In this document: piece by piece, positions 1 to 64,000 of the stretch
How the letters are laid out: each line of letters starts with the position of its first letter
Position numbering within the stretch: the first letter of the stretch is position 1
Assembly: GCF_003991135.1 (NCBI RefSeq)
Contig: NZ_CP016379.1
Location: 558,001-622,000 of the forward strand
DNA from: Anoxybacter fermentans
GTDB lineage: Bacteria; Bacillota; Halanaerobiia; DY22613
DNA length: 64,000 nt
Direction: 5' to 3'
Notes under the pieces: model-generated
Told to the model about the DNA's origin: nothing
Database searches by the model: none
What the model saw: the letters and a program-made list of their open reading frames with translations, nothing else
Made by a program: the position numbers and the translations under genes

Positions 1-1182
1 ATCCCCGGTTACCCGGGAAACCTGAATCTGCATATCTATTCGATCCAGGAGGGGCCCTGAAATCCGTTGAAAATATCTTTTCACTTCTGCGGGCGAGCAG
101 GTACAGTTATTTACTGGGTCACCGTAAAAACCGCATTTACAGGGATTGGCAGCTCCAACCAGAATAAATTGAGCGGGGAAAGTCAGTCGATACTGATTGC
201 GGGTTATTAAAACCTGGCCCATTTCCAGCGGCTGGCGCAGTTGATCTAAAAGATTGGGATTGAATTCGGTCATTTCATCTAAAAAAAGGACTCCGTGGTG
301 GGCCAGGCTGATCTCTCCGGGTATTGGAATTCTTCCACCGCCGATTAAGGCTGCAGGTGTAATATTGTGATGGGGCTGACGGAAAGGGCGCTGGGTTATA
401 AGGCCTCTTTTATGATCAATAATACCAGCGATGCTATGAATCCTGGTTACTTCCAGGGATTCTTCTTCGCTCAAAGGAGGTAGAATAGAGGGGATAGCTT
501 TTGCCAGAAGTGTTTTTCCAGAACCTGGCGGACCTACCATTAATATATTATGGCCGCCGGCAGCTGCAATCTCCAATCCCCGCTTTGCAAAATGTTGCCC
601 TTTAATGGTGGCTAAATCAGTCCCTTGTGGAGGAGTAGGGAGAGGAGTTTTAAGATCGGGATATTGAATTTGACCGGTGCGGAAAAAATCTACTACTTCT
701 TCCAGATTGGAAACTGGAACCAGCTGTATATCCTTAACAGCCTGGGCTTCATCGTAATTGGCTTTGGGGAGAATCAATCCTTTTAAGCCTATATCGCGGA
801 TTGTCAAAGCCATTGCCAGGGCTCCGCGGATAGGCTGAATCTTTCCATCCAGAGAGAGTTCCCCCACACATGCGTAATTACTCAAAGGTTCAGTAGGCAG
901 CAAATTTTGAGCAGCAAGAATGCCAATAGCAATAGGTAAGTCAAAGTAAGATCCCTGTTTTGGAATATCAGCCGGGGCCAAATTGATGGTAATCCGCTGA
1001 AGGGGAAAGGGATAGGGACTATTTTTCAAAGCAGAGCGAACTCTTTCTCTGGCCTCCCGGATGGCAGTATTGGGAAGTCCCACTAGCTCAAAGGCAGGAA
1101 GGCCAGAAGAGATGTCCACTTCCACAACGACAGGATAGCCTTCTACTCCTAGATAAGAAGCACTGAGCACTTTTGCTAACAC
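1..1182 (-). CDS. comM: ComM/YifB-type Mg-chelatase-like AAA+ ATPase, 3' end beyond the window
   Basis: Reading the minus strand from a GTG at 1182 gives an uninterrupted frame of 394 codons to the left edge; the family is about 500 residues, so roughly the last fifth is missing. The start is set by AGGAGG about 8 bases upstream. The N-terminus has the Lon-like fold typical of ComM (MLAKVLSASYLGVEGYPV, then LVGLPNTAIREAR). The Walker A region reads MVGPPGSGKTLLA and the later insert carries NPCKCGFYGDP...NCTC, the cysteine-rich motif of the family. In gamma-proteobacteria ComM is a hexameric helicase aiding branch migration in transformation; here the role is inferred. It follows yraN directly and is probably co-transcribed with it. 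dprA, another competence gene, lies on the opposite strand past an IS. Confidence 0.93.
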   Translation of the reverse strand, partial: MLAKVLSASYLGVEGYPVVVEVDISSGLPAFELVGLPNTAIREARERVRSALKNSPYPFPLQRITINLAPADIPKQGSYFDLPIAIGILAAQNLLPTEPLSNYACVGELSLDGKIQPIRGALAMALTIRDIGLKGLILPKANYDEAQAVKDIQLVPVSNLEEVVDFFRTGQIQYPDLKTPLPTPPQGTDLATIKGQHFAKRGLEIAAAGGHNILMVGPPGSGKTLLAKAIPSILPPLSEEESLEVTRIHSIAGIIDHKRGLITQRPFRQPHHNITPAALIGGGRIPIPGEISLAHHGVLFLDEMTEFNPNLLDQLRQPLEMGQVLITRNQYRLTFPAQFILVGAANPCKCGFYGDPVNNCTCSPAEVKRYFQRISGPLLDRIDMQIQVSRVTGD

Positions 1183-1184
1183 GA

Positions 1185-1550
1185 TCAATTCCCTCCTGCA
1201 AAAAAGGCATTTTTGATATGTTCAATTTTAGGTTCATTATCAAAAAAGGAGATGGCAATTACATCAAAGCGGAGATTCTGGGAATAGAGATAATGGTGGG
1301 CACAGAATTGAAGAGCTAATCTGATCAAGCGTTCCCGTTTAGAACGGCTGATACTTTCTTCGGGGGCTCCAAAAGAAGGAGTAGAACGGGTGCGGACTTC
1401 AACAAAAATAATGGTCTTATCTTTTTCCACTACCAGATCGATCTCTCCTAATGGGGTCCGGTAGTTTTCAGCCAGGATATTATATCCGGCTTTTAAAAAA
1501 TAATCACGGGCCAATTTTTCTCCAAGACGTCCAAGTTCAACTTTTTTCAA
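1185..1550 (-). CDS. yraN: YraN/UPF0102 family nuclease-fold protein
   Basis: A 121-residue protein with the UPF0102 signature: an N-terminal LGRLGEKLARDYFLKAGY helix, then GEIDLVVEKDKTIIFVEVRTR, which carries the D and ExK/ExR-type residues of the Holliday-junction-resolvase-like restriction endonuclease fold. The biochemical function of the family is not established. The start is a TTG at 1550 with AGAGGTG upstream; the nearby ATG at 1557 is out of frame. Its stop lies two bases before the comM start, so the two form a tight operon, the usual arrangement in Firmicutes. The unusual point is that the pair faces away from dprA-topA. Confidence 0.93.
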   Translation of the reverse strand: MKKVELGRLGEKLARDYFLKAGYNILAENYRTPLGEIDLVVEKDKTIIFVEVRTRSTPSFGAPEESISRSKRERLIRLALQFCAHHYLYSQNLRFDVIAISFFDNEPKIEHIKNAFFAGGN

Positions 1551-1789
1551 ATACCATCACCTCTTATTTTTTTATTTTATTTGAAAATATTCGAGACATA
1601 AGAGGAAAAACCCTGCTATATGGCATCAAAAATTTAATATTTTACTAAAAATATAAATATATTAAAGGAATGATATTTTATTTTATTAAATATTTAAATA
1701 TTTCCATATGTAAAAATCATATCGCTGATTCGTGAAAAAGGGGCTGTCCCAAAAGTCCCTTTATAACCCCCAAAAGTAAATATTAAAAG

Positions 1790-1834
1790 AAAGGTGTTGT
1801 CAGAAATTTTTATAAAGACAACACCTTTTTTTAT
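1790..1834 (+). terminator. Hairpin and T-tract upstream of the IS transposase
   Basis: AAAGGTGTTGTC (1790-1801) pairs perfectly with GACAACACCTTT (1817-1828), followed by a run of Ts, inside the IS and just upstream of the transposase start at 1849. It has the form of an intrinsic terminator and would stop read-through from outside the element. Confidence 0.7.
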
Positions 1835-1848
1835 GGTAAAATATAAAT

Positions 1849-3405
1849 ATGAAGAGGAAAAACCATAATAAAAAGACATTTATTGAATATAATATGAATC
1901 AGACAATGTTGCCTTTGAGTTTTGATGTGTTTATTCCTGAGAATCATTTAGTAAGGGTGGTAAATTCAGCTATAGAAAGGATGAATATTGAACCCCTGCT
2001 TGAAAAATATAAAGGTGGGGGTAGAAGCAGCTACCATCCGAAAATGATGCTTAAGGTTATAGTATATGCCTATACTCAGAGAATATATTCATCAAGACGA
2101 ATTGCCAAGGCACTTCGGGAAAATATTTATTTTATGTGGCTTAGTGGTAACAATAAACCTGATTTTCGGACGATAAACCGATTCAGATCAGAGATCATGA
2201 AAGATGTTATTGATGAGGTATTTGCATCAGTATTGGAACTTCTTATAGAAGAAGGATATGTAAAGTTAGAGAATTACTTTTTAGATGGTACAAAAATAGA
2301 AGCTAATGCAAACAAATATAGCTTTGTCTGGAGAAAAGCGACAAAGAAGTACAAAGCAAGGCTTAGGGCAAAAATTAATGAACTTTTAAAAGAGATTGAG
2401 AAAACCAACGAAGAAGAGAATAGATTGTATGGGGATAATGACCTGGAGGAGATGGGTGAAGGAAAAGAAATAGATTCAAAGAAACTCGAAGAAAAAATTA
2501 AGGAACTTGAAGAACGTCTAGAAAAGAACTCCAAAAACAAGAAGTTAAAGAAAACAATTAAAGAGCTCAAGACTAAATGTCTTCCCAGAATGAAAAAATA
2601 TGAGCAACAGGAAGAGATTTTAAATGGACGAAACAGTTATTCTAAAACAGATACTGATGCAACTTTTATGAGAATGAAAGAAGACCACATGAAAAATGGG
2701 CAATTGAAGCCCGCATATAATGTTCAGATAGGTACAGAGAATCAGTTTGTAGTTGGTTATAGTATTCATCAAAGGCCGGCAGATTCAAGATGCTTAATAC
2801 CTCATTTAGAAAAAGTAAAAGAAGTTACAGGTAAGATTCCGGAGAATGTGATAGCTGATTCAGGTTATGGTAGTGAGGAAAATTATGATTACTTAGAGAA
2901 AGCTAATACTAATATTTATGTTAAGTATAATACTTTTCATAAAGAACAAAAGAAGAAGTTTAAAAATGATATATTTAAAGTAGAAAACTGGCCGTATGAT
3001 AAAGAAAACGACGAGTTTATTTGTCCTGCTCAAAGAAGACTCATTTACTGTAAGACAAAAGAAATTAAGACTGAAAATGGATATACTAAACAAATTAGAT
3101 ATTACAAATGCGAAAATTGTGATGGGTGTGAGTTAAAAGAAAATTGTACCAGGGCCAAAGGTGATCGAGTAATAAGAATAAATTTTAAATTACGTGAATA
3201 TAAGCAAAAGGTAAAGGAAAACCTTTGTTCCGATAAAGGTATGAAACTCCGTTCTCAAAGAGCAATTGAAGCGGAATCTGTCTTTGGAAGGATCAAAGGT
3301 AATTGGTCATTCCGGAGATTTCTGCTTCGTGGCCTTGAGAAAGTAAAAATTGAATGGGGTTTACTGTGTATAGCCCATAACCTGGCTAAACTGGCAACAG
3401 TATAG
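1849..3405 (+). CDS. IS1182-family DDE transposase
   Basis: A 518-residue transposase, full length for the family. The N-terminal DUF772-type region reads YHPKMMLKVIVYAYTQRIYSSRRIAKAL. The catalytic DDE residues are probably D in FLDGTKIEANANKYSF, D in NVIADSGYGSEENYDYL and E in RAIEAESVFGRIKGNWSF. A charged coiled-coil-like segment (about residues 180-250) separates the first two, and a CENCDGCELKENC zinc-type motif precedes the last. The Shine-Dalgarno sequence is weak, as is common for transposases; an internal ATG at 1894 is an alternative start. The gene lies between perfect terminal repeats and shows no interruption. Confidence 0.95.
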   Translation: MKRKNHNKKTFIEYNMNQTMLPLSFDVFIPENHLVRVVNSAIERMNIEPLLEKYKGGGRSSYHPKMMLKVIVYAYTQRIYSSRRIAKALRENIYFMWLSGNNKPDFRTINRFRSEIMKDVIDEVFASVLELLIEEGYVKLENYFLDGTKIEANANKYSFVWRKATKKYKARLRAKINELLKEIEKTNEEENRLYGDNDLEEMGEGKEIDSKKLEEKIKELEERLEKNSKNKKLKKTIKELKTKCLPRMKKYEQQEEILNGRNSYSKTDTDATFMRMKEDHMKNGQLKPAYNVQIGTENQFVVGYSIHQRPADSRCLIPHLEKVKEVTGKIPENVIADSGYGSEENYDYLEKANTNIYVKYNTFHKEQKKKFKNDIFKVENWPYDKENDEFICPAQRRLIYCKTKEIKTENGYTKQIRYYKCENCDGCELKENCTRAKGDRVIRINFKLREYKQKVKENLCSDKGMKLRSQRAIEAESVFGRIKGNWSFRRFLLRGLEKVKIEWGLLCIAHNLAKLATV

Positions 3406-3474
3406 AATGTCAGGTATGGGTTTTTATTTTCTTAACAGAAAAATTTTCAATGAATTTGAAATGAACAATGAAAA

Positions 3475-3522
3475 AAGGGGCCATGCCCAAAAGTAATTAA
3501 TTACTTTTGGGACAGCCCCTTT
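3475..3522 (+). terminator. Long hairpin at the right end of the IS1182-type element
   Basis: AAAGGGGCCATGCCCAAAAGTAA pairs with TTACTTTTGGGACAGCCCCTTT with few mismatches. It is made of the true right terminal repeat and an imperfect inverted copy of it. It could end transposase transcription, or block transcripts entering from the right. Confidence 0.55.
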
Positions 3523-3592
3523 AATTTTTAGTGCAAAATACCTTTTGATGGAAAGAAATAAAATATACAGGAAATAGTTAAAAAATTATATT

Positions 3593-3730
3593 TGATTAAA
3601 CTGCAAAAAGCTAATTTTGACTGCCATAGAAATTTTTCGTTAAACCATCTTATTTCGACTGAAATCGAACTTTAGGTGGTTAGAAAAATTTCTTTTGAAG
3701 TGAAAAAATTAGCTTTTTACAGTAAAATCA
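3593..3730 (-). repeat. Dispersed inverted-repeat element, copy 1 (short form)
   Basis: This 138-bp palindromic unit fills most of the gap between the IS and dprA. Both ends show the family terminus (aaactgcaaaaagctaattt, and its complement ending gctttttacagt). The arms contain gaaatttttcgttaaaccatctta on the left and the complement of aaccacctaaagttcgatttcagtcg on the right. Compared with copies 2, 3, 4 and 6 the arms are swapped, so this copy is inverted. The central double-hairpin module of the long form is missing. Confidence 0.85.
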
Positions 3731-3822
3731 TATTTTGATTTCTGCATAAATCTGTTTATGAGGGAGGAGAAATAAGCTCTTTGTAGAACTATGTAGGGAA
3801 AATAGATCTTGAGGAGGAAGGT

Positions 3823-4923
3823 ATGGATCGTAAATATTGGGTTGGCCTTTCATTGGTTCAGGGTGTAGGTTCTGTCAGAATAAAACGTTTATTGGAATAT
3901 TTCGGTTCTCCAGAGAGGGCTTGGAAGGCTCGGGAAGAGGAACTTTTAGCCATTCCTTCTTTTGGACCTAAATTGGTTAAGAAATTTATTAAAATACGTG
4001 ATAATGTGGATCTGGAAAGGTTTATAAAAAAGTGCAGAGAAGCAGAAATAGGAATTTTGTGTTTTGAAGATTCAGAATTTCCTGTAAATTTGAAGCATAT
4101 TTACGATCCTCCACCTGTTATATATTATCGAGGGAGTTTAAAAAAAGAGGATATCAATAGTATAGCCATTGTGGGTTCTAGAAAAATGTCTCCTTATGGG
4201 CGCCGGGTAACCCGTTTATTGGCCAGGGAATTGGCAGAAAGAGGTTTTACTATTATCAGTGGAATGGCCCTTGGAGTAGATGGTGAGGCGCACATGGCTG
4301 CTTTAGAAGCGGGTGGAAGAACCATTGCTGTTTTAGGTTCAGGGGTTGATATTATCTATCCAAAGGAACATAAGAAGTTATATCAAAAGATTATAACTTC
4401 TGGTGCTGTAATTTCTACATTTCCGCCAGGGACTCCTCCAGAGCGGGGAAATTTTCCTGCCAGAAATCGGATTATAAGCGGTCTGGCTTATGGTACAGTA
4501 GTGGTTGAAGCAGGATTAAAAAGCGGTGCTTTGATTACAGCTGATCAGGCATTAGAGCAAAATAGAGAAGTCTTTGCTGTGCCTGGGAGTATTTTTAGCC
4601 CGATGAGCAAGGGAACCAATGCTCTCATTCAAAAGGGAGCAAAATTGGTTACATGCAGTAATGATATACTGGAAGAACTGGTTGGGCTTATACCTGAAAA
4701 AATTCAAAATAAAAAGATTTCTATGGATGAAATAGATGAAGAGTTTCGATTTACTAATTTACAGGCTCAAATAATGGCTCTCTTAAAAACTGGAGAGATG
4801 AGTCTAGATCAATTAATCGAAGAACTAAATGTAGACCCGGCCAGGCTAAATACCGCTCTTTTTGAATTAGAATTATTGGGTAAAATTACCCAGCTTCCGG
4901 GCCTTAAATTTGCTATTGTTTAA
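3823..4923 (+). CDS. dprA: DNA-processing protein DprA (Smf)
   Basis: A 366-residue protein of full family length. Residues 1-60 form a helix-hairpin-helix-like region (LVQGVGSVRIKRLLEYFGSPERAW). The Rossmann-like DprA core follows, with IAIVGSRKMSPYG, ISGMALGVDGEAHMAAL, TIAVLGSGVDIIYPKEH and FPARNRIISGLAYGTVVVEA. A short C-terminal winged helix (AQIMALLKTGEMSLDQLIEEL) closes it. In other bacteria DprA loads RecA onto incoming single-stranded DNA during transformation. The start at 3823 has GAGGAGGAAGG seven bases upstream. It leads a co-directional group with the DUF494 gene, topA and trmFO. Confidence 0.96.
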   Translation: MDRKYWVGLSLVQGVGSVRIKRLLEYFGSPERAWKAREEELLAIPSFGPKLVKKFIKIRDNVDLERFIKKCREAEIGILCFEDSEFPVNLKHIYDPPPVIYYRGSLKKEDINSIAIVGSRKMSPYGRRVTRLLARELAERGFTIISGMALGVDGEAHMAALEAGGRTIAVLGSGVDIIYPKEHKKLYQKIITSGAVISTFPPGTPPERGNFPARNRIISGLAYGTVVVEAGLKSGALITADQALEQNREVFAVPGSIFSPMSKGTNALIQKGAKLVTCSNDILEELVGLIPEKIQNKKISMDEIDEEFRFTNLQAQIMALLKTGEMSLDQLIEELNVDPARLNTALFELELLGKITQLPGLKFAIV

Positions 4924-5024
4924 TCAATTATAAAATTAAAGGACTTTACAAACTTTCTCAGAGCCCATATAATAGTATAAGTAAATGAAGGGGTTGTATA
5001 AAGTGAATGATGGGGGAGACGGAA

Positions 5025-5510
5025 ATGAACTCAAATGTTTTGGAGATTGTGACTATACTGGTAAAAAAACTTTTGCATAATGAGGATCTTATTAACAATG
5101 AGGAAGAGATTATTAAAGGCTTGCTTGAATTGGGTTATAACTTGAATGATATCGAAATGGCCTTCGAATTAATTTTTTCTTCGACGGAAATAATAGGAGT
5201 ATCTGAAAGTTTTGAAAATCACAATTATCTTCCAACTTCTCAACGAATCTTTTCTATTCGAGAACGTTTTATTTTTTCTTCAGAAGTTCAGAATGTTTTA
5301 CTGATTTTATTACGGGAAAAATTTCTCACTTTAGCAATCCTTGAAGAGATAATTCACAAAGGATTTAATCTGTTTTTTAATGTGGGAATTAAAGAATTAT
5401 GGTATCTTTTAAGGATTACCATTGATGATGAGATACTTTTAACCAGGATTAAAAATCGGATTTCTTCTTTTAAAGAATTGAAAGACGCCGGAAACTTTTT
5501 CGTTCAATAA
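5025..5510 (+). CDS. smg: Smg/DUF494 family protein
   Basis: This 161-residue acidic helical protein lies between dprA and topA. Its N-terminus (VLEIVTILVKKLLHNEDLINNEEEIIKGLLELGYNLNDIEMAF) and overall pattern fit DUF494/Smg, a family of unknown function. Gene order supports the call: in Escherichia coli smf (dprA), smg and topA are also neighbours. I chose the ATG at 5025 because GGGGGAGACGG sits just before it; two in-frame ATGs at 5007 and 5010 have only a weak GAAGGGG site upstream. No catalytic motif is visible. Confidence 0.75.
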   Translation: MNSNVLEIVTILVKKLLHNEDLINNEEEIIKGLLELGYNLNDIEMAFELIFSSTEIIGVSESFENHNYLPTSQRIFSIRERFIFSSEVQNVLLILLREKFLTLAILEEIIHKGFNLFFNVGIKELWYLLRITIDDEILLTRIKNRISSFKELKDAGNFFVQ

Positions 5511-5538
5511 ATGGTACTGGATTTGAGGAGGTGAAAAT

Positions 5539-7620
5539 GTGCCTGATAAATTAGTAATTGTCGAATCACCAGCAAAAGCAAAAACAATTAGAAAATTTTT
5601 AGGAAAAGAATTTCGAGTTGAAGCGTCAATGGGGCATGTGATTGATCTCCCTAAAAGTCAGTTAGGTGTAGATATAGAGAATAATTTTAAACCTAAATAT
5701 ATAACTATACGGGGAAAAGGAAAGATTTTAAATTCTCTAAAGAAGGCTGCTAAAAAAAGTAAAGAAGTATATCTGGCAACTGACCCGGACCGTGAAGGTG
5801 AAGCCATAAGTTGGCATCTTGCCAGAGCTTTAAAACTTGATACAGATAAACCATGTCGAATTGAATTTAATGAAATTACTAAAAAGGCGGTTCAAAATGC
5901 TATTAAAAGTCCAAGAGTTATTGATCAGCATAGAGTTGATGCTCAACAGGCACGTCGAGTTCTGGATCGTCTGGTTGGTTATAAACTAAGTCCCTTGCTT
6001 TGGAACAAAGTCCGTAAAGGTTTGAGCGCTGGCCGGGTTCAGTCAGTGGCTGTCCGGATTATTTGTGATCGTGAACGGGAGATTGAAGCCTTTGTTCCGG
6101 AAGAATATTGGACCATTGATGCTCAACTTTCAGATAAAAATGAGACTTTTGTTGCTAGACTTTATCGGATTGATAATAAAAAATTTAAAATTTCAAACGA
6201 GAAAGAAGCTAAAGAACATGAAACTTTGTTGAAAAAGGAGAAATTTATTGTTGAGGAAGTTAAAGAAATGGAACGGAAGCGTAACCCCTATCCACCCTTT
6301 ACTACCAGTAGCTTACAGCAGGCTGCTTCGAATTTTTTAGGTTTCAGTACCAAAAAGACTATGTTTGTGGCTCAACAGCTTTATGAAGGTCTGGATTTAC
6401 CACAGGGAACAGTTGGTCTTATAACGTATATTCGTACCGATTCGACACGTATTTCAGACGAAGCCCAGGTAGCGGCTAGAAAATATATTGAAAAAAAGTT
6501 TGGTTCTAAATATCTGCCTGAGAAAAAACGTTATTACCGGGCCAGGGAAGGGGCTCAGGACGCCCATGAAGCTATCAGACCCACTGATGTTTTTTTAGAA
6601 CCTGATTCTATTCAAAAATATTTAACACCTGATCAATATAAACTATATAAACTAATATGGGAACGGTTTGTAGCCAGTCAGATGAGCCCTGCAATTAACA
6701 AAATCTTTACAATTGATATTAAAGCTGGTAAATATCTCTTCCGTTTGACGGGAACTACTACTATTTTTCAAGGTTTTCAAATTATAGATTCATTTGGATC
6801 TAAGAAAAAAGATCAAGAGTTACCCGAATTAAAGAAAGGAGATATTCTGAATCTTATAAAAATCATACCTGAACAGCATTTTACTCAACCACCAGCCCGT
6901 TATACTGAAGCAAGTCTGGTAAAAACCTTAGAAGAGAAGGGGATTGGTCGTCCCAGTACTTATGCTCCTATTGTGGCAACTATTCAGCAGCGGGGTTATG
7001 TGGTTAAGGATGGTAAGACTTTAAAACCTACAGAATTAGGATTTATTGTCACTGATCTTTTGACTGAACATTTTCCAGATGTTATAGATGTTGAATTTAC
7101 AGCTATGTTAGAAGATCAGTTAGATAAAGTAGAAGACGGTTCTGTAGATTGGGTAAAGGTAATAAAAGATTTTTATAAAACATTTGAACAGAGATTGGAA
7201 CAGGCTAGAAAAGAGATGGAAAATGTTGAACTTGAATCTGAAGTTACGGATGTGATTTGTGAAAAATGCGGCCGGAATATGGTAGTTAAACACGGCCGTT
7301 ATGGAAAATTTCTGGCCTGTCCGGGATATCCTGAGTGTAAAAACACTCAGCCATATATTATTAAGACAGGGGTTAAGTGTATTGAGTGTGAGGATGGTGA
7401 ACTAATTGAGCGTCGGACTAAAAAAGGCCGGATATTTTACGGATGCAGTAACTATCCTGAATGTGAATTTATCACCTGGAATAAACCTGTTAAGGAAAAA
7501 TGTCCTGAATGTGGAGCTTTTTTAATAGAGAAACAGACTAAAAAGAATAAATATTATCAATGTGTCAGAAAAGAATGTGGATATAAGCAAAAAGAGGGTG
7601 TAAAAAATGACCAGGATTAG
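5539..7620 (+). CDS. topA: DNA topoisomerase I (type IA)
   Basis: A 693-residue type IA topoisomerase that relaxes negative supercoils. The Toprim domain is at the N-terminus ([33 protein letters not shown]). The active-site tyrosine lies in [14 protein letters not shown], and the later [30 protein letters not shown] block is diagnostic. Three C-terminal four-cysteine zinc ribbons (CEKC...CPGYPEC, CIEC...CSNYPEC, CPEC...CVRKEC) complete the usual Firmicute architecture. The start is GTG at 5539 after GAGGAGGTG; an ATG two bases earlier is out of frame. Its end overlaps trmFO by 14 bases, which suggests translational coupling. Confidence 0.98.
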
Positions 7621-8926
7621 AGTAATTGGTGCAGGACTGGCAGGCGTGGAAGCCGCCTGGCAAATTGCTAAAGCTGGAGTTAAAGTTGAGTTATGGGAAA
7701 TGCGTCCTTTAAAAATGACACCAGCCCATCATACTGGATATTTTGCCGAATTGGTCTGCAGTAACTCTCTTAAAGCAGATCATTTAGCAAATGCTGCCGG
7801 GCTTTTAAAAGCAGAGATGCGGGAATTAGATTCAATTGTCCTTGCTGCTGCTGACCGCCATGCTGTACCGGCAGGCCAGGCCCTGGCTGTAGATCGGGAA
7901 AAATATGCAAAAGAAGTGACAGAAAGGATTCTAAATCATCCTAATATAGAGTTTCATAATGGGGAAGTTACAGAAATTTTTAATGATGGTATAGTGATTA
8001 TTGCTTCAGGACCATTGACTTCCAACCCCCTTTCAGATGCAATTCAACGTTTAATAGGAACAGATTATCTTTATTTTTTTGATGCTGCGGCTCCAATTGT
8101 AACAAAGGAAAGTCTAGATCATAATATTGTTTTTAAAGCTTCCCGTTACGGTGATGAAGAAAATGGGGATTATCTTAATTGTCCAATGACAAAAGAGGAA
8201 TATGAAGCCTTCTGGCATGAATTGGTCAATGCAGAAAGGGCTCAGGTTAAAGATTTTGAAAAAGGAAAGTTTTTTGAGGGCTGTCTTCCCATTGAGGAGA
8301 TTGCTAGTCGGGGTATTAAAACTCTGGTTTTTGGTCCTCTTAAACCTGTGGGTTTAATTGATCCCAGAACCGGAGAAATGCCCTATGCTGTTGTTCAGCT
8401 CAGACAGGATAATTTAGAAGGAACCCTTTATAACTTAGTGGGATTTCAGACTAGACTTAAGTGGGGAGAACAAAAACGAGTTTTTTCTATGATTCCAGGT
8501 CTTTCTCAAGCTGAATTTGTCCGTTATGGAGTGATGCATCGTAATACTTATATAAACTCACCTAAATTGTTAAAAGCTACCTTGCAGCTTAAAAAAGATC
8601 CACGAATCTTTTTTGCTGGTCAGATCACCGGTGTAGAAGGTTATGTAGAATCTGCTGCGACGGGAATAATTGCAGGGATAAATGCTCTCCGCCTTTTAAG
8701 AGGAGAAAAACCGCTTATTTTTCCTAAAGAGACAGCTCATGGAGCATTAACTCATTACATCAGTACGTCAGTGCAGAAGTCTTTTCAACCAATGAATATG
8801 AATTTTGGTATTCTTCCACCTTTAAAGGAAAAGATTAAAGATAAACGATTAAAAAAAGAAAAGATTTCAAAGCGGGCTTTAGCCTGTCTGCGTCAGTTTA
8901 TTAATCAAAATAATATTCTAACATAA
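7607..8926 (+). CDS. trmFO: Methylenetetrahydrofolate-tRNA-(uracil-5-)-methyltransferase TrmFO
   Basis: A 439-residue flavoprotein that makes 5-methyluridine at position 54 of tRNA, using methylenetetrahydrofolate rather than SAM. The N-terminal FAD-binding motif is [17 protein letters not shown], and the family blocks [30 protein letters not shown] and [18 protein letters not shown] are present. The start lies within the end of topA, preceded by GAGGGTG. The order topA-trmFO is typical of Firmicutes. Often xerC follows; here the next stretch is a repeat element and then hslV. Confidence 0.98.
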
Positions 8927-8933
8927 AAATTAA

Positions 8934-9158
8934 TGGTTAAACTGCAAAAAGCTAGTTTTTCGCTTTTTGAGAAATTTTTCGAATCATTTAAAGCTCGATT
9001 TCCGCCGAAATAAGGCTTCCTAATCAAAGGGTCTTCCTGGCTCTTAGAACTAGTTCATCACCTTCTGTGATGAGGCCTTATTTCGTTGGAAATCTCGCTA
9101 AGATGATTTGGCGAAAAATTTCTATGTCACTCAAAATTAGCTTTTTGCAGTATAATCA
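8934..9158 (+). repeat. Dispersed inverted-repeat element, copy 2 (long form)
   Basis: This 225-bp palindromic element fills most of the trmFO-hslV gap. It is bounded by actgcaaaaagctagttttt and the complement of actgcaaaaagctaatttt. The outer arms carry gaaatttttcgaatcatttaaagctcgatttccg (left) and the complement of gaaatttttcgccaaatcatcttagcgag (right). The centre has the extra module: a hairpin around aatcaaagggtcttcctggctctt, then catcaccttctgtgatg, bracketed by aataagg and ccttatt. It lies upstream of the hslV promoter and is not part of a gene. Confidence 0.88.
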
Positions 9159-9213
9159 TTAATAAGATTTTAATAATTATAATATGATTTTAATAAAATC
9201 AATAGAATTAAAC

Positions 9214-9241
9214 TTGACATAAATTAGAATCTTATGATAAT
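9214..9241 (+). promoter_or_regulatory. Sigma-A type promoter for hslV-hslU-codY
   Basis: TTGACA (9214-9219) and GATAAT (9236-9241) with a 16-base spacer, in AT-rich DNA between repeat copy 2 and hslV. The -35 box is perfect. Confidence 0.72.
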
Positions 9242-9318
9242 ATATATTAATATGTAGAGGAATTTTCTATTTTAGTCTGATGAATGAGTATAATATTTTG
9301 AAAAGGAGGCTTGAAGGA

Positions 9319-9849
9319 ATGTTTCAGGCCACAACTATTGTTGCTGTAAAACATAAAGGCCGGGTAGCTATGGCGGGAGATGGTCAGGTTACCCTGGGTA
9401 ATACGATTATGAAGCACGGGGCTAAGAAAGTGAGGAAAATTTATCATAACGAAGTTTTAGCCGGTTTTGCCGGAGCTGCTGCTGATGCATTTACACTTTT
9501 TGAAAAATTCGAGGGAAAGTTAGAAGAATTTCGTGGCAATCTGAAACGCGCTGCTGTTGAATTGGCTAAAGAGTGGCGTACTGATAAAATTCTGCGTAAA
9601 TTAGAAGCTCTTTTAATTGTTGCAAATAAAGAAAATCTATTGATAATTTCCGGAACAGGTGATGTAATTGAACCTGATAAGGGAATTGCTGCTATTGGCT
9701 CGGGGGGACCTTATGCCCATGCTGCAGCATTGGCATTAGTTGAATATTCAGATTTGACGGCAAAAGAAATTGCGCAGAAGGCATTAGAGATTGCAGGTTC
9801 AATTTGCATATATACTAATCAGAATATAACCGTTGAAGAGTTATCCTAA
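9319..9849 (+). CDS. hslV: ATP-dependent protease proteolytic subunit HslV (ClpQ)
   Basis: A 176-residue proteasome-like threonine peptidase, the proteolytic ring of the HslUV protease. The product begins [28 protein letters not shown]. Removal of the first four residues would expose the catalytic threonine, as in Bacillus ClpQ-like proteins with a short propeptide. The ATG at 9319 has AAAGGAGG nine bases upstream; an upstream in-frame ATG at 9280 would add 13 unsupported residues. Later blocks such as [31 protein letters not shown] and [16 protein letters not shown] match the family throughout. hslU follows after 17 bases. Confidence 0.97.
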
Positions 9850-9866
9850 TGTGAGGAGGGGATACG

Positions 9867-11252
9867 ATGGAAGAATTAACCCCACGACAGATTGTTGAAG
9901 AATTGGATAAATATATTGTTGGTCAACACCAGGCCAAAAGGTCTGTAGCTATAGCTTTAAGGAATCGCTATCGTCGTAAAAAATTACCTCCAGATTTGAG
10001 AGATGAAGTAGTACCAAAAAATATTTTGATGATAGGACCTACTGGTGTAGGTAAGACAGAGATTGCTCGTCGTCTGGCTCGACTTGCAAAAGCACCTTTT
10101 ATTAAAGTTGAGGTTACAAAGTTTACTGAAGTAGGTTATGTGGGTCGGGATGTAGAGTCAATGATCCGGGATCTGGTAGAGGTAGCTATTAGAATGGTTA
10201 AAAAAGAACGGATGGTAGAAGTGGAAGATAAAGCATTACAGCTTGCAGAAGAACGGATAGTTGATATATTACTACCTATGCCTTCACCAAAGAAAAAAAA
10301 TCCGCTTAATATGTTTTTTGGTAATTATAATGAACCTTCTCATGAAGAAGATGAAGAAGCTTATTCCCGGATAAAAGAGCGGAGAGCCAGACTTTTAGAG
10401 AGGCTTAGAAATGGTGAATTGGAAGATAAGATTATAGAAATTGAAGTAGAACAACAGAGTGCGCCGATGATTGAAATCTTTTCTGGTGCCGGTATTGAAG
10501 AATTAGGAATTAATTTTCAGGACATTTTTGGCGGGATGTTTCCGTCAAAAAAGAAGAAAAGAAAAGTTACTATTAAAGAGGCAAGGGAAATTTTAAAGCA
10601 GGAAGAAGCACAAAAACTTATTGATATGGATGACGTCTCTATGGAAGCTATTCGCCGTGTAGAAGAATCGGGAATTGTTTTTTTAGATGAGATTGATAAA
10701 ATTGCAGGAAGAGAATCGGGTCGTGGACCTGATGTTTCCAGAGAAGGAGTACAGAGGGATATTTTACCCATTGTTGAAGGATCAACGGTAATGACCAAAT
10801 ATGGTCCCGTTAAAACCGATCATATTTTATTTATTGCTGCTGGGGCTTTTCATCTTTCCAAGCCATCTGATTTGATTCCCGAATTACAGGGTCGTTTTCC
10901 CATTCGAGTGGAATTGACCAGTCTTTCTGAAGAGGATTTTAGACAAATTTTAACTGAACCGGAAAATGCCTTGATTAAACAATATAAAGCACTTTTAGCT
11001 ACAGAGGGTATTGAAATTGAATTTACACCGGAAGCAATAAAGGAATTGGCTCGAATTGCTTTTGTTGTTAACGAACAGACAGAAAATATTGGAGCAAGAC
11101 GCCTTCATACTATTTTGGAAAAACTTTTAGAAGAGCTGTCTTTTGAAGCTCCTGATTTGAAGACAAAACAGGTTACTATTGATGTTAATTATGTTAAACA
11201 GCAGTTAGGAGATGTAGTGAAAGATAAAGATTTAAGTAAATATATCCTTTAA
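9867..11252 (+). CDS. hslU: ATP-dependent protease ATPase subunit HslU (ClpY)
   Basis: A 461-residue AAA+ unfoldase that feeds substrates to HslV. The start [25 protein letters not shown] is typical. Walker A is [17 protein letters not shown], followed by the pore loop [20 protein letters not shown]. The inserted I-domain spans about residues 110-235, and Walker B is [12 protein letters not shown]. The sensor and C-terminal region [19 protein letters not shown] is intact, and the protein ends in the short hydrophobic tail (SKYIL) that docks into HslV. The start has GAGGAGGGG upstream. It sits between hslV and codY, a standard Firmicute operon. Confidence 0.98.
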
Positions 11253-11319
11253 AAGGTTTATAATAAAAGATTCTAATTGGGAAAAAATATACTATAGGCA
11301 AAAGAAAGGGGAATTGAAG

Positions 11320-12108
11320 ATGAAGACTTTATTAAATAAAACCAGGCAAATTAATCGATTAATTCAGCGGTCTGCTGGTCAACCTGTTGATTTTACTGAA
11401 ATGGCAATGGTATTGAGTAAATCTATCAATTGTAATGTTTATGTGGTTAGTGCAAAAGGTAAAATACTGGGCTATCAGCTTTTAGATGAGTTTGAATGTA
11501 GTTTGATGTTTGAAGAAGTAATAAACAAAGGGTATTTCCCTGAAGATTACAACAATCGGCTTTTAAGAATTACTGAGACAAAATCAAACATTGAAGCAAA
11601 ACAGGGCAAGTGTGTTTTTAAGAATGAGGAAAAATGTATTTTTACTCAAAAGTTAACTACCATTGTTCCTGTAGTCGGTGGTGGTGATCGACTGGGAACT
11701 TTGGTTCTGGCTCGTTTTGGTGAACCTTTTAATGAAGGTGATTTGATTCTAGCTGAATATGGTGCAACAGTGGTTGGAATGGAGATACTCCGCTCTAGAG
11801 CTGAAAAAATAGAAGAAGAAGCCCGGAAAAAGGCTGCAGTTCAGATTGCTTTAGAGACTCTCTCTTATTCCGAGTTAGAAGCTATTGAACACATCTTTGA
11901 AGAACTCGATGGTGATGAAGGATTACTTGTGGCAAGTAAGATTGCGGATCGGGTTGGAATTACTCGTTCAGTTATTGTGAATGCACTCCGTAAGTTTGAA
12001 AGTGCTGGTGTAATTGAGTCCCGCTCTCTGGGAATGAAGGGCACTTATATAAAGGTTTTAAATGATAGACTTTTGGATGAATTAGAGAAAATTAAAAGTA
12101 AAAAGTAA
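11320..12108 (+). CDS. codY: GTP-sensing transcriptional regulator CodY
   Basis: A 262-residue global repressor of nitrogen and amino-acid metabolism, which in other Firmicutes senses branched-chain amino acids and GTP. The N-terminal GAF-type domain starts [25 protein letters not shown] and contains the ligand-pocket region [17 protein letters not shown]. The C-terminal winged helix-turn-helix reads [44 protein letters not shown], almost identical to characterised CodY proteins. The ATG at 11320 has AAAGGGG eight bases upstream; a TTG six bases earlier is too close to that site. A terminator follows, so it ends the hslVU operon. Confidence 0.98.
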
Positions 12109-12129
12109 AATAAATAACATTAAAGGCAT

Positions 12130-12172
12130 ATGAAAACTCATGGATTTTAATCATGAGTTTTCATTTTTATTT
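12130..12172 (+). terminator. Intrinsic terminator after codY
   Basis: A 13-bp perfect stem ATGAAAACTCATG / CATGAGTTTTCAT (12130-12142, 12152-12164) followed by a T-rich run. Confidence 0.85.
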
Positions 12173-12188
12173 GCAGGAAATAGTTGTT

Positions 12189-12217
12189 TTCATGTCGAAT
12201 AAATTTCTAGTTATAAT
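12189..12217 (+). promoter_or_regulatory. Possible promoter for the chemotaxis genes
   Basis: TTCATG (12189-12194) and a perfect TATAAT (12212-12217) spaced by 17 bases upstream of cheY. The -35 box is weak. I saw no convincing sigma-D/sigma-28 type site. Confidence 0.45.
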
Positions 12218-12258
12218 TACTATCTAAATTTGGAAAAACATCTAAAGGAGGTATTAGG

Positions 12259-12621
12259 ATGTCGAAAACCGTTTTAATTGTTGATGATGCAGCATTTATG
12301 AGAATGATGATTAAAAACATTTTAACAGAAGCGGGTTATGAGGTGGTAGCAGAAGCGGAAAATGGTAAGCAGGCGGTTGAAAAGTATAATGAATTAAGAC
12401 CAGACCTGGTTACTATGGATATAACAATGCCAGAAATGGACGGGATTACTGCAGTTAAAGAAATTATGGCTATCGATAGTAATGCAAAGATCATTATGTG
12501 CAGTGCTATGGGCCAACAGGCAATGGTAATCGAAGCAATTCAATCGGGTGCCAAAGATTTTATTGTTAAACCTTTCAAAAATGAACGTGTTCTGGAAGCG
12601 GTGAAAAAGATACTGGGATAA
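12259..12621 (+). CDS. cheY: Chemotaxis response regulator CheY
   Basis: A 120-residue single-domain receiver. The acidic pair D9-D10 (VDD), the phosphorylated aspartate D54 (LVTMDITMPEMDG), the conserved serine in MCSAM and the lysine in FIVKPF are all present. There is no output domain. Phosphorylated by CheA, it would act on the flagellar switch. AAAGGAGG lies eight bases before the ATG. It leads a block cheY-cheA-cheW-cheC-cheD with short gaps, so all five are probably one transcript. Confidence 0.95.
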   Translation: MSKTVLIVDDAAFMRMMIKNILTEAGYEVVAEAENGKQAVEKYNELRPDLVTMDITMPEMDGITAVKEIMAIDSNAKIIMCSAMGQQAMVIEAIQSGAKDFIVKPFKNERVLEAVKKILG

Positions 12622-12658
12622 TAAATAATTAATATTTTAAAAAAAGGGGGGTTATCAG

Positions 12659-14662
12659 GTGGATATGTCTCAATATTTACGAATGTTTCTGGATGAATCT
12701 GAAGAATATCTTCAGTCTTTAAACCAGAATTTGCTAGAACTTGAAAATAATCCCAATGATGAACAATTGATAAATGAAATCTTTCGTGCTGCCCATTCTT
12801 TAAAAGGTATGGCTGCCACAATGGGTTTTGATAAAATGGCTAATTTAACTCATGAAATGGAAAATGTTTTGGACCGGATTCGGGCAAAGAAACTGGTTTT
12901 GAAGACGGAGATAGTGGATATTCTTTTTATTTGTCTGGATCGGCTGGAAAAATTGGTTAAAGAGATTGCTACCTCCGGTAATGAAGCCAGTGATGTAGAA
13001 GATATCGTTTTAAGGCTTCAAAATATCAAAAATGAAGAAACTTCTTCAAAAAATTCTATTATAGATGATAACTTTTTTGATTTAGAATCTGAAGAAAAGG
13101 ATCAAATTTTACAATACTTAAAAAAGGGTTATTTTTGTTATCTCCTTGATGTAGAATTGGTAGAGGGTTGTTTATTAAAATCAGTACGTGGTTTTATGGT
13201 TATCAAAAGCTTAAAAGAAATTGGAATTGTGATTAAAAGCATTCCTTCTCTTAAGGATATTGAAGATGAAAAGTTTGATTACCAGTTTAAGGTTCTTTAT
13301 ATTACTAAAGAATCTGAAAAAGAAATTAGGGAAACTGTAACTGATATAATTGATGTAAAAGGTGTTACGATAACCCGGATTACAGAAGAGGATCTGGAAG
13401 GTCAGAGTGTTATATCAACTGCCGAAATGGAAATTGCTGTAACAGAGGAAAAGATAGAAACAGAAGAGACACCTCAAATAGATCGGAAGACTAGTCAGGA
13501 TATCAAAGTTTCACCTACAATCCGGGTTGATATTGATAAATTGGACAGTTTGATGAATTTGGTTGCAGAACTTTTGATTAATAAAACCCGTTTAGAAGAG
13601 ATTTGCAATCGTATGAACTTTAGTAATGAACTTTTAAATGACATTTTGCAACAATTAGATCGGGTTACCATGAATCTTCAACATACAGTTATGCAGGTTC
13701 GAATGGTGCCCATTGAGCGGATTTTTAATCGTTTTCCCCGCATGGTTCGTGATTTATCCAAAGAGTTAAATAAAAAGGTTAATTTGATTATTGAAGGTGC
13801 TGAGACCGAACTGGATCGTTCAATTATAGATAGTTTAGGTGATCCGCTGGTTCATTTACTTAGAAATGCCATAGATCATGGAATTGAAGATCCTGAGACC
13901 CGGAGAAGGTTAGGTAAACCTGAAATAGCTGAGCTGCGTCTGACTGCATCTCAAAAGGGTAATGAAATTCTTATTCAGGTCATTGATGATGGTCGCGGTC
14001 TCGATCCTGATAAGATTGGGAGGAAAGGTATTGAGCGAGGGCTTATTACTAAAGAAGAGTTTGATAAGATGAGTGATCAGGAAAAGATTAACCTGATCTT
14101 TAGACCGGGCTTTAGTACCTCTGATACTATTTCTGATATTTCAGGCCGGGGTGTTGGTCTGGATGTTGTTAAAAGGACTGTTGAATCTTTAGATGGACAT
14201 ATCGATATTGATACAGAAATAGGTAAAGGGACAACCTTTAACATTTCATTGCCGTTAACTCTGGCTATTACCCAGGCGCTTTTAGTTAAAATTTGTGATG
14301 AAACTTATGCAATTCCGTTATCGGTAATTGTAGAAGCTGAGGATATTACTCCAGATCGGATACAAATGGTTCAGGGTCAAGAAGTATTTCTCTTGAGGGG
14401 TCATATGATTCCTCTGGTCTGGTCTCACAAATTGTTGGGATTACCGGTACCTGATCTGAATGAAGTAGATCAGCTTTCTGTTGTTGTAATCAGAACGGGC
14501 AAAAAGTATGTGGGATTGATTGTTACAGAATTAATTAACCAGCAAGATATTGTTATTAAATCACTGGGTGAATTTTTAATTAATACACCTCATATCAGTG
14601 GAGCTACTATTTTGGGTGATGGAGAAGTAGCTTTAATTCTGGATGTACGTAATATTGCTTAA
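12659..14662 (+). CDS. cheA: Chemotaxis histidine kinase CheA
   Basis: A 667-residue sensor kinase. The N-terminal Hpt domain has the phosphorylated histidine H46 in FRAAHSLKGMAATMGF. A P2-like middle region follows (about 125-260), then the dimerisation helices with LVAELLINKTRLEE. The HATPase domain reads DPLVHLLRNAIDHGIEDPETRR and SGRGVGLDVVKRTVESLDG, and a C-terminal CheW-like domain starts near residue 545. It couples chemoreceptors to CheY. I use the GTG at 12659 with GGGGGG seven bases upstream; the ATG at 12665 is also possible. No receiver domain is fused. Confidence 0.96.
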   Translation: MDMSQYLRMFLDESEEYLQSLNQNLLELENNPNDEQLINEIFRAAHSLKGMAATMGFDKMANLTHEMENVLDRIRAKKLVLKTEIVDILFICLDRLEKLVKEIATSGNEASDVEDIVLRLQNIKNEETSSKNSIIDDNFFDLESEEKDQILQYLKKGYFCYLLDVELVEGCLLKSVRGFMVIKSLKEIGIVIKSIPSLKDIEDEKFDYQFKVLYITKESEKEIRETVTDIIDVKGVTITRITEEDLEGQSVISTAEMEIAVTEEKIETEETPQIDRKTSQDIKVSPTIRVDIDKLDSLMNLVAELLINKTRLEEICNRMNFSNELLNDILQQLDRVTMNLQHTVMQVRMVPIERIFNRFPRMVRDLSKELNKKVNLIIEGAETELDRSIIDSLGDPLVHLLRNAIDHGIEDPETRRRLGKPEIAELRLTASQKGNEILIQVIDDGRGLDPDKIGRKGIERGLITKEEFDKMSDQEKINLIFRPGFSTSDTISDISGRGVGLDVVKRTVESLDGHIDIDTEIGKGTTFNISLPLTLAITQALLVKICDETYAIPLSVIVEAEDITPDRIQMVQGQEVFLLRGHMIPLVWSHKLLGLPVPDLNEVDQLSVVVIRTGKKYVGLIVTELINQQDIVIKSLGEFLINTPHISGATILGDGEVALILDVRNIA

Positions 14663-14680
14663 TTAGGGGGAGGGAGTAAA

Positions 14681-15163
14681 ATGACTGAAAAAAAGGCTGA
14701 GAGTTTGAGACGTCAGCAGTATGTAGTCTTTCAAATTGATAATGAAGAGTTTGGTGTTGAGATTTTGCAGACCAAAGAAATACATCCCTATACAAAAATC
14801 ACTCGTGTTCCTAATGCTCCCCATTTTGTAAAGGGTGTTATCAATATTCGTGGTGAAATAATTCCTGTTGTAGATTTGCGAGATCGCTTTGGATTGAAAA
14901 AATCTGAAATTCAAAAAAATACTAGAATTATTACTGTTTTAGTTAGAGATTATGAGGTTGGTCTTTTGGTCGATAGTGTAAAAGAAGTACTCTGGATTGA
15001 TGATAGCGCCATTGAGCCACCTCCGTCTGTAGCCGGTGGGATAGAGAAAGAATATCTAAAGGGAGTTGGGAAGATCGGTGACCGATTAATCGTTCTTCTT
15101 AATATTGAAAAAATTCTTAACTTGGAAATGCCAAATGTAACTGATGAAGTTCAGGTGAGTTAA
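14681..15163 (+). CDS. cheW: Chemotaxis coupling protein CheW
   Basis: A 160-residue SH3-like adaptor linking receptors to CheA. The family pattern runs QYVVFQIDNEEFGVEILQTKEI, ITRVPNAPHFVKGVINIRGEIIPVVDLRDRFGL and GLLVDSVKEVLWI. The start has GGGGGAGGGAG upstream, 18 bases after cheA. It is close to a minimal single CheW domain, with only a short extra C-terminal tail. Confidence 0.96.
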   Translation: MTEKKAESLRRQQYVVFQIDNEEFGVEILQTKEIHPYTKITRVPNAPHFVKGVINIRGEIIPVVDLRDRFGLKKSEIQKNTRIITVLVRDYEVGLLVDSVKEVLWIDDSAIEPPPSVAGGIEKEYLKGVGKIGDRLIVLLNIEKILNLEMPNVTDEVQVS

Positions 15164-15175
15164 GGGGGTTTATAA

Positions 15176-15817
15176 ATGGATAATATTTTATCTGTCACGG
15201 ATCTTTCACCGATTCAATTAGATGCCCTACGAGAGGTTGGAAATATTGGTGCTGGAAATGCAGCTACAGCGTTTGCACAATTTTTAGGAAGAAAAATAGA
15301 TATGACTGTTCCAAAAGTTATGATTGTTGAACTATCTGAAGTACCGGAACTCTTTGGAGGGCCAGATGTACCTGTTGCAGGTGTTAGTTTACGGGTTATG
15401 GGGGAAGCTCCGGGACATATGCTTTTTTTACTTGAGCGGAGTAGTGCTTTTAAATTAATAGAAGTTCTTGGGCTTGGAAATAAAAGAAATTCTTTTTCAG
15501 ATATGGAAATTTCTGCTTTGAAAGAGATTGTAAATATTCTGTCTGGATCATATCTAACTGCTTTTAATCAGGTTACAGGATTTTCGTTAATTCAATCTGT
15601 TCCCGCTTTTGCAATGGATATGGCAGGAGCCATTTTAGGGACATTTATGATTGAATTTGGCCAGATTGGAGATTATGGGCTACTGGTAGAGACGGAATTT
15701 CATGTAGATGGTGAGGAGATCAGCGGTAACTTTTTTTTAATTCCTGGTCAGGATTCTTTACGTACAATTATTACAGCACTGGGGTTGGAGGCTTATTATG
15801 AAAGTAATTCGTGTTAA
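15176..15817 (+). CDS. cheC: CheY-P phosphatase CheC
   Basis: A 213-residue CheC/CheX/FliY-family protein. Both phosphatase helices with the E-x2-N signature are visible: REVGNIGAGNAATAFA near residue 18 and KEIVNILSGSYLTAFN near 117. In Bacillus and Thermotoga CheC removes phosphate from CheY and binds CheD. There is no FliN-like C-terminal domain, so it is CheC rather than FliY. The start follows GGGGGTTT, and its last 20 bases overlap cheD, which implies coupled expression of the two partners. Confidence 0.94.
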   Translation: MDNILSVTDLSPIQLDALREVGNIGAGNAATAFAQFLGRKIDMTVPKVMIVELSEVPELFGGPDVPVAGVSLRVMGEAPGHMLFLLERSSAFKLIEVLGLGNKRNSFSDMEISALKEIVNILSGSYLTAFNQVTGFSLIQSVPAFAMDMAGAILGTFMIEFGQIGDYGLLVETEFHVDGEEISGNFFLIPGQDSLRTIITALGLEAYYESNSC

Positions 15818-16280
15818 AATGGCTGATCTTAATGTAGCTCAGTCTCCAGATATGTTGATAACTTCAGGACTTGGCTCCTGTGTGGGTGTTGTTTTGTATG
15901 ATGAAGGAAAAAAGATAGGTGGTATGGCACATGTTATGCTGCCTGATAGTTCATCTATGAGAAATAAGACAAATCTGGCCAAATATGCAGATACTGCTAT
16001 GGACTTATTGTTAGAAAAGCTATTAAAGATGGGTGCTGATAAGAAGCGTTTATGGGCAAAAATGGCGGGCGGTGCTCAAATGTTTCAGTTTAATTCTGAG
16101 AATGATTTAATGAAAATTGGAGCCCGCAATACAGAAGCTGTTAAAAAGAAACTTAAAGAATTTAATATTCCTTTAATTGCTGAAGATATAGGCGGTTCCC
16201 ATGGACGAACAATGGAATTTTATACCGAAACCGGTAAGGTTATTATTAAATCAGTAAAAATGGGGGATAAAGAGTTATAA
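15798..16280 (+). CDS. cheD: Chemoreceptor glutamine deamidase CheD
   Basis: A 160-residue deamidase that converts glutamines of chemoreceptors to glutamates and whose activity is controlled by CheC. The catalytic residues by comparison with Thermotoga CheD are T22, C28 (ITSGLGSCVGVVLYD) and H45 (GGMAHVMLPD). The C-terminal GGSHGRTMEFYTETGKVIIKSV is characteristic. The start lies inside the end of cheC with GGGGTTGGAGG before it. It closes the chemotaxis block; no sigma factor or flagellar gene follows, unlike in Bacillus. Confidence 0.95.
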   Translation: MKVIRVKMADLNVAQSPDMLITSGLGSCVGVVLYDEGKKIGGMAHVMLPDSSSMRNKTNLAKYADTAMDLLLEKLLKMGADKKRLWAKMAGGAQMFQFNSENDLMKIGARNTEAVKKKLKEFNIPLIAEDIGGSHGRTMEFYTETGKVIIKSVKMGDKEL

Positions 16281-16298
16281 AAAATGGGCAAATTCCAG

Positions 16299-16327
16299 TT
16301 GATATAATTTGAACTTTGTGGTATACT
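16299..16327 (+). promoter_or_regulatory. Promoter for rpsB-tsf
   Basis: TTGATA (16299-16304) and TATACT (16322-16327) with a 17-base spacer, giving a leader of about 130 bases before rpsB. Confidence 0.7.
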
Positions 16328-16382
16328 AGCTAAGGATGTGTGGTATTCATTTTTTTGCTGTTTAATCACACACGTTTGGTAA

Positions 16383-16430
16383 CCTGTTTTGAAGGTGCCT
16401 GAATGGTCTCAAAACAGGGATGATCCAGGC
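16383..16430 (+). ncRNA. Candidate structured 5' leader of rpsB
   Basis: CCTGTTTTGA (16383-16392) pairs perfectly with TCAAAACAGG (16409-16418). Its loop contains gcctg, which could pair with caggc at 16426-16430 just downstream to form a pseudoknot. The element lies between the promoter and the rpsB ribosome-binding site, the usual place for an S2 autoregulatory leader. The match to a known leader class was not tested. Confidence 0.5.
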
Positions 16431-16464
16431 GGAGGAATAAAACCATTGAGAGGAGGTGGAAGTT

Positions 16465-17223
16465 GTGTCTGTTGTAACAATGAAACAGTTGCTGGAGTCT
16501 GGAGTACACTTTGGACACCAGACCAGAAGATGGAACCCTAAGATGAAGCCATATATCTTCACTGAGCGAAATGGTATCTACATCATCGATTTGCAGCAAA
16601 CTGTAAAACTAGTTGATGTTGCATATAATTTTGTACGTGATCTGGCTTCTCAGGGTAAAACTATCCTTTTTGTTGGTACTAAAAAACAGGCTCAGGAGAC
16701 CATCAAAAGGGAAGCTGAACGCTGTGGTATGCCATATGTTAACCAGAGATGGTTGGGTGGCATGCTGACTAACTTCCAAACTATCCGTAAGCGGGTAGAC
16801 CGTCTTGAGGAATTGGAGCGAATGGCTGAAGACGGTACTTTTGATCGTCTTCCAAAGAAAGAAGTTGCCAGACTGACCAAAGAGCGTGACAAGCTTCTGC
16901 GGTTTTTGGGCGGAATCCGGAATATGAAGAGATTGCCAGATGCTCTCTTCATTGCTGATCCCCGGAAAGAGGATATTGCTGTTGCAGAAGCTAATAAGCT
17001 GGGGATTCCGGTAATCGCTATCGTTGACACTAACTGTGACCCTGATGTAGTTGATTATATTATTCCAGGTAACGATGATGCCATTCGGGCCGTTAAGTTG
17101 CTAACCAGTGTTATAGCTGATGCTGTCCTGGAAGGTAAACAGGGTGAACAGTTCAATGCTTCTGCTGAAGATGATGAAGTTGTTGAAGCTAAAGATGATA
17201 ATGTAGAAGAGGTTGAGGAATAA
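16465..17223 (+). CDS. rpsB: 30S ribosomal protein S2
   Basis: A 252-residue S2 protein. The product from the GTG at 16465 begins [32 protein letters not shown], the standard family start. The GTG at 16456 that would extend it lies inside the AGGAGGTG ribosome site, so it is rejected. The middle blocks [15 protein letters not shown] and [25 protein letters not shown] are typical. The last 25 residues are very acidic, as in many Firmicutes. It heads the conserved rpsB-tsf-pyrH-frr group. Confidence 0.98.
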
Positions 17224-17234
17224 TTATATATACA

Positions 17235-17280
17235 GGGGCGCATAAGGGGTATTATTGCCCTTGTAGCGCCCTTTATTTCA
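17235..17280 (+). terminator. Hairpin between rpsB and tsf
   Basis: GGGGCGC (17235-17241) pairs with GCGCCCTTT (17266-17274), with a second inner pairing of AAGGGG and CCCTT, then a T-rich run. It probably lowers tsf expression relative to rpsB rather than ending the operon completely. Confidence 0.65.
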
Positions 17281-17302
17281 ACTTAAAGGGAGGTTATGTT
17301 CC

Positions 17303-17950
17303 ATGGCAATTACTATGGAGATGATTAAAGAATTGCGCGAAAGAACAGGTGCCGGGATATTGGATTGTAAAAAAGCTTTAACCGAAACCGATGGAGATAT
17401 TGAGAAAGCTGTTGAATATTTAAGAGAAAAAGGTATGGCTGCTGCAGCCAAGAAAGCTGGCCGGATTGCGGCTGAAGGTCTGGTTCATTCTTACATACAT
17501 TTGGGTGGAAGAATTGGTGTTTTAGTAGAGGTTAACTGTGAAACAGACTTTGTTGCCAAGACTGATGAGTTCAAAGAACTGGTTAACAACATTGCTATGC
17601 ATATTGCAGCAATGAAGCCAGAATACGTTAGTCGGGAGGATGTTCCTGAAGAGGTAATTGCTAAGGAGAGGGAGATTTTAACTGCTCAGGCTCGCAATGA
17701 AGGTAAACCTGAACATATTGTTGAGAAAATGGTTGAGGGCCGTCTAGAGAAGTTCTTTGCTGAAAAAGTTCTTTTAGACCAGCCTTATATTAAAGATGAC
17801 AGTAAGACTATTAAAGAGCTGGTAACCGAAAATATTGCTAGAATTGGTGAAAACATTAAGATTCGTCGTTTTGTACGGTATGAACTTGGTGAGGGCTTAG
17901 AAAAGCGTGAAGATAACTTTGTTAAAGAAGTTATGTCCTATCAGAAGTAA
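17303..17950 (+). CDS. tsf: Elongation factor Ts
   Basis: A 215-residue guanine-nucleotide exchange factor for EF-Tu. The N-terminal UBA-like domain reads [38 protein letters not shown]. The EF-Tu contact motif with TDFVAK is present ([16 protein letters not shown]). The short, one-core-subdomain form is common in Firmicutes and cyanobacteria-like lineages. GGGAGG lies upstream of the ATG at 17303. Confidence 0.98.
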
Positions 17951-17970
17951 AAAAGTATCGTAGGTGTATA

Positions 17971-18002
17971 AAAGAGGGCACTTTTGTGTTCTCTTTTTTA
18001 AA
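17971..18002 (+). terminator. Intrinsic terminator after tsf
   Basis: AAAGAGGGCAC pairs with GTGTTCTCTTT (one G:T pair) around a TTTT loop, and the stem runs into a T-tract at 17994-17999. Confidence 0.75.
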
Positions 18003-18051
18003 ATAATTTAGTATTATCTGGAGGGATATTCGCTTTTATCTAGAAATTTAA

Positions 18052-18780
<729 letters not shown>

Positions 18781-18809
18781 AGGATAATAAAAAAAGGGGG
18801 GAATTTTGT

Positions 18810-19367
18810 ATGATAACGCAGGTTTTAAAAGAAACCGAAGAGAAGATGAAAAAGGTTATTGAGGCTACCAAACGGGAGTTTGCCACTATCCGTACCGGGC
18901 GTGCCAGACCATCTTTAGTGGAGAATATTAAAGTTGAATATTATGGAACACTAACTCCCTTAAATCAGATGGCTCAAATTAGTGCACCTGAACCAAGATT
19001 ATTGACTATTAGACCGTGGGATAAAACTGCCATTAGTGCCATTGAAAAAGCTATTATAGCATCTGATCTGGGATTAACTCCAAATACCGATGGCGAGGTT
19101 ATTCGTTTAAATATTCCACAATTGACTGAAGAACGGCGCAAAGAATTGGTTAAAGTTGTTAGAAAGAAAGCTGAAGAAGAGCGGATTGTTATTCGAAACC
19201 TGCGGCGTGAAGCTAATGAACAGTTGAAGAAGCTTAAGGAAGATGGCGAAATTTCTGAAGATGAGATGTACCGCGGTTTAGATGATGTTCAGGAATTAAC
19301 AGATAAGTATATAGAAAAAATTGATAAACTTTTAGAAGAAAAAGAAGCAGAGATTATGGAAATCTAG
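18810..19367 (+). CDS. frr: Ribosome recycling factor
   Basis: A 185-residue protein that, with EF-G, splits ribosomes after termination. The start VLKETEEKMKKVIEATKREFATIRTGRARPSLVENIKVEYYG and the helical C-terminal half (ELTDKYIEKIDKLLEEKEAEIMEI) are typical. GGGGGG lies upstream of the ATG. It sits between pyrH and a small PASTA-like gene. Confidence 0.98.
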   Translation: MITQVLKETEEKMKKVIEATKREFATIRTGRARPSLVENIKVEYYGTLTPLNQMAQISAPEPRLLTIRPWDKTAISAIEKAIIASDLGLTPNTDGEVIRLNIPQLTEERRKELVKVVRKKAEEERIVIRNLRREANEQLKKLKEDGEISEDEMYRGLDDVQELTDKYIEKIDKLLEEKEAEIMEI

Positions 19368-19383
19368 ATTTGTGGAGGAAGAT

Positions 19384-19611
19384 GTGGTGCATGAAATTCC
19401 GGATTTAATCGGTTTTGAATTAAAAGAAGGATTGGAATACCTGAAAAAAAAAGGCCTGATTTATCAACTCGTGGAGTATAAAGTACCTGATCAATCTTAT
19501 CCATCTAACAGTGTGAGGCGGATTATTCGACAGCGAAGGCTTGATACGGGCGAGATTGAAATAGTTTACTGTGTTGATACTTATCAATTGGGGAAAGAGA
19601 GTAATGTGTAA
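19384..19611 (+). CDS. Small single PASTA-domain-like protein
   Basis: A protein of about 75 residues between frr and uppS. The line HEIPDLIGFELKEGLEYLKKKGLIYQLVEYKVPDQSYPSNSVRRIIRQRR follows the PASTA pattern (VPDLIG...A..LKKKGL...). PASTA domains usually bind peptidoglycan outside the cell as repeats in serine/threonine kinases or penicillin-binding proteins. Here there is one copy, no signal peptide and no membrane segment. GGAGG at 19374-19378 lies inside the longer frame that starts at GTG 19372, so I chose GTG 19384; 19387 is equally good. The function is unknown. Confidence 0.65.
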   Translation: MVHEIPDLIGFELKEGLEYLKKKGLIYQLVEYKVPDQSYPSNSVRRIIRQRRLDTGEIEIVYCVDTYQLGKESNV

Positions 19612-19627
19612 AGTATGAATTATTCTA

Positions 19628-19653
19628 AAACCCCCTCTTTATTGAGGGGGTTT
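19628..19653 (+). terminator. Intrinsic terminator before uppS
   Basis: CCCCCTC pairs with GAGGGGG around a short loop, extended by flanking AAA/TTT. Confidence 0.85.
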
Positions 19654-19707
19654 ATAACATAAAAATTCCGGTATCAGTTTTTTGTACAGTATTAAGGGGG
19701 AACAGAT

Positions 19708-20454
19708 ATGTTTAAAAATTTGTTTAGTTGGAGCAAAAGAGTTAAAAAATTAGATCCTGACAAAATTCCAGAGCATGTAGCAATTATTATGGACGGTAAT
19801 GGCCGCTGGGCTCAGAAGCGGGGACTACCGAGAACTGCCGGTCATCAAAAGGGAGTTCAGACCTTAAAAGAAATTTGTTACGCCTGTGGTGAGTTGGGAA
19901 TAAAATATTTAACCGTTTACGCATTTTCTACTGAGAATTGGTATAGACCAACATCAGAAGTTAATTTTTTGATGGAACTTTTTAAAAAAGCTATGCGTAA
20001 TGAAATTGGGGAGTTGGAAGAGAATAATGTCCGGGTACGGATTCTTGGACGACGACAGGGGGTTGACCCTGATATTCTTGCCGAAATAGATCGAGTAGAA
20101 GAGCGAACCTGTAAAAATGATGGTCTAATATTAAGTATTTGTTTTAATTATGGTGGACGTGCTGAGATTGTTGATGCGGTTAAGAAAATACTTTCAAAAT
20201 ATCATTTTCATGAGTCCATTGATGAAGAATATTTTAAAGAGTTTCTTTATACCCACGGTTTACCAGATGTAGAATTATTGATCCGTACCGGTGGTGAACA
20301 AAGATTAAGTAATTTTTTGTTATATCAGTCGGCATATGCTGAATTGGTTTTTACCAATGTTTTCTGGCCTGATTTTACTAAAAAAGACTTGGTCGATGCT
20401 ATTTATGAATTTCAAAATAGAGAACGGAGATTTGGACGAATTGGGAAGGTGTGA
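19708..20454 (+). CDS. uppS: Isoprenyl transferase (undecaprenyl diphosphate synthase type)
   Basis: A 248-residue cis-prenyltransferase that makes the C55 lipid carrier for cell-wall synthesis. The catalytic aspartate is in HVAIIMDGNGRWAQKRGLPRTAGHQKG. The later blocks TVYAFSTENWYRP and PDVELLIRTGGEQRLSNFLLYQSAYAELVF are diagnostic. The usual tail RRFGRIG is present. The start has AAGGGGGAAC upstream, and the stop overlaps the spacer before cdsA closely enough for coupling. Confidence 0.98.
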   Translation: MFKNLFSWSKRVKKLDPDKIPEHVAIIMDGNGRWAQKRGLPRTAGHQKGVQTLKEICYACGELGIKYLTVYAFSTENWYRPTSEVNFLMELFKKAMRNEIGELEENNVRVRILGRRQGVDPDILAEIDRVEERTCKNDGLILSICFNYGGRAEIVDAVKKILSKYHFHESIDEEYFKEFLYTHGLPDVELLIRTGGEQRLSNFLLYQSAYAELVFTNVFWPDFTKKDLVDAIYEFQNRERRFGRIGKV

Positions 20455-20459
20455 GAACC

Positions 20460-21269
20460 ATGCTTAAAAGAATTATAAGCGGTATTGTAGGAATTGCTCT
20501 GGCGGTTTTTATCATTAATTTTGGGGGATTACCGTTTTTGACAGCGGTATTGATTTTGACCGTTTTAGGATTATTGGAATTTTATCGAATGGTATCAATA
20601 AAAGGGAAAAAGCCTTTTAAGGGTGTTGGAGTAATCAGTGGTCTAATTTTAGTGCTTTTGACGTATTTTAATAACAAATCTTTTGTTATAGGAGATATAA
20701 TTTTACCGGGATTAATCGTTGCTCTTTTTATGGTTTTTTCTGTTCAATTGATCAAAAATGGCACTGAGGATACCATCCAGAATGTAGCCATAACTTTTTT
20801 CGGTATTTTCTATGTAGTGGGTTTAATTTCTCATTTTATTCTGTTGCGTAATCTTAAAAACCCAATTTTACCCGGGATAAATGCCATTTATTTTGCATTA
20901 ATCTGTACATGGGCGACAGATAGTTTTGCCTATTTTGTTGGAAAAAGTTTTGGACGCAAACATCTGGCTCCTAATATCAGTCCCAAAAAGACTGTGGAAG
21001 GTTTTATAGGAGGGATTTTAGGAAGTTTTTTGGCAGGTTTAATTTATAGTATAATTAACGGATTTAGTCCTTTTAAAGCCGGGGTTATTGCCTTTCTCAT
21101 TGGAATTGTTGGTCAAATGGGAGATCTTTTCGAATCTGCATTAAAGCGGGATGCAGGAATTAAAGACTCAGGCAATTTAATCCCTGGTCATGGAGGAGTA
21201 CTGGATCGTTTTGATAGTGCATTTTTTACTCTACCATTAACCTATTACCTTATAATTTTATTTTTTTAG
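20460..21269 (+). CDS. cdsA: Phosphatidate cytidylyltransferase
   Basis: A 269-residue integral membrane enzyme that makes CDP-diacylglycerol from phosphatidic acid and CTP. At least seven hydrophobic segments are visible. The CDP-alcohol signature near the C-terminus reads ALKRDAGIKDSGNLIPGHGGVLDRFDSAFF. The ATG at 20460 is preferred, with GGAAGGTG eight bases before it; the GTG at 20451 lies in that site. It sits between uppS and a permease in the lipid/isoprenoid group. Confidence 0.97.
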   Translation: MLKRIISGIVGIALAVFIINFGGLPFLTAVLILTVLGLLEFYRMVSIKGKKPFKGVGVISGLILVLLTYFNNKSFVIGDIILPGLIVALFMVFSVQLIKNGTEDTIQNVAITFFGIFYVVGLISHFILLRNLKNPILPGINAIYFALICTWATDSFAYFVGKSFGRKHLAPNISPKKTVEGFIGGILGSFLAGLIYSIINGFSPFKAGVIAFLIGIVGQMGDLFESALKRDAGIKDSGNLIPGHGGVLDRFDSAFFTLPLTYYLIILFF

Positions 21270-21287
21270 AGTATGGGAAGTGAGATT

Positions 21288-22352
21288 ATGAGGTTTGAAC
21301 TAAAAACTTTGTTAATTCCTATAGGTATTATTTTAGGATTTTTTCTTTTAAAATTTACTATTGGGTATCTTTTACCATTTATATTGGCAATATTGGTAGC
21401 TTTGTTGATAGAACCGGCAGTTCAATTTTTCCAGAAACGTACCCATCTTTCCAGAGGAGTTGCTGTGTTTCTGGTGCTCCTTTTGATTTTAATAATATTT
21501 GCTATTTTTGTTGTTGCAGGAGTATCGCGAATTTATGTGGAACTTGAAAAACTTTCAAAAAACCTACCAAGTTACCAGTCTCTTTGGGAAAAATATCAAT
21601 GGATTAAAAACCATAATGAAGAACTTGGGAGAAAGATGGAACGCTGGGAGCTGTCGCCAGCACAACAGGAAGCAGTCAACCGAATTTTGCAGGATTTATA
21701 TTCAGCAGTGACGAATAACTTAAAAAATTTTATTAGTGAATTGTTAGGTTTATTGACTACATTACCCAATATCATAACCCTGTTTATTATTAGTTTTATC
21801 GCTACGTTTTTCATAAGCCGGGATCGGCAGATGATCGCAGGAGCATTCTGGAATATTTTCCCTAAAGAATTACAAAATAAGATGCAGTATGTCAAAAATG
21901 AGATAACTGGTGCAGTTATTGGTTTTATCAGGGCAGAGTTAATTTTAATTTCAATTACAACTATCATTGCAATTATAGGGTTAGAGATTTTAAGCAGCGA
22001 TTATGCTTTGATTATTGGGTTTGCTTCGGGAGTTCTGGATTTAATTCCTGTGGTTGGTCCAAGTTTGATCTTTATTCCCTGGGCCATTTATTCTATGGTA
22101 TCAGGGGATTTTGCCTATGGATTAGGGTTATTGATTGTTTATGGGGTTATGGCAGTGGTACGTGAGATAGCAGAAGCAAGGATTATCGGGAAAAGTATAG
22201 GAATTCATCCCCTTGCTATATTATTTGCTATATATGTAGGTGTTAAAGCCTTTGGTGTCAGTGGATTTTTTATAGGCCCTGCAGTGGTAGTTACATTGAA
22301 TGCTCTGACAAAAGCAGGTATTATCAATATTTTTGCAGCAAAAAGGGAGTGA
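21288..22352 (+). CDS. AI-2E/PerM-type membrane transporter
   Basis: A 354-residue membrane protein with about seven hydrophobic segments and the family features YLLPFILAILVALLIEPAVQFF, FFISRDRQMI and LDLIPVVGPSLIFIPWAIY. Members include YtvI of Bacillus and Na+/H+ antiporters in some halophiles; the substrate cannot be told from sequence. The ATG at 21288 follows GGGAAGTGAG, whereas an in-frame ATG at 21273 has no ribosome site. The frame ends four bases into the dxr region, so translation may be coupled. Confidence 0.88.
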   Translation: MRFELKTLLIPIGIILGFFLLKFTIGYLLPFILAILVALLIEPAVQFFQKRTHLSRGVAVFLVLLLILIIFAIFVVAGVSRIYVELEKLSKNLPSYQSLWEKYQWIKNHNEELGRKMERWELSPAQQEAVNRILQDLYSAVTNNLKNFISELLGLLTTLPNIITLFIISFIATFFISRDRQMIAGAFWNIFPKELQNKMQYVKNEITGAVIGFIRAELILISITTIIAIIGLEILSSDYALIIGFASGVLDLIPVVGPSLIFIPWAIYSMVSGDFAYGLGLLIVYGVMAVVREIAEARIIGKSIGIHPLAILFAIYVGVKAFGVSGFFIGPAVVVTLNALTKAGIINIFAAKRE

Positions 22353-22357
22353 AAGAA

Positions 22358-23512
22358 GTGAAAAAGATAGCCATTCTGGGTTCGACAGGTTCTATCGGTA
22401 CCCAGACCTTAGAAGTGGTGGACCAGGGTGGATTTGAAGTGATTGCTCTCTCTGCCAATTCCAGTGTAATAAAGCTGGCTACTCAAGCCCTTAAATATCG
22501 GCCCAAAATGGTTGTTTTAATGAATTCTGCTTTTTTAGATGAGTTAGAATATAGGTTAAAAGGGACAGATATTAAAGTGTTAGCCGGAATGGAGGGGCTA
22601 ATTGAAGCTGTAACTGATCCAGATGTGGAGCTTATAGTCAATGCTTTGGTTGGAGCAGTAGGTATCCGCCCAACTTTAGAAGGAATCAGAGCCGGAAAGC
22701 AGATTGCTCTGGCTAATAAAGAGACTCTGGTTGCTGCAGGGGAACTGGTTATGCAAGAAGCCCAGCGATATGGAATAGATATTTTACCCATTGATAGTGA
22801 GCATAATGCTATTTTCCAGGCTTTAGCGGGTGAAGATAGGAGCAAGATTAGCCGTCTTATATTAACAGCTTCTGGTGGTCCGTTCCGCAATTATAGTAGA
22901 GAAGAATTAAAAAAGGTAACACCAGCTCAGGCTTTAAAACATCCTAATTGGGATATGGGTGGAAAAATTACCATTGATTCAGCCACTTTAATGAACAAAG
23001 GGTTAGAAGTGATTGAAGCCCACTGGCTTTTTGGAATTGACTATGATAGAATCGATGTAGTTGTTCATCCTCAGAGCATTGTTCATTCTTTGGTGGAGTT
23101 TGTGGATTCTTCTATCTTGGCTGAGTTGGGGTTACCTGATATGCGTGTTCCGATTCAGTATGCCTTAACGTATCCTGAACGTCGGAAAAATTTTCTTGAA
23201 AGATTGGATTTAGTTAAAGTGGGAGAATTGACTTTTGAAAAACCTAAACGCGATCTATTTCCATGTCTAGAACTAGCCTATCAGGCAGGAAGACGTGGAG
23301 GTACCCTGCCGGCAGTGATGAATGCTGCTAATGAAGTGGCAGTGGCAAAATTTTTGAATGAAGAGATTTCATTTCTTGAGATACCCGAATTGATCAGACG
23401 GGTTATGGAAAAACATCAGGTAATTGATTCACCAGATTTAAATCAAATTCTGGCTGCCGATCAGTGGGCCAGAGCGGAAATTGAGAGGATGGTGGAAGAT
23501 GTTGACTTTTAG
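22358..23512 (+). CDS. dxr: 1-deoxy-D-xylulose-5-phosphate reductoisomerase
   Basis: A 384-residue enzyme of the MEP isoprenoid pathway that turns DXP into MEP with NADPH. The Rossmann motif is IAILGSTGSIGTQTLEVV. The metal and substrate regions PIDSEHNAIFQAL, LTASGGPFR and NWDMGGKITIDSATLMNKGLEVIEAHWLF are intact. The GTG at 22358 has AGGGAGTG upstream; a GTG at 22349 lies inside that site. rseP and ispG follow, the arrangement seen across Firmicutes. Confidence 0.98.
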   Translation: MKKIAILGSTGSIGTQTLEVVDQGGFEVIALSANSSVIKLATQALKYRPKMVVLMNSAFLDELEYRLKGTDIKVLAGMEGLIEAVTDPDVELIVNALVGAVGIRPTLEGIRAGKQIALANKETLVAAGELVMQEAQRYGIDILPIDSEHNAIFQALAGEDRSKISRLILTASGGPFRNYSREELKKVTPAQALKHPNWDMGGKITIDSATLMNKGLEVIEAHWLFGIDYDRIDVVVHPQSIVHSLVEFVDSSILAELGLPDMRVPIQYALTYPERRKNFLERLDLVKVGELTFEKPKRDLFPCLELAYQAGRRGGTLPAVMNAANEVAVAKFLNEEISFLEIPELIRRVMEKHQVIDSPDLNQILAADQWARAEIERMVEDVDF

Positions 23513-24608
23513 TCTTTTACTGGGAGCAACAACTCTTTCCAAAACTCTTGTCACCTTTGTAGTGGTACTTGGAGTTTTGGTCTTTGTTCATGAATTTGGT
23601 CACTATATTGTGGCAAAATGGGTAGGGGTTAGAGTTGAAGAATTTGCCCTGGGGTTTGGGCCAAAACTTTTTGGTTATAAAAAAGGGGAAACCATTTATT
23701 CACTCAGAATTTTTCCACTAGGAGGATTCTGTAAATTGACTGGCGAATTTCCTCATGCTGAGGAAGAACTTGAGGGAGAAGAGCTGGATTCTTATAGGGA
23801 AGCTATTCAACAAGGACGTGCTTTATATCAAAAATCTGTTTTTCAGAGATTTTGGGTTATCTTCACAGGGCCATTGATGAATTTTCTTTTAGCGGTAGTT
23901 TTGTTTACAATTATTTTTATGGCAATAGGAGTACCTTATGCTGGCTCTGATAAACCGGTGATTGGTAATCTGATACCAAATCAGCCAGCAGATCAGGCCG
24001 GGCTTAAAGTAGGTGATTTAATTCTTTCTATTAATGGTCAACCTGTGAAGGAATGGGATGATATTTCTCGAATTATTAATGAGACTGAGACTGAGTATAT
24101 TACTCTTGAAATCAAAAGGAAAGAGGTAATAAAAAAATTAAAGGTTAAACCCGTAGTTGAAGAAGAAACCGGACGGAGGGTAATTGGTATTTTTCCGCAA
24201 ATTATATATAGGAAAGTTGGAATTGGAACTGCTATCTGGGATGCTTTAAGACAGACCTGGTTTATGATTAAAGGGATTGTAATTGGCTTTTGGCAGATGC
24301 TTACCTTTAGAATGAGGCCTGATGTAGCAGGACCTGTTTTGATTGCGAAAATGGTAGGTGAAGCTGCGGAAGTTGGTTGGGTTTATCTATTGCGTTTAAC
24401 AGCTATAATTAGTATAAATCTGGGAATTATTAATCTTATTCCCTTTCCTGCTTTGGATGGAGGTCGTATCCTTTTTTTAGGTATTGAATTGGTTCGGGGT
24501 AAAGCCGTTGATCCTGAAAAAGAAGGTTTTGTCCATTTTATTGGATTTATCATTTTGATGGCTTTGATAGCAATAATCCTGTATAGAGACATTGTAAGAA
24601 TATTCTAA
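23499..24608 (+). CDS. rseP: RIP metalloprotease RseP (site-2 protease family)
   Basis: A 369-residue intramembrane zinc protease that cleaves membrane-bound regulators. The zinc site HEFGH is in VLVFVHEFGHYIVAKWVGV, and the second metal motif is INLIPFPALDGGRILFLG. One PDZ domain lies between them (IGNLIPNQPADQAGLKVGDLILSINGQPV). Four membrane segments fit the family. The ATG at 23499 overlaps the end of dxr by 14 bases and has GGTGGAAG upstream; a TTG further upstream is unlikely. Confidence 0.96.
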   Translation: MLTFSLLLGATTLSKTLVTFVVVLGVLVFVHEFGHYIVAKWVGVRVEEFALGFGPKLFGYKKGETIYSLRIFPLGGFCKLTGEFPHAEEELEGEELDSYREAIQQGRALYQKSVFQRFWVIFTGPLMNFLLAVVLFTIIFMAIGVPYAGSDKPVIGNLIPNQPADQAGLKVGDLILSINGQPVKEWDDISRIINETETEYITLEIKRKEVIKKLKVKPVVEEETGRRVIGIFPQIIYRKVGIGTAIWDALRQTWFMIKGIVIGFWQMLTFRMRPDVAGPVLIAKMVGEAAEVGWVYLLRLTAIISINLGIINLIPFPALDGGRILFLGIELVRGKAVDPEKEGFVHFIGFIILMALIAIILYRDIVRIF

Positions 24609-24621
24609 GGAGAGATTCTAA

Positions 24622-25047
24622 ATGGCAAAACAAAAGAAACGGCGGGGAAGTAAATGGATAAAACCAACTCGAGCTACAGGGCGGAAAAAAGAACGTTATT
24701 GCCGAATTTGCGGTACCACTGCATCACAGGTACGGATAATGAAACATGAGAATATCTGTGAGTTATGTGTCCGGGAATTATCCAGACAAAAGGGTGGTAA
24801 ATTGGCCTGTAAAGGCTGTGGAAAAGTGGTACCCAAACAGGTTAGAAAGTATAAAGGTTATTGCAAAGATTGTATATGTAGAGTTTGTGGTAAGCCTGAC
24901 CCTGAATACTGTCAAAAGACAGGTTTTTGTCGGGAGTGTTCTAAAGAGATGGGGATCTGTCGAGTTTGTGGAAAAGAGGCTATGGCTCAGGTTGAGAAAA
25001 ATGATGGGTTGTGTGATGCCTGTGCCAAAAAATTAAGGAGGCATTAA
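24622..25047 (+). CDS. Cysteine-rich protein with four tandem zinc-ribbon-like units
   Basis: A 141-residue basic protein I cannot assign to a named family. It has 17 cysteines, 16 of them in eight C-x2-C knuckles (CRIC, CELC, CKGC, CKDC, CRVC, CREC, CRVC, CDAC). These alternate so as to form four C2-C2 zinc ribbons in a row, after a highly basic 25-residue N-terminus. Zinc or iron-sulfur binding, and nucleic-acid or protein contact, can be inferred but not shown. It lies 13 bases after rseP and its stop overlaps the ispG start, so it is firmly inside the operon. Confidence 0.85.
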
Positions 25048-26144
25048 TGATGGAAATTTATCGTCCCAAAAGGCGTCACACCCGCACTGTATATATTGGA
25101 CAGGTCCCTGTAGGCGGTGGACATCCCGTTTCAGTTCAGTCCATGACCAATACCGATACCCGTGATATAGAAGCTACTGTAGCCCAGATAAAAAGGTTAG
25201 AAGAAGCCGGTTGTGAGATTATCCGGGTTGCAGTACCTGATACCGAGGCTGCAAAAAAATTAGGTAAGATTAAAAAACGGATAGGACTTCCTCTTGTTGC
25301 TGATATTCATTTTGATTATCGGCTGGCTTTAATAGCAATGGATGAAGGAGTTGACGGTTTAAGGATAAACCCCGGGAATATAGGGGACAGATGCCGGGTT
25401 GAAGAAGTAGTTAAAAAAGCGGTTGATTATAAAATCCCCATCAGAATTGGTGTCAATGCCGGTTCATTGAAAAAAGAGTTATTGGAGAAATATGGTGGGG
25501 CAACTCCAGAAGCTATGGTTGAGAGCGCTGCTCATCATGTAAAAATTCTTGAAGAATTAGGTTTTTATGATATTATAATATCTTTGAAAGCTTCGGATGT
25601 GATGCGCACTGTCCGGGCTTATCAATTGGCTTCTGAACGTTTCCCCTATCCCCTACATTTGGGGGTAACTGAGGCAGGTAGTCCCGGTGCGGGAACAGTT
25701 AAATCCGCTATAGGAATTGGCGGTTTACTTCTACAAGGGATTGGTGATACCATCCGTGTCTCTTTGACTGGTGATCCGGTGGAAGAGGTGAAAGTAGGAT
25801 GGCAAATCTTGAAATCCCTTAACCTACGCCAGCGGGGAGTGGAAATTATCTCCTGTCCTACCTGTGGACGGTGTGAAATAAATCTTGAAGATATTCTTCG
25901 TCAAGTTGAAGAGCGGACTATAGCCATAAAAAAACCGTTAAAGATCGCGGTCATGGGATGTGTTGTAAATGGGCCAGGTGAGGCTAGAGAAGCCGATCTG
26001 GGTATTGCTGGAGGCCGCGGTATGGGATTGATCTTTAAAAATGGTCAGGTGGTTAAAAAAGTTTCAGAAGATAGGTTGGTTGAGGAGTTTTTAAAAGAAT
26101 TAGATCAGATGGAAAATATAGTGGATGGAGGTAATGAGAGATGA
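25047..26144 (+). CDS. ispG: 4-hydroxy-3-methylbut-2-en-1-yl diphosphate synthase (flavodoxin)
   Basis: A 365-residue iron-sulfur enzyme of the MEP pathway that makes HMBPP from MEcPP. The TIM-barrel part has [14 protein letters not shown] and [31 protein letters not shown]. The [4Fe-4S] cysteines are in [15 protein letters not shown] and [21 protein letters not shown] lies upstream. Its end overlaps proS by four bases. Confidence 0.98.
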
Positions 26145-27856
26145 GAATGTCACAATTTTATTTGCCTACCTTAAAAGAAACTCCTGCTGAAGCAGAGATT
26201 GTTAGTCATCAGTTGATGCTTCGGGCAGGACTGATTCGTAAACTGGCTTCAGGTATTTATTCTTATCTTCCTTTAGGAGTGCGGGTTTTACAAAAGATTG
26301 AAAATATTATTAGAGAAGAAATGGTACGTGCTGGTGCTCAGGAAGTTTTTCTTCCATTACTTCACCCTGCAGAACTCTGGAAGGAGAGTGGGCGCTGGTA
26401 CGATATGGGGCCAGAGATGATGCGGGTTAAGGATAGAAAAGATCACGATTTCTGTATTGGCCCGACCCATGAGGAAGTTATCACAGATCTGGTTAGAAAT
26501 GAGGTTCGTTCCTATAAACAGCTGCCTTTAAACTTATTCCAGATTCAGACCAAAGTAAGGGATGAGATTCGCCCGAGGTTTGGAGTTATGCGGAGTAGGG
26601 AATTTATTATGAAGGATGGTTATAGTTTTGATCTGGATGAGAAGGGATTGGATGAAACTTATCAAAAAATGTTTGAGGCCTATACGAGAATTTTTGAGCG
26701 GATTGGTTTAGAGTTCCGTGCTGTAGAAGCTGATACTGGAGCTATAGGAGGTAAATCATCCCATGAGTTTATGGTATTGGCTGAATCTGGGGAAGATGCC
26801 ATTGCTTATTGTGAAGATTGTGAGTATGCAGCCAATCTGGAATTAGCGCAGAGTGAGATTTCTATAAAGGAAGAATATGAAGAGTTGAAGGATTTAGAAA
26901 AGATTTCTACTCCAAATATAAAGAGTATTAAAGATTTAGAAAAGTTTTTTGACCTTGACGGATGTAAGATGATTAAAACCCTGCTTTATGTTGCAGGAGA
27001 TACTATGGTAGCTGCATTAGTGCGGGGCTGTGATGAATTAAATGAAGTAAAATTACGTAATCATCTCGGGGTGGCCAATATTCGGATGGCAACTGATGAA
27101 GAGATTATAGAAAAAACAGGTGCACCAGCTGGTTTTGTTGGTCCTGTTGGCTTAAAAAATATAAGAATTATCGCTGATCCATTGGTGATGAGGATTAAGA
27201 ATGGTGTAACAGGAGCTAATGAAGCAGATTACCACTATCGCAATGTCAATCCAGGGCGAGATTTTACCGTTGCTGAAGAAGATGTGGTTGATTTGAGAAC
27301 TGTTCAAGAAGGTGAAGCATGTGTTCACTGCGGTAAACCCCTTCGTATTGCCCGAGGAATTGAGGTAGGGCATATCTTCAAGCTTGGAACTAAGTACAGT
27401 GAGGCAATGGGAGCAACAATTCTTGATGAAAACGGAAAAGAAAGACCTATGATTATGGGTTGTTATGGTATTGGAGTTACGAGAATAATTGGTGCTGCAA
27501 TTGAGCAAAATCATGATGAGAATGGAATTATATGGCCTATGCCGATTGCTCCTTTCCATGTAATCATTCTGCCTATTGGAAAAGATGATCAGATAATGGA
27601 AGTAGCAGAAGATATTTATGAAAAACTTATTGCACAGGGTATTGAAGCTGTATTGGATGACCGTAAAGAAAGGCCGGGTGTGAAATTTAATGATGCTGAT
27701 TTAATTGGTATTCCTATCCGTGTAACCATTGGTAATCGAGGATTGAAGGAAAATGTGGTAGAGGTTAAGTACCGTGATACCGGTGAGGAGGTCAAAGTTG
27801 AAGTTGATAAGATTGTTGAGTTTATAGTGGATGAGGTGCGGAGCCGGTTATCTTAA
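26141..27856 (+). CDS. proS: Prolyl-tRNA synthetase
   Basis: A 571-residue class II aminoacyl-tRNA synthetase of the bacterial type. Class II motifs are visible ([64 protein letters not shown]). The inserted editing domain that removes Ala from tRNA-Pro spans about residues 240-380 with [27 protein letters not shown]. An anticodon-binding domain ends the protein. The order rseP-ispG-proS-polC is common in Firmicutes. Confidence 0.98.
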
Positions 27857-27875
27857 TTTGATAAGGAGTGATTTA

Positions 27876-28520
27876 ATGAAGGTTTCAGCGGTAATTCCGG
27901 CCTATAATGAAGAGAAGACCATCGGTAATGTATTATCTGTTGTTATAGACTGCCCTGAGATTGAAGAAGTGATAGTGGTCAATGATGGTTCAACAGATAA
28001 AACATCAGATGTAGTTCGTCAATTCCCTGTTCAATTGATTGAGTTAGAAGAGAATAGGGGTAAGGGTGCAGCAATGAAGGTGGGAGTAGATAGGGCAACA
28101 GGAGATGTAATTATTTTTCTGGATGCTGACCTTATTGGCTTGACTGTCAAACATTTGCAGAAAATGCTGGCCCCGGTGTTGAATGGTGAGACAGATATGG
28201 TTATTGGAATTTTTGAACATGGACGCTTTGCAACTGATTTGGCTCAAAAGGTATCTCCTTTCTTATCTGGCCAGCGGGTAGTCAAACGTTCAGTTATCGA
28301 TGGTTTAGGTAATATGGAAATGACCCGTTTTGGAGTTGAAATTGCTCTGACCCGATATGCCCTGGCCCATAATATTCCCTGTAAAGAAGTTTATCTGGAA
28401 AATATGAGTCATTTAATGAAAGAAGAAAAATTGGGATTGGTACGCGGCTTTTTACATCGTCTGAAGATGTATTGGGAGATTATAAAAATGCTTCCCAGAA
28501 GAAAATCCTCAATTAGATAA
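27876..28520 (+). CDS. Family 2 glycosyltransferase
   Basis: A 214-residue GT-A type protein: VSAVIPAYNEEKTIGNVLSVV at the start, VVNDGSTDKT for nucleotide binding, RGKGAAMKVGV, and the metal site IIFLDADLIG. It has no membrane segments, unlike the dolichyl-phosphate type with C-terminal helices. Donor and acceptor are unknown. The ATG at 27876 has AAGGAGTG upstream; a longer frame from 27831 overlaps proS and lacks a site. The C-terminal third resembles small GT2 proteins linked to cell-wall or compatible-solute synthesis, but no substrate can be named. Confidence 0.85.
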   Translation: MKVSAVIPAYNEEKTIGNVLSVVIDCPEIEEVIVVNDGSTDKTSDVVRQFPVQLIELEENRGKGAAMKVGVDRATGDVIIFLDADLIGLTVKHLQKMLAPVLNGETDMVIGIFEHGRFATDLAQKVSPFLSGQRVVKRSVIDGLGNMEMTRFGVEIALTRYALAHNIPCKEVYLENMSHLMKEEKLGLVRGFLHRLKMYWEIIKMLPRRKSSIR

Positions 28521-28530
28521 AGGGTGGTAG

Positions 28531-29190
28531 GTGTTGTTAAGTGAAAAAGATATTTTTATAAGATTAATTATAGCAGCTCTTTTGGGTGGGCTTATCGGTT
28601 GGGAGCGGGAACTTCATGATAGACCTGCTGGTTTTCGCACCCATATTCTGGTTTCTATTGGTTCAGCTTTAATCATGATTGTTTCTATTGGTATGTATTA
28701 TTCTTTTGAAATCAGTGGTGCTGACCCTGGGCGGATTGCTGCCCAGGTTGTTTCTGGAATTGGTTTTTTAGGTGCTGGAACAATTATTCGTGAGGGAGTT
28801 AATGTCAAGGGATTAACAACTGCTGCCAGTCTCTGGACTGCTGCTGGAATAGGACTTGCCGCTGGAGCTGGATTTTATTTCAGTGCTTTTATAACTACTG
28901 GATTAGTCTTTATTGTCCTGATGTTTTTAACCAAAATTGAATTTAAGATAAGGGATAAAAAAATGATTGAAATCCGGGCCATTGATCGTCCGGGGCTTTT
29001 AGGGGATTTAGGTAATCGGTTGGGTAAATATAATGTTAATATCAAAAATCTTTCAATAGCTAATAATTCTGAAGACGATCTTATTCGGATCCATCTTCAA
29101 ATTATTACACCTCCAGGTATTAATCTACACAGTTTAAATGAAGAACTTTTGCGGGTAAATGGTGTCAGTTATGTGGAGTGGACAAAATAA
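28531..29190 (+). CDS. MgtC/SapB family membrane protein
   Basis: A 219-residue protein with about four or five membrane segments and the family signature IGWERELHDRPAGFRTHILVSIGSALIMIVS, followed by GRIAAQVVSGIGFLGAGTIIREGVNVKGLTTAASLWTAAGIGLAAG. The C-terminal 80 residues form an ACT-like soluble domain (IEIRAIDRPGLLGDLGNRLGKYNVNIKNLSI). MgtC proteins support growth in low magnesium and can modulate ATP synthase; the role here is inferred only. The start is GTG at 28531, after AAAGGGTGG. Confidence 0.9.
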   Translation: MLLSEKDIFIRLIIAALLGGLIGWERELHDRPAGFRTHILVSIGSALIMIVSIGMYYSFEISGADPGRIAAQVVSGIGFLGAGTIIREGVNVKGLTTAASLWTAAGIGLAAGAGFYFSAFITTGLVFIVLMFLTKIEFKIRDKKMIEIRAIDRPGLLGDLGNRLGKYNVNIKNLSIANNSEDDLIRIHLQIITPPGINLHSLNEELLRVNGVSYVEWTK

Positions 29191-29271
29191 GGTCTCTAAT
29201 AAATGTCGGAGGTCTTATTTGTTCTAGTCAGGTGGTGAAATATTTTAATCATGAAAGGAGTGTTTATAAAT

Positions 29272-30456
29272 ATGAAGTTAAAAGTAGAAAAAGAAATAAT
29301 AAAATTGAGTTTGATGAGTTTCTTTTTAAATTTATTTTTCCTTGGCCCGGTTATTGTATTTTTTTTTCAACAGAGAGGCTTAGATTATTTTCAAATACTT
29401 TCATTAGAATCTATTTTAGTGCTATTTATTTTTTTGTTTGAAGTTCCTACAGGTATTTTTGCAGATAAGTTTGGTAGAAAAAAATCCATTATTTTAGGAG
29501 CATTTATAAATGTGACAAATATAGTAATTTTTCTTTTTGCAAATAGTTTTGTACATTTTGCCCTTGCCTATGCGCTGAGCGGTATATCAATTGCTTTCTT
29601 TTCTGGAACCATTGAGGCATTAATTTATGATTATTTGAAGCAAAAAAATAAAAAACATTTGATGAAACAGGCTATGGGTACTTATGGAGCTATTACTACT
29701 ATGGCTTCTGTGATAGCTCCTGTTATAGGTAGTTATCTGGCAAAAGATTTGCTTCCATCTCAATTTACTCTTTTACTCTATCTTACTTTAGGAATGATAT
29801 TGATTGGTTTTGTTATTTCATTGTTAATTGAGGATAGTAGAAAAAAAGATGTTGTAGGAGAAAATCCATTCATTATGTTAAAAGAGGGGATAGAATTATT
29901 ATGGCAAAACAAGTCACTCCTCCGCATAGTTTTATTAAATGTATTTTCAAGTCCTTTTATATTCACCATTATGTATCTGGTTCAGCCATATTTTAAAATG
30001 TCGGATGTTAATGTGGCTTTTTTTGGAACAATAACATCAGTTGCACTTCTATTGTCGGCATTTGCCCAGAAATATGCCTATAAAATAGAAAAAATATTTG
30101 GGATAAAAAGAGGAGTTTTTCTGGTTACATTTTTACCTGGAGTTTTGTATTTATTTATGTCTTTTGTTTTTCATCCCATCTGGTCTGTAGTTTTATTTAT
30201 ATTTTTAAGAGCAATAATTGAGATTAGATACCCAATTTTTTCTGATTATAAAAATATTCATATTCCGGAAAAGATTAGGGCTACAGTACTTTCCCTTATA
30301 TCACAGTTGAGCAGTTTTTATTTAATGATAATGCGGTTGATAATTGGGAAATTATCTGAATATAATCTCAGCTATTCCTTTATATTTATGGGTCTTGTGG
30401 TGATGGCTGCTTCTATTTACTTTAGAATTGGAGAAGATCATGTTGAATGTAAATAG
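29272..30456 (+). CDS. Major facilitator superfamily transporter
   Basis: A 394-residue protein with about 12 hydrophobic segments. The MFS loop 2-3 motif is FEVPTGIFADKFGRKKSIILGAF, and the halves are joined by a charged loop near residue 185. It is a single-gene insertion between mgtC and polC, more AT-rich than both neighbours, and may have been acquired. The substrate is unknown; drug efflux is one possibility. The ATG at 29272 has AAAGGAGTG nine bases upstream; an ATG at 29251 overlaps that site. Confidence 0.85.
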   Translation: MKLKVEKEIIKLSLMSFFLNLFFLGPVIVFFFQQRGLDYFQILSLESILVLFIFLFEVPTGIFADKFGRKKSIILGAFINVTNIVIFLFANSFVHFALAYALSGISIAFFSGTIEALIYDYLKQKNKKHLMKQAMGTYGAITTMASVIAPVIGSYLAKDLLPSQFTLLLYLTLGMILIGFVISLLIEDSRKKDVVGENPFIMLKEGIELLWQNKSLLRIVLLNVFSSPFIFTIMYLVQPYFKMSDVNVAFFGTITSVALLLSAFAQKYAYKIEKIFGIKRGVFLVTFLPGVLYLFMSFVFHPIWSVVLFIFLRAIIEIRYPIFSDYKNIHIPEKIRATVLSLISQLSSFYLMIMRLIIGKLSEYNLSYSFIFMGLVVMAASIYFRIGEDHVECK

Positions 30457-30479
30457 GCTGTCAGGAAGGGGTCATTGAG

Positions 30480-33400
30480 ATGGCAAAGGTTGTAATTAGT
30501 CCAGATAAAAAGAACATATTTTTAGATGAATTTATTGAAAGATTAGCCGAAAACCTTCCGACTGATAAGATAAGTAATTCTAATATATTAAATAAGTTTT
30601 CTATTCATTCAATAAATATCTATATTCGTGAAAAGCGAATGGAAATTTTTGTTGAATGTCCAGAAGGTTTTGAGATAGAGCAGGTGCAAAACTGTTTTAT
30701 TCAATTGTTACATGAATTCATTCCTCAACTTGAATGTATTGATTGTAAATGGAAAGAGAAGCGGCGGGTAGAAAGTCTTAAGGAAGGGTTTAAAGAAGCA
30801 TGGCCGGATTTACTCCATAAACTACAGGAGTATTTACCTACCAGTAATGGGTGGTTAGAGCGGGCCAAATGGAAGGTTCAAGGCCAGACGTTGGAGATAT
30901 TAATTGAAAGTACCTTCGGCTTAAATCAATTAAAGAATAAACGCTGTGATGAATATATCCGTAGCTATGTTAGAGATGAACTGGGCTTTGATGTTGAAGT
31001 AAAGTTGGGCGTTTATGAAGTGGAATTAGCTCCACCTCCACCACCTAAATTTATTCCCCCCAGTGAAGTTCCACCACCATCTTTTCTAAGTGATTTTGGA
31101 AATGGAGAAATAAAAAATAATAATGGCGGTAGTAAAAGTAGGCGACATCAATCTAAACCGGAAGAAGGGGCTCTTTTAGGAAAAAAAATTAGTGATAATG
31201 AAAAGGTTACACCATTAAAAGAGATTACTGATGAAGAGCGTTCCATAGTTGTAGAGGGAAAAGTTTTTAAAGTAGAAGAGCGTGAGTTAAAGAGTGGTAG
31301 GAAGATTATTAGTTTCAATATTACCGATTATACTGACTCTATTACTGGAAAAATTTTTGTTGATGCTGATAATGAATTGGGGTCTCAGATTAAAAAAGGA
31401 GTCTGGCTTAGATGTCGAGGTAAAGTTCAAATTGATAAATTTTCCCAAGAACTAACACTATGGCCAGATGATATGATGGAGATTGACCGCAAGGATGGTA
31501 GACAGGATGATGCCCCCAAAAAGCGGGTAGAGCTTCATGCTCATACAAAAATGAGTGCCATGGATTCAGTAGCAGATGTAAGTGATCTGGTGAATACTGC
31601 TATAAGTTGGGGCCATAAAGCTATTGCAATAACTGATCACGGTGTGGTTCAGGCTTTTCCGGAAGCTTTTAATGCAGCAAAAGGGAAGATTAAGATAATT
31701 TATGGTGTTGAGGCATATTTTATGAATGATGGAGAAGCCATTGTTTTAAATGCTACTGATAAACCTTTAGACCAGATTGAATGGGTAGTTTTTGATGTGG
31801 AGACTACTGGGTTTAACCCAACAGAGGAGGAGATAATTGAGATTGGTGCAGTGAAGATTAAAGATGGGAAAATTATAGACCGGTTTTCTACCTTTGTTAA
31901 TCCCGGTCGGTCTATTCCAGCTAGAATTACCGAACTTACAGGAATTGATGATAATATGGTAGCCGGTGCACCTACAATTGCAGAGATTATGCCCGATTTT
32001 ATTGAATTCTTTAAAGATTCGGTTCTGGTAGCACATAACGCAATGTTTGATTATCGATTCCTTACAGCCGCATTAGAGAAGACGGGGTATAGTAAATTGA
32101 TTTCAAATATTACCATTCTAGATACTCTCAATCTTTCCCGGGCCCTGCTCCCGGACTTGAAAAAACATAGATTAAATAGTTTAGCTGAGTATTTTGAGGT
32201 AAATTTAGAGAATCATCACAGGGCCTGTGATGATGCGGAAGCTACCGGTGAAATTTTCTTAAAGTTACTGGAAATGTTAAACAAAGATATTACCACTCTC
32301 AACGAAGTGAACAATCTAAGTAAAGAGATTGACTGGAAACGGCTCAAGACATACCATCTTTGCATTCTGGTCAAAAATAGCACCGGGCTTAAAAATCTCT
32401 ATAAGTTAATATCTAAATCCCATTTGGACTACTTTTATCGTCATCCGCGAATTCCCAGAAGCCTCTTACAAAAATATCGTGATGGTTTACTCATAGGTTC
32501 AGCCTGTGAAGCAGGATATCTTTATCGGAGGGCTTTGCAGGGTGCTTCAGATGAGGAATTAAAGGAGATTATTCGCTTTTATGATTATATTGAACTCCAG
32601 CCTTTGGGTAACAACTCCTTTTTAGTTGACCAGGGTCAGGTTGGTTCTTTAGAAGAATTGAAGGAGCTTAATAAACGAATTTATCAACTGGCAAAGGAAG
32701 AGGGTAGACCAGTTATTGCGGCAGGAGATGTTCATTTTATAGAACCGCGTGATGCCATTTTTAGAGAGATTCTTATGACTGCTCAGGGGTTTGAGGATGC
32801 TGAAAACCAGGCCCCGCTTTATTTGAGAACTACAGAAGAGATGTTAGAAGAGTTCTCGTATTTTGGTGAAAATATTGCCCGGGAAATAGTCATTGAAAAT
32901 ACCAATTTAATTGCTGATATGATCGAAGATATCCGGCCTGTTCCCGAAGGAGTCTATCCACCCAAAATCCCAGGTGCTGATAAAGAAATTCGTGAAATGA
33001 CTTATAAAAGGGCTCGTGAGATTTATGGTGAAGAGTTACCGGAAATTATCGAAAAACGTCTGGAAAAAGAGTTGAAAGCTATTATTGATAATGGGTATGC
33101 GGTTAATTATCTCATTGCACATAAATTAGTTAAAAAATCATTGGATGATGGTTATCTGGTGGGTTCCCGGGGTTCGGTTGGTTCTTCACTGGTGGCTACC
33201 ATGTGTGGAATTACTGAAGTTAACCCCATGCCCCCACATTATATTTGTGAGAAATGTAAATACTCTGAGTTTATAACTGATGGTTCTGTTGGTTCCGGGC
33301 CAGATTTACCAGATAAAGATTGCCCTAATTGTGGACAAAAATTGATAAAAGAGGGCCATGATATTCCCTTTGAGGTTTTTATGGGTTTTAAAGGCGATAA

Positions 33401-34838
33401 AGTACCTGATATAGACCTTAACTTCTCAGGAGAGTATCAGTCCGTTGTTCATAAGTACACCGAAGAACTCTTTGGACGGGATTATGTTTTCCGGGCCGGA
33501 ACCATTTCTACTGTGGCAGAACGGACAGCTTACGGTTTTGTTAAAAACTATCTGGAAGAAAAGGGAATAACAGCACGGAGTGCCGAAATTGAGCGTCTGG
33601 TTAAAGGGTGTGCTGGGGTTCGACGAACGACCGGACAGCATCCCGGAGGTCTTATGATTGTTCCCAATGATAAGGAAATATATGATTTTTGTCCAATTCA
33701 GCATCCTGCAAATGACGTAACATCTGATGTTATAACGACCCATTTTGATTATCATTCTATTCATGATAATCTGCTGAAGCTGGATATTCTGGGCCACGAT
33801 GATCCGACAACAATCAGGATGCTGCAGGATTTGACGGGAATTGATCCACGGAAGATTCCACTGGATGATTTGAAGACAATGAAAATCTTCTCATCAACTG
33901 AACCCCTTGGTCTTACTCCAGAACAGTTGGGAACAACGGTGGGAACTTTTGGTATTCCAGAGTTTGGTACTCAATTTGTCCGGGGAATGCTGGAGGAAAC
34001 AAGGCCGACAACCTTTGCCGAATTAGTACGGATTTCAGGTCTTTCTCACGGAACAGATGTCTGGTTAAATAATGCCCAGGATCTGGTGCGAAGCGGAACG
34101 GCTCAGTTGGCTGAAGTAATTTCTGTCCGGGATGATATAATGAATTATCTGATACTAAAAGGTGTGGATAATGATAAAGCTTTTAAAATTATGGAGAAAG
34201 TAAGAAAAGGAAAAGGATTAACTGAAGAGGAAGAAGCATTAATGCGAGAACATGATGTTCCTGAGTGGTATATCGAATCGTGTAAAAAGATTAAATACAT
34301 GTTCCCGAAAGCTCATGCTGCTGCTTATGTGATGATGGCTTTCAGGATTGCATATTTTAAAGTTCATTACCCTCTGGAATTTTATGCTACCTATTTTACC
34401 ATCAAAGCGGATGATTTTGATGCCCAGTTGGTTTCTAAGGGGCAGGACTATGTACGAAAAATGAAAGAAAAGCTTGAAGCAAAGGGTAGTGATGCTACAG
34501 CTAAAGAAAAAGGGATTCTTACTGTGTTAGAAATTGTCCTGGAAGCGATGCTTAGAGGGATTGAGTTTGATAAGGTAGATCTTTATCGCTCTCATCCAAC
34601 TAAATTTTTAATCGATCCTGAGACGAAGAAGCTGATTCCGCCATTTGTCAGTTTACAGGGATTGGGCGAGAGTGCAGCTAGAAGTATTGCTGCCAGTCGT
34701 GAAGAAGGAGAGTTTAAATCTATAGAGGATTTAGCAACCCGGGCCAGGCTGTCTAAAACTGTAATTGAGGTATTGAAGGAACATGGAACATTGGATGGCT
34801 TGCCTGAGAAAAATCAATTGTCCCTCTTTGGTTTTTGA
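30480..34838 (+). CDS. polC: DNA polymerase III alpha subunit PolC (Gram-positive type)
   Basis: A 1452-residue replicative polymerase with built-in proofreading. In order: an N-terminal domain (about 1-190), a proline-rich linker, an OB fold (VVEGKVFKVEERELKSGRKIISFNITDYT), and a PHP domain (VELHAHTKMSAMDSVADVSDLV). The DEDD exonuclease is inserted there (WVVFDVETTGFNPTEEEIIEIGAV through HHRACDDAEATGEIFLKLL). The polymerase core has the zinc-binding ICEKCKYSEFI...CPNCGQKL and PDIDLNFSGEYQ. The C-terminus ends in QLSLFGF, a likely beta-clamp binding peptide. AAGGGG precedes the ATG. Confidence 0.98.
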   Translation: MAKVVISPDKKNIFLDEFIERLAENLPTDKISNSNILNKFSIHSINIYIREKRMEIFVECPEGFEIEQVQNCFIQLLHEFIPQLECIDCKWKEKRRVESLKEGFKEAWPDLLHKLQEYLPTSNGWLERAKWKVQGQTLEILIESTFGLNQLKNKRCDEYIRSYVRDELGFDVEVKLGVYEVELAPPPPPKFIPPSEVPPPSFLSDFGNGEIKNNNGGSKSRRHQSKPEEGALLGKKISDNEKVTPLKEITDEERSIVVEGKVFKVEERELKSGRKIISFNITDYTDSITGKIFVDADNELGSQIKKGVWLRCRGKVQIDKFSQELTLWPDDMMEIDRKDGRQDDAPKKRVELHAHTKMSAMDSVADVSDLVNTAISWGHKAIAITDHGVVQAFPEAFNAAKGKIKIIYGVEAYFMNDGEAIVLNATDKPLDQIEWVVFDVETTGFNPTEEEIIEIGAVKIKDGKIIDRFSTFVNPGRSIPARITELTGIDDNMVAGAPTIAEIMPDFIEFFKDSVLVAHNAMFDYRFLTAALEKTGYSKLISNITILDTLNLSRALLPDLKKHRLNSLAEYFEVNLENHHRACDDAEATGEIFLKLLEMLNKDITTLNEVNNLSKEIDWKRLKTYHLCILVKNSTGLKNLYKLISKSHLDYFYRHPRIPRSLLQKYRDGLLIGSACEAGYLYRRALQGASDEELKEIIRFYDYIELQPLGNNSFLVDQGQVGSLEELKELNKRIYQLAKEEGRPVIAAGDVHFIEPRDAIFREILMTAQGFEDAENQAPLYLRTTEEMLEEFSYFGENIAREIVIENTNLIADMIEDIRPVPEGVYPPKIPGADKEIREMTYKRAREIYGEELPEIIEKRLEKELKAIIDNGYAVNYLIAHKLVKKSLDDGYLVGSRGSVGSSLVATMCGITEVNPMPPHYICEKCKYSEFITDGSVGSGPDLPDKDCPNCGQKLIKEGHDIPFEVFMGFKGDKVPDIDLNFSGEYQSVVHKYTEELFGRDYVFRAGTISTVAERTAYGFVKNYLEEKGITARSAEIERLVKGCAGVRRTTGQHPGGLMIVPNDKEIYDFCPIQHPANDVTSDVITTHFDYHSIHDNLLKLDILGHDDPTTIRMLQDLTGIDPRKIPLDDLKTMKIFSSTEPLGLTPEQLGTTVGTFGIPEFGTQFVRGMLEETRPTTFAELVRISGLSHGTDVWLNNAQDLVRSGTAQLAEVISVRDDIMNYLILKGVDNDKAFKIMEKVRKGKGLTEEEEALMREHDVPEWYIESCKKIKYMFPKAHAAAYVMMAFRIAYFKVHYPLEFYATYFTIKADDFDAQLVSKGQDYVRKMKEKLEAKGSDATAKEKGILTVLEIVLEAMLRGIEFDKVDLYRSHPTKFLIDPETKKLIPPFVSLQGLGESAARSIAASREEGEFKSIEDLATRARLSKTVIEVLKEHGTLDGLPEKNQLSLFGF

Positions 34839-34886
34839 TTTTGGGGATAGTATAAAATTTTAGCAAGATTCAAAAAAAGTATAAAA

Positions 34887-35108
34887 GGTTAAACTGCAAA
34901 AAGCTAATTTTTCAATCCATGAGAAATTTTTCGAACCATCTAAAGCTCGATTTCCGCCGAATAAGGCTTCCTAATCAAAGGGCCCTCCTGGCCCTTGATT
35001 AGCTCATCACCTCCTGTGATGAGGCCTTATTTCGTCGGAAATTTCGCTAAGATGGTTTAGTGAAAAATTTCTCAAGAAGCGAAAAATTAGCTTTTTGCAG
35101 TATAATCA
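34887..35108 (+). repeat. Dispersed inverted-repeat element, copy 3 (long form, best preserved)
   Basis: A 222-bp palindrome after polC. The ends are aactgcaaaaagctaatttt and its complement. The outer arms contain gaaatttttcgaaccatctaaagctcgatttccg and, on the other side, the complement of gaaatttttcactaaaccatcttagcgaaattt. The central module has two hairpins in a row: GGGCC-ctcct-GGCCC extended by aatcaa/ttgatt, then CATCAC-ctcct-GTGATG, all inside aataagg/ccttatt. It directly abuts the decayed IS1380-type element. Confidence 0.9.
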
Positions 35109-35113
35109 TATTA

Positions 35114-36678
35114 CCTGAATCCGTGATGCTTTTTTAAACTATGTGTTCTCTGAACATTTTTTTAGACATCTATGAGACAAAACACAGCAATAAAGTAATT
35201 TGTTATATTACTATTTCATTAGTCTCAAAAAAAAGGAAATAAATACATTTCTTTCTAGAATAATCGAAAGATTCAAAAAAAGTTAATTTCTAACTTTATC
35301 TACTTGTTATATATCGACAATAAGATATATTCACATGATTTTATTACAAAAAGATAATTTTTCTCAATTTAATCGTGCGTAAGATATCTTTTGATAAATC
35401 TCCTTAAAAACTAAAAACCATGGACTATGACGCCCAAATGAAAGTTTATATTGTCGAGCATGGTAAACCAAACGACATGCTAAATAAATCAAATTATGAA
35501 TGACTGTTCTAATAGGTCTGCGTTGGGCTTTTTTACGTAAAGGAGTTTTCGTAAAACCAACCATCATTTGCCCTATTATACGCAATATATTATAAGCCAG
35601 TACATCAAGATGTAAAATCAAATTGTTGGTAGCAAATTTGCCACTCGGCAGTCTTTCCAGATCTAAATCTGTTTTTATCTCACTATGAAATTGCTCACTG
35701 GTACCATGTTTTTCATAAGGTTCGATAATAACTTCTGGCTCATCGGGTAGACTCGTCCAGTATGTATCTACTTTGATTTTGGGCATTAGTAAAGTTTGTC
35801 CGTCTGGTAGTATGGTTTCCTCTGTAACTTTATAAATAAGTCGAATTTGATGATTGGTTTCACCATTTTCTGTCTTTTCTTTAAACTCAATTTTCTGAGA
35901 ACCTAAATAAACTATTTTGCCTTCACGCTCTTTTATCATAGTTCCATTTTGTTTAGCAATGGCATACCATGTTTCAGGTTTTTCTCTACGCATGTTGCGT
36001 TTTATGATAAAGTCAGCTTTAGTTTCAGGGTTTAAACAAATCTTTCTATTTTCAATGCTGTCATAGCCCGAATCCATGCGGATCAGCAGAGGTAGTGAAG
36101 TAATTTTTTTAGCATAGCGAATAGCATTAGCCAGGAATTCAGCAATACCATTTTGAGAGTGATCCTTAAGATATAGGAGTAATTGGCGCTTTAACCTTTT
36201 TTATCAAATGGACTGCCTCTTCTAAAATAATTTTATTCCATTGTGGATGGCGTCCAACCGTATCAAGACGTTGACGTAATGTAGGACTGGAAGGTACTTG
36301 TTTTAAACCCAATAATATTGCAAAAAAATCATCTTCACGAAACTGTTCAATACAATCAAAATCATTTTTTCCCTGACACAAAAGTCCGATATGAGCTGCT
36401 ACAACATCACCGTTAGAAATTGAGGGTGTGGAAACCCCTTTTAGCCTTGTTAAATTGAGACGTTTTTTTAAGGGTACGAGATTCAGCAGTTCTCCAACTA
36501 ATGCTAAACCTGAATGACTGGAAATAAGTTCGTTGGATTGTTCAAGAATGAATTTCATTGACTTATTTGCACTTTCCGGGTGAAAATTAATAATCCGAAA
36601 TAAATGTATTTTCCTCTATAATACTTCTATTTTTACCTAGTTTCTTCCTTTTCTAATTTTAAAAATCACGGATTCAGG
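35114..36678 (-). mobile_element. Decayed IS1380-type insertion sequence
   Basis: CCTGAATCCGTGAT (35114-35127) is matched exactly by its complement at 36665-36678, framing 1565 bp. The transposase within is broken. About 235 bp of AT-rich DNA lies between the left end and the transposase stop, and about 105 bp between its start and the right end. The left terminus begins six bases after repeat copy 3. No clear target duplication was found. Confidence 0.8.
35364..36558 (-). pseudogene. IS1380-family transposase, internal deletion and frameshift
   Basis: The N-terminal part (36558-36166) reads through DFDCIEQFREDDFFAILLGLKQVPSSPTLRQRLDTVG and stops after KVKAPITPIS. A different frame continues at once with YLKDHSQNGIAEFLANAIRYAKKITSLPLLIRMDSGYDSIENR and runs to the normal end at 35364. 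IS1380 transposases usually have about 40-50 residues between these parts, including a catalytic aspartate region. So a deletion that also changed frame is the simplest reading. The gene cannot give an active transposase. Confidence 0.85.
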
Positions 36679-36977
36679 TCAATTAAAAAATTATCTTTTA
36701 TAACAAAAATTATTTAACAATAAAATAATTTTAAAAAACGAGAATGATAATCAGCCCTACATGTCGAAATAAAAATAAGAAAATTAAAACATAATTCAAT
36801 ATAGATAGGAGTTATCGATAATATTTAGAAAAAAATTATGAATATCTAAAGGGTCAATTATTAAATCATTATAAATCCTATGAATTCTAGACTAGCCATA
36901 ATGGAGTTAGGTTGTTGTTCATCGGGTTAAGCTTGGTAATTTTGATAAATATAAAATAGGGGAAGGAGGTGACAAGC
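36679..36977. other. AT-rich gap upstream of the precursor-like gene
   Basis: About 300 bp with no coding frame. It must hold the promoter for the small gene at 36978, but I could not find a -35/-10 pair good enough to report. The sequence gagaatgataatca near 36740 resembles one half of a Fur site and is not strong evidence. Confidence 0.5.
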
Positions 36978-37085
36978 ATGAAGGTATTGGTTCCAGCTAA
37001 TAAGACAGAAAGTGGTATTATAGCAGTTCATGCACTCTGTGGACCTTGTTCGCATCTTGGTGGATGTAGAACAATTGCAGGATAA
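36978..37085 (+). CDS. Candidate RiPP precursor peptide with C-x2-C-x5-C core
   Basis: This 35-codon gene has a perfect GAAGGAGGTGA ribosome site ending six bases before the ATG, stronger than almost any other in the window. The product has a short, moderately polar N-terminus (about 20 residues) and a core ending ALCGPCSHLGGCRTIAG, with cysteines at 21, 24 and 30. Subtilosin A, a sactipeptide, has the same C-x2-C-x5-C spacing, also with S after the second cysteine. A radical SAM/SPASM maturase and two ABC half-transporters lie downstream on the same strand. Only five residues follow the last cysteine, so the thioether acceptors would differ from those of subtilosin. That it is a precursor is inference; that it is a well-translated small gene is well supported. 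Confidence 0.72.
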   Translation: MKVLVPANKTESGIIAVHALCGPCSHLGGCRTIAG

Positions 37086-37102
37086 TAAAGTAAAATGAGA
37101 TT

Positions 37103-37144
37103 GGAGAAAAGTAAGTGGTGCTTTATAACCACTTACTTTTCTCC
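37103..37144 (+). terminator. Perfect 17-bp hairpin after the precursor-like gene
   Basis: GGAGAAAAGTAAGTGGT pairs without mismatch with ACCACTTACTTTTCTCC around an 8-base loop, starting 18 bases after the stop codon. No T-run follows, so it may act as an RNA-stabilising or partial-termination element rather than a classic terminator. The stem itself contains AAGTAAGTGG-type sequence but no gene. Confidence 0.7.
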
Positions 37145-37549
37145 TCGCAATTATAGAAACTTTCAAAATAGAGAATATAGGAAAATATTGTATTCAAGCG
37201 ATGAAAGGCGAATAATTAGATTCTCTGGTTTTGAAAAGCTTTATTATGATGAGAAATTAATTAGTAGCATCAAATAAAATATGAAGTTTCTTAGAAAATG
37301 GAAGTTGGTAATAGTTTAAAACCATTCTATCAGTTAGAGTACAAAATATTGTATTTCGAGTCAAGTAATAATTCACCATTTAATAAAAATATGGAAATTA
37401 AAGTTTATAATAAGTTTTGTTATTAATTATACTTTTTTAAAACCAACCAGGGTTAAAGAGTTTTGTTGTGCTACTCTGATTTTTTGCATTTATCTGTAAT
37501 GCTTATTGAATCTTGGATCTTGTTCAATAGTCCATCTAGTAACTTATGC
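37145..37549. other. AT-rich stretch with no supported gene
   Basis: About 400 bp between the hairpin and the second decayed IS. A 60-codon frame (37095-37277) crosses the hairpin and has no ribosome site or recognisable relatives, so it is not called. The left end of the IS should lie here, but no terminal repeat could be matched. Confidence 0.5.
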
Positions 37550-38879
37550 TCAGTTTTCAATTATTCGACCAGTGGAGTCTGTAATCTGCAAAGGTGGTTT
37601 ACCGCCAAATGAATCATGGGGTTTTAAGTAGTTGAAATACAACTGATACAGTATTGCATGAGAGATAGCACCTTCGAAAGAACTGAAGCTTTTATGTCGT
37701 TTGTAATATGATTTATAAGTTCCAAAGAAGCGTTCTACTATGTTTTTGTAAGGCCGATAAACTTCATTGCTGTAATCGACTATTCCATAGGGAAAAAGCC
37801 CTTTAATCTGGTGGTGATCGATATTTGCATTTAGAAATACTTTAGCAGCATGTACAGCAACTTCATAGATTAGAGCTTTATAGGTCACTAGAGTGAATTT
37901 TTTACCATCGTATTGTTCGATGACCCTTTGTAGAATTGTAAGGGCAGCTTTAGCATCACGATGTTTAGAAAGATGCTGAATGATGACAAAACCATGTTTA
38001 CCATCGATGGCTGTAAATAAGCAGTGCCATTTGCCTTTAATTTTGACATAGATTTCATCGATAGCGACAATATCAGATAAAGGTAAAGGTAGTTTTGGAA
38101 TCAAGGGTGCCAATTTAGCAGCTAATGAAACTGTCCATTTTTGAATGATCTCTTTTGATAGAGAAACTTGCCAGGTTAGTTTGATAGCCTGTACAGTTTG
38201 TTGTAAAGAGAGACCTAATCCGATGTAGAAATCAATAGCTTTAGAGATTAAAAAGTTCCGTAATGGCTGTTAGCCAGGTTAACTGGTGTTTTTTGTGGAG
38301 ATGAGATTTCTAACTCATTTGGATCAAAATCAAAAGCACGATAACGATATCTTTTACGTTGATTAACCCATTTAGGGCAGTTATCGTTTTTACATTTGTA
38401 TTTGGTGTAATGTTTTCTATGTTTTTCTTTAGAGAGGGCATAACCACAAAATAGGCAATAGTATGTAGGATGTGTTTTAGGTTGATGAGGCTTTTTTGGA
38501 GCCCATTGATATTTACAGACTTTACACTGAAGTTTTTGATATCCATCCCGATCACGTCCAAAGAGTCTGAGATAGTCTTCAGAGGGGCTCCACAGTGTGG
38601 GCATTCATCGACATCAATATTTAAAGATTTAATTCTGCGTACAGGTTTGATTGGTTGTCCATTTTTTTCAGCTTCAGCGAGTAATGTTTGATAATCTTTG
38701 TAAACAGGTTTTACAAGAGGTAAAGGATTATCTAGGCTGTTTAATTTAGAGTAGTTATCATCAATCTGTTTAGATGGTGTAAAATCAATACGGAAATATT
38801 GTGAGAGAACTAAAAAGAGATGAAGAAGAAAATTTAATAAAGAATTTAAGAGGATATTGAGTAGTGGTTGACGAATCAT
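37550..38879 (-). pseudogene. DDE transposase with zinc-ribbon N-terminus, broken by frameshifts
   Basis: Three minus-strand frames make up one transposase. The first (from 38879) ends its sensible part at DVDECPHCGAP. The second picks up with SEDYLRLFGRDRDGYQKLQCKVCKYQW and further zinc knuckles, and stops at SHYGTF near 38248. The third starts with LISKAIDFYIGLGLSLQQTV and runs through DIVAIDEIYVKIKGKWHCLFTAIDGKHG to VERFFGTYKSYYKRHKSF. Where the second catalytic aspartate is expected the frame reads LVTYKALIYEV, so it seems lost as well. At least two one-base shifts are needed. The IS family was not identified with certainty. Confidence 0.82.
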
Positions 38880-38886
38880 AACTTAC

Positions 38887-38959
38887 GAATCCCTCCATTC
38901 TGGGTGTAGTGAGTTTTGGTTTGGTCAACTACTACCTACTACTCCAGGGGGAGGGATTC
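38887..38959. repeat. Inverted repeat at the right end of the second decayed IS
   Basis: GAATCCCTCC (38887-38896) pairs perfectly with GGAGGGATTC (38950-38959), with further partial pairing inside. It probably marks the terminus or a subterminal structure of the element. Confidence 0.55.
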
Positions 38960-39066
38960 CTTCTTTTTTAGGAAAATCCCGACTCTACAAGGAAAAATCA
39001 AGCTTTTGCCCCTTGAAAAAGGGAGAAAATTTGACGGAACAGATTAATTTAGTGGAAGGAAAATAT

Positions 39067-40435
39067 ATGAAATGGACAAATTATTATACATTCTTTGATT
39101 TGAAAAATCATTATTATTTGCTTAATACTTTAAATTCTGCATTAATTGAAATAGATGAGGAGTATCTATCAAAGATTAAGCATGTAATTTCGGACTGTAA
39201 TTATGATGTTCTTAGTAAGGATGAGATTAAAATTCTTACAGAAAATAGGTTTCTTATTAATGATTCTTACGATGAACTTTTAGCTGTTCGTAATAAATAT
39301 CTTTTGTCAAAATATCGATTAGGGAACAAAATAAAAATAGATATTGCCGTTACTAATCAATGTAATTTTAGATGTCCATACTGTTTTGAAAGATTCTCTA
39401 ATAATACAATGCATACAAGTATTGCAGATGAAATAAGAGGTAATTTTGTAAAAAAATTTAAAATTTTATATAACATATATGTCAAGCAATTATAAAATAA
39501 GAGAATTGCAGATAGTTTGGTATGGTGGTGAACCATTGCTTGAGTGGCCTTTCATACATTTTATAAACGATGAATTAATTAGTTTATCTGAACGATTTGG
39601 CATGAAATATAATAACATAATAGTAACAAATGGTTATTTACTCGATGAATCAATTGCGAGGGCATTAGGAAAGCAAAATATAGAGTATGTTCAAATTACT
39701 CTTGATGGCACTGAGCACATTCATAATTTAAGAAGAAGAATTGCTAACGGTGGAGGCTCATATTCAACGATTTTACAAGGGATTTCTTATTTATTAAATA
39801 ATAATATAAATACTGTTATTCGTATTAATGTTGATAAAGAAAGTATTAATTCAATTAGCTCGCTTATTGATGAGTTATATAGGAAATATAAAAAATATGT
39901 AAAAACTAAACTACTTTCTTTAGATATAGCACGAGTGTATGGATATAGAAAATCTTTTTCATTGTCTGATTTTTATTACATGTGTAGGAATATTTGGTTA
40001 AAGACAGTACATTATGGTTTTATTACTCCATCATTACAAGTTGCAGGTATAGGAACTTTTTGCGGAGCTGAGAGAGATTCTCTTACTGATATAGTTGTAG
40101 ATATTTTTGGGAATCTTTATAAATGTTGGAATTATGTATTTGTAAAAGGAGCAAATTATTCAACATTAGAAGAGTTAGCAGAACACAATTATGAAATAAT
40201 CCCTCAAAACAGAAATAGGCTGAGGTATGTTGAAAAAGCTTCCCTTCTAAGCATCAATAATGGTAAATGTTTAAGCTGTAACTATTTTCCCTATTGTCAA
40301 GGACTTTGTCCAGATCTTAGACTTAGAATAATGAAGAGTTTGGAAGAAAATATATATAATAGGGATAAGTGCAAATCGATAGTTAAGGATTATCTAGAAA
40401 CCCAAATAGAGGCATTGTTATCTTCTAAGGAGTGA
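39067..40435 (+). pseudogene. Radical SAM/SPASM peptide maturase, split by a one-base frameshift
   Basis: The first part (39067-39495) has an N-terminal winged-helix-like region of about 85 residues, as in peptide-modifying radical SAM enzymes, then the cluster-binding C99-x3-C103-x2-C106 (VTNQCNFRCPYCFE). The second part (to 40435) in the +1 frame has WYGGEPLLEW, NGYLLDES and VQITLDGTEHIHNLRR. Its C-terminus is a SPASM domain for two more iron-sulfur clusters: C-x15-G-x4-C, C-x2-C-x5-C-x3-C and a last C. The parts join in frame if one A is removed from the A7 tract at 39450-39456, giving about 455 residues, a normal length. It may be a true mutation, a slippage site or a sequence error. The ATG at 39067 has GGAAGGA six bases upstream. 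Substrate: probably the peptide at 36978. Confidence 0.85.
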
Positions 40436-40440
40436 TAGTA

Positions 40441-42054
40441 ATGATGAATGTCATCTTCAGGCAGTTTAAGTTCTTATGGCAGCAAATGCCAAAAGGATAT
40501 AAGCAATATTATACAATTTATATGCTTATTTCTGTTGTTCATGTTTTCATTTTTCTGCTTCTTCCACTTATATACAGAGATATAATAGACGCTCTTACAA
40601 AAGAGCATTATTCTCCAGAGAAAATTTTTCTTTATATCATTCTCACTTTGGCAGGCTATGCTTCAATAAGGATATGGAGTCTTATAAATATCTATTTCAA
40701 AGAAAAAATGAAAAAAATTATTATGGATAAACTTTTTCATTCTGTACTGGAGATGGATTCAGCTCATTTTAAATCAAGAGAGCCAGGTTATTGGGCAAGT
40801 ATTTTTTCAAAGGACATAGATATGACATCAAATATGTATCTGGATTTTGTTTATACTCTTCCTGCTGAAGGTATTGCCCTTGTTGCGATACTTGTCATTA
40901 TTGCTATTAACTGTATGCCTATTACTTTTGTTATTCTTTCAGGATTAGCTATTGCAGGTTTCATAAATTATTGGAGAGATAAATATGTGGTGCCTTACTA
41001 TGATAAAGCACAGGAGGATTTCAGGAATACAATTGATATAGTTAATGCTTACCTCAAAGGGGTAGGAGATTTATTGCACAATCAGGCAGAGAATGTTTTT
41101 ATTCAAAAATTAAAAGAGAGATTTGTCATTTACAGTAATCATCTTGAAAAATATTTTAAAAAGGATTCCATAAGCGAATATTTCATTTCAGTTACAAATG
41201 AAGTTACAAAAATGGCAAGTGTTGGGCTTTCTTTATTTTTCTTTATAAAGGGAAATTTTACTTTTGGTACAGCAATACTTCTTATTATGTTTTCTTCCAC
41301 TGCCTGTGAAAAGGCAAAATATTTAGTGGAGAATTTCAAATGGCTTATGAATTTTCCTCCTCACATTAAAAAGGTGCAAATGGCTATTGAATCTCCACAA
41401 TTAATAAAGAGCAAGCAAAATATATCTAGTGATTTTATTGCTTTAAATTTAAACAATATTGGTGTTAAATACAATGATAAATGGGTAATAAGACATTTTT
41501 CTATGGAAATAAAAAAAGGTGAGAAGGTTGCATTATTGGGGAAAAGCGGTATAGGTAAATCAACAATTTTAAAAGTAATTTCAGGGAGTATCAGGCCCTG
41601 TGAAGGTAAAGTAGAGTTTATTTATTGTTGCCCGAAGATAGGACTTCTCTCTCAGAGATGTTATCTGTTTAATAGAACCATAAGGGAAAATATGTTAAGT
41701 GTAAAGCCTGATGCTAAAGATGAAGAAATTATTGAAGTATTAAAGAATGTTGGATTGTTTGACTGGTTTCGAAGATTGCCTTTGGGGTTAAATACGCAAA
41801 TTGGCCAATTGGGCAAATTGGTTTCTGGCGGAGAAAAAGCGCGATTATCATTAGCCCAACTCATTCTTTTAAATCCTGATTTAGTGCTTATTGATGAACC
41901 GTTTGTAGGTGTGGATAAGGAGCGTAAAGACGAAATTATGCAATATATGAAAAAGTTTTTACAGGATAAAACCTGTATAATTGTAACCCATGATGATGAC
42001 ATAGTTAAAACCCTTGCCTTGCGGTGTGTTTATGTGAGAGGTGATAGCTTATGA
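40441..42054 (+). CDS. ABC transporter, fused membrane and ATP-binding domains (exporter half 1)
   Basis: A 537-residue half-transporter with about six membrane segments in the first 310 residues. The ATPase domain has Walker A GKSGIGKST, signature VSGGEKARLSLAQL, Walker B LVLIDEP and switch histidine in IIVTHDDD. There is no C39 peptidase domain, so it does not cut leader peptides itself. The ATG at 40441 follows TAAGGAG that overlaps the end of the maturase. It ends four bases into the start of the second half, so the two halves are almost certainly made together as a heterodimer. Confidence 0.92.
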   Translation: MMNVIFRQFKFLWQQMPKGYKQYYTIYMLISVVHVFIFLLLPLIYRDIIDALTKEHYSPEKIFLYIILTLAGYASIRIWSLINIYFKEKMKKIIMDKLFHSVLEMDSAHFKSREPGYWASIFSKDIDMTSNMYLDFVYTLPAEGIALVAILVIIAINCMPITFVILSGLAIAGFINYWRDKYVVPYYDKAQEDFRNTIDIVNAYLKGVGDLLHNQAENVFIQKLKERFVIYSNHLEKYFKKDSISEYFISVTNEVTKMASVGLSLFFFIKGNFTFGTAILLIMFSSTACEKAKYLVENFKWLMNFPPHIKKVQMAIESPQLIKSKQNISSDFIALNLNNIGVKYNDKWVIRHFSMEIKKGEKVALLGKSGIGKSTILKVISGSIRPCEGKVEFIYCCPKIGLLSQRCYLFNRTIRENMLSVKPDAKDEEIIEVLKNVGLFDWFRRLPLGLNTQIGQLGKLVSGGEKARLSLAQLILLNPDLVLIDEPFVGVDKERKDEIMQYMKKFLQDKTCIIVTHDDDIVKTLALRCVYVRGDSL

Positions 42055-43658
42055 AGCGAATAAAATGGCTTTTTCATATATTGCCCAAAACCATAATAAT
42101 AGATTTTATTATTACATTTTTCTTTTTCTTTGCATCAGACATTGGCATATTATTAATGCCATTGTTCTATGCAAAAATTCTCGACAAGGTTCAAAAATTA
42201 CATAACTTTCCTTTTGTGTATTATTTAACATGGGGAGGACTTATTTTAGTTTTGGTAACAGTACGCACATACATGACATATAGAAATAGTAAACAAAAAG
42301 TTAAGATACATAAAATACTTGCTGTAACAACAGGCAAATTGATTTTTAATGTTCCCTTGCAAGAAGTTGTAGCAAAAGGTTCGCAGTATTACACAGATGC
42401 AATTTTAAATAGAACTGGAGAGGTATCATCATTATTTGATATACAAAACATGACAGGTATTATAAATCTCGCAAGACTTATTGTTTTAACAATACTCATT
42501 ACATATATTGATAAAATATCAGGTGTGTCTTCCTTTATTGTAGTAATTGTATCTATCCTTATATATAAATATGGAAATAATTATTATCTGAAAAATAATG
42601 CAAAGTTCATAGAAAAAAAGAGGCAATACTTAAGTGATGTGGAAGATACGATTTTTGGAAAGGAAGAGATAGAAAATTTTGGGACTTTTGATTATGAAGA
42701 GAAACGCCACAATGCTTTAACAGAAGAATTAAGGAAAATGCACACCAAAATTTTAGCCAGAGATTTTATACATTTTTTTATAGAACTGGATGCTGTAAGG
42801 ATTGCTTATGAACTTTTCATATTTGTCTGGGTATTGAATAGAGTTTATACTGGATTATATTCCTTAGGGATTGGCATAGTCTTGATTTCTTACAGTAGGA
42901 TGCTTACAACCCCTATTGTATATCTTAATTCTATCCTGACGAATTTCAGAAATAATTTAACTGCTCTTGATATTGTACATAACCTGGATAAAAATAAAAC
43001 ATTGCCCAATTCAACACCAATTCCTGTATTGGGCAAGAAGATTGAAAAGATTTGTTTTCGGAATGTAAGTTATAGAGTTAATGAAAAAGTAATACTTAGT
43101 AATTTATCATTTGAATTGAGGAAAGGAGAGAAACTTGCTATTGTTGGCCCTTCAGGCAAAGGGAAAAGTACAATTATTTCTTTGCTTTTGAAAGATTGTG
43201 TGCCTACATCAGGAAAGATACTTGTAAATGATGTAGATATTAAATATATAGATAAGGATTGGCTATATACTCACATTGGTCTACTTTCTCAAAATGGATA
43301 TTTATTTCCAACTACAGTGGAAGAAAATATACGGATGGGTAATACATCTGTTACAACTGCGGAAGAAAATGAAATTTTAAAAGAGGTAGAATTATCGTCA
43401 ATAGAACTTAATTACAAAGTCCGTGAAGGTGGACAAAACCTATCTGGTGGTGAAAAATCCCGGTTGCTTTTGGCCAGGCTTATTGCTCAAAATAAAGATT
43501 TTGTCATATTAGATGAGCCTTTGGAGGGAGTGGATGTTAAAACGAGAAGTAAAATTATAGAGAATTTAAAAACATATTTAGCTTCAAGAACTGCTATCAT
43601 TATTACACATCACACTGAAATAGCCAATGCCCTTGCCACACGGAAAATATTAATCTAA
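42051..43658 (+). CDS. ABC transporter, fused membrane and ATP-binding domains (exporter half 2)
   Basis: A 535-residue half-transporter of the same build: six membrane segments, then Walker A GPSGKGKST, signature LSGGEKSRLLLARL, Walker B FVILDEP and switch histidine in IIITHHTE. Like half 1 it carries GEK rather than GQ in the signature. Overlap of four bases with half 1 shows translational coupling. The likely role is export of, or immunity to, the modified peptide; this is inferred from context. It ends the island; nothing recognisable follows until the rimP leader. Confidence 0.92.
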   Translation: MKRIKWLFHILPKTIIIDFIITFFFFFASDIGILLMPLFYAKILDKVQKLHNFPFVYYLTWGGLILVLVTVRTYMTYRNSKQKVKIHKILAVTTGKLIFNVPLQEVVAKGSQYYTDAILNRTGEVSSLFDIQNMTGIINLARLIVLTILITYIDKISGVSSFIVVIVSILIYKYGNNYYLKNNAKFIEKKRQYLSDVEDTIFGKEEIENFGTFDYEEKRHNALTEELRKMHTKILARDFIHFFIELDAVRIAYELFIFVWVLNRVYTGLYSLGIGIVLISYSRMLTTPIVYLNSILTNFRNNLTALDIVHNLDKNKTLPNSTPIPVLGKKIEKICFRNVSYRVNEKVILSNLSFELRKGEKLAIVGPSGKGKSTIISLLLKDCVPTSGKILVNDVDIKYIDKDWLYTHIGLLSQNGYLFPTTVEENIRMGNTSVTTAEENEILKEVELSSIELNYKVREGGQNLSGGEKSRLLLARLIAQNKDFVILDEPLEGVDVKTRSKIIENLKTYLASRTAIIITHHTEIANALATRKILI

Positions 43659-43738
43659 TGTAATAGCCACCTGATTATTTAATTTAACAGTTTTTGTATT
43701 AGTAGTTCTTATTTTTGGAATGACCTTTGGAAAACCAC

Positions 43739-43767
43739 TTGCATTTTTTGAATTTTTGTGTTAGAAT
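43739..43767 (+). promoter_or_regulatory. Promoter for rimP-nusA-infB operon
   Basis: TTGCAT (43739-43744) and TAGAAT (43762-43767) with a 17-base spacer, about 180 bases before rimP. Confidence 0.6.
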
Positions 43768-43817
43768 ATTTTCTGGAAGCTTTAAGTTTTATGAGAATTG
43801 ATCTATTTTTGTCTAAT

Positions 43818-43846
43818 AGAGTGGGTTTTTACCCACTCTTTCATTT
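43818..43846 (+). terminator. Terminator-like hairpin in the rimP leader
   Basis: AGAGTGGGT (43818-43826) pairs perfectly with ACCCACTCT (43831-43839), then TTCATTT. It lies after the promoter and before rimP, so it may be an attenuator of the operon. It would also stop transcripts arriving from the ABC genes. A second small stem (CCCGG/CCGGG near 43905-43924) lies just before the ribosome site. Confidence 0.65.
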
Positions 43847-43948
43847 ATGCATAGTACATTTTTGGTATATATGATTGCTTTTCTTTGGAAAGAATAAAAA
43901 TTGCCCGGCAAATATTTACCGGGGAAAATAAAGGAGGGATAATAGAAA

Positions 43949-44410
43949 ATGAGTAAAATTGCTGAAATTGTCTATAAAATGGCAGAACCCATCGTTGATG
44001 AAGCAGGGCTTGAATTGGTAGATGTGGAATACATAAAAGAAGGCAAGCAATTTACACTGCGTGTTTTCATTGACCGCCCTGAAGGCGGGGTTACATTGGA
44101 TGATTGTCAAAATGTAAGTTCTAAGTTGAGTGAACTTTTAGATGAAAAGGATCCAATTCCCAATTCTTATACATTGGAAGTTTCTTCCCCCGGCATTGAT
44201 CGGCCTTTAAAAAAAGATGCAGATTTCGTAAGATTTGCTGGGCGGAAAGTAGATGTTTCTACATACAAACCTGTTTATGGCAGGAAGAAAAAATTTAGTG
44301 GAGAATTGGTTGGACTTGTAGATGGAAAAGTGGTAGTTCGGGTTGATGATGAACAACTAGAGATTCCCCGTGACCAGATTTCCAGGATCAGATTAGCAGT
44401 TGAGTTTTAA
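43949..44410 (+). CDS. rimP: Ribosome maturation factor RimP
   Basis: A 153-residue protein needed for 30S subunit assembly. The family line AEPIVDEAGLELVDVEYIKEGKQFTLRVFIDRPEGGVTLDDCQNVSSKLSELLDEKDPI...YTLEVSSPGIDRPLKK covers the N-terminal domain, and a C-terminal SH3-like domain follows. GGAGGG lies upstream. First gene of the nusA operon, as in Bacillus (ylxS). Confidence 0.97.
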   Translation: MSKIAEIVYKMAEPIVDEAGLELVDVEYIKEGKQFTLRVFIDRPEGGVTLDDCQNVSSKLSELLDEKDPIPNSYTLEVSSPGIDRPLKKDADFVRFAGRKVDVSTYKPVYGRKKKFSGELVGLVDGKVVVRVDDEQLEIPRDQISRIRLAVEF

Positions 44411-44432
44411 TCTGATAGAGGAGGTTTTTTTA

Positions 44433-45491
44433 ATGAATGTGGAGTTTTTAAGGGCATTGGATGATATTGAAAAAGAAAAGGGAATCCCAAAGGATTTATT
44501 ATTAGAAGCTATAGAGGCCGCTTTAATATCTGCATATAAGAGAAATTTTGGTTCTGCACAAAATGTGCGGGTGGAGATTGAAAGAGACACAGGTGAAGTA
44601 CATGTATTTTCTCGAAAAAATGTGGTTGAGGAAGTAAAAGATCCATTATTGGAAATCTCACTTGAAGAAGCGAGGGCAAAGCACCCCGATTATGAAATAG
44701 GTGATGTTATAGAAATTGAAGTTACACCAGCAAATTTTGGTCGGATTGCTGCTCAAACTGCTAAACAGGTAGTAGTTCAGAGGATTCGTGAAGCTGAGCG
44801 GGAAATTATTTATAAAGAATTTCAAAACCGTGAAGGAGATATCATAACCGGAATTGTTCAGCGGTGGAGTAAGCAAAATGTGGTAATTGATCTTGGAAGA
44901 ACAGAAGCAATACTTATTCCATCAGAGCAGATGAAATCTGATGAATACAAAAGCGGTGAGCGGATCAAGGTTTATATTGTGGAAGTAAAAAATACTACCA
45001 AAGGGCCGCGGATTCTGGTTTCTAGAACCCATCCGGGGCTATTGAAACGGCTATTTGAGTTGGAGGTACCTGAAATTTATGATGGTATTGTTGAATTAAA
45101 AGCTGTTGCTAGAGAGGCTGGTTCTCGCTCCAAAATTGCTGTCTATTCCTATGATCCTGATGTGGATCCTGTTGGTGCCTGTGTAGGTCCGCGGGGAATC
45201 CGGGTTCAGGCAGTAGTAAATGAGTTAAATGGGGAAAAGATCGATATTGTGAAATGGAGTGAAGATCCGGCTAAATTTGTCTCCAATGCATTAAGTCCAG
45301 CAAAAGTTGTTTCAGTAAATATTCATGAGGATGAAGGTGTTGCTCAGGTAGTAGTCCCTGATTACCAATTATCTTTAGCTATCGGTAAAGAAGGACAAAA
45401 TGCGCGATTGGCTGCAAAACTGACAGGTTGGAAAGTTGATATTAAAAGTGTTTCTCAGGTAGAAAAAGAACCTTTTAAAGACCCTTCATAA
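44433..45491 (+). CDS. nusA: Transcription termination/antitermination factor NusA
   Basis: A 352-residue RNA-polymerase-binding protein. The N-terminal domain begins [23 protein letters not shown]. An S1 domain follows ([32 protein letters not shown]), then two KH domains ([47 protein letters not shown]). The acidic C-terminal repeats of E. coli are absent, as normal for Firmicutes. The ATG at 44433 has GAGGAGGT upstream; a longer frame from 44400 includes that site. Confidence 0.98.
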
Positions 45492-45522
45492 GAAGTTGAG
45501 ATATATGCGGAGGTGAAATTAA

Positions 45523-45792
45523 TTGCCAAAAAAAGTTCCTATCCGCAAGTGTGTGGGTTGTCAGGAACGGAAGGAAAAACGTGAATTAATTCGTATAGTC
45601 CGTTCACCAGAAGGGGAATTTTCCGTTGATCCAACAGGCAAAAAACCTGGAAGAGGGGCTTATATTTGCCCTAAACTGGAATGTTTAGAAAAAGCGATTA
45701 AAAATAAAGGTCTTGAGCGTTCTTTTAAAACAGCAGTTGATGATGAATTAAAAGAGTTACTTCGACAGAAGGTGACTTCATATGAAAAATGA
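45523..45792 (+). CDS. ylxR: YlxR/DUF448 RNA-binding protein
   Basis: An 89-residue basic protein with the family motif RKCVGCQERKEKRELIRIVRSPEGEF...GRGAYICP. The structure of a relative suggests RNA binding; RnpM, a relative in Bacillus, modulates RNase P. It starts at TTG 45523 after GGAGGTG. Its end overlaps the L7Ae-like gene by 11 bases, as usual in this operon. Confidence 0.94.
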   Translation: MPKKVPIRKCVGCQERKEKRELIRIVRSPEGEFSVDPTGKKPGRGAYICPKLECLEKAIKNKGLERSFKTAVDDELKELLRQKVTSYEK

Positions 45793-46147
45793 TAAAAGAA
45801 TTGTTGGTATGTTAGGTCTGGCACAGAAAGCTGGAAAGATTAGTTCTGGTGCATTCCAGGTTGAAAAGGATATTAAAAAGGGTAGAGCTTATTTAGTGAT
45901 CGTTGCAACTGATGCCAGTGCTAATACACTGAAGGATTTTCGGGATAGCTGTAAATATTATAAAGTTCCATTTAGAGTATGGGGTGATAAAGAGACTTTA
46001 GGACATAGCATTGGTAAGCCGTTTAGAGCAGTAGTAGCAGTGCGGGATCAGGGCTTTGCAGCCCGCCTCAAAGAATTGTTAGGGGGAGAGGTTGATGATG
46101 AAAATTTCGTAGGAGGTGTTGTATATGGGAAAAATTCGCGTATATAA
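45782..46147 (+). CDS. ylxQ: L7Ae-family RNA-binding protein YlxQ
   Basis: A 121-residue protein. [38 protein letters not shown] is the L7Ae/L30e fold that binds kink-turns. In Bacillus YlxQ has no essential role. The C-terminal 20 residues overlap the infB start region, so translation is coupled. Confidence 0.94.
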
Positions 46148-48185
46148 GCTGGCAAAGGAATTGGGAATTAAAAGTAGTAATATAATTGATTTACTGCAAG
46201 AATTAGGAGAAGAGATATCCAGTCATATGAGTACAATAGATGATGAGATAGTGGATACTTTAAAGGAATTAATAGATAGTAAAAAGTCCGGTACGGAAAA
46301 GAAAAAAAAGACAAAAGAAAAATCTAAGAAAAAGAAATGTAGAAAGAAGGGGCAAACTGTTAAAAAGGAAGTAGTTCAAAATGCTGAAGCCTCTGATGAG
46401 ATTTCCTCTATTGATGGCGGGGAAGATGGAGAAAATGTAATTGAAGTTCAACTACCTTTAACCGTTAAAGGTCTAGCTGAACTTTTGAATGTGAACCCAA
46501 ATACTTTGATTGGTAAATTAATTGGTCTGGGTGTTATGGCTACTATCAATCAAAACTTAGAACCGGAAGCTATTGAGCTTATGGCTGAAGAGTTCGGAAA
46601 AAGAGTTAAATTTATAACCCAGGAAGATAAGATGAAAAGGATACGTGAGATTGAAGATCGTGAGGAAGATTTAAAACCACGACCGCCGATTGTTACCGTC
46701 ATGGGTCATGTCGATCACGGTAAAACATCATTGTTAGATGTAATCCGTCATACCAATGTTACCGCTACTGAGGCTGGAGGAATTACTCAGCATATCGGTG
46801 CTTACCAGACTATAGTTAATGGTAAAAAGATTACTTTCCTGGATACACCGGGCCATGAGGCTTTTACGGCCATGCGTGCTCGTGGTGCACAGATTACGGA
46901 TATTGCTGTTTTAGTTGTTGCTGCTGATGATGGTGTTATGCCTCAGACTGTTGAAGCGATAAACCATGCGAAAGCTGCAGGAATTCCAATTATTGTTGCT
47001 ATAAACAAAATTGATAAAGATAATGCTAATCCTGATAGAGTATTACAGGAATTATCCGAACATGGTCTGATTCCGGAAGCATGGGGTGGAGATACCATCT
47101 GTGTTAATGTCTCTGCTTTAAAGAAGATTAATATTGATGAACTTTTAGAGATGATTCTTCTGGTTGCAGAGATGGAGGAATTAAAAGCCAATCCAAATAG
47201 ACCCGCTGATGGTGTAGTTGTAGAAGCTGAATTGGATAAAGGACGGGGTCCAGTAGCTACAGTATTGGTAAAACGTGGTACATTGAAGATTGGTGATCCG
47301 ATAATAGCTGGTACTACTTATGGTCGTGTTCGTGCTATGATTAATGATAAAGGTGAACGGGTTAAAGAAGCTGGTCCATCTACTCCGGTCGTTGTTTTAG
47401 GTCTTTCTGATGTACCTCAAGCAGGAGATATTTTTGAAGTTGTGGAAGATGATAAAACAGCTCGTATCATTGCTGAAGAACGGGCTGAACGGAAACGGAT
47501 GCAGGAGTTACAGACCAAAAAGGTTGTCTCTTTAGATGACCTCTTCAAACAGATTCAAGAAGGAGATGTTAAAGAACTTAAATTAATTATTAAAGCTGAT
47601 GTTCAGGGTTCAGTAGAGGCTTTACGAGATGCCCTGTTAAAGTTAAGTACTGATGAAGTACGAGTGACTCCAATTCATACCGGTGTTGGTGGAATTACTG
47701 AAACAGATATTATGCTGGCCAGTGCATCGGATGCTATTGTTATCGGTTTTAATGTTCGTCCTGATTTAAATGCTCGCAAATTGGCAGAACGTGAAAATGT
47801 AGAGATCAGGACATATCGTGTAATATATAAGGCCATTGAAGAGGTAAAAGCTGCTTTAGAGGGATTATTAGAACCTGAATATAAAGAGGTTGTTGTTGGT
47901 CATGCTGAAGTTAGAGCTACATTTAAAGTACCTAAAGTCGGAACCGTTGCTGGTCTTTATGTAACCGATGGAAAAATTAATAGAAATAATCAGGTTCGAC
48001 TGATCAGGAATGGAGTTGTAATTCATGAAGGTAAAATTGCTTCATTAAAACGATTCAAAGATGATGTTCGTGAAGTTACTGAAGGCTATGAATGCGGTTT
48101 GGGAATTGAAGGATATAATGATATCAAAGAAGGTGACGAAATTGAGGTATTTGAAATTCAAGAAGTTAAACGTACACTTGACTGA
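46125..48185 (+). CDS. infB: Translation initiation factor IF-2
   Basis: A 686-residue GTPase that brings initiator tRNA to the 30S subunit. The N-terminus ([24 protein letters not shown]) is followed by a lysine-rich linker. The G domain has [33 protein letters not shown] and NKIDK, and domains II-IV follow to the C-terminus (EIQEVKRTL). The ATG at 46125 has AGGAGG eight bases before; a GTG at 46116 lies at that site. It has only the short form of the N-terminal region. Confidence 0.98.
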
Positions 48186-48209
48186 TATTGGTAAGGGGAG
48201 ATGATCTGC

Positions 48210-48596
48210 ATGTCTCAACGTGCACGGCGTGTTGCTCAGGTGATAAAAGAAGAAATAAGCGATTTATTACAGCGTGGTGCTATTAAAGATCCACGGATTG
48301 GTTTTGTCACCATAACTGATGTAGAGGTATCAAAAGACCTTCGCTACGCAAAAGTTTTTGTCAGTGTATATGGAGATGAGACGGAAATACAAAACACTAT
48401 GGAAGGTTTAAATGCTGCTGCTGGATTTGTCCGCAGGGAGGTAGGTAAGCATTTACGCTTACGCCATACCCCTGAAATTATTTTCAAATTTGATCAAAGT
48501 GTTCAATATGGCGCGCGAATTAATGAAGTTTTACAGGAATTAAAAAGGAAAGAAAGGTTAGTGGAGGATGATGAACAGTTTAAAGGAGATTGCTGA
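48210..48596 (+). CDS. rbfA: Ribosome-binding factor A
   Basis: A 128-residue KH-like protein required for 16S rRNA 5' processing. The line MSQRARRVAQVIKEEISDLLQRGAIKDPRIGFVTITDVEVSKDLRYAKVFVSVYG is fully typical. The ATG at 48210 is nine bases after AAGGGGAG; the ATG at 48201 is too near. Its end overlaps nrnA by 29 bases. Confidence 0.97.
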   Translation: MSQRARRVAQVIKEEISDLLQRGAIKDPRIGFVTITDVEVSKDLRYAKVFVSVYGDETEIQNTMEGLNAAAGFVRREVGKHLRLRHTPEIIFKFDQSVQYGARINEVLQELKRKERLVEDDEQFKGDC

Positions 48597-49530
48597 TACA
48601 ATTGCAAAATATAACCAGGTTGTAATATGCGGTCATATTGACCCCGATGGTGACTGTCTGGGTTCAATGCTTGCATTAGGTACTGCCTTAAAAAAACAGG
48701 GTAAAAAGGTACGCCTGGTATTAGAAAGAACTTTACCTGATAATTTATCTCCTTTGGAGGAAGATTGGGATTATTGTTATACAGATGATTTTGTATTTGA
48801 ACCTGAGGATCAACTTTTGATAGTTCTGGATAGTGGTGCACTGGATCGGATTCCTGAACTTCCTCCTCATAAATTACCAATTATCAATATCGACCATCAT
48901 ATGAGTAATACTTTCTTTGGTGATTATAATTATGTTGATGAGAGGGCGGCTGCTGCGGGAGAAATTGTCTATCTTTTGTTAGAGGAGATGGGGATTGAGA
49001 TTGATCAAAAGATTGGGTATTATATAGCTGTTTCTATTATTTCTGATACTGGTTGTTTTAGATATTCTAATACCAATCCTCGCATCCTGCGGTTAATGGC
49101 TGATCTATTAGAGATGGGTATTGATACCGCCTCTATTTACAAAGATTTTCTCGCCAGCCATCCTCTCCGTAAAATTCGTCTTAGAGGACTCGTTTATTCG
49201 CGAATGAAAACTGCTTTTGATGGGCGGGTAGCATGGGTTGTAATTGATCAGGAAATGTTAAAAGAAGCAGGAGCCACGGTTGATGATACTGGTTCCATCT
49301 CGAGCGAACTGCGGGATATAAAAGGAGTAGAGGTTGGAGTTAGTATTTTGGAAAGAGAACCTGGTTTGATTCAGTTAGGTTTACGTTCTAATGATTATGT
49401 TCCTGTAAACGAAGTGGCCATGATTTTTGGAGGGGGAGGACATTTACGTGCTGCTGGTGCACGTGTTAGAGGAGATTTAGAAGAAATATCTAAAAAGGTA
49501 TTACAAAAGATCGGAGAATATCTGGAGTGA
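48568..49530 (+). CDS. nrnA: Bifunctional oligoribonuclease/PAP phosphatase NrnA (DHH family)
   Basis: A 320-residue DHH-DHHA1 phosphoesterase. Metal motifs are GHIDPDGDCLGS, LDSGALDR and NIDHHMSN. The C-terminal substrate-binding motif is GGGGHLRAAG. Relatives degrade nanoRNAs of 2-5 bases and convert pAp to AMP. It lies between rbfA and truB, as in Bacillus-like genomes. The start is one of two adjacent ATGs after GGAGG. Confidence 0.95.
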   Translation: MMNSLKEIADTIAKYNQVVICGHIDPDGDCLGSMLALGTALKKQGKKVRLVLERTLPDNLSPLEEDWDYCYTDDFVFEPEDQLLIVLDSGALDRIPELPPHKLPIINIDHHMSNTFFGDYNYVDERAAAAGEIVYLLLEEMGIEIDQKIGYYIAVSIISDTGCFRYSNTNPRILRLMADLLEMGIDTASIYKDFLASHPLRKIRLRGLVYSRMKTAFDGRVAWVVIDQEMLKEAGATVDDTGSISSELRDIKGVEVGVSILEREPGLIQLGLRSNDYVPVNEVAMIFGGGGHLRAAGARVRGDLEEISKKVLQKIGEYLE

Positions 49531-49539
49531 TAGAAAGAG

Positions 49540-50439
49540 ATGAATGGGATTTTAAATATTTTAAAACCAGCTGGCATGACATCTTTTGATGTAGTAGCTA
49601 AAATAAAGGGTCTTGTCAAAACCAAGAAAGTTGGACATACTGGAACTTTAGATCCGGATGCTGTTGGAGTGTTACCGATCTGTCTGGGGAAGGCAACCCG
49701 TATGGTAGAATTTTTAATGGAAGATCGTAAATTTTATCGAGCTCAGGTGACTTTAGGGATTGAGACTGATACTCAGGATGCTAAAGGAAAGATTATTGCT
49801 CAACATGAGATAAGTAATATTGATGAAGGTAAGATTAGACAGGTATTGACTCAATTTATCGGGAAGATTGAACAGATTCCACCTATGGTTTCAGCTGTTA
49901 AACATAAAGGAAAGCGACTATATGAATTAGCCCGTCAAGGTATTGAGGTTGAACGTAAACCTCGGGAAGTAAAAATTTATAGTCTTAAACTTTTAAGAGT
50001 AAATTTACCTCATTTTTGGATTGATGTAGAGTGTTCAAAAGGAACATATATTAGAACTCTGGCCCATGATATTGGAAAAGCTTTAGGAGTTGGAGCTCAT
50101 CTCTCTTATCTGATTCGGATAAAAACTGGAGAATTTTCTTTAGAGGAGAGTGTAACAATACCCGAAGTATTTGAGGCATCTCAAAAAAATAGGATTTCTG
50201 ATTTAATTTTACCTATAGATTGGGGAGTTCGTTCTCTGCCTAAAGTACTAATTAAAGATAAGGTGCAAAAAAAGGCTTATAATGGGGGGCAACTACAAAA
50301 AAGAGACTATCAAAAGTTTCCTGAAGGATTGGGTAAGGGTGAGTTAGTAAGAGTTTATAGCAAAAGCGGCTTTATTTCCATTTCAGAGGTGTATGACCCT
50401 GAAAGGCAAATTTTAAGGCCCGTAAAAGTTTTTGCCTGA
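49540..50439 (+). CDS. truB: tRNA pseudouridine(55) synthase TruB
   Basis: A 299-residue enzyme that makes pseudouridine 55 in the T-loop of tRNA. The catalytic aspartate is in KVGHTGTLDPDAVGVLPICLGKATRM. KGTYIRTLAHDIG and the C-terminal PUA-like region are present. It follows nrnA at nine bases. Confidence 0.97.
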   Translation: MNGILNILKPAGMTSFDVVAKIKGLVKTKKVGHTGTLDPDAVGVLPICLGKATRMVEFLMEDRKFYRAQVTLGIETDTQDAKGKIIAQHEISNIDEGKIRQVLTQFIGKIEQIPPMVSAVKHKGKRLYELARQGIEVERKPREVKIYSLKLLRVNLPHFWIDVECSKGTYIRTLAHDIGKALGVGAHLSYLIRIKTGEFSLEESVTIPEVFEASQKNRISDLILPIDWGVRSLPKVLIKDKVQKKAYNGGQLQKRDYQKFPEGLGKGELVRVYSKSGFISISEVYDPERQILRPVKVFA

Positions 50440-50451
50440 GAGGTGTATAGG

Positions 50452-51396
50452 ATGCAGTTGATTACAGATGAAGAAATAATGAAAAATCACGATAAACCTA
50501 TGATAGTTGCCCTGGGTTTTTTTGACGGTATTCATTACGGACATCGTGTTATCATAGAAGAGACAGTTCGTCAGGCCAGAGAGTCAAATGTCTTGAGCGG
50601 AGTTTTTACTTTTCATCCTCATCCTTTAAAGGTTCTGGCACCGAAGCGGGCTCCCGGATTAATTACAGCTTTATCTCAAAAAAGGCGGATTTTAGCTGAA
50701 ATGGGTGTTGACCGACTAATTGTAAAAGCTTTTACTAAAGAATTTGCTGCCACTGATTTCCGTTCTTTTGTTCAGACCTATCTGGTTCAATATTTAAAGG
50801 TAAAAGGTGTTGTTGTGGGAGAAGATTTTCGTTTTGGTAAGGAAAGTAAAGGCGATGCTACTGCTATGAAGGAATTGGGCGAAAAATACGGTTTTACTGT
50901 AACTGTCTTTGATACTATTAGGGTAAATGGGGTAGAAGTTAGAAGCACTTTGATTCGCAATTTGATTCTTAAAGGTCAGATGGATAAGCTCCTTACTTAT
51001 TTAGGAAGACCGTATACTTTGGTTGGTAAAGTTGTTCGGGGAGATGGCCGCGGTCATCAATTGGGATTTCCTACAGCAAATTTATCATTAGCAGTTGATT
51101 ATGTTATTCCTGATTACGGAGTATATGCCGGGTATATTATTGTTCATGGTAAAAGATATCAAGCTGTTGCTAATATCGGAGTCAGGCCTACTTTTGCTAA
51201 ATCCGATCTTTCTATTGAAATTCATATTCTGGACTATTCAGGGAATTTATACGATGAGATAGTTGAGATTGAATTGATCAAAAAAATACGTTCTGAGCGT
51301 TCTTTTGATTCAATTGATGAGCTGGTGGCTCAAATTAAAGATGATATTGTATCAACCCGTCAAATTTTATCAAATGACATTACTGCAAAAAGTTGA
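50452..51396 (+). CDS. ribF: Bifunctional riboflavin kinase/FAD synthetase
   Basis: A 314-residue enzyme making FMN and FAD. The N-terminal nucleotidyltransferase has VALGFFDGIHYGHRVIIEE, and the C-terminal kinase has GKVVRGDGRGHQLGFPTANL and YGVYAGYI. The ATG at 50452 has GAGAGGTG upstream; the GTG at 50443 lies in that site. The last codons and stop (ACT GCA AAA AGT TGA) are formed by the terminus of repeat copy 4, so the natural C-terminus has been replaced. Confidence 0.97.
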   Translation: MQLITDEEIMKNHDKPMIVALGFFDGIHYGHRVIIEETVRQARESNVLSGVFTFHPHPLKVLAPKRAPGLITALSQKRRILAEMGVDRLIVKAFTKEFAATDFRSFVQTYLVQYLKVKGVVVGEDFRFGKESKGDATAMKELGEKYGFTVTVFDTIRVNGVEVRSTLIRNLILKGQMDKLLTYLGRPYTLVGKVVRGDGRGHQLGFPTANLSLAVDYVIPDYGVYAGYIIVHGKRYQAVANIGVRPTFAKSDLSIEIHILDYSGNLYDEIVEIELIKKIRSERSFDSIDELVAQIKDDIVSTRQILSNDITAKS

Positions 51397-51561
51397 TTTT
51401 TCACTTCATAAAGAAATTTTTCGAATCATCTAAAGTTCGATTTCAGTGACTTGATTAGCTTATCATATCCTGTGATGAGGCTATTCTTTTCAATCTCACT
51501 AAGAGATGGTTTAACGAAAAATTTCTATAGCGTTCAAAATTAGCTTTTTGCAGTTTAATCA
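51375..51561 (+). repeat. Dispersed inverted-repeat element, copy 4 (partly decayed long form)
   Basis: A 187-bp palindrome with ends actgcaaaaagttgattttt and the complement of actgcaaaaagctaatttt. Arms gaaatttttcgaatcatctaaagttcgattt and the complement of gaaatttttcgttaaaccatctctta. The central module is reduced to cttgattagcttatcatatcctgtgatgagg. It starts inside the ribF coding sequence. Confidence 0.88.
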
Positions 51562-51595
51562 TCAAATTAATAATTTATATTAGGTATAATGAGGG

Positions 51596-51624
51596 TTTAC
51601 ACTCCCTTTCTTTTATGTTAAAAT
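51596..51624 (+). promoter_or_regulatory. Promoter for the two small genes before rpsO
   Basis: TTTACA (51596-51601) and TAAAAT (51619-51624) with a 17-base spacer, just downstream of repeat copy 4. Confidence 0.62.
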
Positions 51625-51656
51625 ATTAGAGGATGTAATTAAGGGAGTGTGACCGG

Positions 51657-51881
51657 ATGTTATTATCCGAAAAATTATCTGATGCTGAAGTCCGGCAATT
51701 AATTTCATTGATTGCACATATTTGTATGAGTCGTGAGTTTCAAGCATTGAAAGAGGAATTAGCGCAGTATTATTGTGAAGCAGGTTATAATAATTTTGAT
51801 ATTACAGCTTTTGAAGATGCTTTGTATACAATGTTGCAGCAGATGGAGGAGTTTAACCCATCTGTAAAGGAGCTTCTTTAG
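51657..51881 (+). CDS. Small acidic helical protein of unknown function
   Basis: A 74-residue protein (isoelectric point clearly low) predicted to be all helical: LSDAEVRQLISLIAHICMSREFQALKEELAQYY...FEDALYTMLQQMEE. AAGGGAGTG precedes the ATG. It is followed three bases later by a second small gene. I do not recognise a family. Pairing of an acidic helical protein with a small basic partner recalls toxin-antitoxin cassettes, but its own promoter and tight spacing are the only direct support. Confidence 0.75.
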   Translation: MLLSEKLSDAEVRQLISLIAHICMSREFQALKEELAQYYCEAGYNNFDITAFEDALYTMLQQMEEFNPSVKELL

Positions 51882-51884
51882 TTT

Positions 51885-52106
51885 ATGAGGGTTATTGTTA
51901 CCGAACATGTAAAAAAACGGTTAGAGGAAGCTCGTCAACATGGAATTAGTCTTGATGATGTGATCAAGGCGGCTCAGGAATTACCAGGCCGGATTCCAAA
52001 AGCAACACGTTTTCGCGGTTTTATTTCAGAAGAGGGATGTCTTTTTGATATTGTAGCAAAAGACTTAAAAACTGGCCGGCTGGTGATAACAGTAATTGGT
52101 AAGTAA
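51885..52106 (+). CDS. Small DUF4258/RelE-like protein
   Basis: A 73-residue protein: MRVIVTEHVKKRLEEARQHGISLDDVIKAAQELPGR...FRGFISEEGCLFDIVAKD...LVITVIGK. The pattern helix-rich N-terminus with a conserved H, then an antiparallel sheet ending in VITV, is like DUF4258 and other small RelE-fold proteins. Whether it is a toxin is not shown. It starts three bases after the upstream small gene and precedes the rpsO leader. Confidence 0.7.
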   Translation: MRVIVTEHVKKRLEEARQHGISLDDVIKAAQELPGRIPKATRFRGFISEEGCLFDIVAKDLKTGRLVITVIGK

Positions 52107-52114
52107 CAATTTTT

Positions 52115-52182
52115 ATAATCTTTGAACCATAACTCTAGGAAAGGCGAGTACTCCGACGTTTTTCTTGGGTTATGGCGATTAT
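52115..52182 (+). ncRNA. Ribosomal S15 leader (rpsO 5' regulatory RNA)
   Basis: A long-range stem: ATAATC (52115-52120) with GATTAT (52177-52182), and CCATAAC (52127-52133) with GTTATGG (52169-52175). An inner hairpin centres on GAGTACTC. It ends a few bases before the rpsO ribosome site, where S15 leaders commonly act as an autoregulatory switch. The fold is clear; binding by S15 is inferred. Confidence 0.62.
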
Positions 52183-52204
52183 GAAAAAAGGAGGTGAATT
52201 GTGA

Positions 52205-52471
52205 ATGTTAAGTCCAGAAAGAAAAGCTGAAATTATTAAAGAATATCAAATTTCCGAAGGAGATACTGGTTCTCCTGAGGTTCAAATTGCTCTTTTAACT
52301 GAGAGGATTAATCTTTTAACTGAGCATTTAAAGGTGCATAAAAAAGACCATCATTCCCGTAGAGGATTGCTTAAGATGGTAGGTAAGCGTAAAGGTCTTT
52401 TACGGTATCTGAAGAATAAAGATATTGAGCGTTATCGTGCATTAATTGAGAAGTTGGGTATTAGAGGTTAA
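52205..52471 (+). CDS. rpsO: 30S ribosomal protein S15
   Basis: An 88-residue four-helix protein that binds 16S rRNA. The line [69 protein letters not shown] is standard. AAAGGAGGTGA precedes the ATG at 52205. rpsO-pnp is a conserved pair across bacteria. Confidence 0.98.
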
Positions 52472-52481
52472 GGTAATTTAA

Positions 52482-52513
52482 AAGAGCGGGATTAATACCC
52501 GCTCTTCCTTTTA
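52482..52513 (+). terminator. Intrinsic terminator after rpsO
   Basis: AAGAGCGGG (52482-52490) pairs perfectly with CCCGCTCTT (52498-52506), then CCTTTT. Confidence 0.85.
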
Positions 52514-52564
52514 ATTTACAACCATAAAAAACGGTACATACTGACTTTGGATGAAGAAAAATCT

Positions 52565-52593
52565 TTTATGCAGATTGTACCAACGGGTATAAT
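52565..52593 (+). promoter_or_regulatory. Promoter for pnp
   Basis: A perfect TATAAT (52588-52593) with TTTATG 17 bases upstream, giving a leader of roughly 85 bases before pnp. Confidence 0.55.
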
Positions 52594-52684
52594 ATATGTA
52601 TGGTTAAATTGCAAACAAATTTTATGGCGTATATATTACATGGAAAACTGTTGCGTTATACTTGACGAAGGGGGTAACACTTAT

Positions 52685-54832
52685 ATGCACCAATGGCAGG
52701 TGGAAGTTGGTGGAAAAGAAATCTATGTCGAAACTGGTAGATTGGCAAAACAGGCCAATAAAGCTGTTTTAGTTCGCTGTGGCGGTACTGTTGTTCTAGT
52801 AACTGCAACCATGTCTGAACCACGGGAAGGAATTGACTTTTTCCCGCTTATGGTCAATTATGAGGAACGGGAATATGCTATTGGAAAAATTCCTGGAAGT
52901 ATAATGCGTCGTGAAGGACGTCCCCGGGATGCAGCAACTCTTGCTGCCCGTTTAATCGATAGGCCTCTTAGACCTCTATTCCCTGAAGGATTCAGACATG
53001 AGGTACAAATCATTGTAACTATTTTGTCTGTTGACTCAGATAATGAACCAGATATTCTAGCATTAAACGGTGCTTCAATGGCTCTTTCTTTATCAGACAT
53101 TCCTTTTAATGGGCCAATCGGTGGGGTTAAAGTAGGTCTCGTTGATGGGGAATTTGTTATTAATCCGGATTCAGAGCAGCGTGAGAAGAGTCTTCTCGAT
53201 TTGACAGTTGCTGGAACAAAGGATGCAATTATGATGGTTGAAGCCGGAGCAAAAGAAGTTCCTGAAGATGTAATGCTGGATGCTATCATGTTTGCTCATG
53301 AGGCAATAAAAGGTTTGGTGGAAAAACAGGAACAAATGGTAGCTGAAGCAGGTAAACCGAAGATTAAATTTGAAGTTCCACAAATAGATGAAAACGTTGA
53401 AAAAGCTGTCCGTGAGATGGCTTATGACAGGCTAAATGAAGCAATGCGGATTGTTGATAAGGTGGAACGTAATAGAAAAGTAAAGGAGATTGCTACTGAA
53501 GTTAAAGAAATTCTTGCTAAAAAGTTTGAAGAAGATGGAGTAGAAGATGTTGAAGCTAAGTTAAAAATGGTCGATAAAGTGGTAGAAAAATTGAATAAAG
53601 AGATTGTTCGTAAAATGATTTTAAAAGAGGGAATCAGACCTGATGGTCGTAAACCTGATGAAATTCGACCCATTTGGTGTGAAGCAGGTGTCCTACCCAG
53701 AGTACATGGTTCTGCCGTCTTTACCCGTGGACAAACTCAGGTACTTTCGGTACTTACTCTGGGTGCGATCAGTGATGAACAGGTTCTTTTTGGTCTGGGT
53801 GAAGAAGAGACTAAACGCTTTATGCATCATTATAATTTCCCTCCTTACAGTGTGGGTGAGACTGGTCCTTTGCGTGCTCCAGGCCGTCGTGAGATAGGAC
53901 ATGGTGCTCTAGGAGAGCGGGCAATTGAACCTGTTATTCCTGATCAGGATGATTTTCCATATACCATCCGTGTGGTTTCTGAGGTATTGGAATCAAATGG
54001 TTCTACTTCACAGGCCAGTATCTGTGCAAGTATAATGGCATTGATGGATGGTGGAGTACCGATTAAAGCTCCGGTAGCAGGTATAGCGATGGGCTTAATG
54101 AGTGATGGTGAGAATGTGGTCGTTTTATCCGATATCCAGGGTGTAGAAGATTTCTATGGTGATATGGACTTTAAAGTTGCCGGTACGAAAAAAGGTATTA
54201 CTGCTCTTCAGATGGATATTAAAATTTCCGGTGTTACCAGAGAGATACTTGAGAAGGCTTTAGAACAGGCGCGGGTGGGTCGTTTATACATTCTGGAAAA
54301 GATGTTAGAAGAGATCAGTGAACCGAGACCAGAACTTTCACCATATGCACCAAGCATGATTACTATGAAGATTGATCCGGATAAGATCCGTTATGTTATT
54401 GGCCCGGGTGGTAAGACAATTAAGAAGATTATTGATGAAACAGATGTCAAAATTGATATTGAAGATGATGGAACCATCTTCATCCTGGCAACCAATCAGG
54501 AAAATGGAGAAGCTGCACGGGATATGATTCAAAACTTAACCCGGGATGTAGCAGTAGGTGAAATCTTTAAAGGTAAAGTAAAAAGGATTGCAAATTTTGG
54601 AGCATTTGTTGAGATAGTACCCGGACAGGAAGGTCTTGTTCACATTTCAAAACTTGCTAAACATCATGTCAAGAAGGTTGAAGATGTAGTGAAGATAGGA
54701 GATGAAATATGGGTCAAAGTAACCGGTATTGATGAGTTAGGGCGGATTAACTTATCCCGTAAAGATGCCTTACAGGAATTGGGCATAGAAGATCCTACAG
54801 CTCCTAAGGAAAAACTGAAAAATAGAGGCTAA
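52685..54832 (+). CDS. pnp: Polyribonucleotide nucleotidyltransferase (PNPase)
   Basis: A 715-residue exoribonuclease that degrades RNA 3'-5' with phosphate. Two RNase PH domains flank a helical domain: [29 protein letters not shown]... and [30 protein letters not shown]. The KH domain is [18 protein letters not shown], and the S1 domain is [33 protein letters not shown]. The ATG at 52685 fits the family start; a frame extending to 52547 crosses the promoter and is not real. GAAGGGGG lies upstream at long spacing. Confidence 0.98.
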
Positions 54833-54833
54833 G

Positions 54834-54864
54834 AAGGCACCAAAAGAGGTGTCTTTTATTTTTG
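54834..54864 (+). terminator. Intrinsic terminator after pnp
   Basis: AAGGCACC (54834-54841) pairs with GGTGTCTT (54848-54855; one G:T pair) and is followed by a T-rich run. Confidence 0.75.
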
Positions 54865-54873
54865 TTTGAAAAA

Positions 54874-55043
54874 TGATCCTACTGCAAAAAGTTAATTTTT
54901 CGCTTCATCACCTCCTGTAATGAGCTAATCAAGGGCCAGGAGGACCCATTGATTAGCGTGCCTTACTTCGACTGAAATCGAACTTTAGATGGTTCGAAAA
55001 ATTTCTTTATAAAGCGAAAAATTAGCTTTTTGCAGTAAAATCA
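54874..55043 (-). repeat. Dispersed inverted-repeat element, copy 5 (long form, inverted)
   Basis: A 170-bp element with ends actgcaaaaagttaattttt and the complement of actgcaaaaagctaattttt. Its left arm is shortened and runs straight into the central module. That module (catcacctcctgtaatg, then aatcaagggccaggaggaccc) is reversed relative to copy 3, as are the outer arms. It lies between the pnp terminator and nfo. Confidence 0.88.
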
Positions 55044-55189
55044 GACATAGATTTTATAAACTTTCCATCATAAAATTAAAGGATTACCTTACCCTTAACG
55101 CGAATGAATATAAGAATGTGATAACCATTTTTCGGTTAAAATAAATAAAAAGTTAGGTAATTTTGCCATAAATTAAGGAGTGAAAATTA

Positions 55190-56035
55190 ATGCGAGTTGG
55201 TGCGCATGTTTCAATTGCCGGAGGGATAGATAAGGCCCCTGAACGGGCTCATCAACTTGGTTGTGATTGCTTACAGATCTTTTCGAAAAATCCTCGCGGC
55301 TGGAAGGTGCGGGAATTGTCAGAGAATGAAGCAAATAAAACCCAGGAGAAGCTTAAGGAGTTTGGGTTGGACCCAATGGTGGTTCATATCACTTACCTTA
55401 TTAATCTTGCTTCTCCTAAAGCTGATTTATATGAAAAATCCCTGAATGGTTTAATTACTGATCTTATACGATCTGGGATGTTAGGAGCTAAGTATCTGGT
55501 CTTACATCCAGGTAAATATACTGGAAGTAGTTTAAAAGATGGAATCAAAAGAATTACCGAATCCATTAATATTGCCTTTGATAAAGTACAAAATGATGTA
55601 ATCCTTTTGTTAGAGAATGTGGCAGGAGCCGGGACAGAAATAGGTAAAACATTTGAGGAATTGAAAGAGATAATGGATCTTATAGAAGATCGGAGCCGGA
55701 TTGGTATTTGTTTTGATACCTGTCACGGTTTTGCAGCAGGTTATGATATTAGAACTGAAGAGACAGTAGATAAAGTTTTTACTGATTTAGATCAGGTGAT
55801 TGGAATTGATAAGTTAAAGGTGATCCACGCCAATGATGCAAAAGGGGGACTGGGTTCTAATCTGGACCGCCATGAACATATCGGATTTGGTGCTATTGGT
55901 GAAGCAGGGTTTAAAGCTATGATTCATCATCCGATGGTACTTAAATATGATATTCCTTTTATACTTGAAACACCCCTTGATGAAAAAGGTGATTTTGAGA
56001 CAAATATTAAAAAGATGAGAGAATTGGCGAAGTAA
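55190..56035 (+). CDS. nfo: Endonuclease IV (AP endonuclease)
   Basis: A 281-residue TIM-barrel repair enzyme that cuts at abasic sites using three zinc ions. Start MRVGAHVSIAGGIDKAPERAHQLGCDCLQIFSKNPRGWK; metal-binding stretches VLHPGKYTGS, LLLENVAGAGTEIG, GICFDTCHGFAAGYD and LDRHEHIGFGAIG. The ATG has AAGGAGTG upstream. It is followed after 28 bases by the helicase gene, so a repair operon is possible. Confidence 0.97.
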   Translation: MRVGAHVSIAGGIDKAPERAHQLGCDCLQIFSKNPRGWKVRELSENEANKTQEKLKEFGLDPMVVHITYLINLASPKADLYEKSLNGLITDLIRSGMLGAKYLVLHPGKYTGSSLKDGIKRITESINIAFDKVQNDVILLLENVAGAGTEIGKTFEELKEIMDLIEDRSRIGICFDTCHGFAAGYDIRTEETVDKVFTDLDQVIGIDKLKVIHANDAKGGLGSNLDRHEHIGFGAIGEAGFKAMIHHPMVLKYDIPFILETPLDEKGDFETNIKKMRELAK

Positions 56036-56063
56036 GTTTTTTGATGGATTGGAGTGGAAGTTT

Positions 56064-58577
56064 GTGTTCTTAGAAGAGTTTATGGCATCTGAGGTAATTG
56101 AAAAACTCAGAATTGAGATTGAAAGAGCTAACGGTCATGAAGTTCTTGTTAAAGGTATAATTAACTCATCTACAGGGATTATAGAAGAGTTGGAAATATT
56201 AGCCAGAGGGCATAGTGCTGCTGCTCCGGCTATTACCAATACCTTTGGTCCAGCTACGGTTCTAATTCATAATCACCCGTCAGGCCGCTTGGTTCCTTCT
56301 GATGCTGATTTAAGAGTTGCTTCTTTAGTTGGGAACCGGGGAGCGGGTTTTTTAATCATTGATAATTTTGTTCAAGAAGGTTATATGGTAGTTGAACCAT
56401 ATTTACCTAAAGAACGTCAGCGTTTAAAGGCAAGTGAGATATTACAGTTTTTTGAACCCGGAGGTGAATTGAGCCGGGGTTTAAGTAAATACGAATATCG
56501 TCCACAGCAGTTAGAGATGGTCAAAACTATTCTCTTTGCCTTTAATAATCGCCGGCATCTTTTGGTAGAGGCGGGAACTGGAACAGGGAAGTCAATGGCA
56601 TATCTGGTACCTGCTATCTTTTGGGCTGTAAAAAATAATGAAAAAGTGGTTATTTCGACCAATACCATTAACCTTCAGGAGCAGTTATTTTTCAAAGATA
56701 TCCCACTTCTTGAAAAAACTTTAACACCTCTCTTGCCTAGAGAGTTTAAAGCTGTTTTAGTCAAGGGAAGACGGAATTATGTCTGTCTTCGGAAATTGAA
56801 TTTTATTAATCAGGGCCATGAAGATTTAAAAGAAGAAGAGAAAGAGGTTTTAAGAGAGATAAATTATCTGGTATTCAAAGAAGATATCGGTTCAAAGAGT
56901 GAATTTCCTTTTCAACCTGATTCTGAGCTCTGGGACAAGATTGCTGCTGAGGCAGAGACCTGTCTAAGGAGTAAGTGTCCCCACTATAGGGGTTGTTTTT
57001 TGCAAATGGCAAGACGTAAGGCTGCAGGTGCAGATATACTCATTGTTAATCACCATCTCCTTTTTGCTGATCTGTCTGTTCGACGAGAAAAGGGAGATAG
57101 TGAGGTAGCTGTTCTACCCAGATATAAACATCTGATTTTAGATGAGGCCCATAACTTAGAACATGTAGCAACTGAGTATCTTGGTTGTCAGCTAACCCGC
57201 TATAGTTTTCTACATTATCTTCAGTTTATTTATAATAAAAAAGGCAAAAATCGTGAACAGGGACTTTTATTAGGAATCAGAGGTTCTTTAAGTAAAGCAA
57301 ATTTGAGCAAGGAACAAAAATATGAAGCGTTGAGGCTGATTGATATTGAGATAGTACCACTTTTTTTGAAGGTTCAGGAATTGGGACATCATTTCTTTAA
57401 TCAGGTGGCAGATTTTGCAAAAGCACATCAAAATAATGGAGAGAATAAACTGCGTTTGACAAAAGAAACTATAGCCAATCCTGAATGGAAGAATGGGGTT
57501 TACCCTGCTGCTGATAATCTTATAGGGGCATTAAACCAGCTTGGCCAGAAGATGAAGATACTTTATGAAGAATTAACAGACCTTTCCGAAGAAGACGTAC
57601 CGGATTATGAAAGTCTTTTGGTGGAACTGGAAGGTCGAATTACCCAATTGCAGCGAATTTTAAGGACTCTAGAGTTTATTATAGGTCAGGAGGATGAAAA
57701 ATTCGTCTATTGGGTGGAAGTATTTTATCGGAAGAAAAAAGAACTTTTCTGTACTCTTCAGGCTGCTCCTTTGGAGATTGCTAAAGAGATTAAAGAACAA
57801 ATAATAGAGCCATTAGATACGGTAATCTTTACTTCAGCTACTTTGACCGTTCAGGGAAGTTTTGAATATATAAGGCGGAGTTTAGGTCTTTATGATGAAA
57901 GAGTTGATGATTTAATGGTAGGATCTCCTTTCAATTATCGTGAACAGGCCCTGGTAGCTGTGGTAAAAGATATCTCTGCTCCCAATATGACTACCTATTC
58001 TAAAGAAGTTCAAAACCATCTTTTGGAATTGTTAGAGATGATGAAAGGTAGAACTCTTGTCCTTTTTACTTCCTACCGCATGCTAAATAATTTTTATCAG
58101 GCATTAAAAGAACCTTTATTGGAAAAAGGGATTAAAATATATAAACAGGGTGAAGATTCGCGTTTGCAGATTATTAAAAATTTCAAAGAAGGTGAACGAG
58201 GTGTAATTTTTGGAACCTCCAGTTTCTGGGAAGGAGTGGATATTCAAGGAGATGATCTCTCCTGTGTAGTTATTATGAAATTACCTTTTCAGGTACCTTC
58301 AGATCCTATTGTGGAAGCTAAAGTTGAAAAGTTAGAAAGGGAAGGTTTAAATCCTTTTATAAATTTCATGCTGCCAAATGCGGTAATCAAATTTAAACAG
58401 GGTTTTGGGCGATTGGTCAGGTCAAAGGAAGATAAGGGAGTGGTGATTGTTTTTGATCCGCGAATATATACCAAATCTTATGGGCGAATATTTTTAAAAT
58501 CATTACCTGAGAATACAAAAATTAATATTGATTCTTTTGATAAGATTTCCAAAAGAGTTAAAGAATTTATAATTTGA
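56064..58577 (+). CDS. dinG: JAMM-domain/DinG-type XPD-like helicase fusion
   Basis: An 837-residue protein with two parts. Residues 1-115 form a RadC/JAB-like domain: E26 in GHEVLVKG and the metal motif H69-N-H71-x7-S79-x2-D82 (LIHNHPSGRLVPSDADL). From about residue 135 a superfamily 2 DNA helicase begins: motif I VEAGTGTGKSMAYLVPA, DEAH box LILDEAHNLEHV, and a C-terminal GTSSFWEGVDIQGDDLS. Cysteines in RNYVCLRKL and TCLRSKCPHYRGCF fit an iron-sulfur cluster of the XPD/DinG class. In Bacillus DinG the N-terminal part is a DnaQ-like nuclease; here it is a JAMM domain. The start is GTG 56064 after GGAGTGG; ATG 56082 is the alternative. The symbol applies to the helicase part. Confidence 0.9.
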   Translation: MFLEEFMASEVIEKLRIEIERANGHEVLVKGIINSSTGIIEELEILARGHSAAAPAITNTFGPATVLIHNHPSGRLVPSDADLRVASLVGNRGAGFLIIDNFVQEGYMVVEPYLPKERQRLKASEILQFFEPGGELSRGLSKYEYRPQQLEMVKTILFAFNNRRHLLVEAGTGTGKSMAYLVPAIFWAVKNNEKVVISTNTINLQEQLFFKDIPLLEKTLTPLLPREFKAVLVKGRRNYVCLRKLNFINQGHEDLKEEEKEVLREINYLVFKEDIGSKSEFPFQPDSELWDKIAAEAETCLRSKCPHYRGCFLQMARRKAAGADILIVNHHLLFADLSVRREKGDSEVAVLPRYKHLILDEAHNLEHVATEYLGCQLTRYSFLHYLQFIYNKKGKNREQGLLLGIRGSLSKANLSKEQKYEALRLIDIEIVPLFLKVQELGHHFFNQVADFAKAHQNNGENKLRLTKETIANPEWKNGVYPAADNLIGALNQLGQKMKILYEELTDLSEEDVPDYESLLVELEGRITQLQRILRTLEFIIGQEDEKFVYWVEVFYRKKKELFCTLQAAPLEIAKEIKEQIIEPLDTVIFTSATLTVQGSFEYIRRSLGLYDERVDDLMVGSPFNYREQALVAVVKDISAPNMTTYSKEVQNHLLELLEMMKGRTLVLFTSYRMLNNFYQALKEPLLEKGIKIYKQGEDSRLQIIKNFKEGERGVIFGTSSFWEGVDIQGDDLSCVVIMKLPFQVPSDPIVEAKVEKLEREGLNPFINFMLPNAVIKFKQGFGRLVRSKEDKGVVIVFDPRIYTKSYGRIFLKSLPENTKINIDSFDKISKRVKEFII

Positions 58578-58652
58578 GACTTTAGTAATGCAGGTTTAAG
58601 AGAAAATATGTCGTATTTTCAAAGTTAGGATTTTAGAGGTGGAGGGGTTTTG

Positions 58653-59585
58653 ATGAAAAACTGGATGACTAGATTCTTATATATTCTAATTATAGTATTT
58701 AGTTTTTCACTTTTTGTAAGTTCACCATTGGTTGTGGCCGGTGTTAAACCAGTTTTTCGTCTGGTTTATATTGTCCAGGAAGGCGATAATCTTACTACTA
58801 TTGCCAAAAAATTCAAAACAACTGTATCTTTATTAAAAAAGGCAAATAAATTAACAGATAAATCAATCTTATTACCTGGTGATGAGTTATTTATTCCTTT
58901 TGATGATGAGTCATTTGAGCAAAAAATAGAATGGCCTGACACTACTCTTTATTCAAATTCAGAACCTGAGTTTAAGATAATGGATTGGCAGGAATATCCT
59001 GTAAGAATAAAACAGGATCCTATTAAAGTTAATATTCCTAAAAGTCAGCGAGTGATTTATCATGTCAAAAAGGGTGATAGTTTATATACTCTGGCCCGTG
59101 AATTTAATACTACCGTGGCTGTAATTAAGGCGTTAAATAATCTTGAAAGTTCCATCATAAGGATTGGTCAACAGCTCATTTTGCCTACTATTGGATTGAC
59201 GCCTAAACAGGTTCTGGCAAAAACTATTACACCTTATGAGCTTAATCTGCTGGCCCGAGTAGTTCACGGCGAATCCCGGGGAGAGCCGTATCTAGGAAAG
59301 GTTGCAGTAGCTGCAGTAATTTTAAATCGGGTCTTAAGTCCTCATTTTCCCAATACCATTGAAGATGTGATTTATCAGCCCGGTCAATTTGAATCTGTCA
59401 GCAATGGTCAATTTAATTTACATCCTACCCCTTCTGCGTATAAAGCTGCAAGAGAGGCTTTAAATGGTTTTGACCCAACATTAGGGGCCCTCTACTTTAT
59501 TAATCCCAGAGTTGCTAAAAATACCTGGTGGTTTAAGCAAAGACAAAAAACAGTCACCATAGGTAATCATGTATTTGCAAAATAG
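58653..59585 (+). CDS. LysM and SleB-like cell-wall hydrolase
   Basis: A 310-residue secreted protein. A signal peptide (about 1-28, FLYILIIVFSFSLFVSS) is followed by two LysM peptidoglycan-binding domains (YIVQEGDNLTTIAKKFKTTVSLLKKAN; YHVKKGDSLYTLAREFNTTVAVIKALNNL). The C-terminal hydrolase_2 domain has ARVVHGESRGEPYLGKVAVAAVILNRV, with the likely catalytic glutamate in HGES. SleB in Bacillus is a spore-cortex lytic transglycosylase. The ATG at 58653 follows GGAGGGG. A terminator follows closely. Confidence 0.93.
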   Translation: MKNWMTRFLYILIIVFSFSLFVSSPLVVAGVKPVFRLVYIVQEGDNLTTIAKKFKTTVSLLKKANKLTDKSILLPGDELFIPFDDESFEQKIEWPDTTLYSNSEPEFKIMDWQEYPVRIKQDPIKVNIPKSQRVIYHVKKGDSLYTLAREFNTTVAVIKALNNLESSIIRIGQQLILPTIGLTPKQVLAKTITPYELNLLARVVHGESRGEPYLGKVAVAAVILNRVLSPHFPNTIEDVIYQPGQFESVSNGQFNLHPTPSAYKAAREALNGFDPTLGALYFINPRVAKNTWWFKQRQKTVTIGNHVFAK

Positions 59586-59609
59586 ACCTCAAAATGAGGT
59601 CTATTTTTA
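59582..59609 (+). terminator. Intrinsic terminator after the SleB-like gene
   Basis: ATAGACCTCA pairs perfectly with TGAGGTCTAT, and TTTTT follows. The stem begins inside the stop codon. Confidence 0.85.
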
Positions 59610-59721
59610 ATTTATATAAAAGGGATGATTATCTATATGTTTAAATATAAAAAAATATACAAAAGATTTTTAAATAGGGTATAAGATATAGAGTTTTAAA
59701 AAAGAAAATTTTAAGATATAC

Positions 59722-59750
59722 TTTACCATTCTGTAAAAAAATGATATAAT
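59722..59750 (+). promoter_or_regulatory. Promoter for the GGDEF-like gene
   Basis: TTTACC (59722-59727) and a perfect TATAAT (59745-59750) with a 17-base spacer. Confidence 0.68.
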
Positions 59751-59798
59751 ATCAAGTGAGTGGTATTTAAAACTTTGATATAAGGGGTAGATGTACAT

Positions 59799-60344
59799 AT
59801 GAGCAGAGAGAGGCCAAAAATTATTTGTGAGGTCCGGGATCAAAAATATTTAGATGGTCTTACCTCTATTTATAACCGTAAATTTTTTAATGATTATTTA
59901 AGGCAGGCTCTTACCCAGGCAATGGAAGAAGCTATTCCTTTTACACTGCTTTTGATTGATATTGATGATTTTGCACATTATAATGAAATGAACGGTTATG
60001 ACCGGGGAGATCAGGCCTTACAGCAGATTGGATATTTACTTAAACGGAATCTCCGTAAAGGAGATTTTGCTATCCGGTATGATGAGGAAGAATTTTTGGT
60101 AGTTTTAATTGGAGCAAATAAAAATGATTCTTTTCGGGTGGCAGAACGACTTAGGAAATTAATTGAAGAACATGATTTTCCCGGTGAGCAGATTCAACCC
60201 GGTGGCAAACTTACGGTATCAATTGGGCTAGCATCCTATCCGGATGATGGAAAAAGCCTTGCCTTTTTGATAAAACGAGCTGATACTGCGCTATACCAGG
60301 CCAAACAAAAGATGAAAAACCGTGTTGAAATCTTTACATTCTAA
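59799..60344 (+). CDS. GGDEF-domain protein with a degenerate active site
   Basis: A 181-residue stand-alone GGDEF fold: DGLTSIYNRKFFNDYLRQAL, LLIDIDDFAHYNEMNGYDRGDQALQQIG and VSIGLASYPDDGKSLAFLIKRADTALYQAKQ. Active diguanylate cyclases have RYGGDEF; here residues 93-99 read RYDEEEF, so both glycines that hold GTP are replaced by acidic residues. The lysine of DxDxFK is also alanine (DDFAH). Metal-binding D53/D55-type residues remain. It is probably not a cyclase and may bind nucleotide or act by contact. It has its own promoter and ends in a two-way terminator. Confidence 0.88.
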   Translation: MSRERPKIICEVRDQKYLDGLTSIYNRKFFNDYLRQALTQAMEEAIPFTLLLIDIDDFAHYNEMNGYDRGDQALQQIGYLLKRNLRKGDFAIRYDEEEFLVVLIGANKNDSFRVAERLRKLIEEHDFPGEQIQPGGKLTVSIGLASYPDDGKSLAFLIKRADTALYQAKQKMKNRVEIFTF

Positions 60345-60347
60345 TAA

Positions 60348-60383
60348 AAATTTACCCTGCATTAGCAGGGTAAATTTTTATTA
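60348..60383. terminator. Two-way terminator between the GGDEF-like gene and the amidase
   Basis: AAATTTACCCTGC (60348-60360) pairs perfectly with GCAGGGTAAATTT (60365-60377), with T-runs on both sides in the proper sense. It serves the converging genes on both strands. Confidence 0.85.
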
Positions 60384-61574
60384 TTCAAACATCTCCTTTG
60401 TAAAGGGTTGATCAAAAATTATATGACCAGCAATTGTCTGCCCTGATTCTCCTTCCACAAGGATTTGAACCCGCTCGATGCCTGGTAAAGTGGTTAAAGT
60501 TTTGACAATGGATTCTACAGTAAGCTGTTCTCCTTCTGCGCCACCCCAATGGTTTTCAACTAATTTATGGTTAAAGTTCAATATAGCCAATCCATGATTA
60601 ATCTGAATAGATTTTAATACTGTTCCGGGAGGAATCACAGGAGCCAGATTTGGATTCTCAGGACCTTTAATTAATTGATTAATTGCTTCTATGGCTATAA
60701 GCTCTAAAATGGTAAGATGTTTATTAGCGGTGCTAACGGCTAACACTTTTTCTTTAAGAAGTGGTATATGGACTGGAAGTAGAATTTCACCATTTTTAGT
60801 TGTTTTGGCAAAGTATAGCTCAAGACTATCACTTAAGTTCGTACTTTCGTGGTTGTTATTATTTTCAATTCTTTTAATCTGCTCTTTATTAGCCTCAAAT
60901 TGATGGTGAAAGAAGGCTATGAGCCCATTCCGTATGGCTTTGGCAATTCGAAGTTGTTCCTCAGGATCGGTAATCCTTTTTCGATCGATGGGGTTGGAGA
61001 TAAAACCTATTTCAACGATGACAGCGGGACATTTGGTATGCTTTAATACATAGTAATTACCACGGCCAACAGAACGATAGTTATCCGGTTGGATAGCTTT
61101 TAACTGTTCCTGTATTTTTTCAGCCAGAAGTTTAGATTCCTGACCTGCATAATAATAGGCTTGACCGCCGAAAGGTTCAGAGGTGGGGAATTTATTAACA
61201 TGGATACTGATAAAGGCATCTGCATTGACCTCATTAGTTTTACGGACACGATAAATGATATCCTCGCGGCGGTTTTGATTATATAATGAATCGTCTGTTC
61301 TGGTCATCACTACTTCTATGTTCGAATTTTCAAGAAGTTTTTTTAGAATAAAAGCTACTTGAAGATTGATGTCTTTTTCTTTAAGCCCTTTATAATAAGC
61401 TCCAGGGTCAAAGGAACCGTGACCGGCATCAATAACAACAATTTTATGGAGTTTAGAGTAGAAAACCAGTCTGGTTAGATTGGCTGTAAAACCCATTCCA
61501 ATAGAAAAAATAAAAATTATTATAAGGCCAATGAGCAGGTGCTTTTTTTTAATAAATATAAATAGAACCTGCAA
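60381..61574 (-). CDS. N-acetylmuramoyl-L-alanine amidase with GerMN domain
   Basis: A 397-residue envelope protein. An N-terminal membrane anchor (HLLIGLIIIFIFSIGMGF) leads to an amidase_3 domain: VVIDAGHGSFDPGAYYKG, TRTDDSLYNQNRREDIIYRV, AFISIHVNK, GRGNYYVLKHTKCPAVIVEIGFISN, with zinc ligands H, E and H. The C-terminal 150 residues are a GerMN domain (LELYFAK...IEAINQLIKGP...VIPPGTVLKSIQINHGLAILNFN...TVESIVKTLTTLPGIERVQILVEG). It cuts the stem peptide from peptidoglycan, probably in sporulation or germination. The start is TTG 61574 after AAGGAGG; the GTG at 61583 is inside that site. Confidence 0.92.
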   Translation of the reverse strand: MQVLFIFIKKKHLLIGLIIIFIFSIGMGFTANLTRLVFYSKLHKIVVIDAGHGSFDPGAYYKGLKEKDINLQVAFILKKLLENSNIEVVMTRTDDSLYNQNRREDIIYRVRKTNEVNADAFISIHVNKFPTSEPFGGQAYYYAGQESKLLAEKIQEQLKAIQPDNYRSVGRGNYYVLKHTKCPAVIVEIGFISNPIDRKRITDPEEQLRIAKAIRNGLIAFFHHQFEANKEQIKRIENNNNHESTNLSDSLELYFAKTTKNGEILLPVHIPLLKEKVLAVSTANKHLTILELIAIEAINQLIKGPENPNLAPVIPPGTVLKSIQINHGLAILNFNHKLVENHWGGAEGEQLTVESIVKTLTTLPGIERVQILVEGESGQTIAGHIIFDQPFTKEMFE

Positions 61575-61608
61575 GGGTCCCACCTCCTTATAAATTTATT
61601 ATTTAATA

Positions 61609-61745
61609 TGATTTTACTGCAAAAAGTTAATTTTTCGTTTCAAAGGAAATTTTTCGAACCATCTAAAGTTCGACTGAAATTTCACTAAGATGGTTAAACG
61701 AAAAATTTCTATATAGCTCAAAATTAGCTTTTTGCAGTTTAATTA
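61609..61745 (+). repeat. Dispersed inverted-repeat element, copy 6 (short form)
   Basis: A 137-bp palindrome with ends actgcaaaaagttaattttt and the complement of actgcaaaaagctaattttg. Arms gaaatttttcgaaccatctaaagttcgactg and the complement of gaaatttttcgtttaaccatcttagtgaaattt. No central module. It lies in the divergent gap between the amidase and the first deacetylase. Confidence 0.88.
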
Positions 61746-61874
61746 TTTAATATATATTTGTACAGTAGATAAATCATGCTTAAAAGATACTTTATCCTAT
61801 CAGGCATATTTTACTCTTAAGATGAATAAGTAGTTATAGGGACTAAACCCGTCATAAAGAGGGAGGAATTCCTG

Positions 61875-62663
61875 ATGAATATTTTTTTTACTTCCAGGCG
61901 GGCTGCCGGTGTAATTACAGTTTTGGTGCTGATGTTAACTTTTCTTTTGGGAATGTTGGCTGGAGATGTAAGGGAAAGAATAATCAGTGTTACGACCAAA
62001 CGGTTGGTTCCCATTTATAAAGTAGATACTCCGGAGAAAAAGATAGCTATTACCATCGATGGGGTCTGGGGAGCTGAAAAAACGTCTCGAATTTTAGATA
62101 TTTTTGATAAATATAATGTAAAGATTACTTTCTTTTTTGGGGGATATTGGTTAGAAAAATATCCTGATATGGTAAGAGAGATAGATAAACGCGGTCATGA
62201 GATCGGTAATCATACTTATACTCATCCCCACTGTAATTCATTAGCTCCTGAGCAATTGAGACAGGAGTTGGAAAAGACTTCTTTATTAATTCAGGATCTT
62301 ACGGGTAAATGGCCACGCTTTTTCAGACCACCTTTTGGTGAGTATAATAATACAGTTATCAGGGTTGCTGAGGAAGAAAATTATCAGGTTATACAGTGGA
62401 GTATTGATTCATTAGATTGGAAAGAACCAGGAGTTCACTTTATTGTTAAAAGGGTTTTGGAAAAAGCTGGGCCAGGTGAGATTGTATTAATGCATAATAA
62501 TGGTAAGCATACTGCAGATGCTCTGGAGATTATAGTACCCAGATTAATAGAGATGGGGTATAAAATTGTTCCATTATCGGAACTGGTCTATAAGGATAAT
62601 TATTATATCGAAAGTCATTCGGGAATCCAAAAACGGATTTTAAGCCCCAGGGAGAGGAAATAA
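61875..62663 (+). CDS. Polysaccharide deacetylase family protein (PdaB/YlxY-like), copy 1
   Basis: A 262-residue membrane-anchored NodB-fold protein. The N-terminal segment VITVLVLMLTFLLGMLAG anchors or exports it. Motif 1 (normally TFDDG) reads AITIDGVWGAE, so one metal-ligand aspartate is changed; motif 2 GHEIGNHTYTHPHCNSL keeps both histidines; motif 3 is RPPFGEYN; motif 4 MHNN. This variant pattern is that of PdaB/YlxY, which act on peptidoglycan or are of unknown activity. GAGGGAGG precedes the ATG. The next gene starts right after its stop. Confidence 0.9.
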   Translation: MNIFFTSRRAAGVITVLVLMLTFLLGMLAGDVRERIISVTTKRLVPIYKVDTPEKKIAITIDGVWGAEKTSRILDIFDKYNVKITFFFGGYWLEKYPDMVREIDKRGHEIGNHTYTHPHCNSLAPEQLRQELEKTSLLIQDLTGKWPRFFRPPFGEYNNTVIRVAEEENYQVIQWSIDSLDWKEPGVHFIVKRVLEKAGPGEIVLMHNNGKHTADALEIIVPRLIEMGYKIVPLSELVYKDNYYIESHSGIQKRILSPRERK

Positions 62664-63404
62664 ATGAAAATCTATGTAATTCGAATTAGAAAAAATTTTT
62701 ATTTGACACTGGCAGCTTTATTGGTGATTGGTCTTTTCTGGTACACAGATTTTTTAACTTTAATAGAGATTCCAGTAAGTGGTGTATCACCTTATTATCA
62801 CGGTAATCCAAGTGAAGCAAAGATAAGTTTGACAATTAATGTAGATTGGGGAGAAGAGTATATTCCACAAATATTAAAAATTTTGAAGGAAAAAGATGTG
62901 AATGCTACATTTTTTATTACGGGACGTTGGGCCAGCAAATTTCCTGATCTGGTAAAACGGATTTATATGGATGGTCATGAGATTGGCAATCACGGATATT
63001 CACATCTTCACCCTAATAGGCTTTCCAGAAAAGAACTGATTGAACATATTAAAAAAAATGAAGAGATTATTTATGGGATTATCGGGGTCCGTACTAATCT
63101 ATACGCACCTCCCTATGGAGAATATAATAAAAGAGTAGTTACGGTTGCAGATGAGTTGGGGTATAAGTTAATCATGTGGTCAGCTGATACCATTGATTGG
63201 CAGCGGCCTGCTCCTCAGGTGATTATTGATCGGGTGATGAGGAAGGCTTCTAATGGTGGAATAGTTTTGATGCATCCCATTCCGCAGACAGTGCAGGCTC
63301 TTCCGATTATGATTAATAAACTGAGAGCAAAGGGATATGAATTAGTAACTATTTCCGAGCTATTGAAGTTAGTACAGCCGGGTGAAAAAGATGATTCGAA
63401 ATAA
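62664..63404 (+). CDS. Polysaccharide deacetylase family protein (PdaB/YlxY-like), copy 2
   Basis: A 246-residue relative of the previous gene. One N-terminal membrane segment (LAALLVIGLFWYTDFL), motif 1 LTINVDWGEEYIP (no second aspartate), motif 2 GHEIGNHGYSHLHPNRL, motif 3 APPYGEYN, motif 4 MHPIPQT. It is clearly a tandem duplicate that has diverged. The start has GGGAGAGG upstream, within the end of copy 1, so the two are coupled. ylxY is also near pnp in Bacillus. Confidence 0.9.
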   Translation: MKIYVIRIRKNFYLTLAALLVIGLFWYTDFLTLIEIPVSGVSPYYHGNPSEAKISLTINVDWGEEYIPQILKILKEKDVNATFFITGRWASKFPDLVKRIYMDGHEIGNHGYSHLHPNRLSRKELIEHIKKNEEIIYGIIGVRTNLYAPPYGEYNKRVVTVADELGYKLIMWSADTIDWQRPAPQVIIDRVMRKASNGGIVLMHPIPQTVQALPIMINKLRAKGYELVTISELLKLVQPGEKDDSK

Positions 63405-64000
63405 ATTTTTGAGTTTATTTAAAAACAGTTCTTTTTATATCCTATTTTCACTCATTCTTATATTTTTTGTTCTGGTTTTAATCGGATACTGGTATCGAAG
63501 TTATTATGGAATTCCTAAAGGAGTCTGGTTAGGGGAAAAGAAGATTGGCGGACTATATCCAGATGAGGTTCGAAATTTACTTTTACAGGCAGCGGATGAT
63601 TTTGTCCGCTGGCCTGAACCGGCCAGGTTAGATAATAAAGGAAATGTGACCCATGAAGTCTGGGGGCGGATTCTTGACCTTTCAGCAACAATGGAATTGA
63701 TTGAATCAGCAAAAGAGGGGGATGTGATAGAACCGGTCTTTTGTTCCATTTATCCATTACTTCTTTCAAGTGAAATCTTAGCTTTAACCCGTCTTCTGGG
63801 TGTATATCATACTTTTGTCGGTGGGACAGAAGACCGGTATCATAATATTAAACTTGCCGGGAGCTTGATCAATTTTACATTACTGATGCCCAATGAGGTT
63901 TTTTCATTTAACCAAAAGGTAGGAGAACCTACACCTGAGCGGGGATTTAAAAGAGCACCAATTATTATTAAGGATAAAATGGTTTTGGGTTATGGAGGTG
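63391..64000 (+). CDS. VanW-family protein, 3' end beyond the window
   Basis: A frame of 203 codons runs off the right edge. It begins MIRNKFLSLFKNSSFY, has a membrane segment (ILFSLILIFFVLVLIGYWY), then a short linker domain (GIPKGVWLGEKKIGGLYPDEVRNLLL). The VanW part follows: VGGTEDRYHNIKLAGSLINFTLLMPNEVFSFNQKVGEPTPERGFKRAPIIIKDKMVLGYGG. VanW proteins occur in Gram-positive cell-envelope loci; the activity is not known. The ATG at 63391 lies inside the end of the deacetylase with GGTGA before it. Confidence 0.9.
   Translation, partial: MIRNKFLSLFKNSSFYILFSLILIFFVLVLIGYWYRSYYGIPKGVWLGEKKIGGLYPDEVRNLLLQAADDFVRWPEPARLDNKGNVTHEVWGRILDLSATMELIESAKEGDVIEPVFCSIYPLLLSSEILALTRLLGVYHTFVGGTEDRYHNIKLAGSLINFTLLMPNEVFSFNQKVGEPTPERGFKRAPIIIKDKMVLGYGG

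Follow-up and report, generated by a model that had tools for sequence, protein, structure and literature searches.

The stretch of DNA analysed here (the window) comprises 64,000 nucleotides of the Anoxybacter fermentans genome (NZ_CP016379.1, positions 558,001 to 622,000). It contains an island of about 9 kb between polC (ending at 34838) and rimP (starting at 43949), gene names given from a look at the sequence, and in this island a short peptide ORF precedes a radical SAM/SPASM maturase and two ABC half-transporters (Table 1), an arrangement consistent with a locus of the modified-peptide (RiPP) type. An insertion sequence (IS) with an imperfect terminal inverted repeat (37254-37275 / 39029-39050) and split transposase ORFs (37550-38113, 38248-38604, 38310-38879) lies between peptide and maturase. 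Through this insertion the maturase start lies some 2 kb away from the precursor, and the gap between the end of the IS and the maturase is about 25 bp. Concerning the mobile elements around the island, a 235-aa transposase fragment very similar to the second, upstream IS is found at L104:1724-2431. Just after polC, a long imperfect inverted repeat (34889-35105; 44-nt arms, 89% complementary, 129 nt between them) holds GGGCCCTCCTGGCCCTT in its middle and is possibly a MITE-like element.

Table 1. Features of the island in A. fermentans. L027, Thermoanaerobacter sp. A7A; L053, the complete genome G449; P0001, the intact maturase of L027.
Feature	Position	Strand	Remarks
Second IS, upstream of the precursor	35113..36679	-	Perfect 15-bp terminal inverted repeats ACCTGAATCCGTGAT; split/broken transposase; context, outside the system
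Shine-Dalgarno region of the precursor gene, ggaaggaggt	36961..36970	+	Sequence
Precursor peptide gene, 35 aa	36978..37085	+	Leader-like part MKVLVPANKTESGIIAVHA, core LCGPCSHLGGCRTIAG; ORF reading; orthologue in L027 and L053
Stem-loop directly downstream of the precursor	37103..37144	+	Perfect 17-bp; fold z = -7.8
IS between precursor and maturase, ~1.78 kb	37264..39041	-	Numerous copies in this genome, complete or partial, with common ends at ~37264 and ~39041
Maturase, N-terminal part	39067..39495	+	Radical SAM motif CxxxCxxC and RRE-like N-terminus; alignment to P0001 begins at residue 1 of the latter
Maturase, C-terminal part, other frame	39455..40435 (ORF starts 39479)	+	GGEP, SPASM cysteines; 55% identity over 324 aa; SPASM TIGR04085 above cut-off
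ABC half-transporter 1	40432..42054	+	Membrane and ATPase domain, no peptidase domain; 50% identical to L027:7971-9578
ABC half-transporter 2	42051..43658	+	52% identical to L027:9575-11173

The initial annotation had described an ORF with the cysteine spacing C-x2-C-x5-C, a serine after the second cysteine and a tail of five residues, and exactly this is encoded at 36978-37085. The ORF starts with an ATG at 36978 and translates to MKVLVPANKTESGIIAVHALCGPCSHLGGCRTIAG, with Cys21, Cys24 and Cys30, Ser25 and five residues following Cys30. The AAGGAGG ends 8 nt upstream of the ATG. The window contains a single ORF of 25-70 aa that combines a strong Shine-Dalgarno sequence with C-x2-C-x5-C, and 60 random first-order sequences of the window's nearest-neighbour composition contain none.

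When about 85,000 species genomes were scanned, one relative of the maturase came up, with 55% identity, in the heat-loving Thermoanaerobacter sp. A7A (NZ_AVAF01000129.1). There, an orthologous precursor (MKVLSPAKLEQNGLKVIPPLCGPCSHLGGCRSIEIY, L027:6218-6328), with aaggaggtg at a similar distance from its start, is followed by a hairpin, a 454-aa maturase in a single frame (P0001) and two ABC half-transporters. The complete genome G449 (2,362,816 bases), from the same taxonomic order, shows the same gene order, and its maturase and precursor are identical to the L027 copies. The A. fermentans locus resembles the Thermoanaerobacter locus in gene order and core but differs in its broken maturase and in the IS, no IS being present between precursor and maturase in Thermoanaerobacter. 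The maturase identity applies to the C-terminal two thirds. Precursor and orthologue share 61% identity over 33 aligned residues (E 7e-11, search against the window). Within the core LCGPCSHLGGCR all 12 residues agree and three codons differ silently, whereas outside the core 14 of the 23 aligned residues, in leader and tail, differ. The 12-residue core is thus under purifying selection at the protein level, and since the orthologue carries an invariant core with silent codon changes only, 36978-37085 is a genuine peptide gene. Because the orthologue too lies before a maturase and an ABC pair, and the core is invariant while leader and tail have diverged, the peptide is almost certainly a RiPP precursor. 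The earlier proposal of a genuine precursor has thereby gained a homologue with conserved cysteines. In each of the two lineages a strong hairpin lies at the same place behind the precursor, and the two hairpin sequences are unrelated. The one in A. fermentans, after which no T-run is present on the + strand, probably marks the RNA 3' end or serves in processing or attenuation. A promoter scan gave sites no more frequent than in shuffles.

Outside these two lineages the family is scarce. No further maturase orthologues were found in the window's class (59 genomes), in the order and class of Thermoanaerobacter, in two further small classes or in two phylum-level samples, each of about 400 genomes; as these samples were drawn from larger groups, they do not prove absence elsewhere. 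Peptide searches gave only chance matches in 151 related genomes (E >= 0.04) and no match in the plasmid collection. A DNA pattern of the CGPC[S]xxGGC type matched 15 times in viral contigs, and from their frames all these matches were judged to be chance. Directly upstream of the locus in Thermoanaerobacter lies a second RiPP-like locus (L027:223-3541, also L053:1836-5154). It encodes a 29-aa peptide (MSMVRKINFDPIVNPAFCGLAKICGVEIK), ABC transporters, one of them truncated, and a radical SAM/SPASM protein whose nearest models, PapB/nif11, are matched below cut-off.

The intact maturase P0001 contains the motifs CxxxCxxC and GGEP and a seven-cysteine SPASM pattern (C332-x15-G348-x4-C353 ... C401-x2-C404-x5-C410-x3-C414 ... 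C435). A putative RRE is suggested by homology of the N-terminal part rather than by an RRE model. The best curated models are Clo7bot TIGR04334 (172 bits, cut-off 600), TIGR04463 (163, cut-off 525) and CefB (157, cut-off 600), all missed by a wide distance; a true Clo7bot maturase scores 732 bits on TIGR04334. In a tree with 18 other sequences, which like the model comparison did not include AlbA, the window and Thermoanaerobacter enzymes pair with 100/100 support, and their common stem measures about 2.1 changes per site; they make up a separate clade within a wider Clo7bot/CefB/TIGR04463-like group that includes the true Clo7bot maturase. The Clo7bot system shares with ours a short hydrophobic leader beginning with MK, a Cys-rich core and ABC transporters nearby, but it has seven or more long Cys-rich precursors at the locus inspected, compared with one precursor of 35-36 aa and three cysteines here. 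By sequence and by predicted fold, the latter from a structural model of middling confidence (pLDDT 68), the nearest solved structures are those of the thioether-forming CteB (5WGG/5WHY). On the SCIFF maturase model, however, P0001 reaches only 55.7 bits (cut-off 425), and SCIFF precursors contain six cysteines. The PapB model is likewise missed (107 bits, cut-off 340), and the two orthologues lack a conserved Asp/Glu at Cys+4, the C-x3-D/E acceptor motif of the ranthipeptide precursor PapA. The streptosactin maturase model GggB is not among the best 25 matches of P0001, i.e. below 52 bits (cut-off 650), and the second ABC protein scores 100 bits on the GggC model, far below the cut-off of 750.

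Related maturases adjoin short Cys-rich peptides with similar hydrophobic leaders (MKFIKKP, MKFIVKP, MTYLIEG, MQMLIEG), and such a shared leader strand would fit recognition by the RRE-like N-terminus. Three related maturases lie close together with very short Cys peptides, e.g. MKFIVKPKPVNKDYEPWCPTFCPCRWPNRMV, in L089 (G359), all below the curated cut-offs. A relative of the window's family encodes a pair of similar 30-aa peptides with the ending YCCPV (MLDQLWNLEEYSYDRISIDNPPIKAYCCPV; L092:2536-2902), and a radical SAM gene lies about 2 kb away. Another possible RiPP locus is present in the A. fermentans genome itself (L102, 1777000-1796000), where a 37-aa peptide containing CC (MKNMISLNKGWKMEKNLRAACCIKPVITIAMNNDEEE) is clustered with additional radical SAM maturase-like genes and an MFS exporter-like gene.

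Both loci show what is expected of RiPP systems, a short precursor beside a radical SAM/SPASM protein and a transporter, and a precursor conserved together with its maturase in another lineage. We propose that the maturase binds the short leader (MKVL-x-PA-) through its RRE-like region and links the three cysteines, or some of them, to carbon atoms of CGPCSHLGGCR[S/T]I, so that small thioether rings arise. A thioether from the cysteine sulfur to an alpha carbon would make the product a sactipeptide, one to a different carbon a ranthipeptide. The ABC pair would export the product, which would act most likely as a bacteriocin or a signal. Neither a leader peptidase nor a processing protease gene is present in the locus, which counts somewhat against this scheme; the leader would have to be removed by a protease encoded elsewhere. 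As a whole, a RiPP locus with thioether rings made from an RRE-bound leader, ABC export, and silence or decay in A. fermentans is to us the probable explanation, even though the structural model is of middling confidence and RiPP maturases of the radical SAM type are also responsible for C-C links, epimers and other modifications.

Concerning the rings, the tail after the last cysteine is only 5-6 residues long in both orthologues and conserved only in R-[S/T]-I, so that nearly all acceptors should lie within CGPCSHLGGCR[S/T]I. According to the available part of PMC8172795, the known sactipeptides, streptosactin excepted, are nested hairpins whose acceptors lie well beyond the cysteines, acceptors before the cysteines are without precedent among the sactipeptides described there, and streptosactin carries two unnested rings (C-x2-S and C-x2-G) in a short core. 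The positions three residues after Cys24 and Cys30, Leu27 and Ile33, are invariant, so that short rings like those of streptosactin are a reasonable starting assumption, and by this analogy short thioether rings are the most likely outcome. Given the streptosactin precedent in that same source, short rings would not alone be new. That two or three tiny overlapping or unnested thioether rings of an unseen topology, made by a maturase lineage apart from the curated ones, constitute a new RiPP class is possible, though on balance we doubt it.

The cysteines may also serve otherwise, in a CGPC disulfide or in metal binding by C-x2-C-x-H-x3-C, or the maturase may epimerise or form C-C bonds on other residues. 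CGPC is the redox motif of thioredoxin, His26 is invariant, and TigE, another radical SAM enzyme, is among the structural neighbours. CteB nevertheless ranks first among these neighbours, and where a radical SAM/SPASM locus has three invariant cysteines, these usually act as donors in thioethers. We therefore consider such alternative chemistry unlikely and retain thioether formation as the preferred reading.

As already noted in the initial annotation, the adjoining maturase is broken: aligned to P0001, it changes frame between ~39450 and ~39490, in an A-rich run. The maturase is probably not functional in this genome, and this break together with the IS between precursor and maturase suggests that the locus is silent or decaying. 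Both neighbouring ISs are broken as well. As the window's long housekeeping genes are intact, decay is more likely than poor sequence, although a sequencing error is possible given the A-rich run. It could be argued that the system works here after all, through ribosomal frameshifting or because the break is such an error, the peptide and both ABC ORFs being still open. The required shift, however, is +1 and not the commoner -1 (a programmed -1 frameshift was rejected on this ground), and the intervening IS carries its transposase on the opposite strand. Together with the contrast between broken ISs and intact housekeeping genes, this leaves a working system in A. fermentans improbable. Radical SAM genes found elsewhere in the genome fall on other branches and do not look like substitute maturases.

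The spacing of the cysteines and the serine after the second one had been likened to subtilosin A (sboA/albA). This kinship is not supported: the window peptide matches no family in Pfam or NCBIfam at E <= 1 and the orthologue none in NCBIfam at E <= 0.01, processing proteases are missing from the locus, and the maturase is nearest to the Clo7bot, TIGR04463 and CefB models, AlbA itself standing outside this comparison. The misfit of the acceptor layout, pointed out at the same time, is strengthened by the orthologue. Neither peptide has the subtilosin layout with Phe22, Thr28 and Phe31 as acceptors well after the last cysteine, and with tails of this length conserved only in R-[S/T]-I, three nested S-to-alpha-carbon bridges are very unlikely; a true relative of subtilosin A is highly improbable. 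Cysteine spacing alone is evidently a poor guide to such kinship. A chance ORF beside unrelated genes, conceivable for a short peptide outside all family models, is refuted by the orthologue in the same position with its invariant core and silent changes.

Neither the core string nor terms for this system were found in the literature searched, and the Thermoanaerobacter locus given by genome-mining papers is a different one (T. mathranii Tmath_1971/1976; PMC4289311, PMC3132745). We conclude that precursor and maturase belong to a new and small RiPP family with a patchy distribution. The family is of a known kind, distinct from subtilosin, and appears to be undescribed; an intact version of it exists in Thermoanaerobacter. 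This intact copy is the better experimental subject. Since the short invariant core confines the acceptors to about 13 residues, the ring pattern of this branch of maturases should be readily solvable.

Follow-up and report, generated by a model that had tools for sequence, protein, structure and literature searches.

The maturases of the CefB, Clo7bot and TIGR04463 systems share a full-length layout in which an N-terminal domain, a radical SAM core and a SPASM domain follow one another in a single protein. These are the families whose models best match the product of a gene at positions 39067–40435 of the window, by which we mean the whole stretch of 64,000 nucleotides analyzed here (Anoxybacter fermentans, contig NZ_CP016379.1, positions 558,001 to 622,000). 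When its two reading frames are fused, the protein scores 172.1 bits against the CefB model (NF038107; cut-off 600), 170.9 against Clo7bot (TIGR04334; cut-off 600) and 167 against TIGR04463 (cut-off 525), with E values of 1e-48 to 1e-50, and it has this full-length layout in common with them. All three scores fall far under the curated cut-offs, placing the protein outside each of these equivalogs, and the cut-off for PapB-type ranthipeptide maturases, enzymes that make thioethers to non-alpha carbons of their precursor, is missed as well (110.1 versus 340 bits). The nearest solved structures by sequence, namely 8vpo, 5wgg and the sulfatase maturases, are distant. The fused reading matches PF04055 (Radical_SAM) at 58.3 bits (cut-off 29.5) and carries the CxxxCxxC motif. 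No SPASM model in Pfam matched it; read by eye, SPASM cysteines lie at YKCWNY, CLSCNYFPYCQGLCPD and KCKSIV, all of them kept in the ortholog described below. As befits a peptide maturase, a small precursor gene conserved with that ortholog's cluster lies nearby. Judged by these motifs, the fused protein belongs to the radical SAM enzymes and has cysteines of the SPASM type.

Scanning the species-genome collection brought up one clear relative of the maturase, whose contig bears the label Thermoanaerobacter sp. A7A (MAG; NZ_AVAF01000129.1). The cluster there (positions 6733–11688) matches that of the window in its four genes and in their order, with identities of 57% for the precursor, 53% for the maturase and 50–53% for the exporters, and a stable hairpin occupies the same place after its peptide gene. 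It differs in that its maturase is uninterrupted (454 amino acids, positions 7105–8469) and in that no element separates precursor from maturase, the gap being 261 bp rather than the almost 2 kb of the window, where an IS6/IS240-like element accounts for the distance. Just upstream of this related cluster, at 828–2300, the same contig encodes another radical SAM maturase, distinct from the first, together with more ABC exporters. By its genes, the locus in the window is a small RiPP cluster consisting of a Cys-rich precursor, a radical SAM/SPASM maturase and two ABC exporters, placed, to judge by the neighboring sequences, between polC and rimP–nusA. Its features are as follows.

36978–37085, plus strand: Cys-rich precursor gene, 35 amino acids (MKVLVPANKTESGIIAVHALCGPCSHLGGCRTIAG), with a strong Shine–Dalgarno sequence (GGGGAAGGAGGTGA) and a match to the Thermoanaerobacter peptide.
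37103–37144, plus strand: 17-bp hairpin just past the precursor gene, RNA fold −29 kcal/mol, z −7.3.
About 37264–39041, minus strand: defective IS6/IS240-like element between precursor and maturase, with NF033587 and PF13610 matches and broken transposase frames.
39067–39495, plus strand: N-terminal part of the maturase with CxxxCxxC (CNFRCPYCFE), its start and N-terminus agreeing with the ortholog.
39450–39456, plus strand: A7 tract, site of the frame break and top-scoring break point against the ortholog.
39452–40435, plus strand: remaining maturase sequence, read in the +1 frame (WYGGEP, SPASM cysteines), its first ATG (39479) without a Shine–Dalgarno sequence.
40441–42054, plus strand: ABC exporter 1 (permease–ATPase), intact, with PF00664 and PF00005, 50% identical to its Thermoanaerobacter counterpart; alternative starts are GTG 40432 or ATG 40444.
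42051–43658, plus strand: ABC exporter 2 (permease–ATPase), intact, with PF00005 above and PF00664 below the cut-off, 53% identical to its Thermoanaerobacter counterpart.

The precursor came to light through the Thermoanaerobacter contig, which carries a gene for a 36-residue Cys-rich peptide upstream of its maturase. Used as a query, that peptide has its sole match in the genome at 36978–37085 (E 2.5e-9, 61% identity); the two peptides are 57% identical overall, and CGPCSHLGGC is invariant between them. No Pfam or NCBIfam model matched the precursor, which sets it apart from the CefB, Clo7bot and TIGR04463 systems, and among 398 genomes of the phylum no third clear case was found, one match (locus L047) being weak. 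Precursor and maturase are each single-copy in the genome. The initial annotation had overlooked both this gene and the insertion element by which the cluster is divided.

The maturase gene begins at ATG 39067, preceded by GGAAGG, and lacks one continuous reading frame: frame 0, which encodes CNFRCPYCFE, runs into a premature TAA at 39493–39495, and the +1 frame, with the codons for WYGGEP and for the SPASM cysteines, stays open between 39452 and a stop ending at 40435. The two overlap at 39452–39493. Skipping one base yields a fused reading of 455 codons, just as the initial annotation had counted, and this reading aligns with the Thermoanaerobacter maturase over its whole length, with 243 identities and a single gap near the C-terminus; only with this skip is the alignment gapless across the break. 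The halves are similarly conserved (51% and 55% identity), and in either protein 58 residues lie between CxxxCxxC and GGEP, compared with 48–53 in more distant homologs. To locate the break point, every single-base skip that leaves an open frame (39449–39493) was scored against the ortholog: the seven positions of the A-tract each reach 1336, all others 1333 or less, and a two-base addition 1325. Because skips in the A-tract score best, homology places the break there, where it had originally been proposed, with adjoining positions scoring nearly as well. The original claim that the A7 at 39450–39456 breaks the maturase frame is thereby borne out by the sequence and the fused alignment together, and the lesion is a true frame break inside a single conserved gene. 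Two neighboring genes instead of one are ruled out by the full-length ortholog.

Since the break coincides exactly with a poly-A tract and slippage rates climb with run length (PMC5574713), it is conceivable that the tract slips during transcription or is phase-variable, yielding some full-length maturase or acting as an on/off switch. Several considerations render this improbable. Repairing the frame would require the loss of one base or the gain of two, whereas the usual transcriptional insertion adds one: 80% of such insertions comprise a single nucleotide, and deletions are rarely tied to homopolymers (PMC5574713). Either the gain of one base or a −1 ribosomal slip at A_AAA_AAA would lead instead to a stop at 39459–39461. 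Seven adenosines also make a short run, given that selection against slippery runs, seen as their avoidance in coding regions, becomes visible at a length of nine in many genomes, with differences between organisms (PMC1088944). Nor is the tract conserved, as the ortholog has TGTAATAATTTGAG at the break site, and about 40 A/T runs of equal or greater length occur in intact genes of the window, marking such tracts as ordinary. The brevity of the A7 and its absence from the ortholog thus tell against the on/off slippage switch that the initial annotation had entertained; its other suggestion, a recent break or a sequencing error, gains from the single lesion in 455 codons and the intact genes downstream. 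That the maturase is truly phase-variable or slippage-dependent, with the length of the A7 switching modification of the Cys-rich peptide, we consider very improbable.

Programmed recoding was considered separately. Programmed +1 frameshifting is ruled out, the shift site having neither a stop codon nor a Shine–Dalgarno sequence. In prfB, by contrast, a stop codon and a Shine–Dalgarno sequence accompany the +1 shift site. For programmed −1 frameshifting, A_AAA_AAA does have the required phase, yet ribosomes entering the −1 frame would meet a stop immediately, at 39459–39461. A further scenario, in which the two fragments are made separately, the second from the internal ATG 39479, and then act together as a split enzyme, is scarcely credible. 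Restart would be geometrically possible, this ATG preceding the first frame's stop codon by 14 nt, but it has no Shine–Dalgarno sequence before it, the cut interrupts the radical SAM barrel at a point past the cluster loop and ahead of the GGEP strand, and in the closest homologs of full length the enzyme is one chain.

The surroundings of the gene have been invaded by mobile elements. The right end of the IS6/IS240-like element (39041–39042), 25 bp before the maturase ATG, is common to other genomic copies, and its left end (~37264) is supported by loci L026/L027 and L029 only. No clean target-site duplication was found for this element; ATTAATT occurs near both ends, as a candidate. Several breaks interrupt its transposase gene. 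The window copy has ~1.6% private substitutions and one private deletion, and its stop and frame damage is partly common to other copies. A remnant of an IS1380-type transposase lies at 35364–36558. The cluster has therefore been disturbed, and maturase and exporters now stand far from the promoter region of the precursor; promoter-like matches in the cluster region were not above chance. Dating the lesion by the insertion element was attempted and dropped, as the element may have inserted already defective. Because it may have been defective on arrival, the idea that selection on the cluster persisted after the insertion is likewise weak.

Some observations concern the repeats themselves. Within the IS6/IS240-like family, all genomic copies examined (including L021–L027) have broken transposase frames, and two of them, L021 and L022, end beside the apparent end of a MITE-like palindromic repeat. 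This repeat, ~225 bp long with ends AACTGCAAAAAGCTAATTTT and AAAATTAGCTTTTTGCAGT, has dozens of copies in the genome, among them those in the window at 34882–35110, 8929–9159, 51382–51562, 54870–55043, 61604–61746 and 3580–3734. Its RNA would have a folding energy of −112 kcal/mol. Rfam gave no match in the window.

What, then, produced the break? The reading we favor, with a probability of roughly 0.6, is a recent loss-of-function indel of one base in the A-run of the maturase, within an IS-disturbed RiPP cluster. Replication slippage in the run may have generated the indel. The result would be an N-terminal fragment missing the SPASM domain and the greater part of the barrel and a C-terminal fragment without the SAM cluster, and since both would be incomplete, no working maturase is likely to be made. 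The insertion element had presumably disturbed expression of the cluster already, which may have relaxed selection on it. The main rival is that sequencing or assembly went wrong at the homopolymer, the gene being intact in the organism. A survey of 1,106 genomes expects breaks of this class, confined to a single genome and lying in genes with intact homologs, to be for the most part sequencing errors or recent indels (PMC3711429), which speaks for an error. A solitary lesion in 455 codons, with none in ~1,075 exporter codons, points the same way, and apart from it neither the maturase nor the exporters show any sign of lost constraint, as would also be the case for a functional gene carrying a sequence error. 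Against an error speak the assembly, a single contig that is 100% complete, and the other genic A/T runs of 7–9 in the window, which are intact: 44 lie in reading frames that need no correction to stay open, and 41 of these are located outside the insertion elements. Across the genome, internal stops occur at only one place among 88 ABC-domain matches. Given these intact runs and the one broken place, indels are not widespread in the assembly. The insertion elements that disturb the neighborhood, moreover, fit true decay. On balance, we regard an error as less likely than a true indel. As a separate observation, stops divide an ABC-domain gene at G000:C1:2402183-2402507 over two frames, and it is likely a pseudogene.

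The recent inactivating indel that we favor would, as a frameshift, be ordinary, since many genomes carry broken genes of this kind. As a useful by-product, the analysis yields a family of peptides sharing the core CGPCSHLGGC, found here in only two distant lineages (the genome of the window and the Thermoanaerobacter contig), which no Pfam or NCBIfam model matches and which comes with a dedicated radical SAM/SPASM maturase and a pair of exporters. On present sequence comparisons, the cluster would be an undescribed member of a known RiPP kind, and the intact Thermoanaerobacter copy could serve to test for a new cross-link as candidate chemistry. The break itself resembles the ‘singletons’ of the GeneTack survey (PMC3711429), which likewise combine one frame break with intact homologs, and what distinguishes it from them is confined to the A-tract and the adjoining insertion elements.
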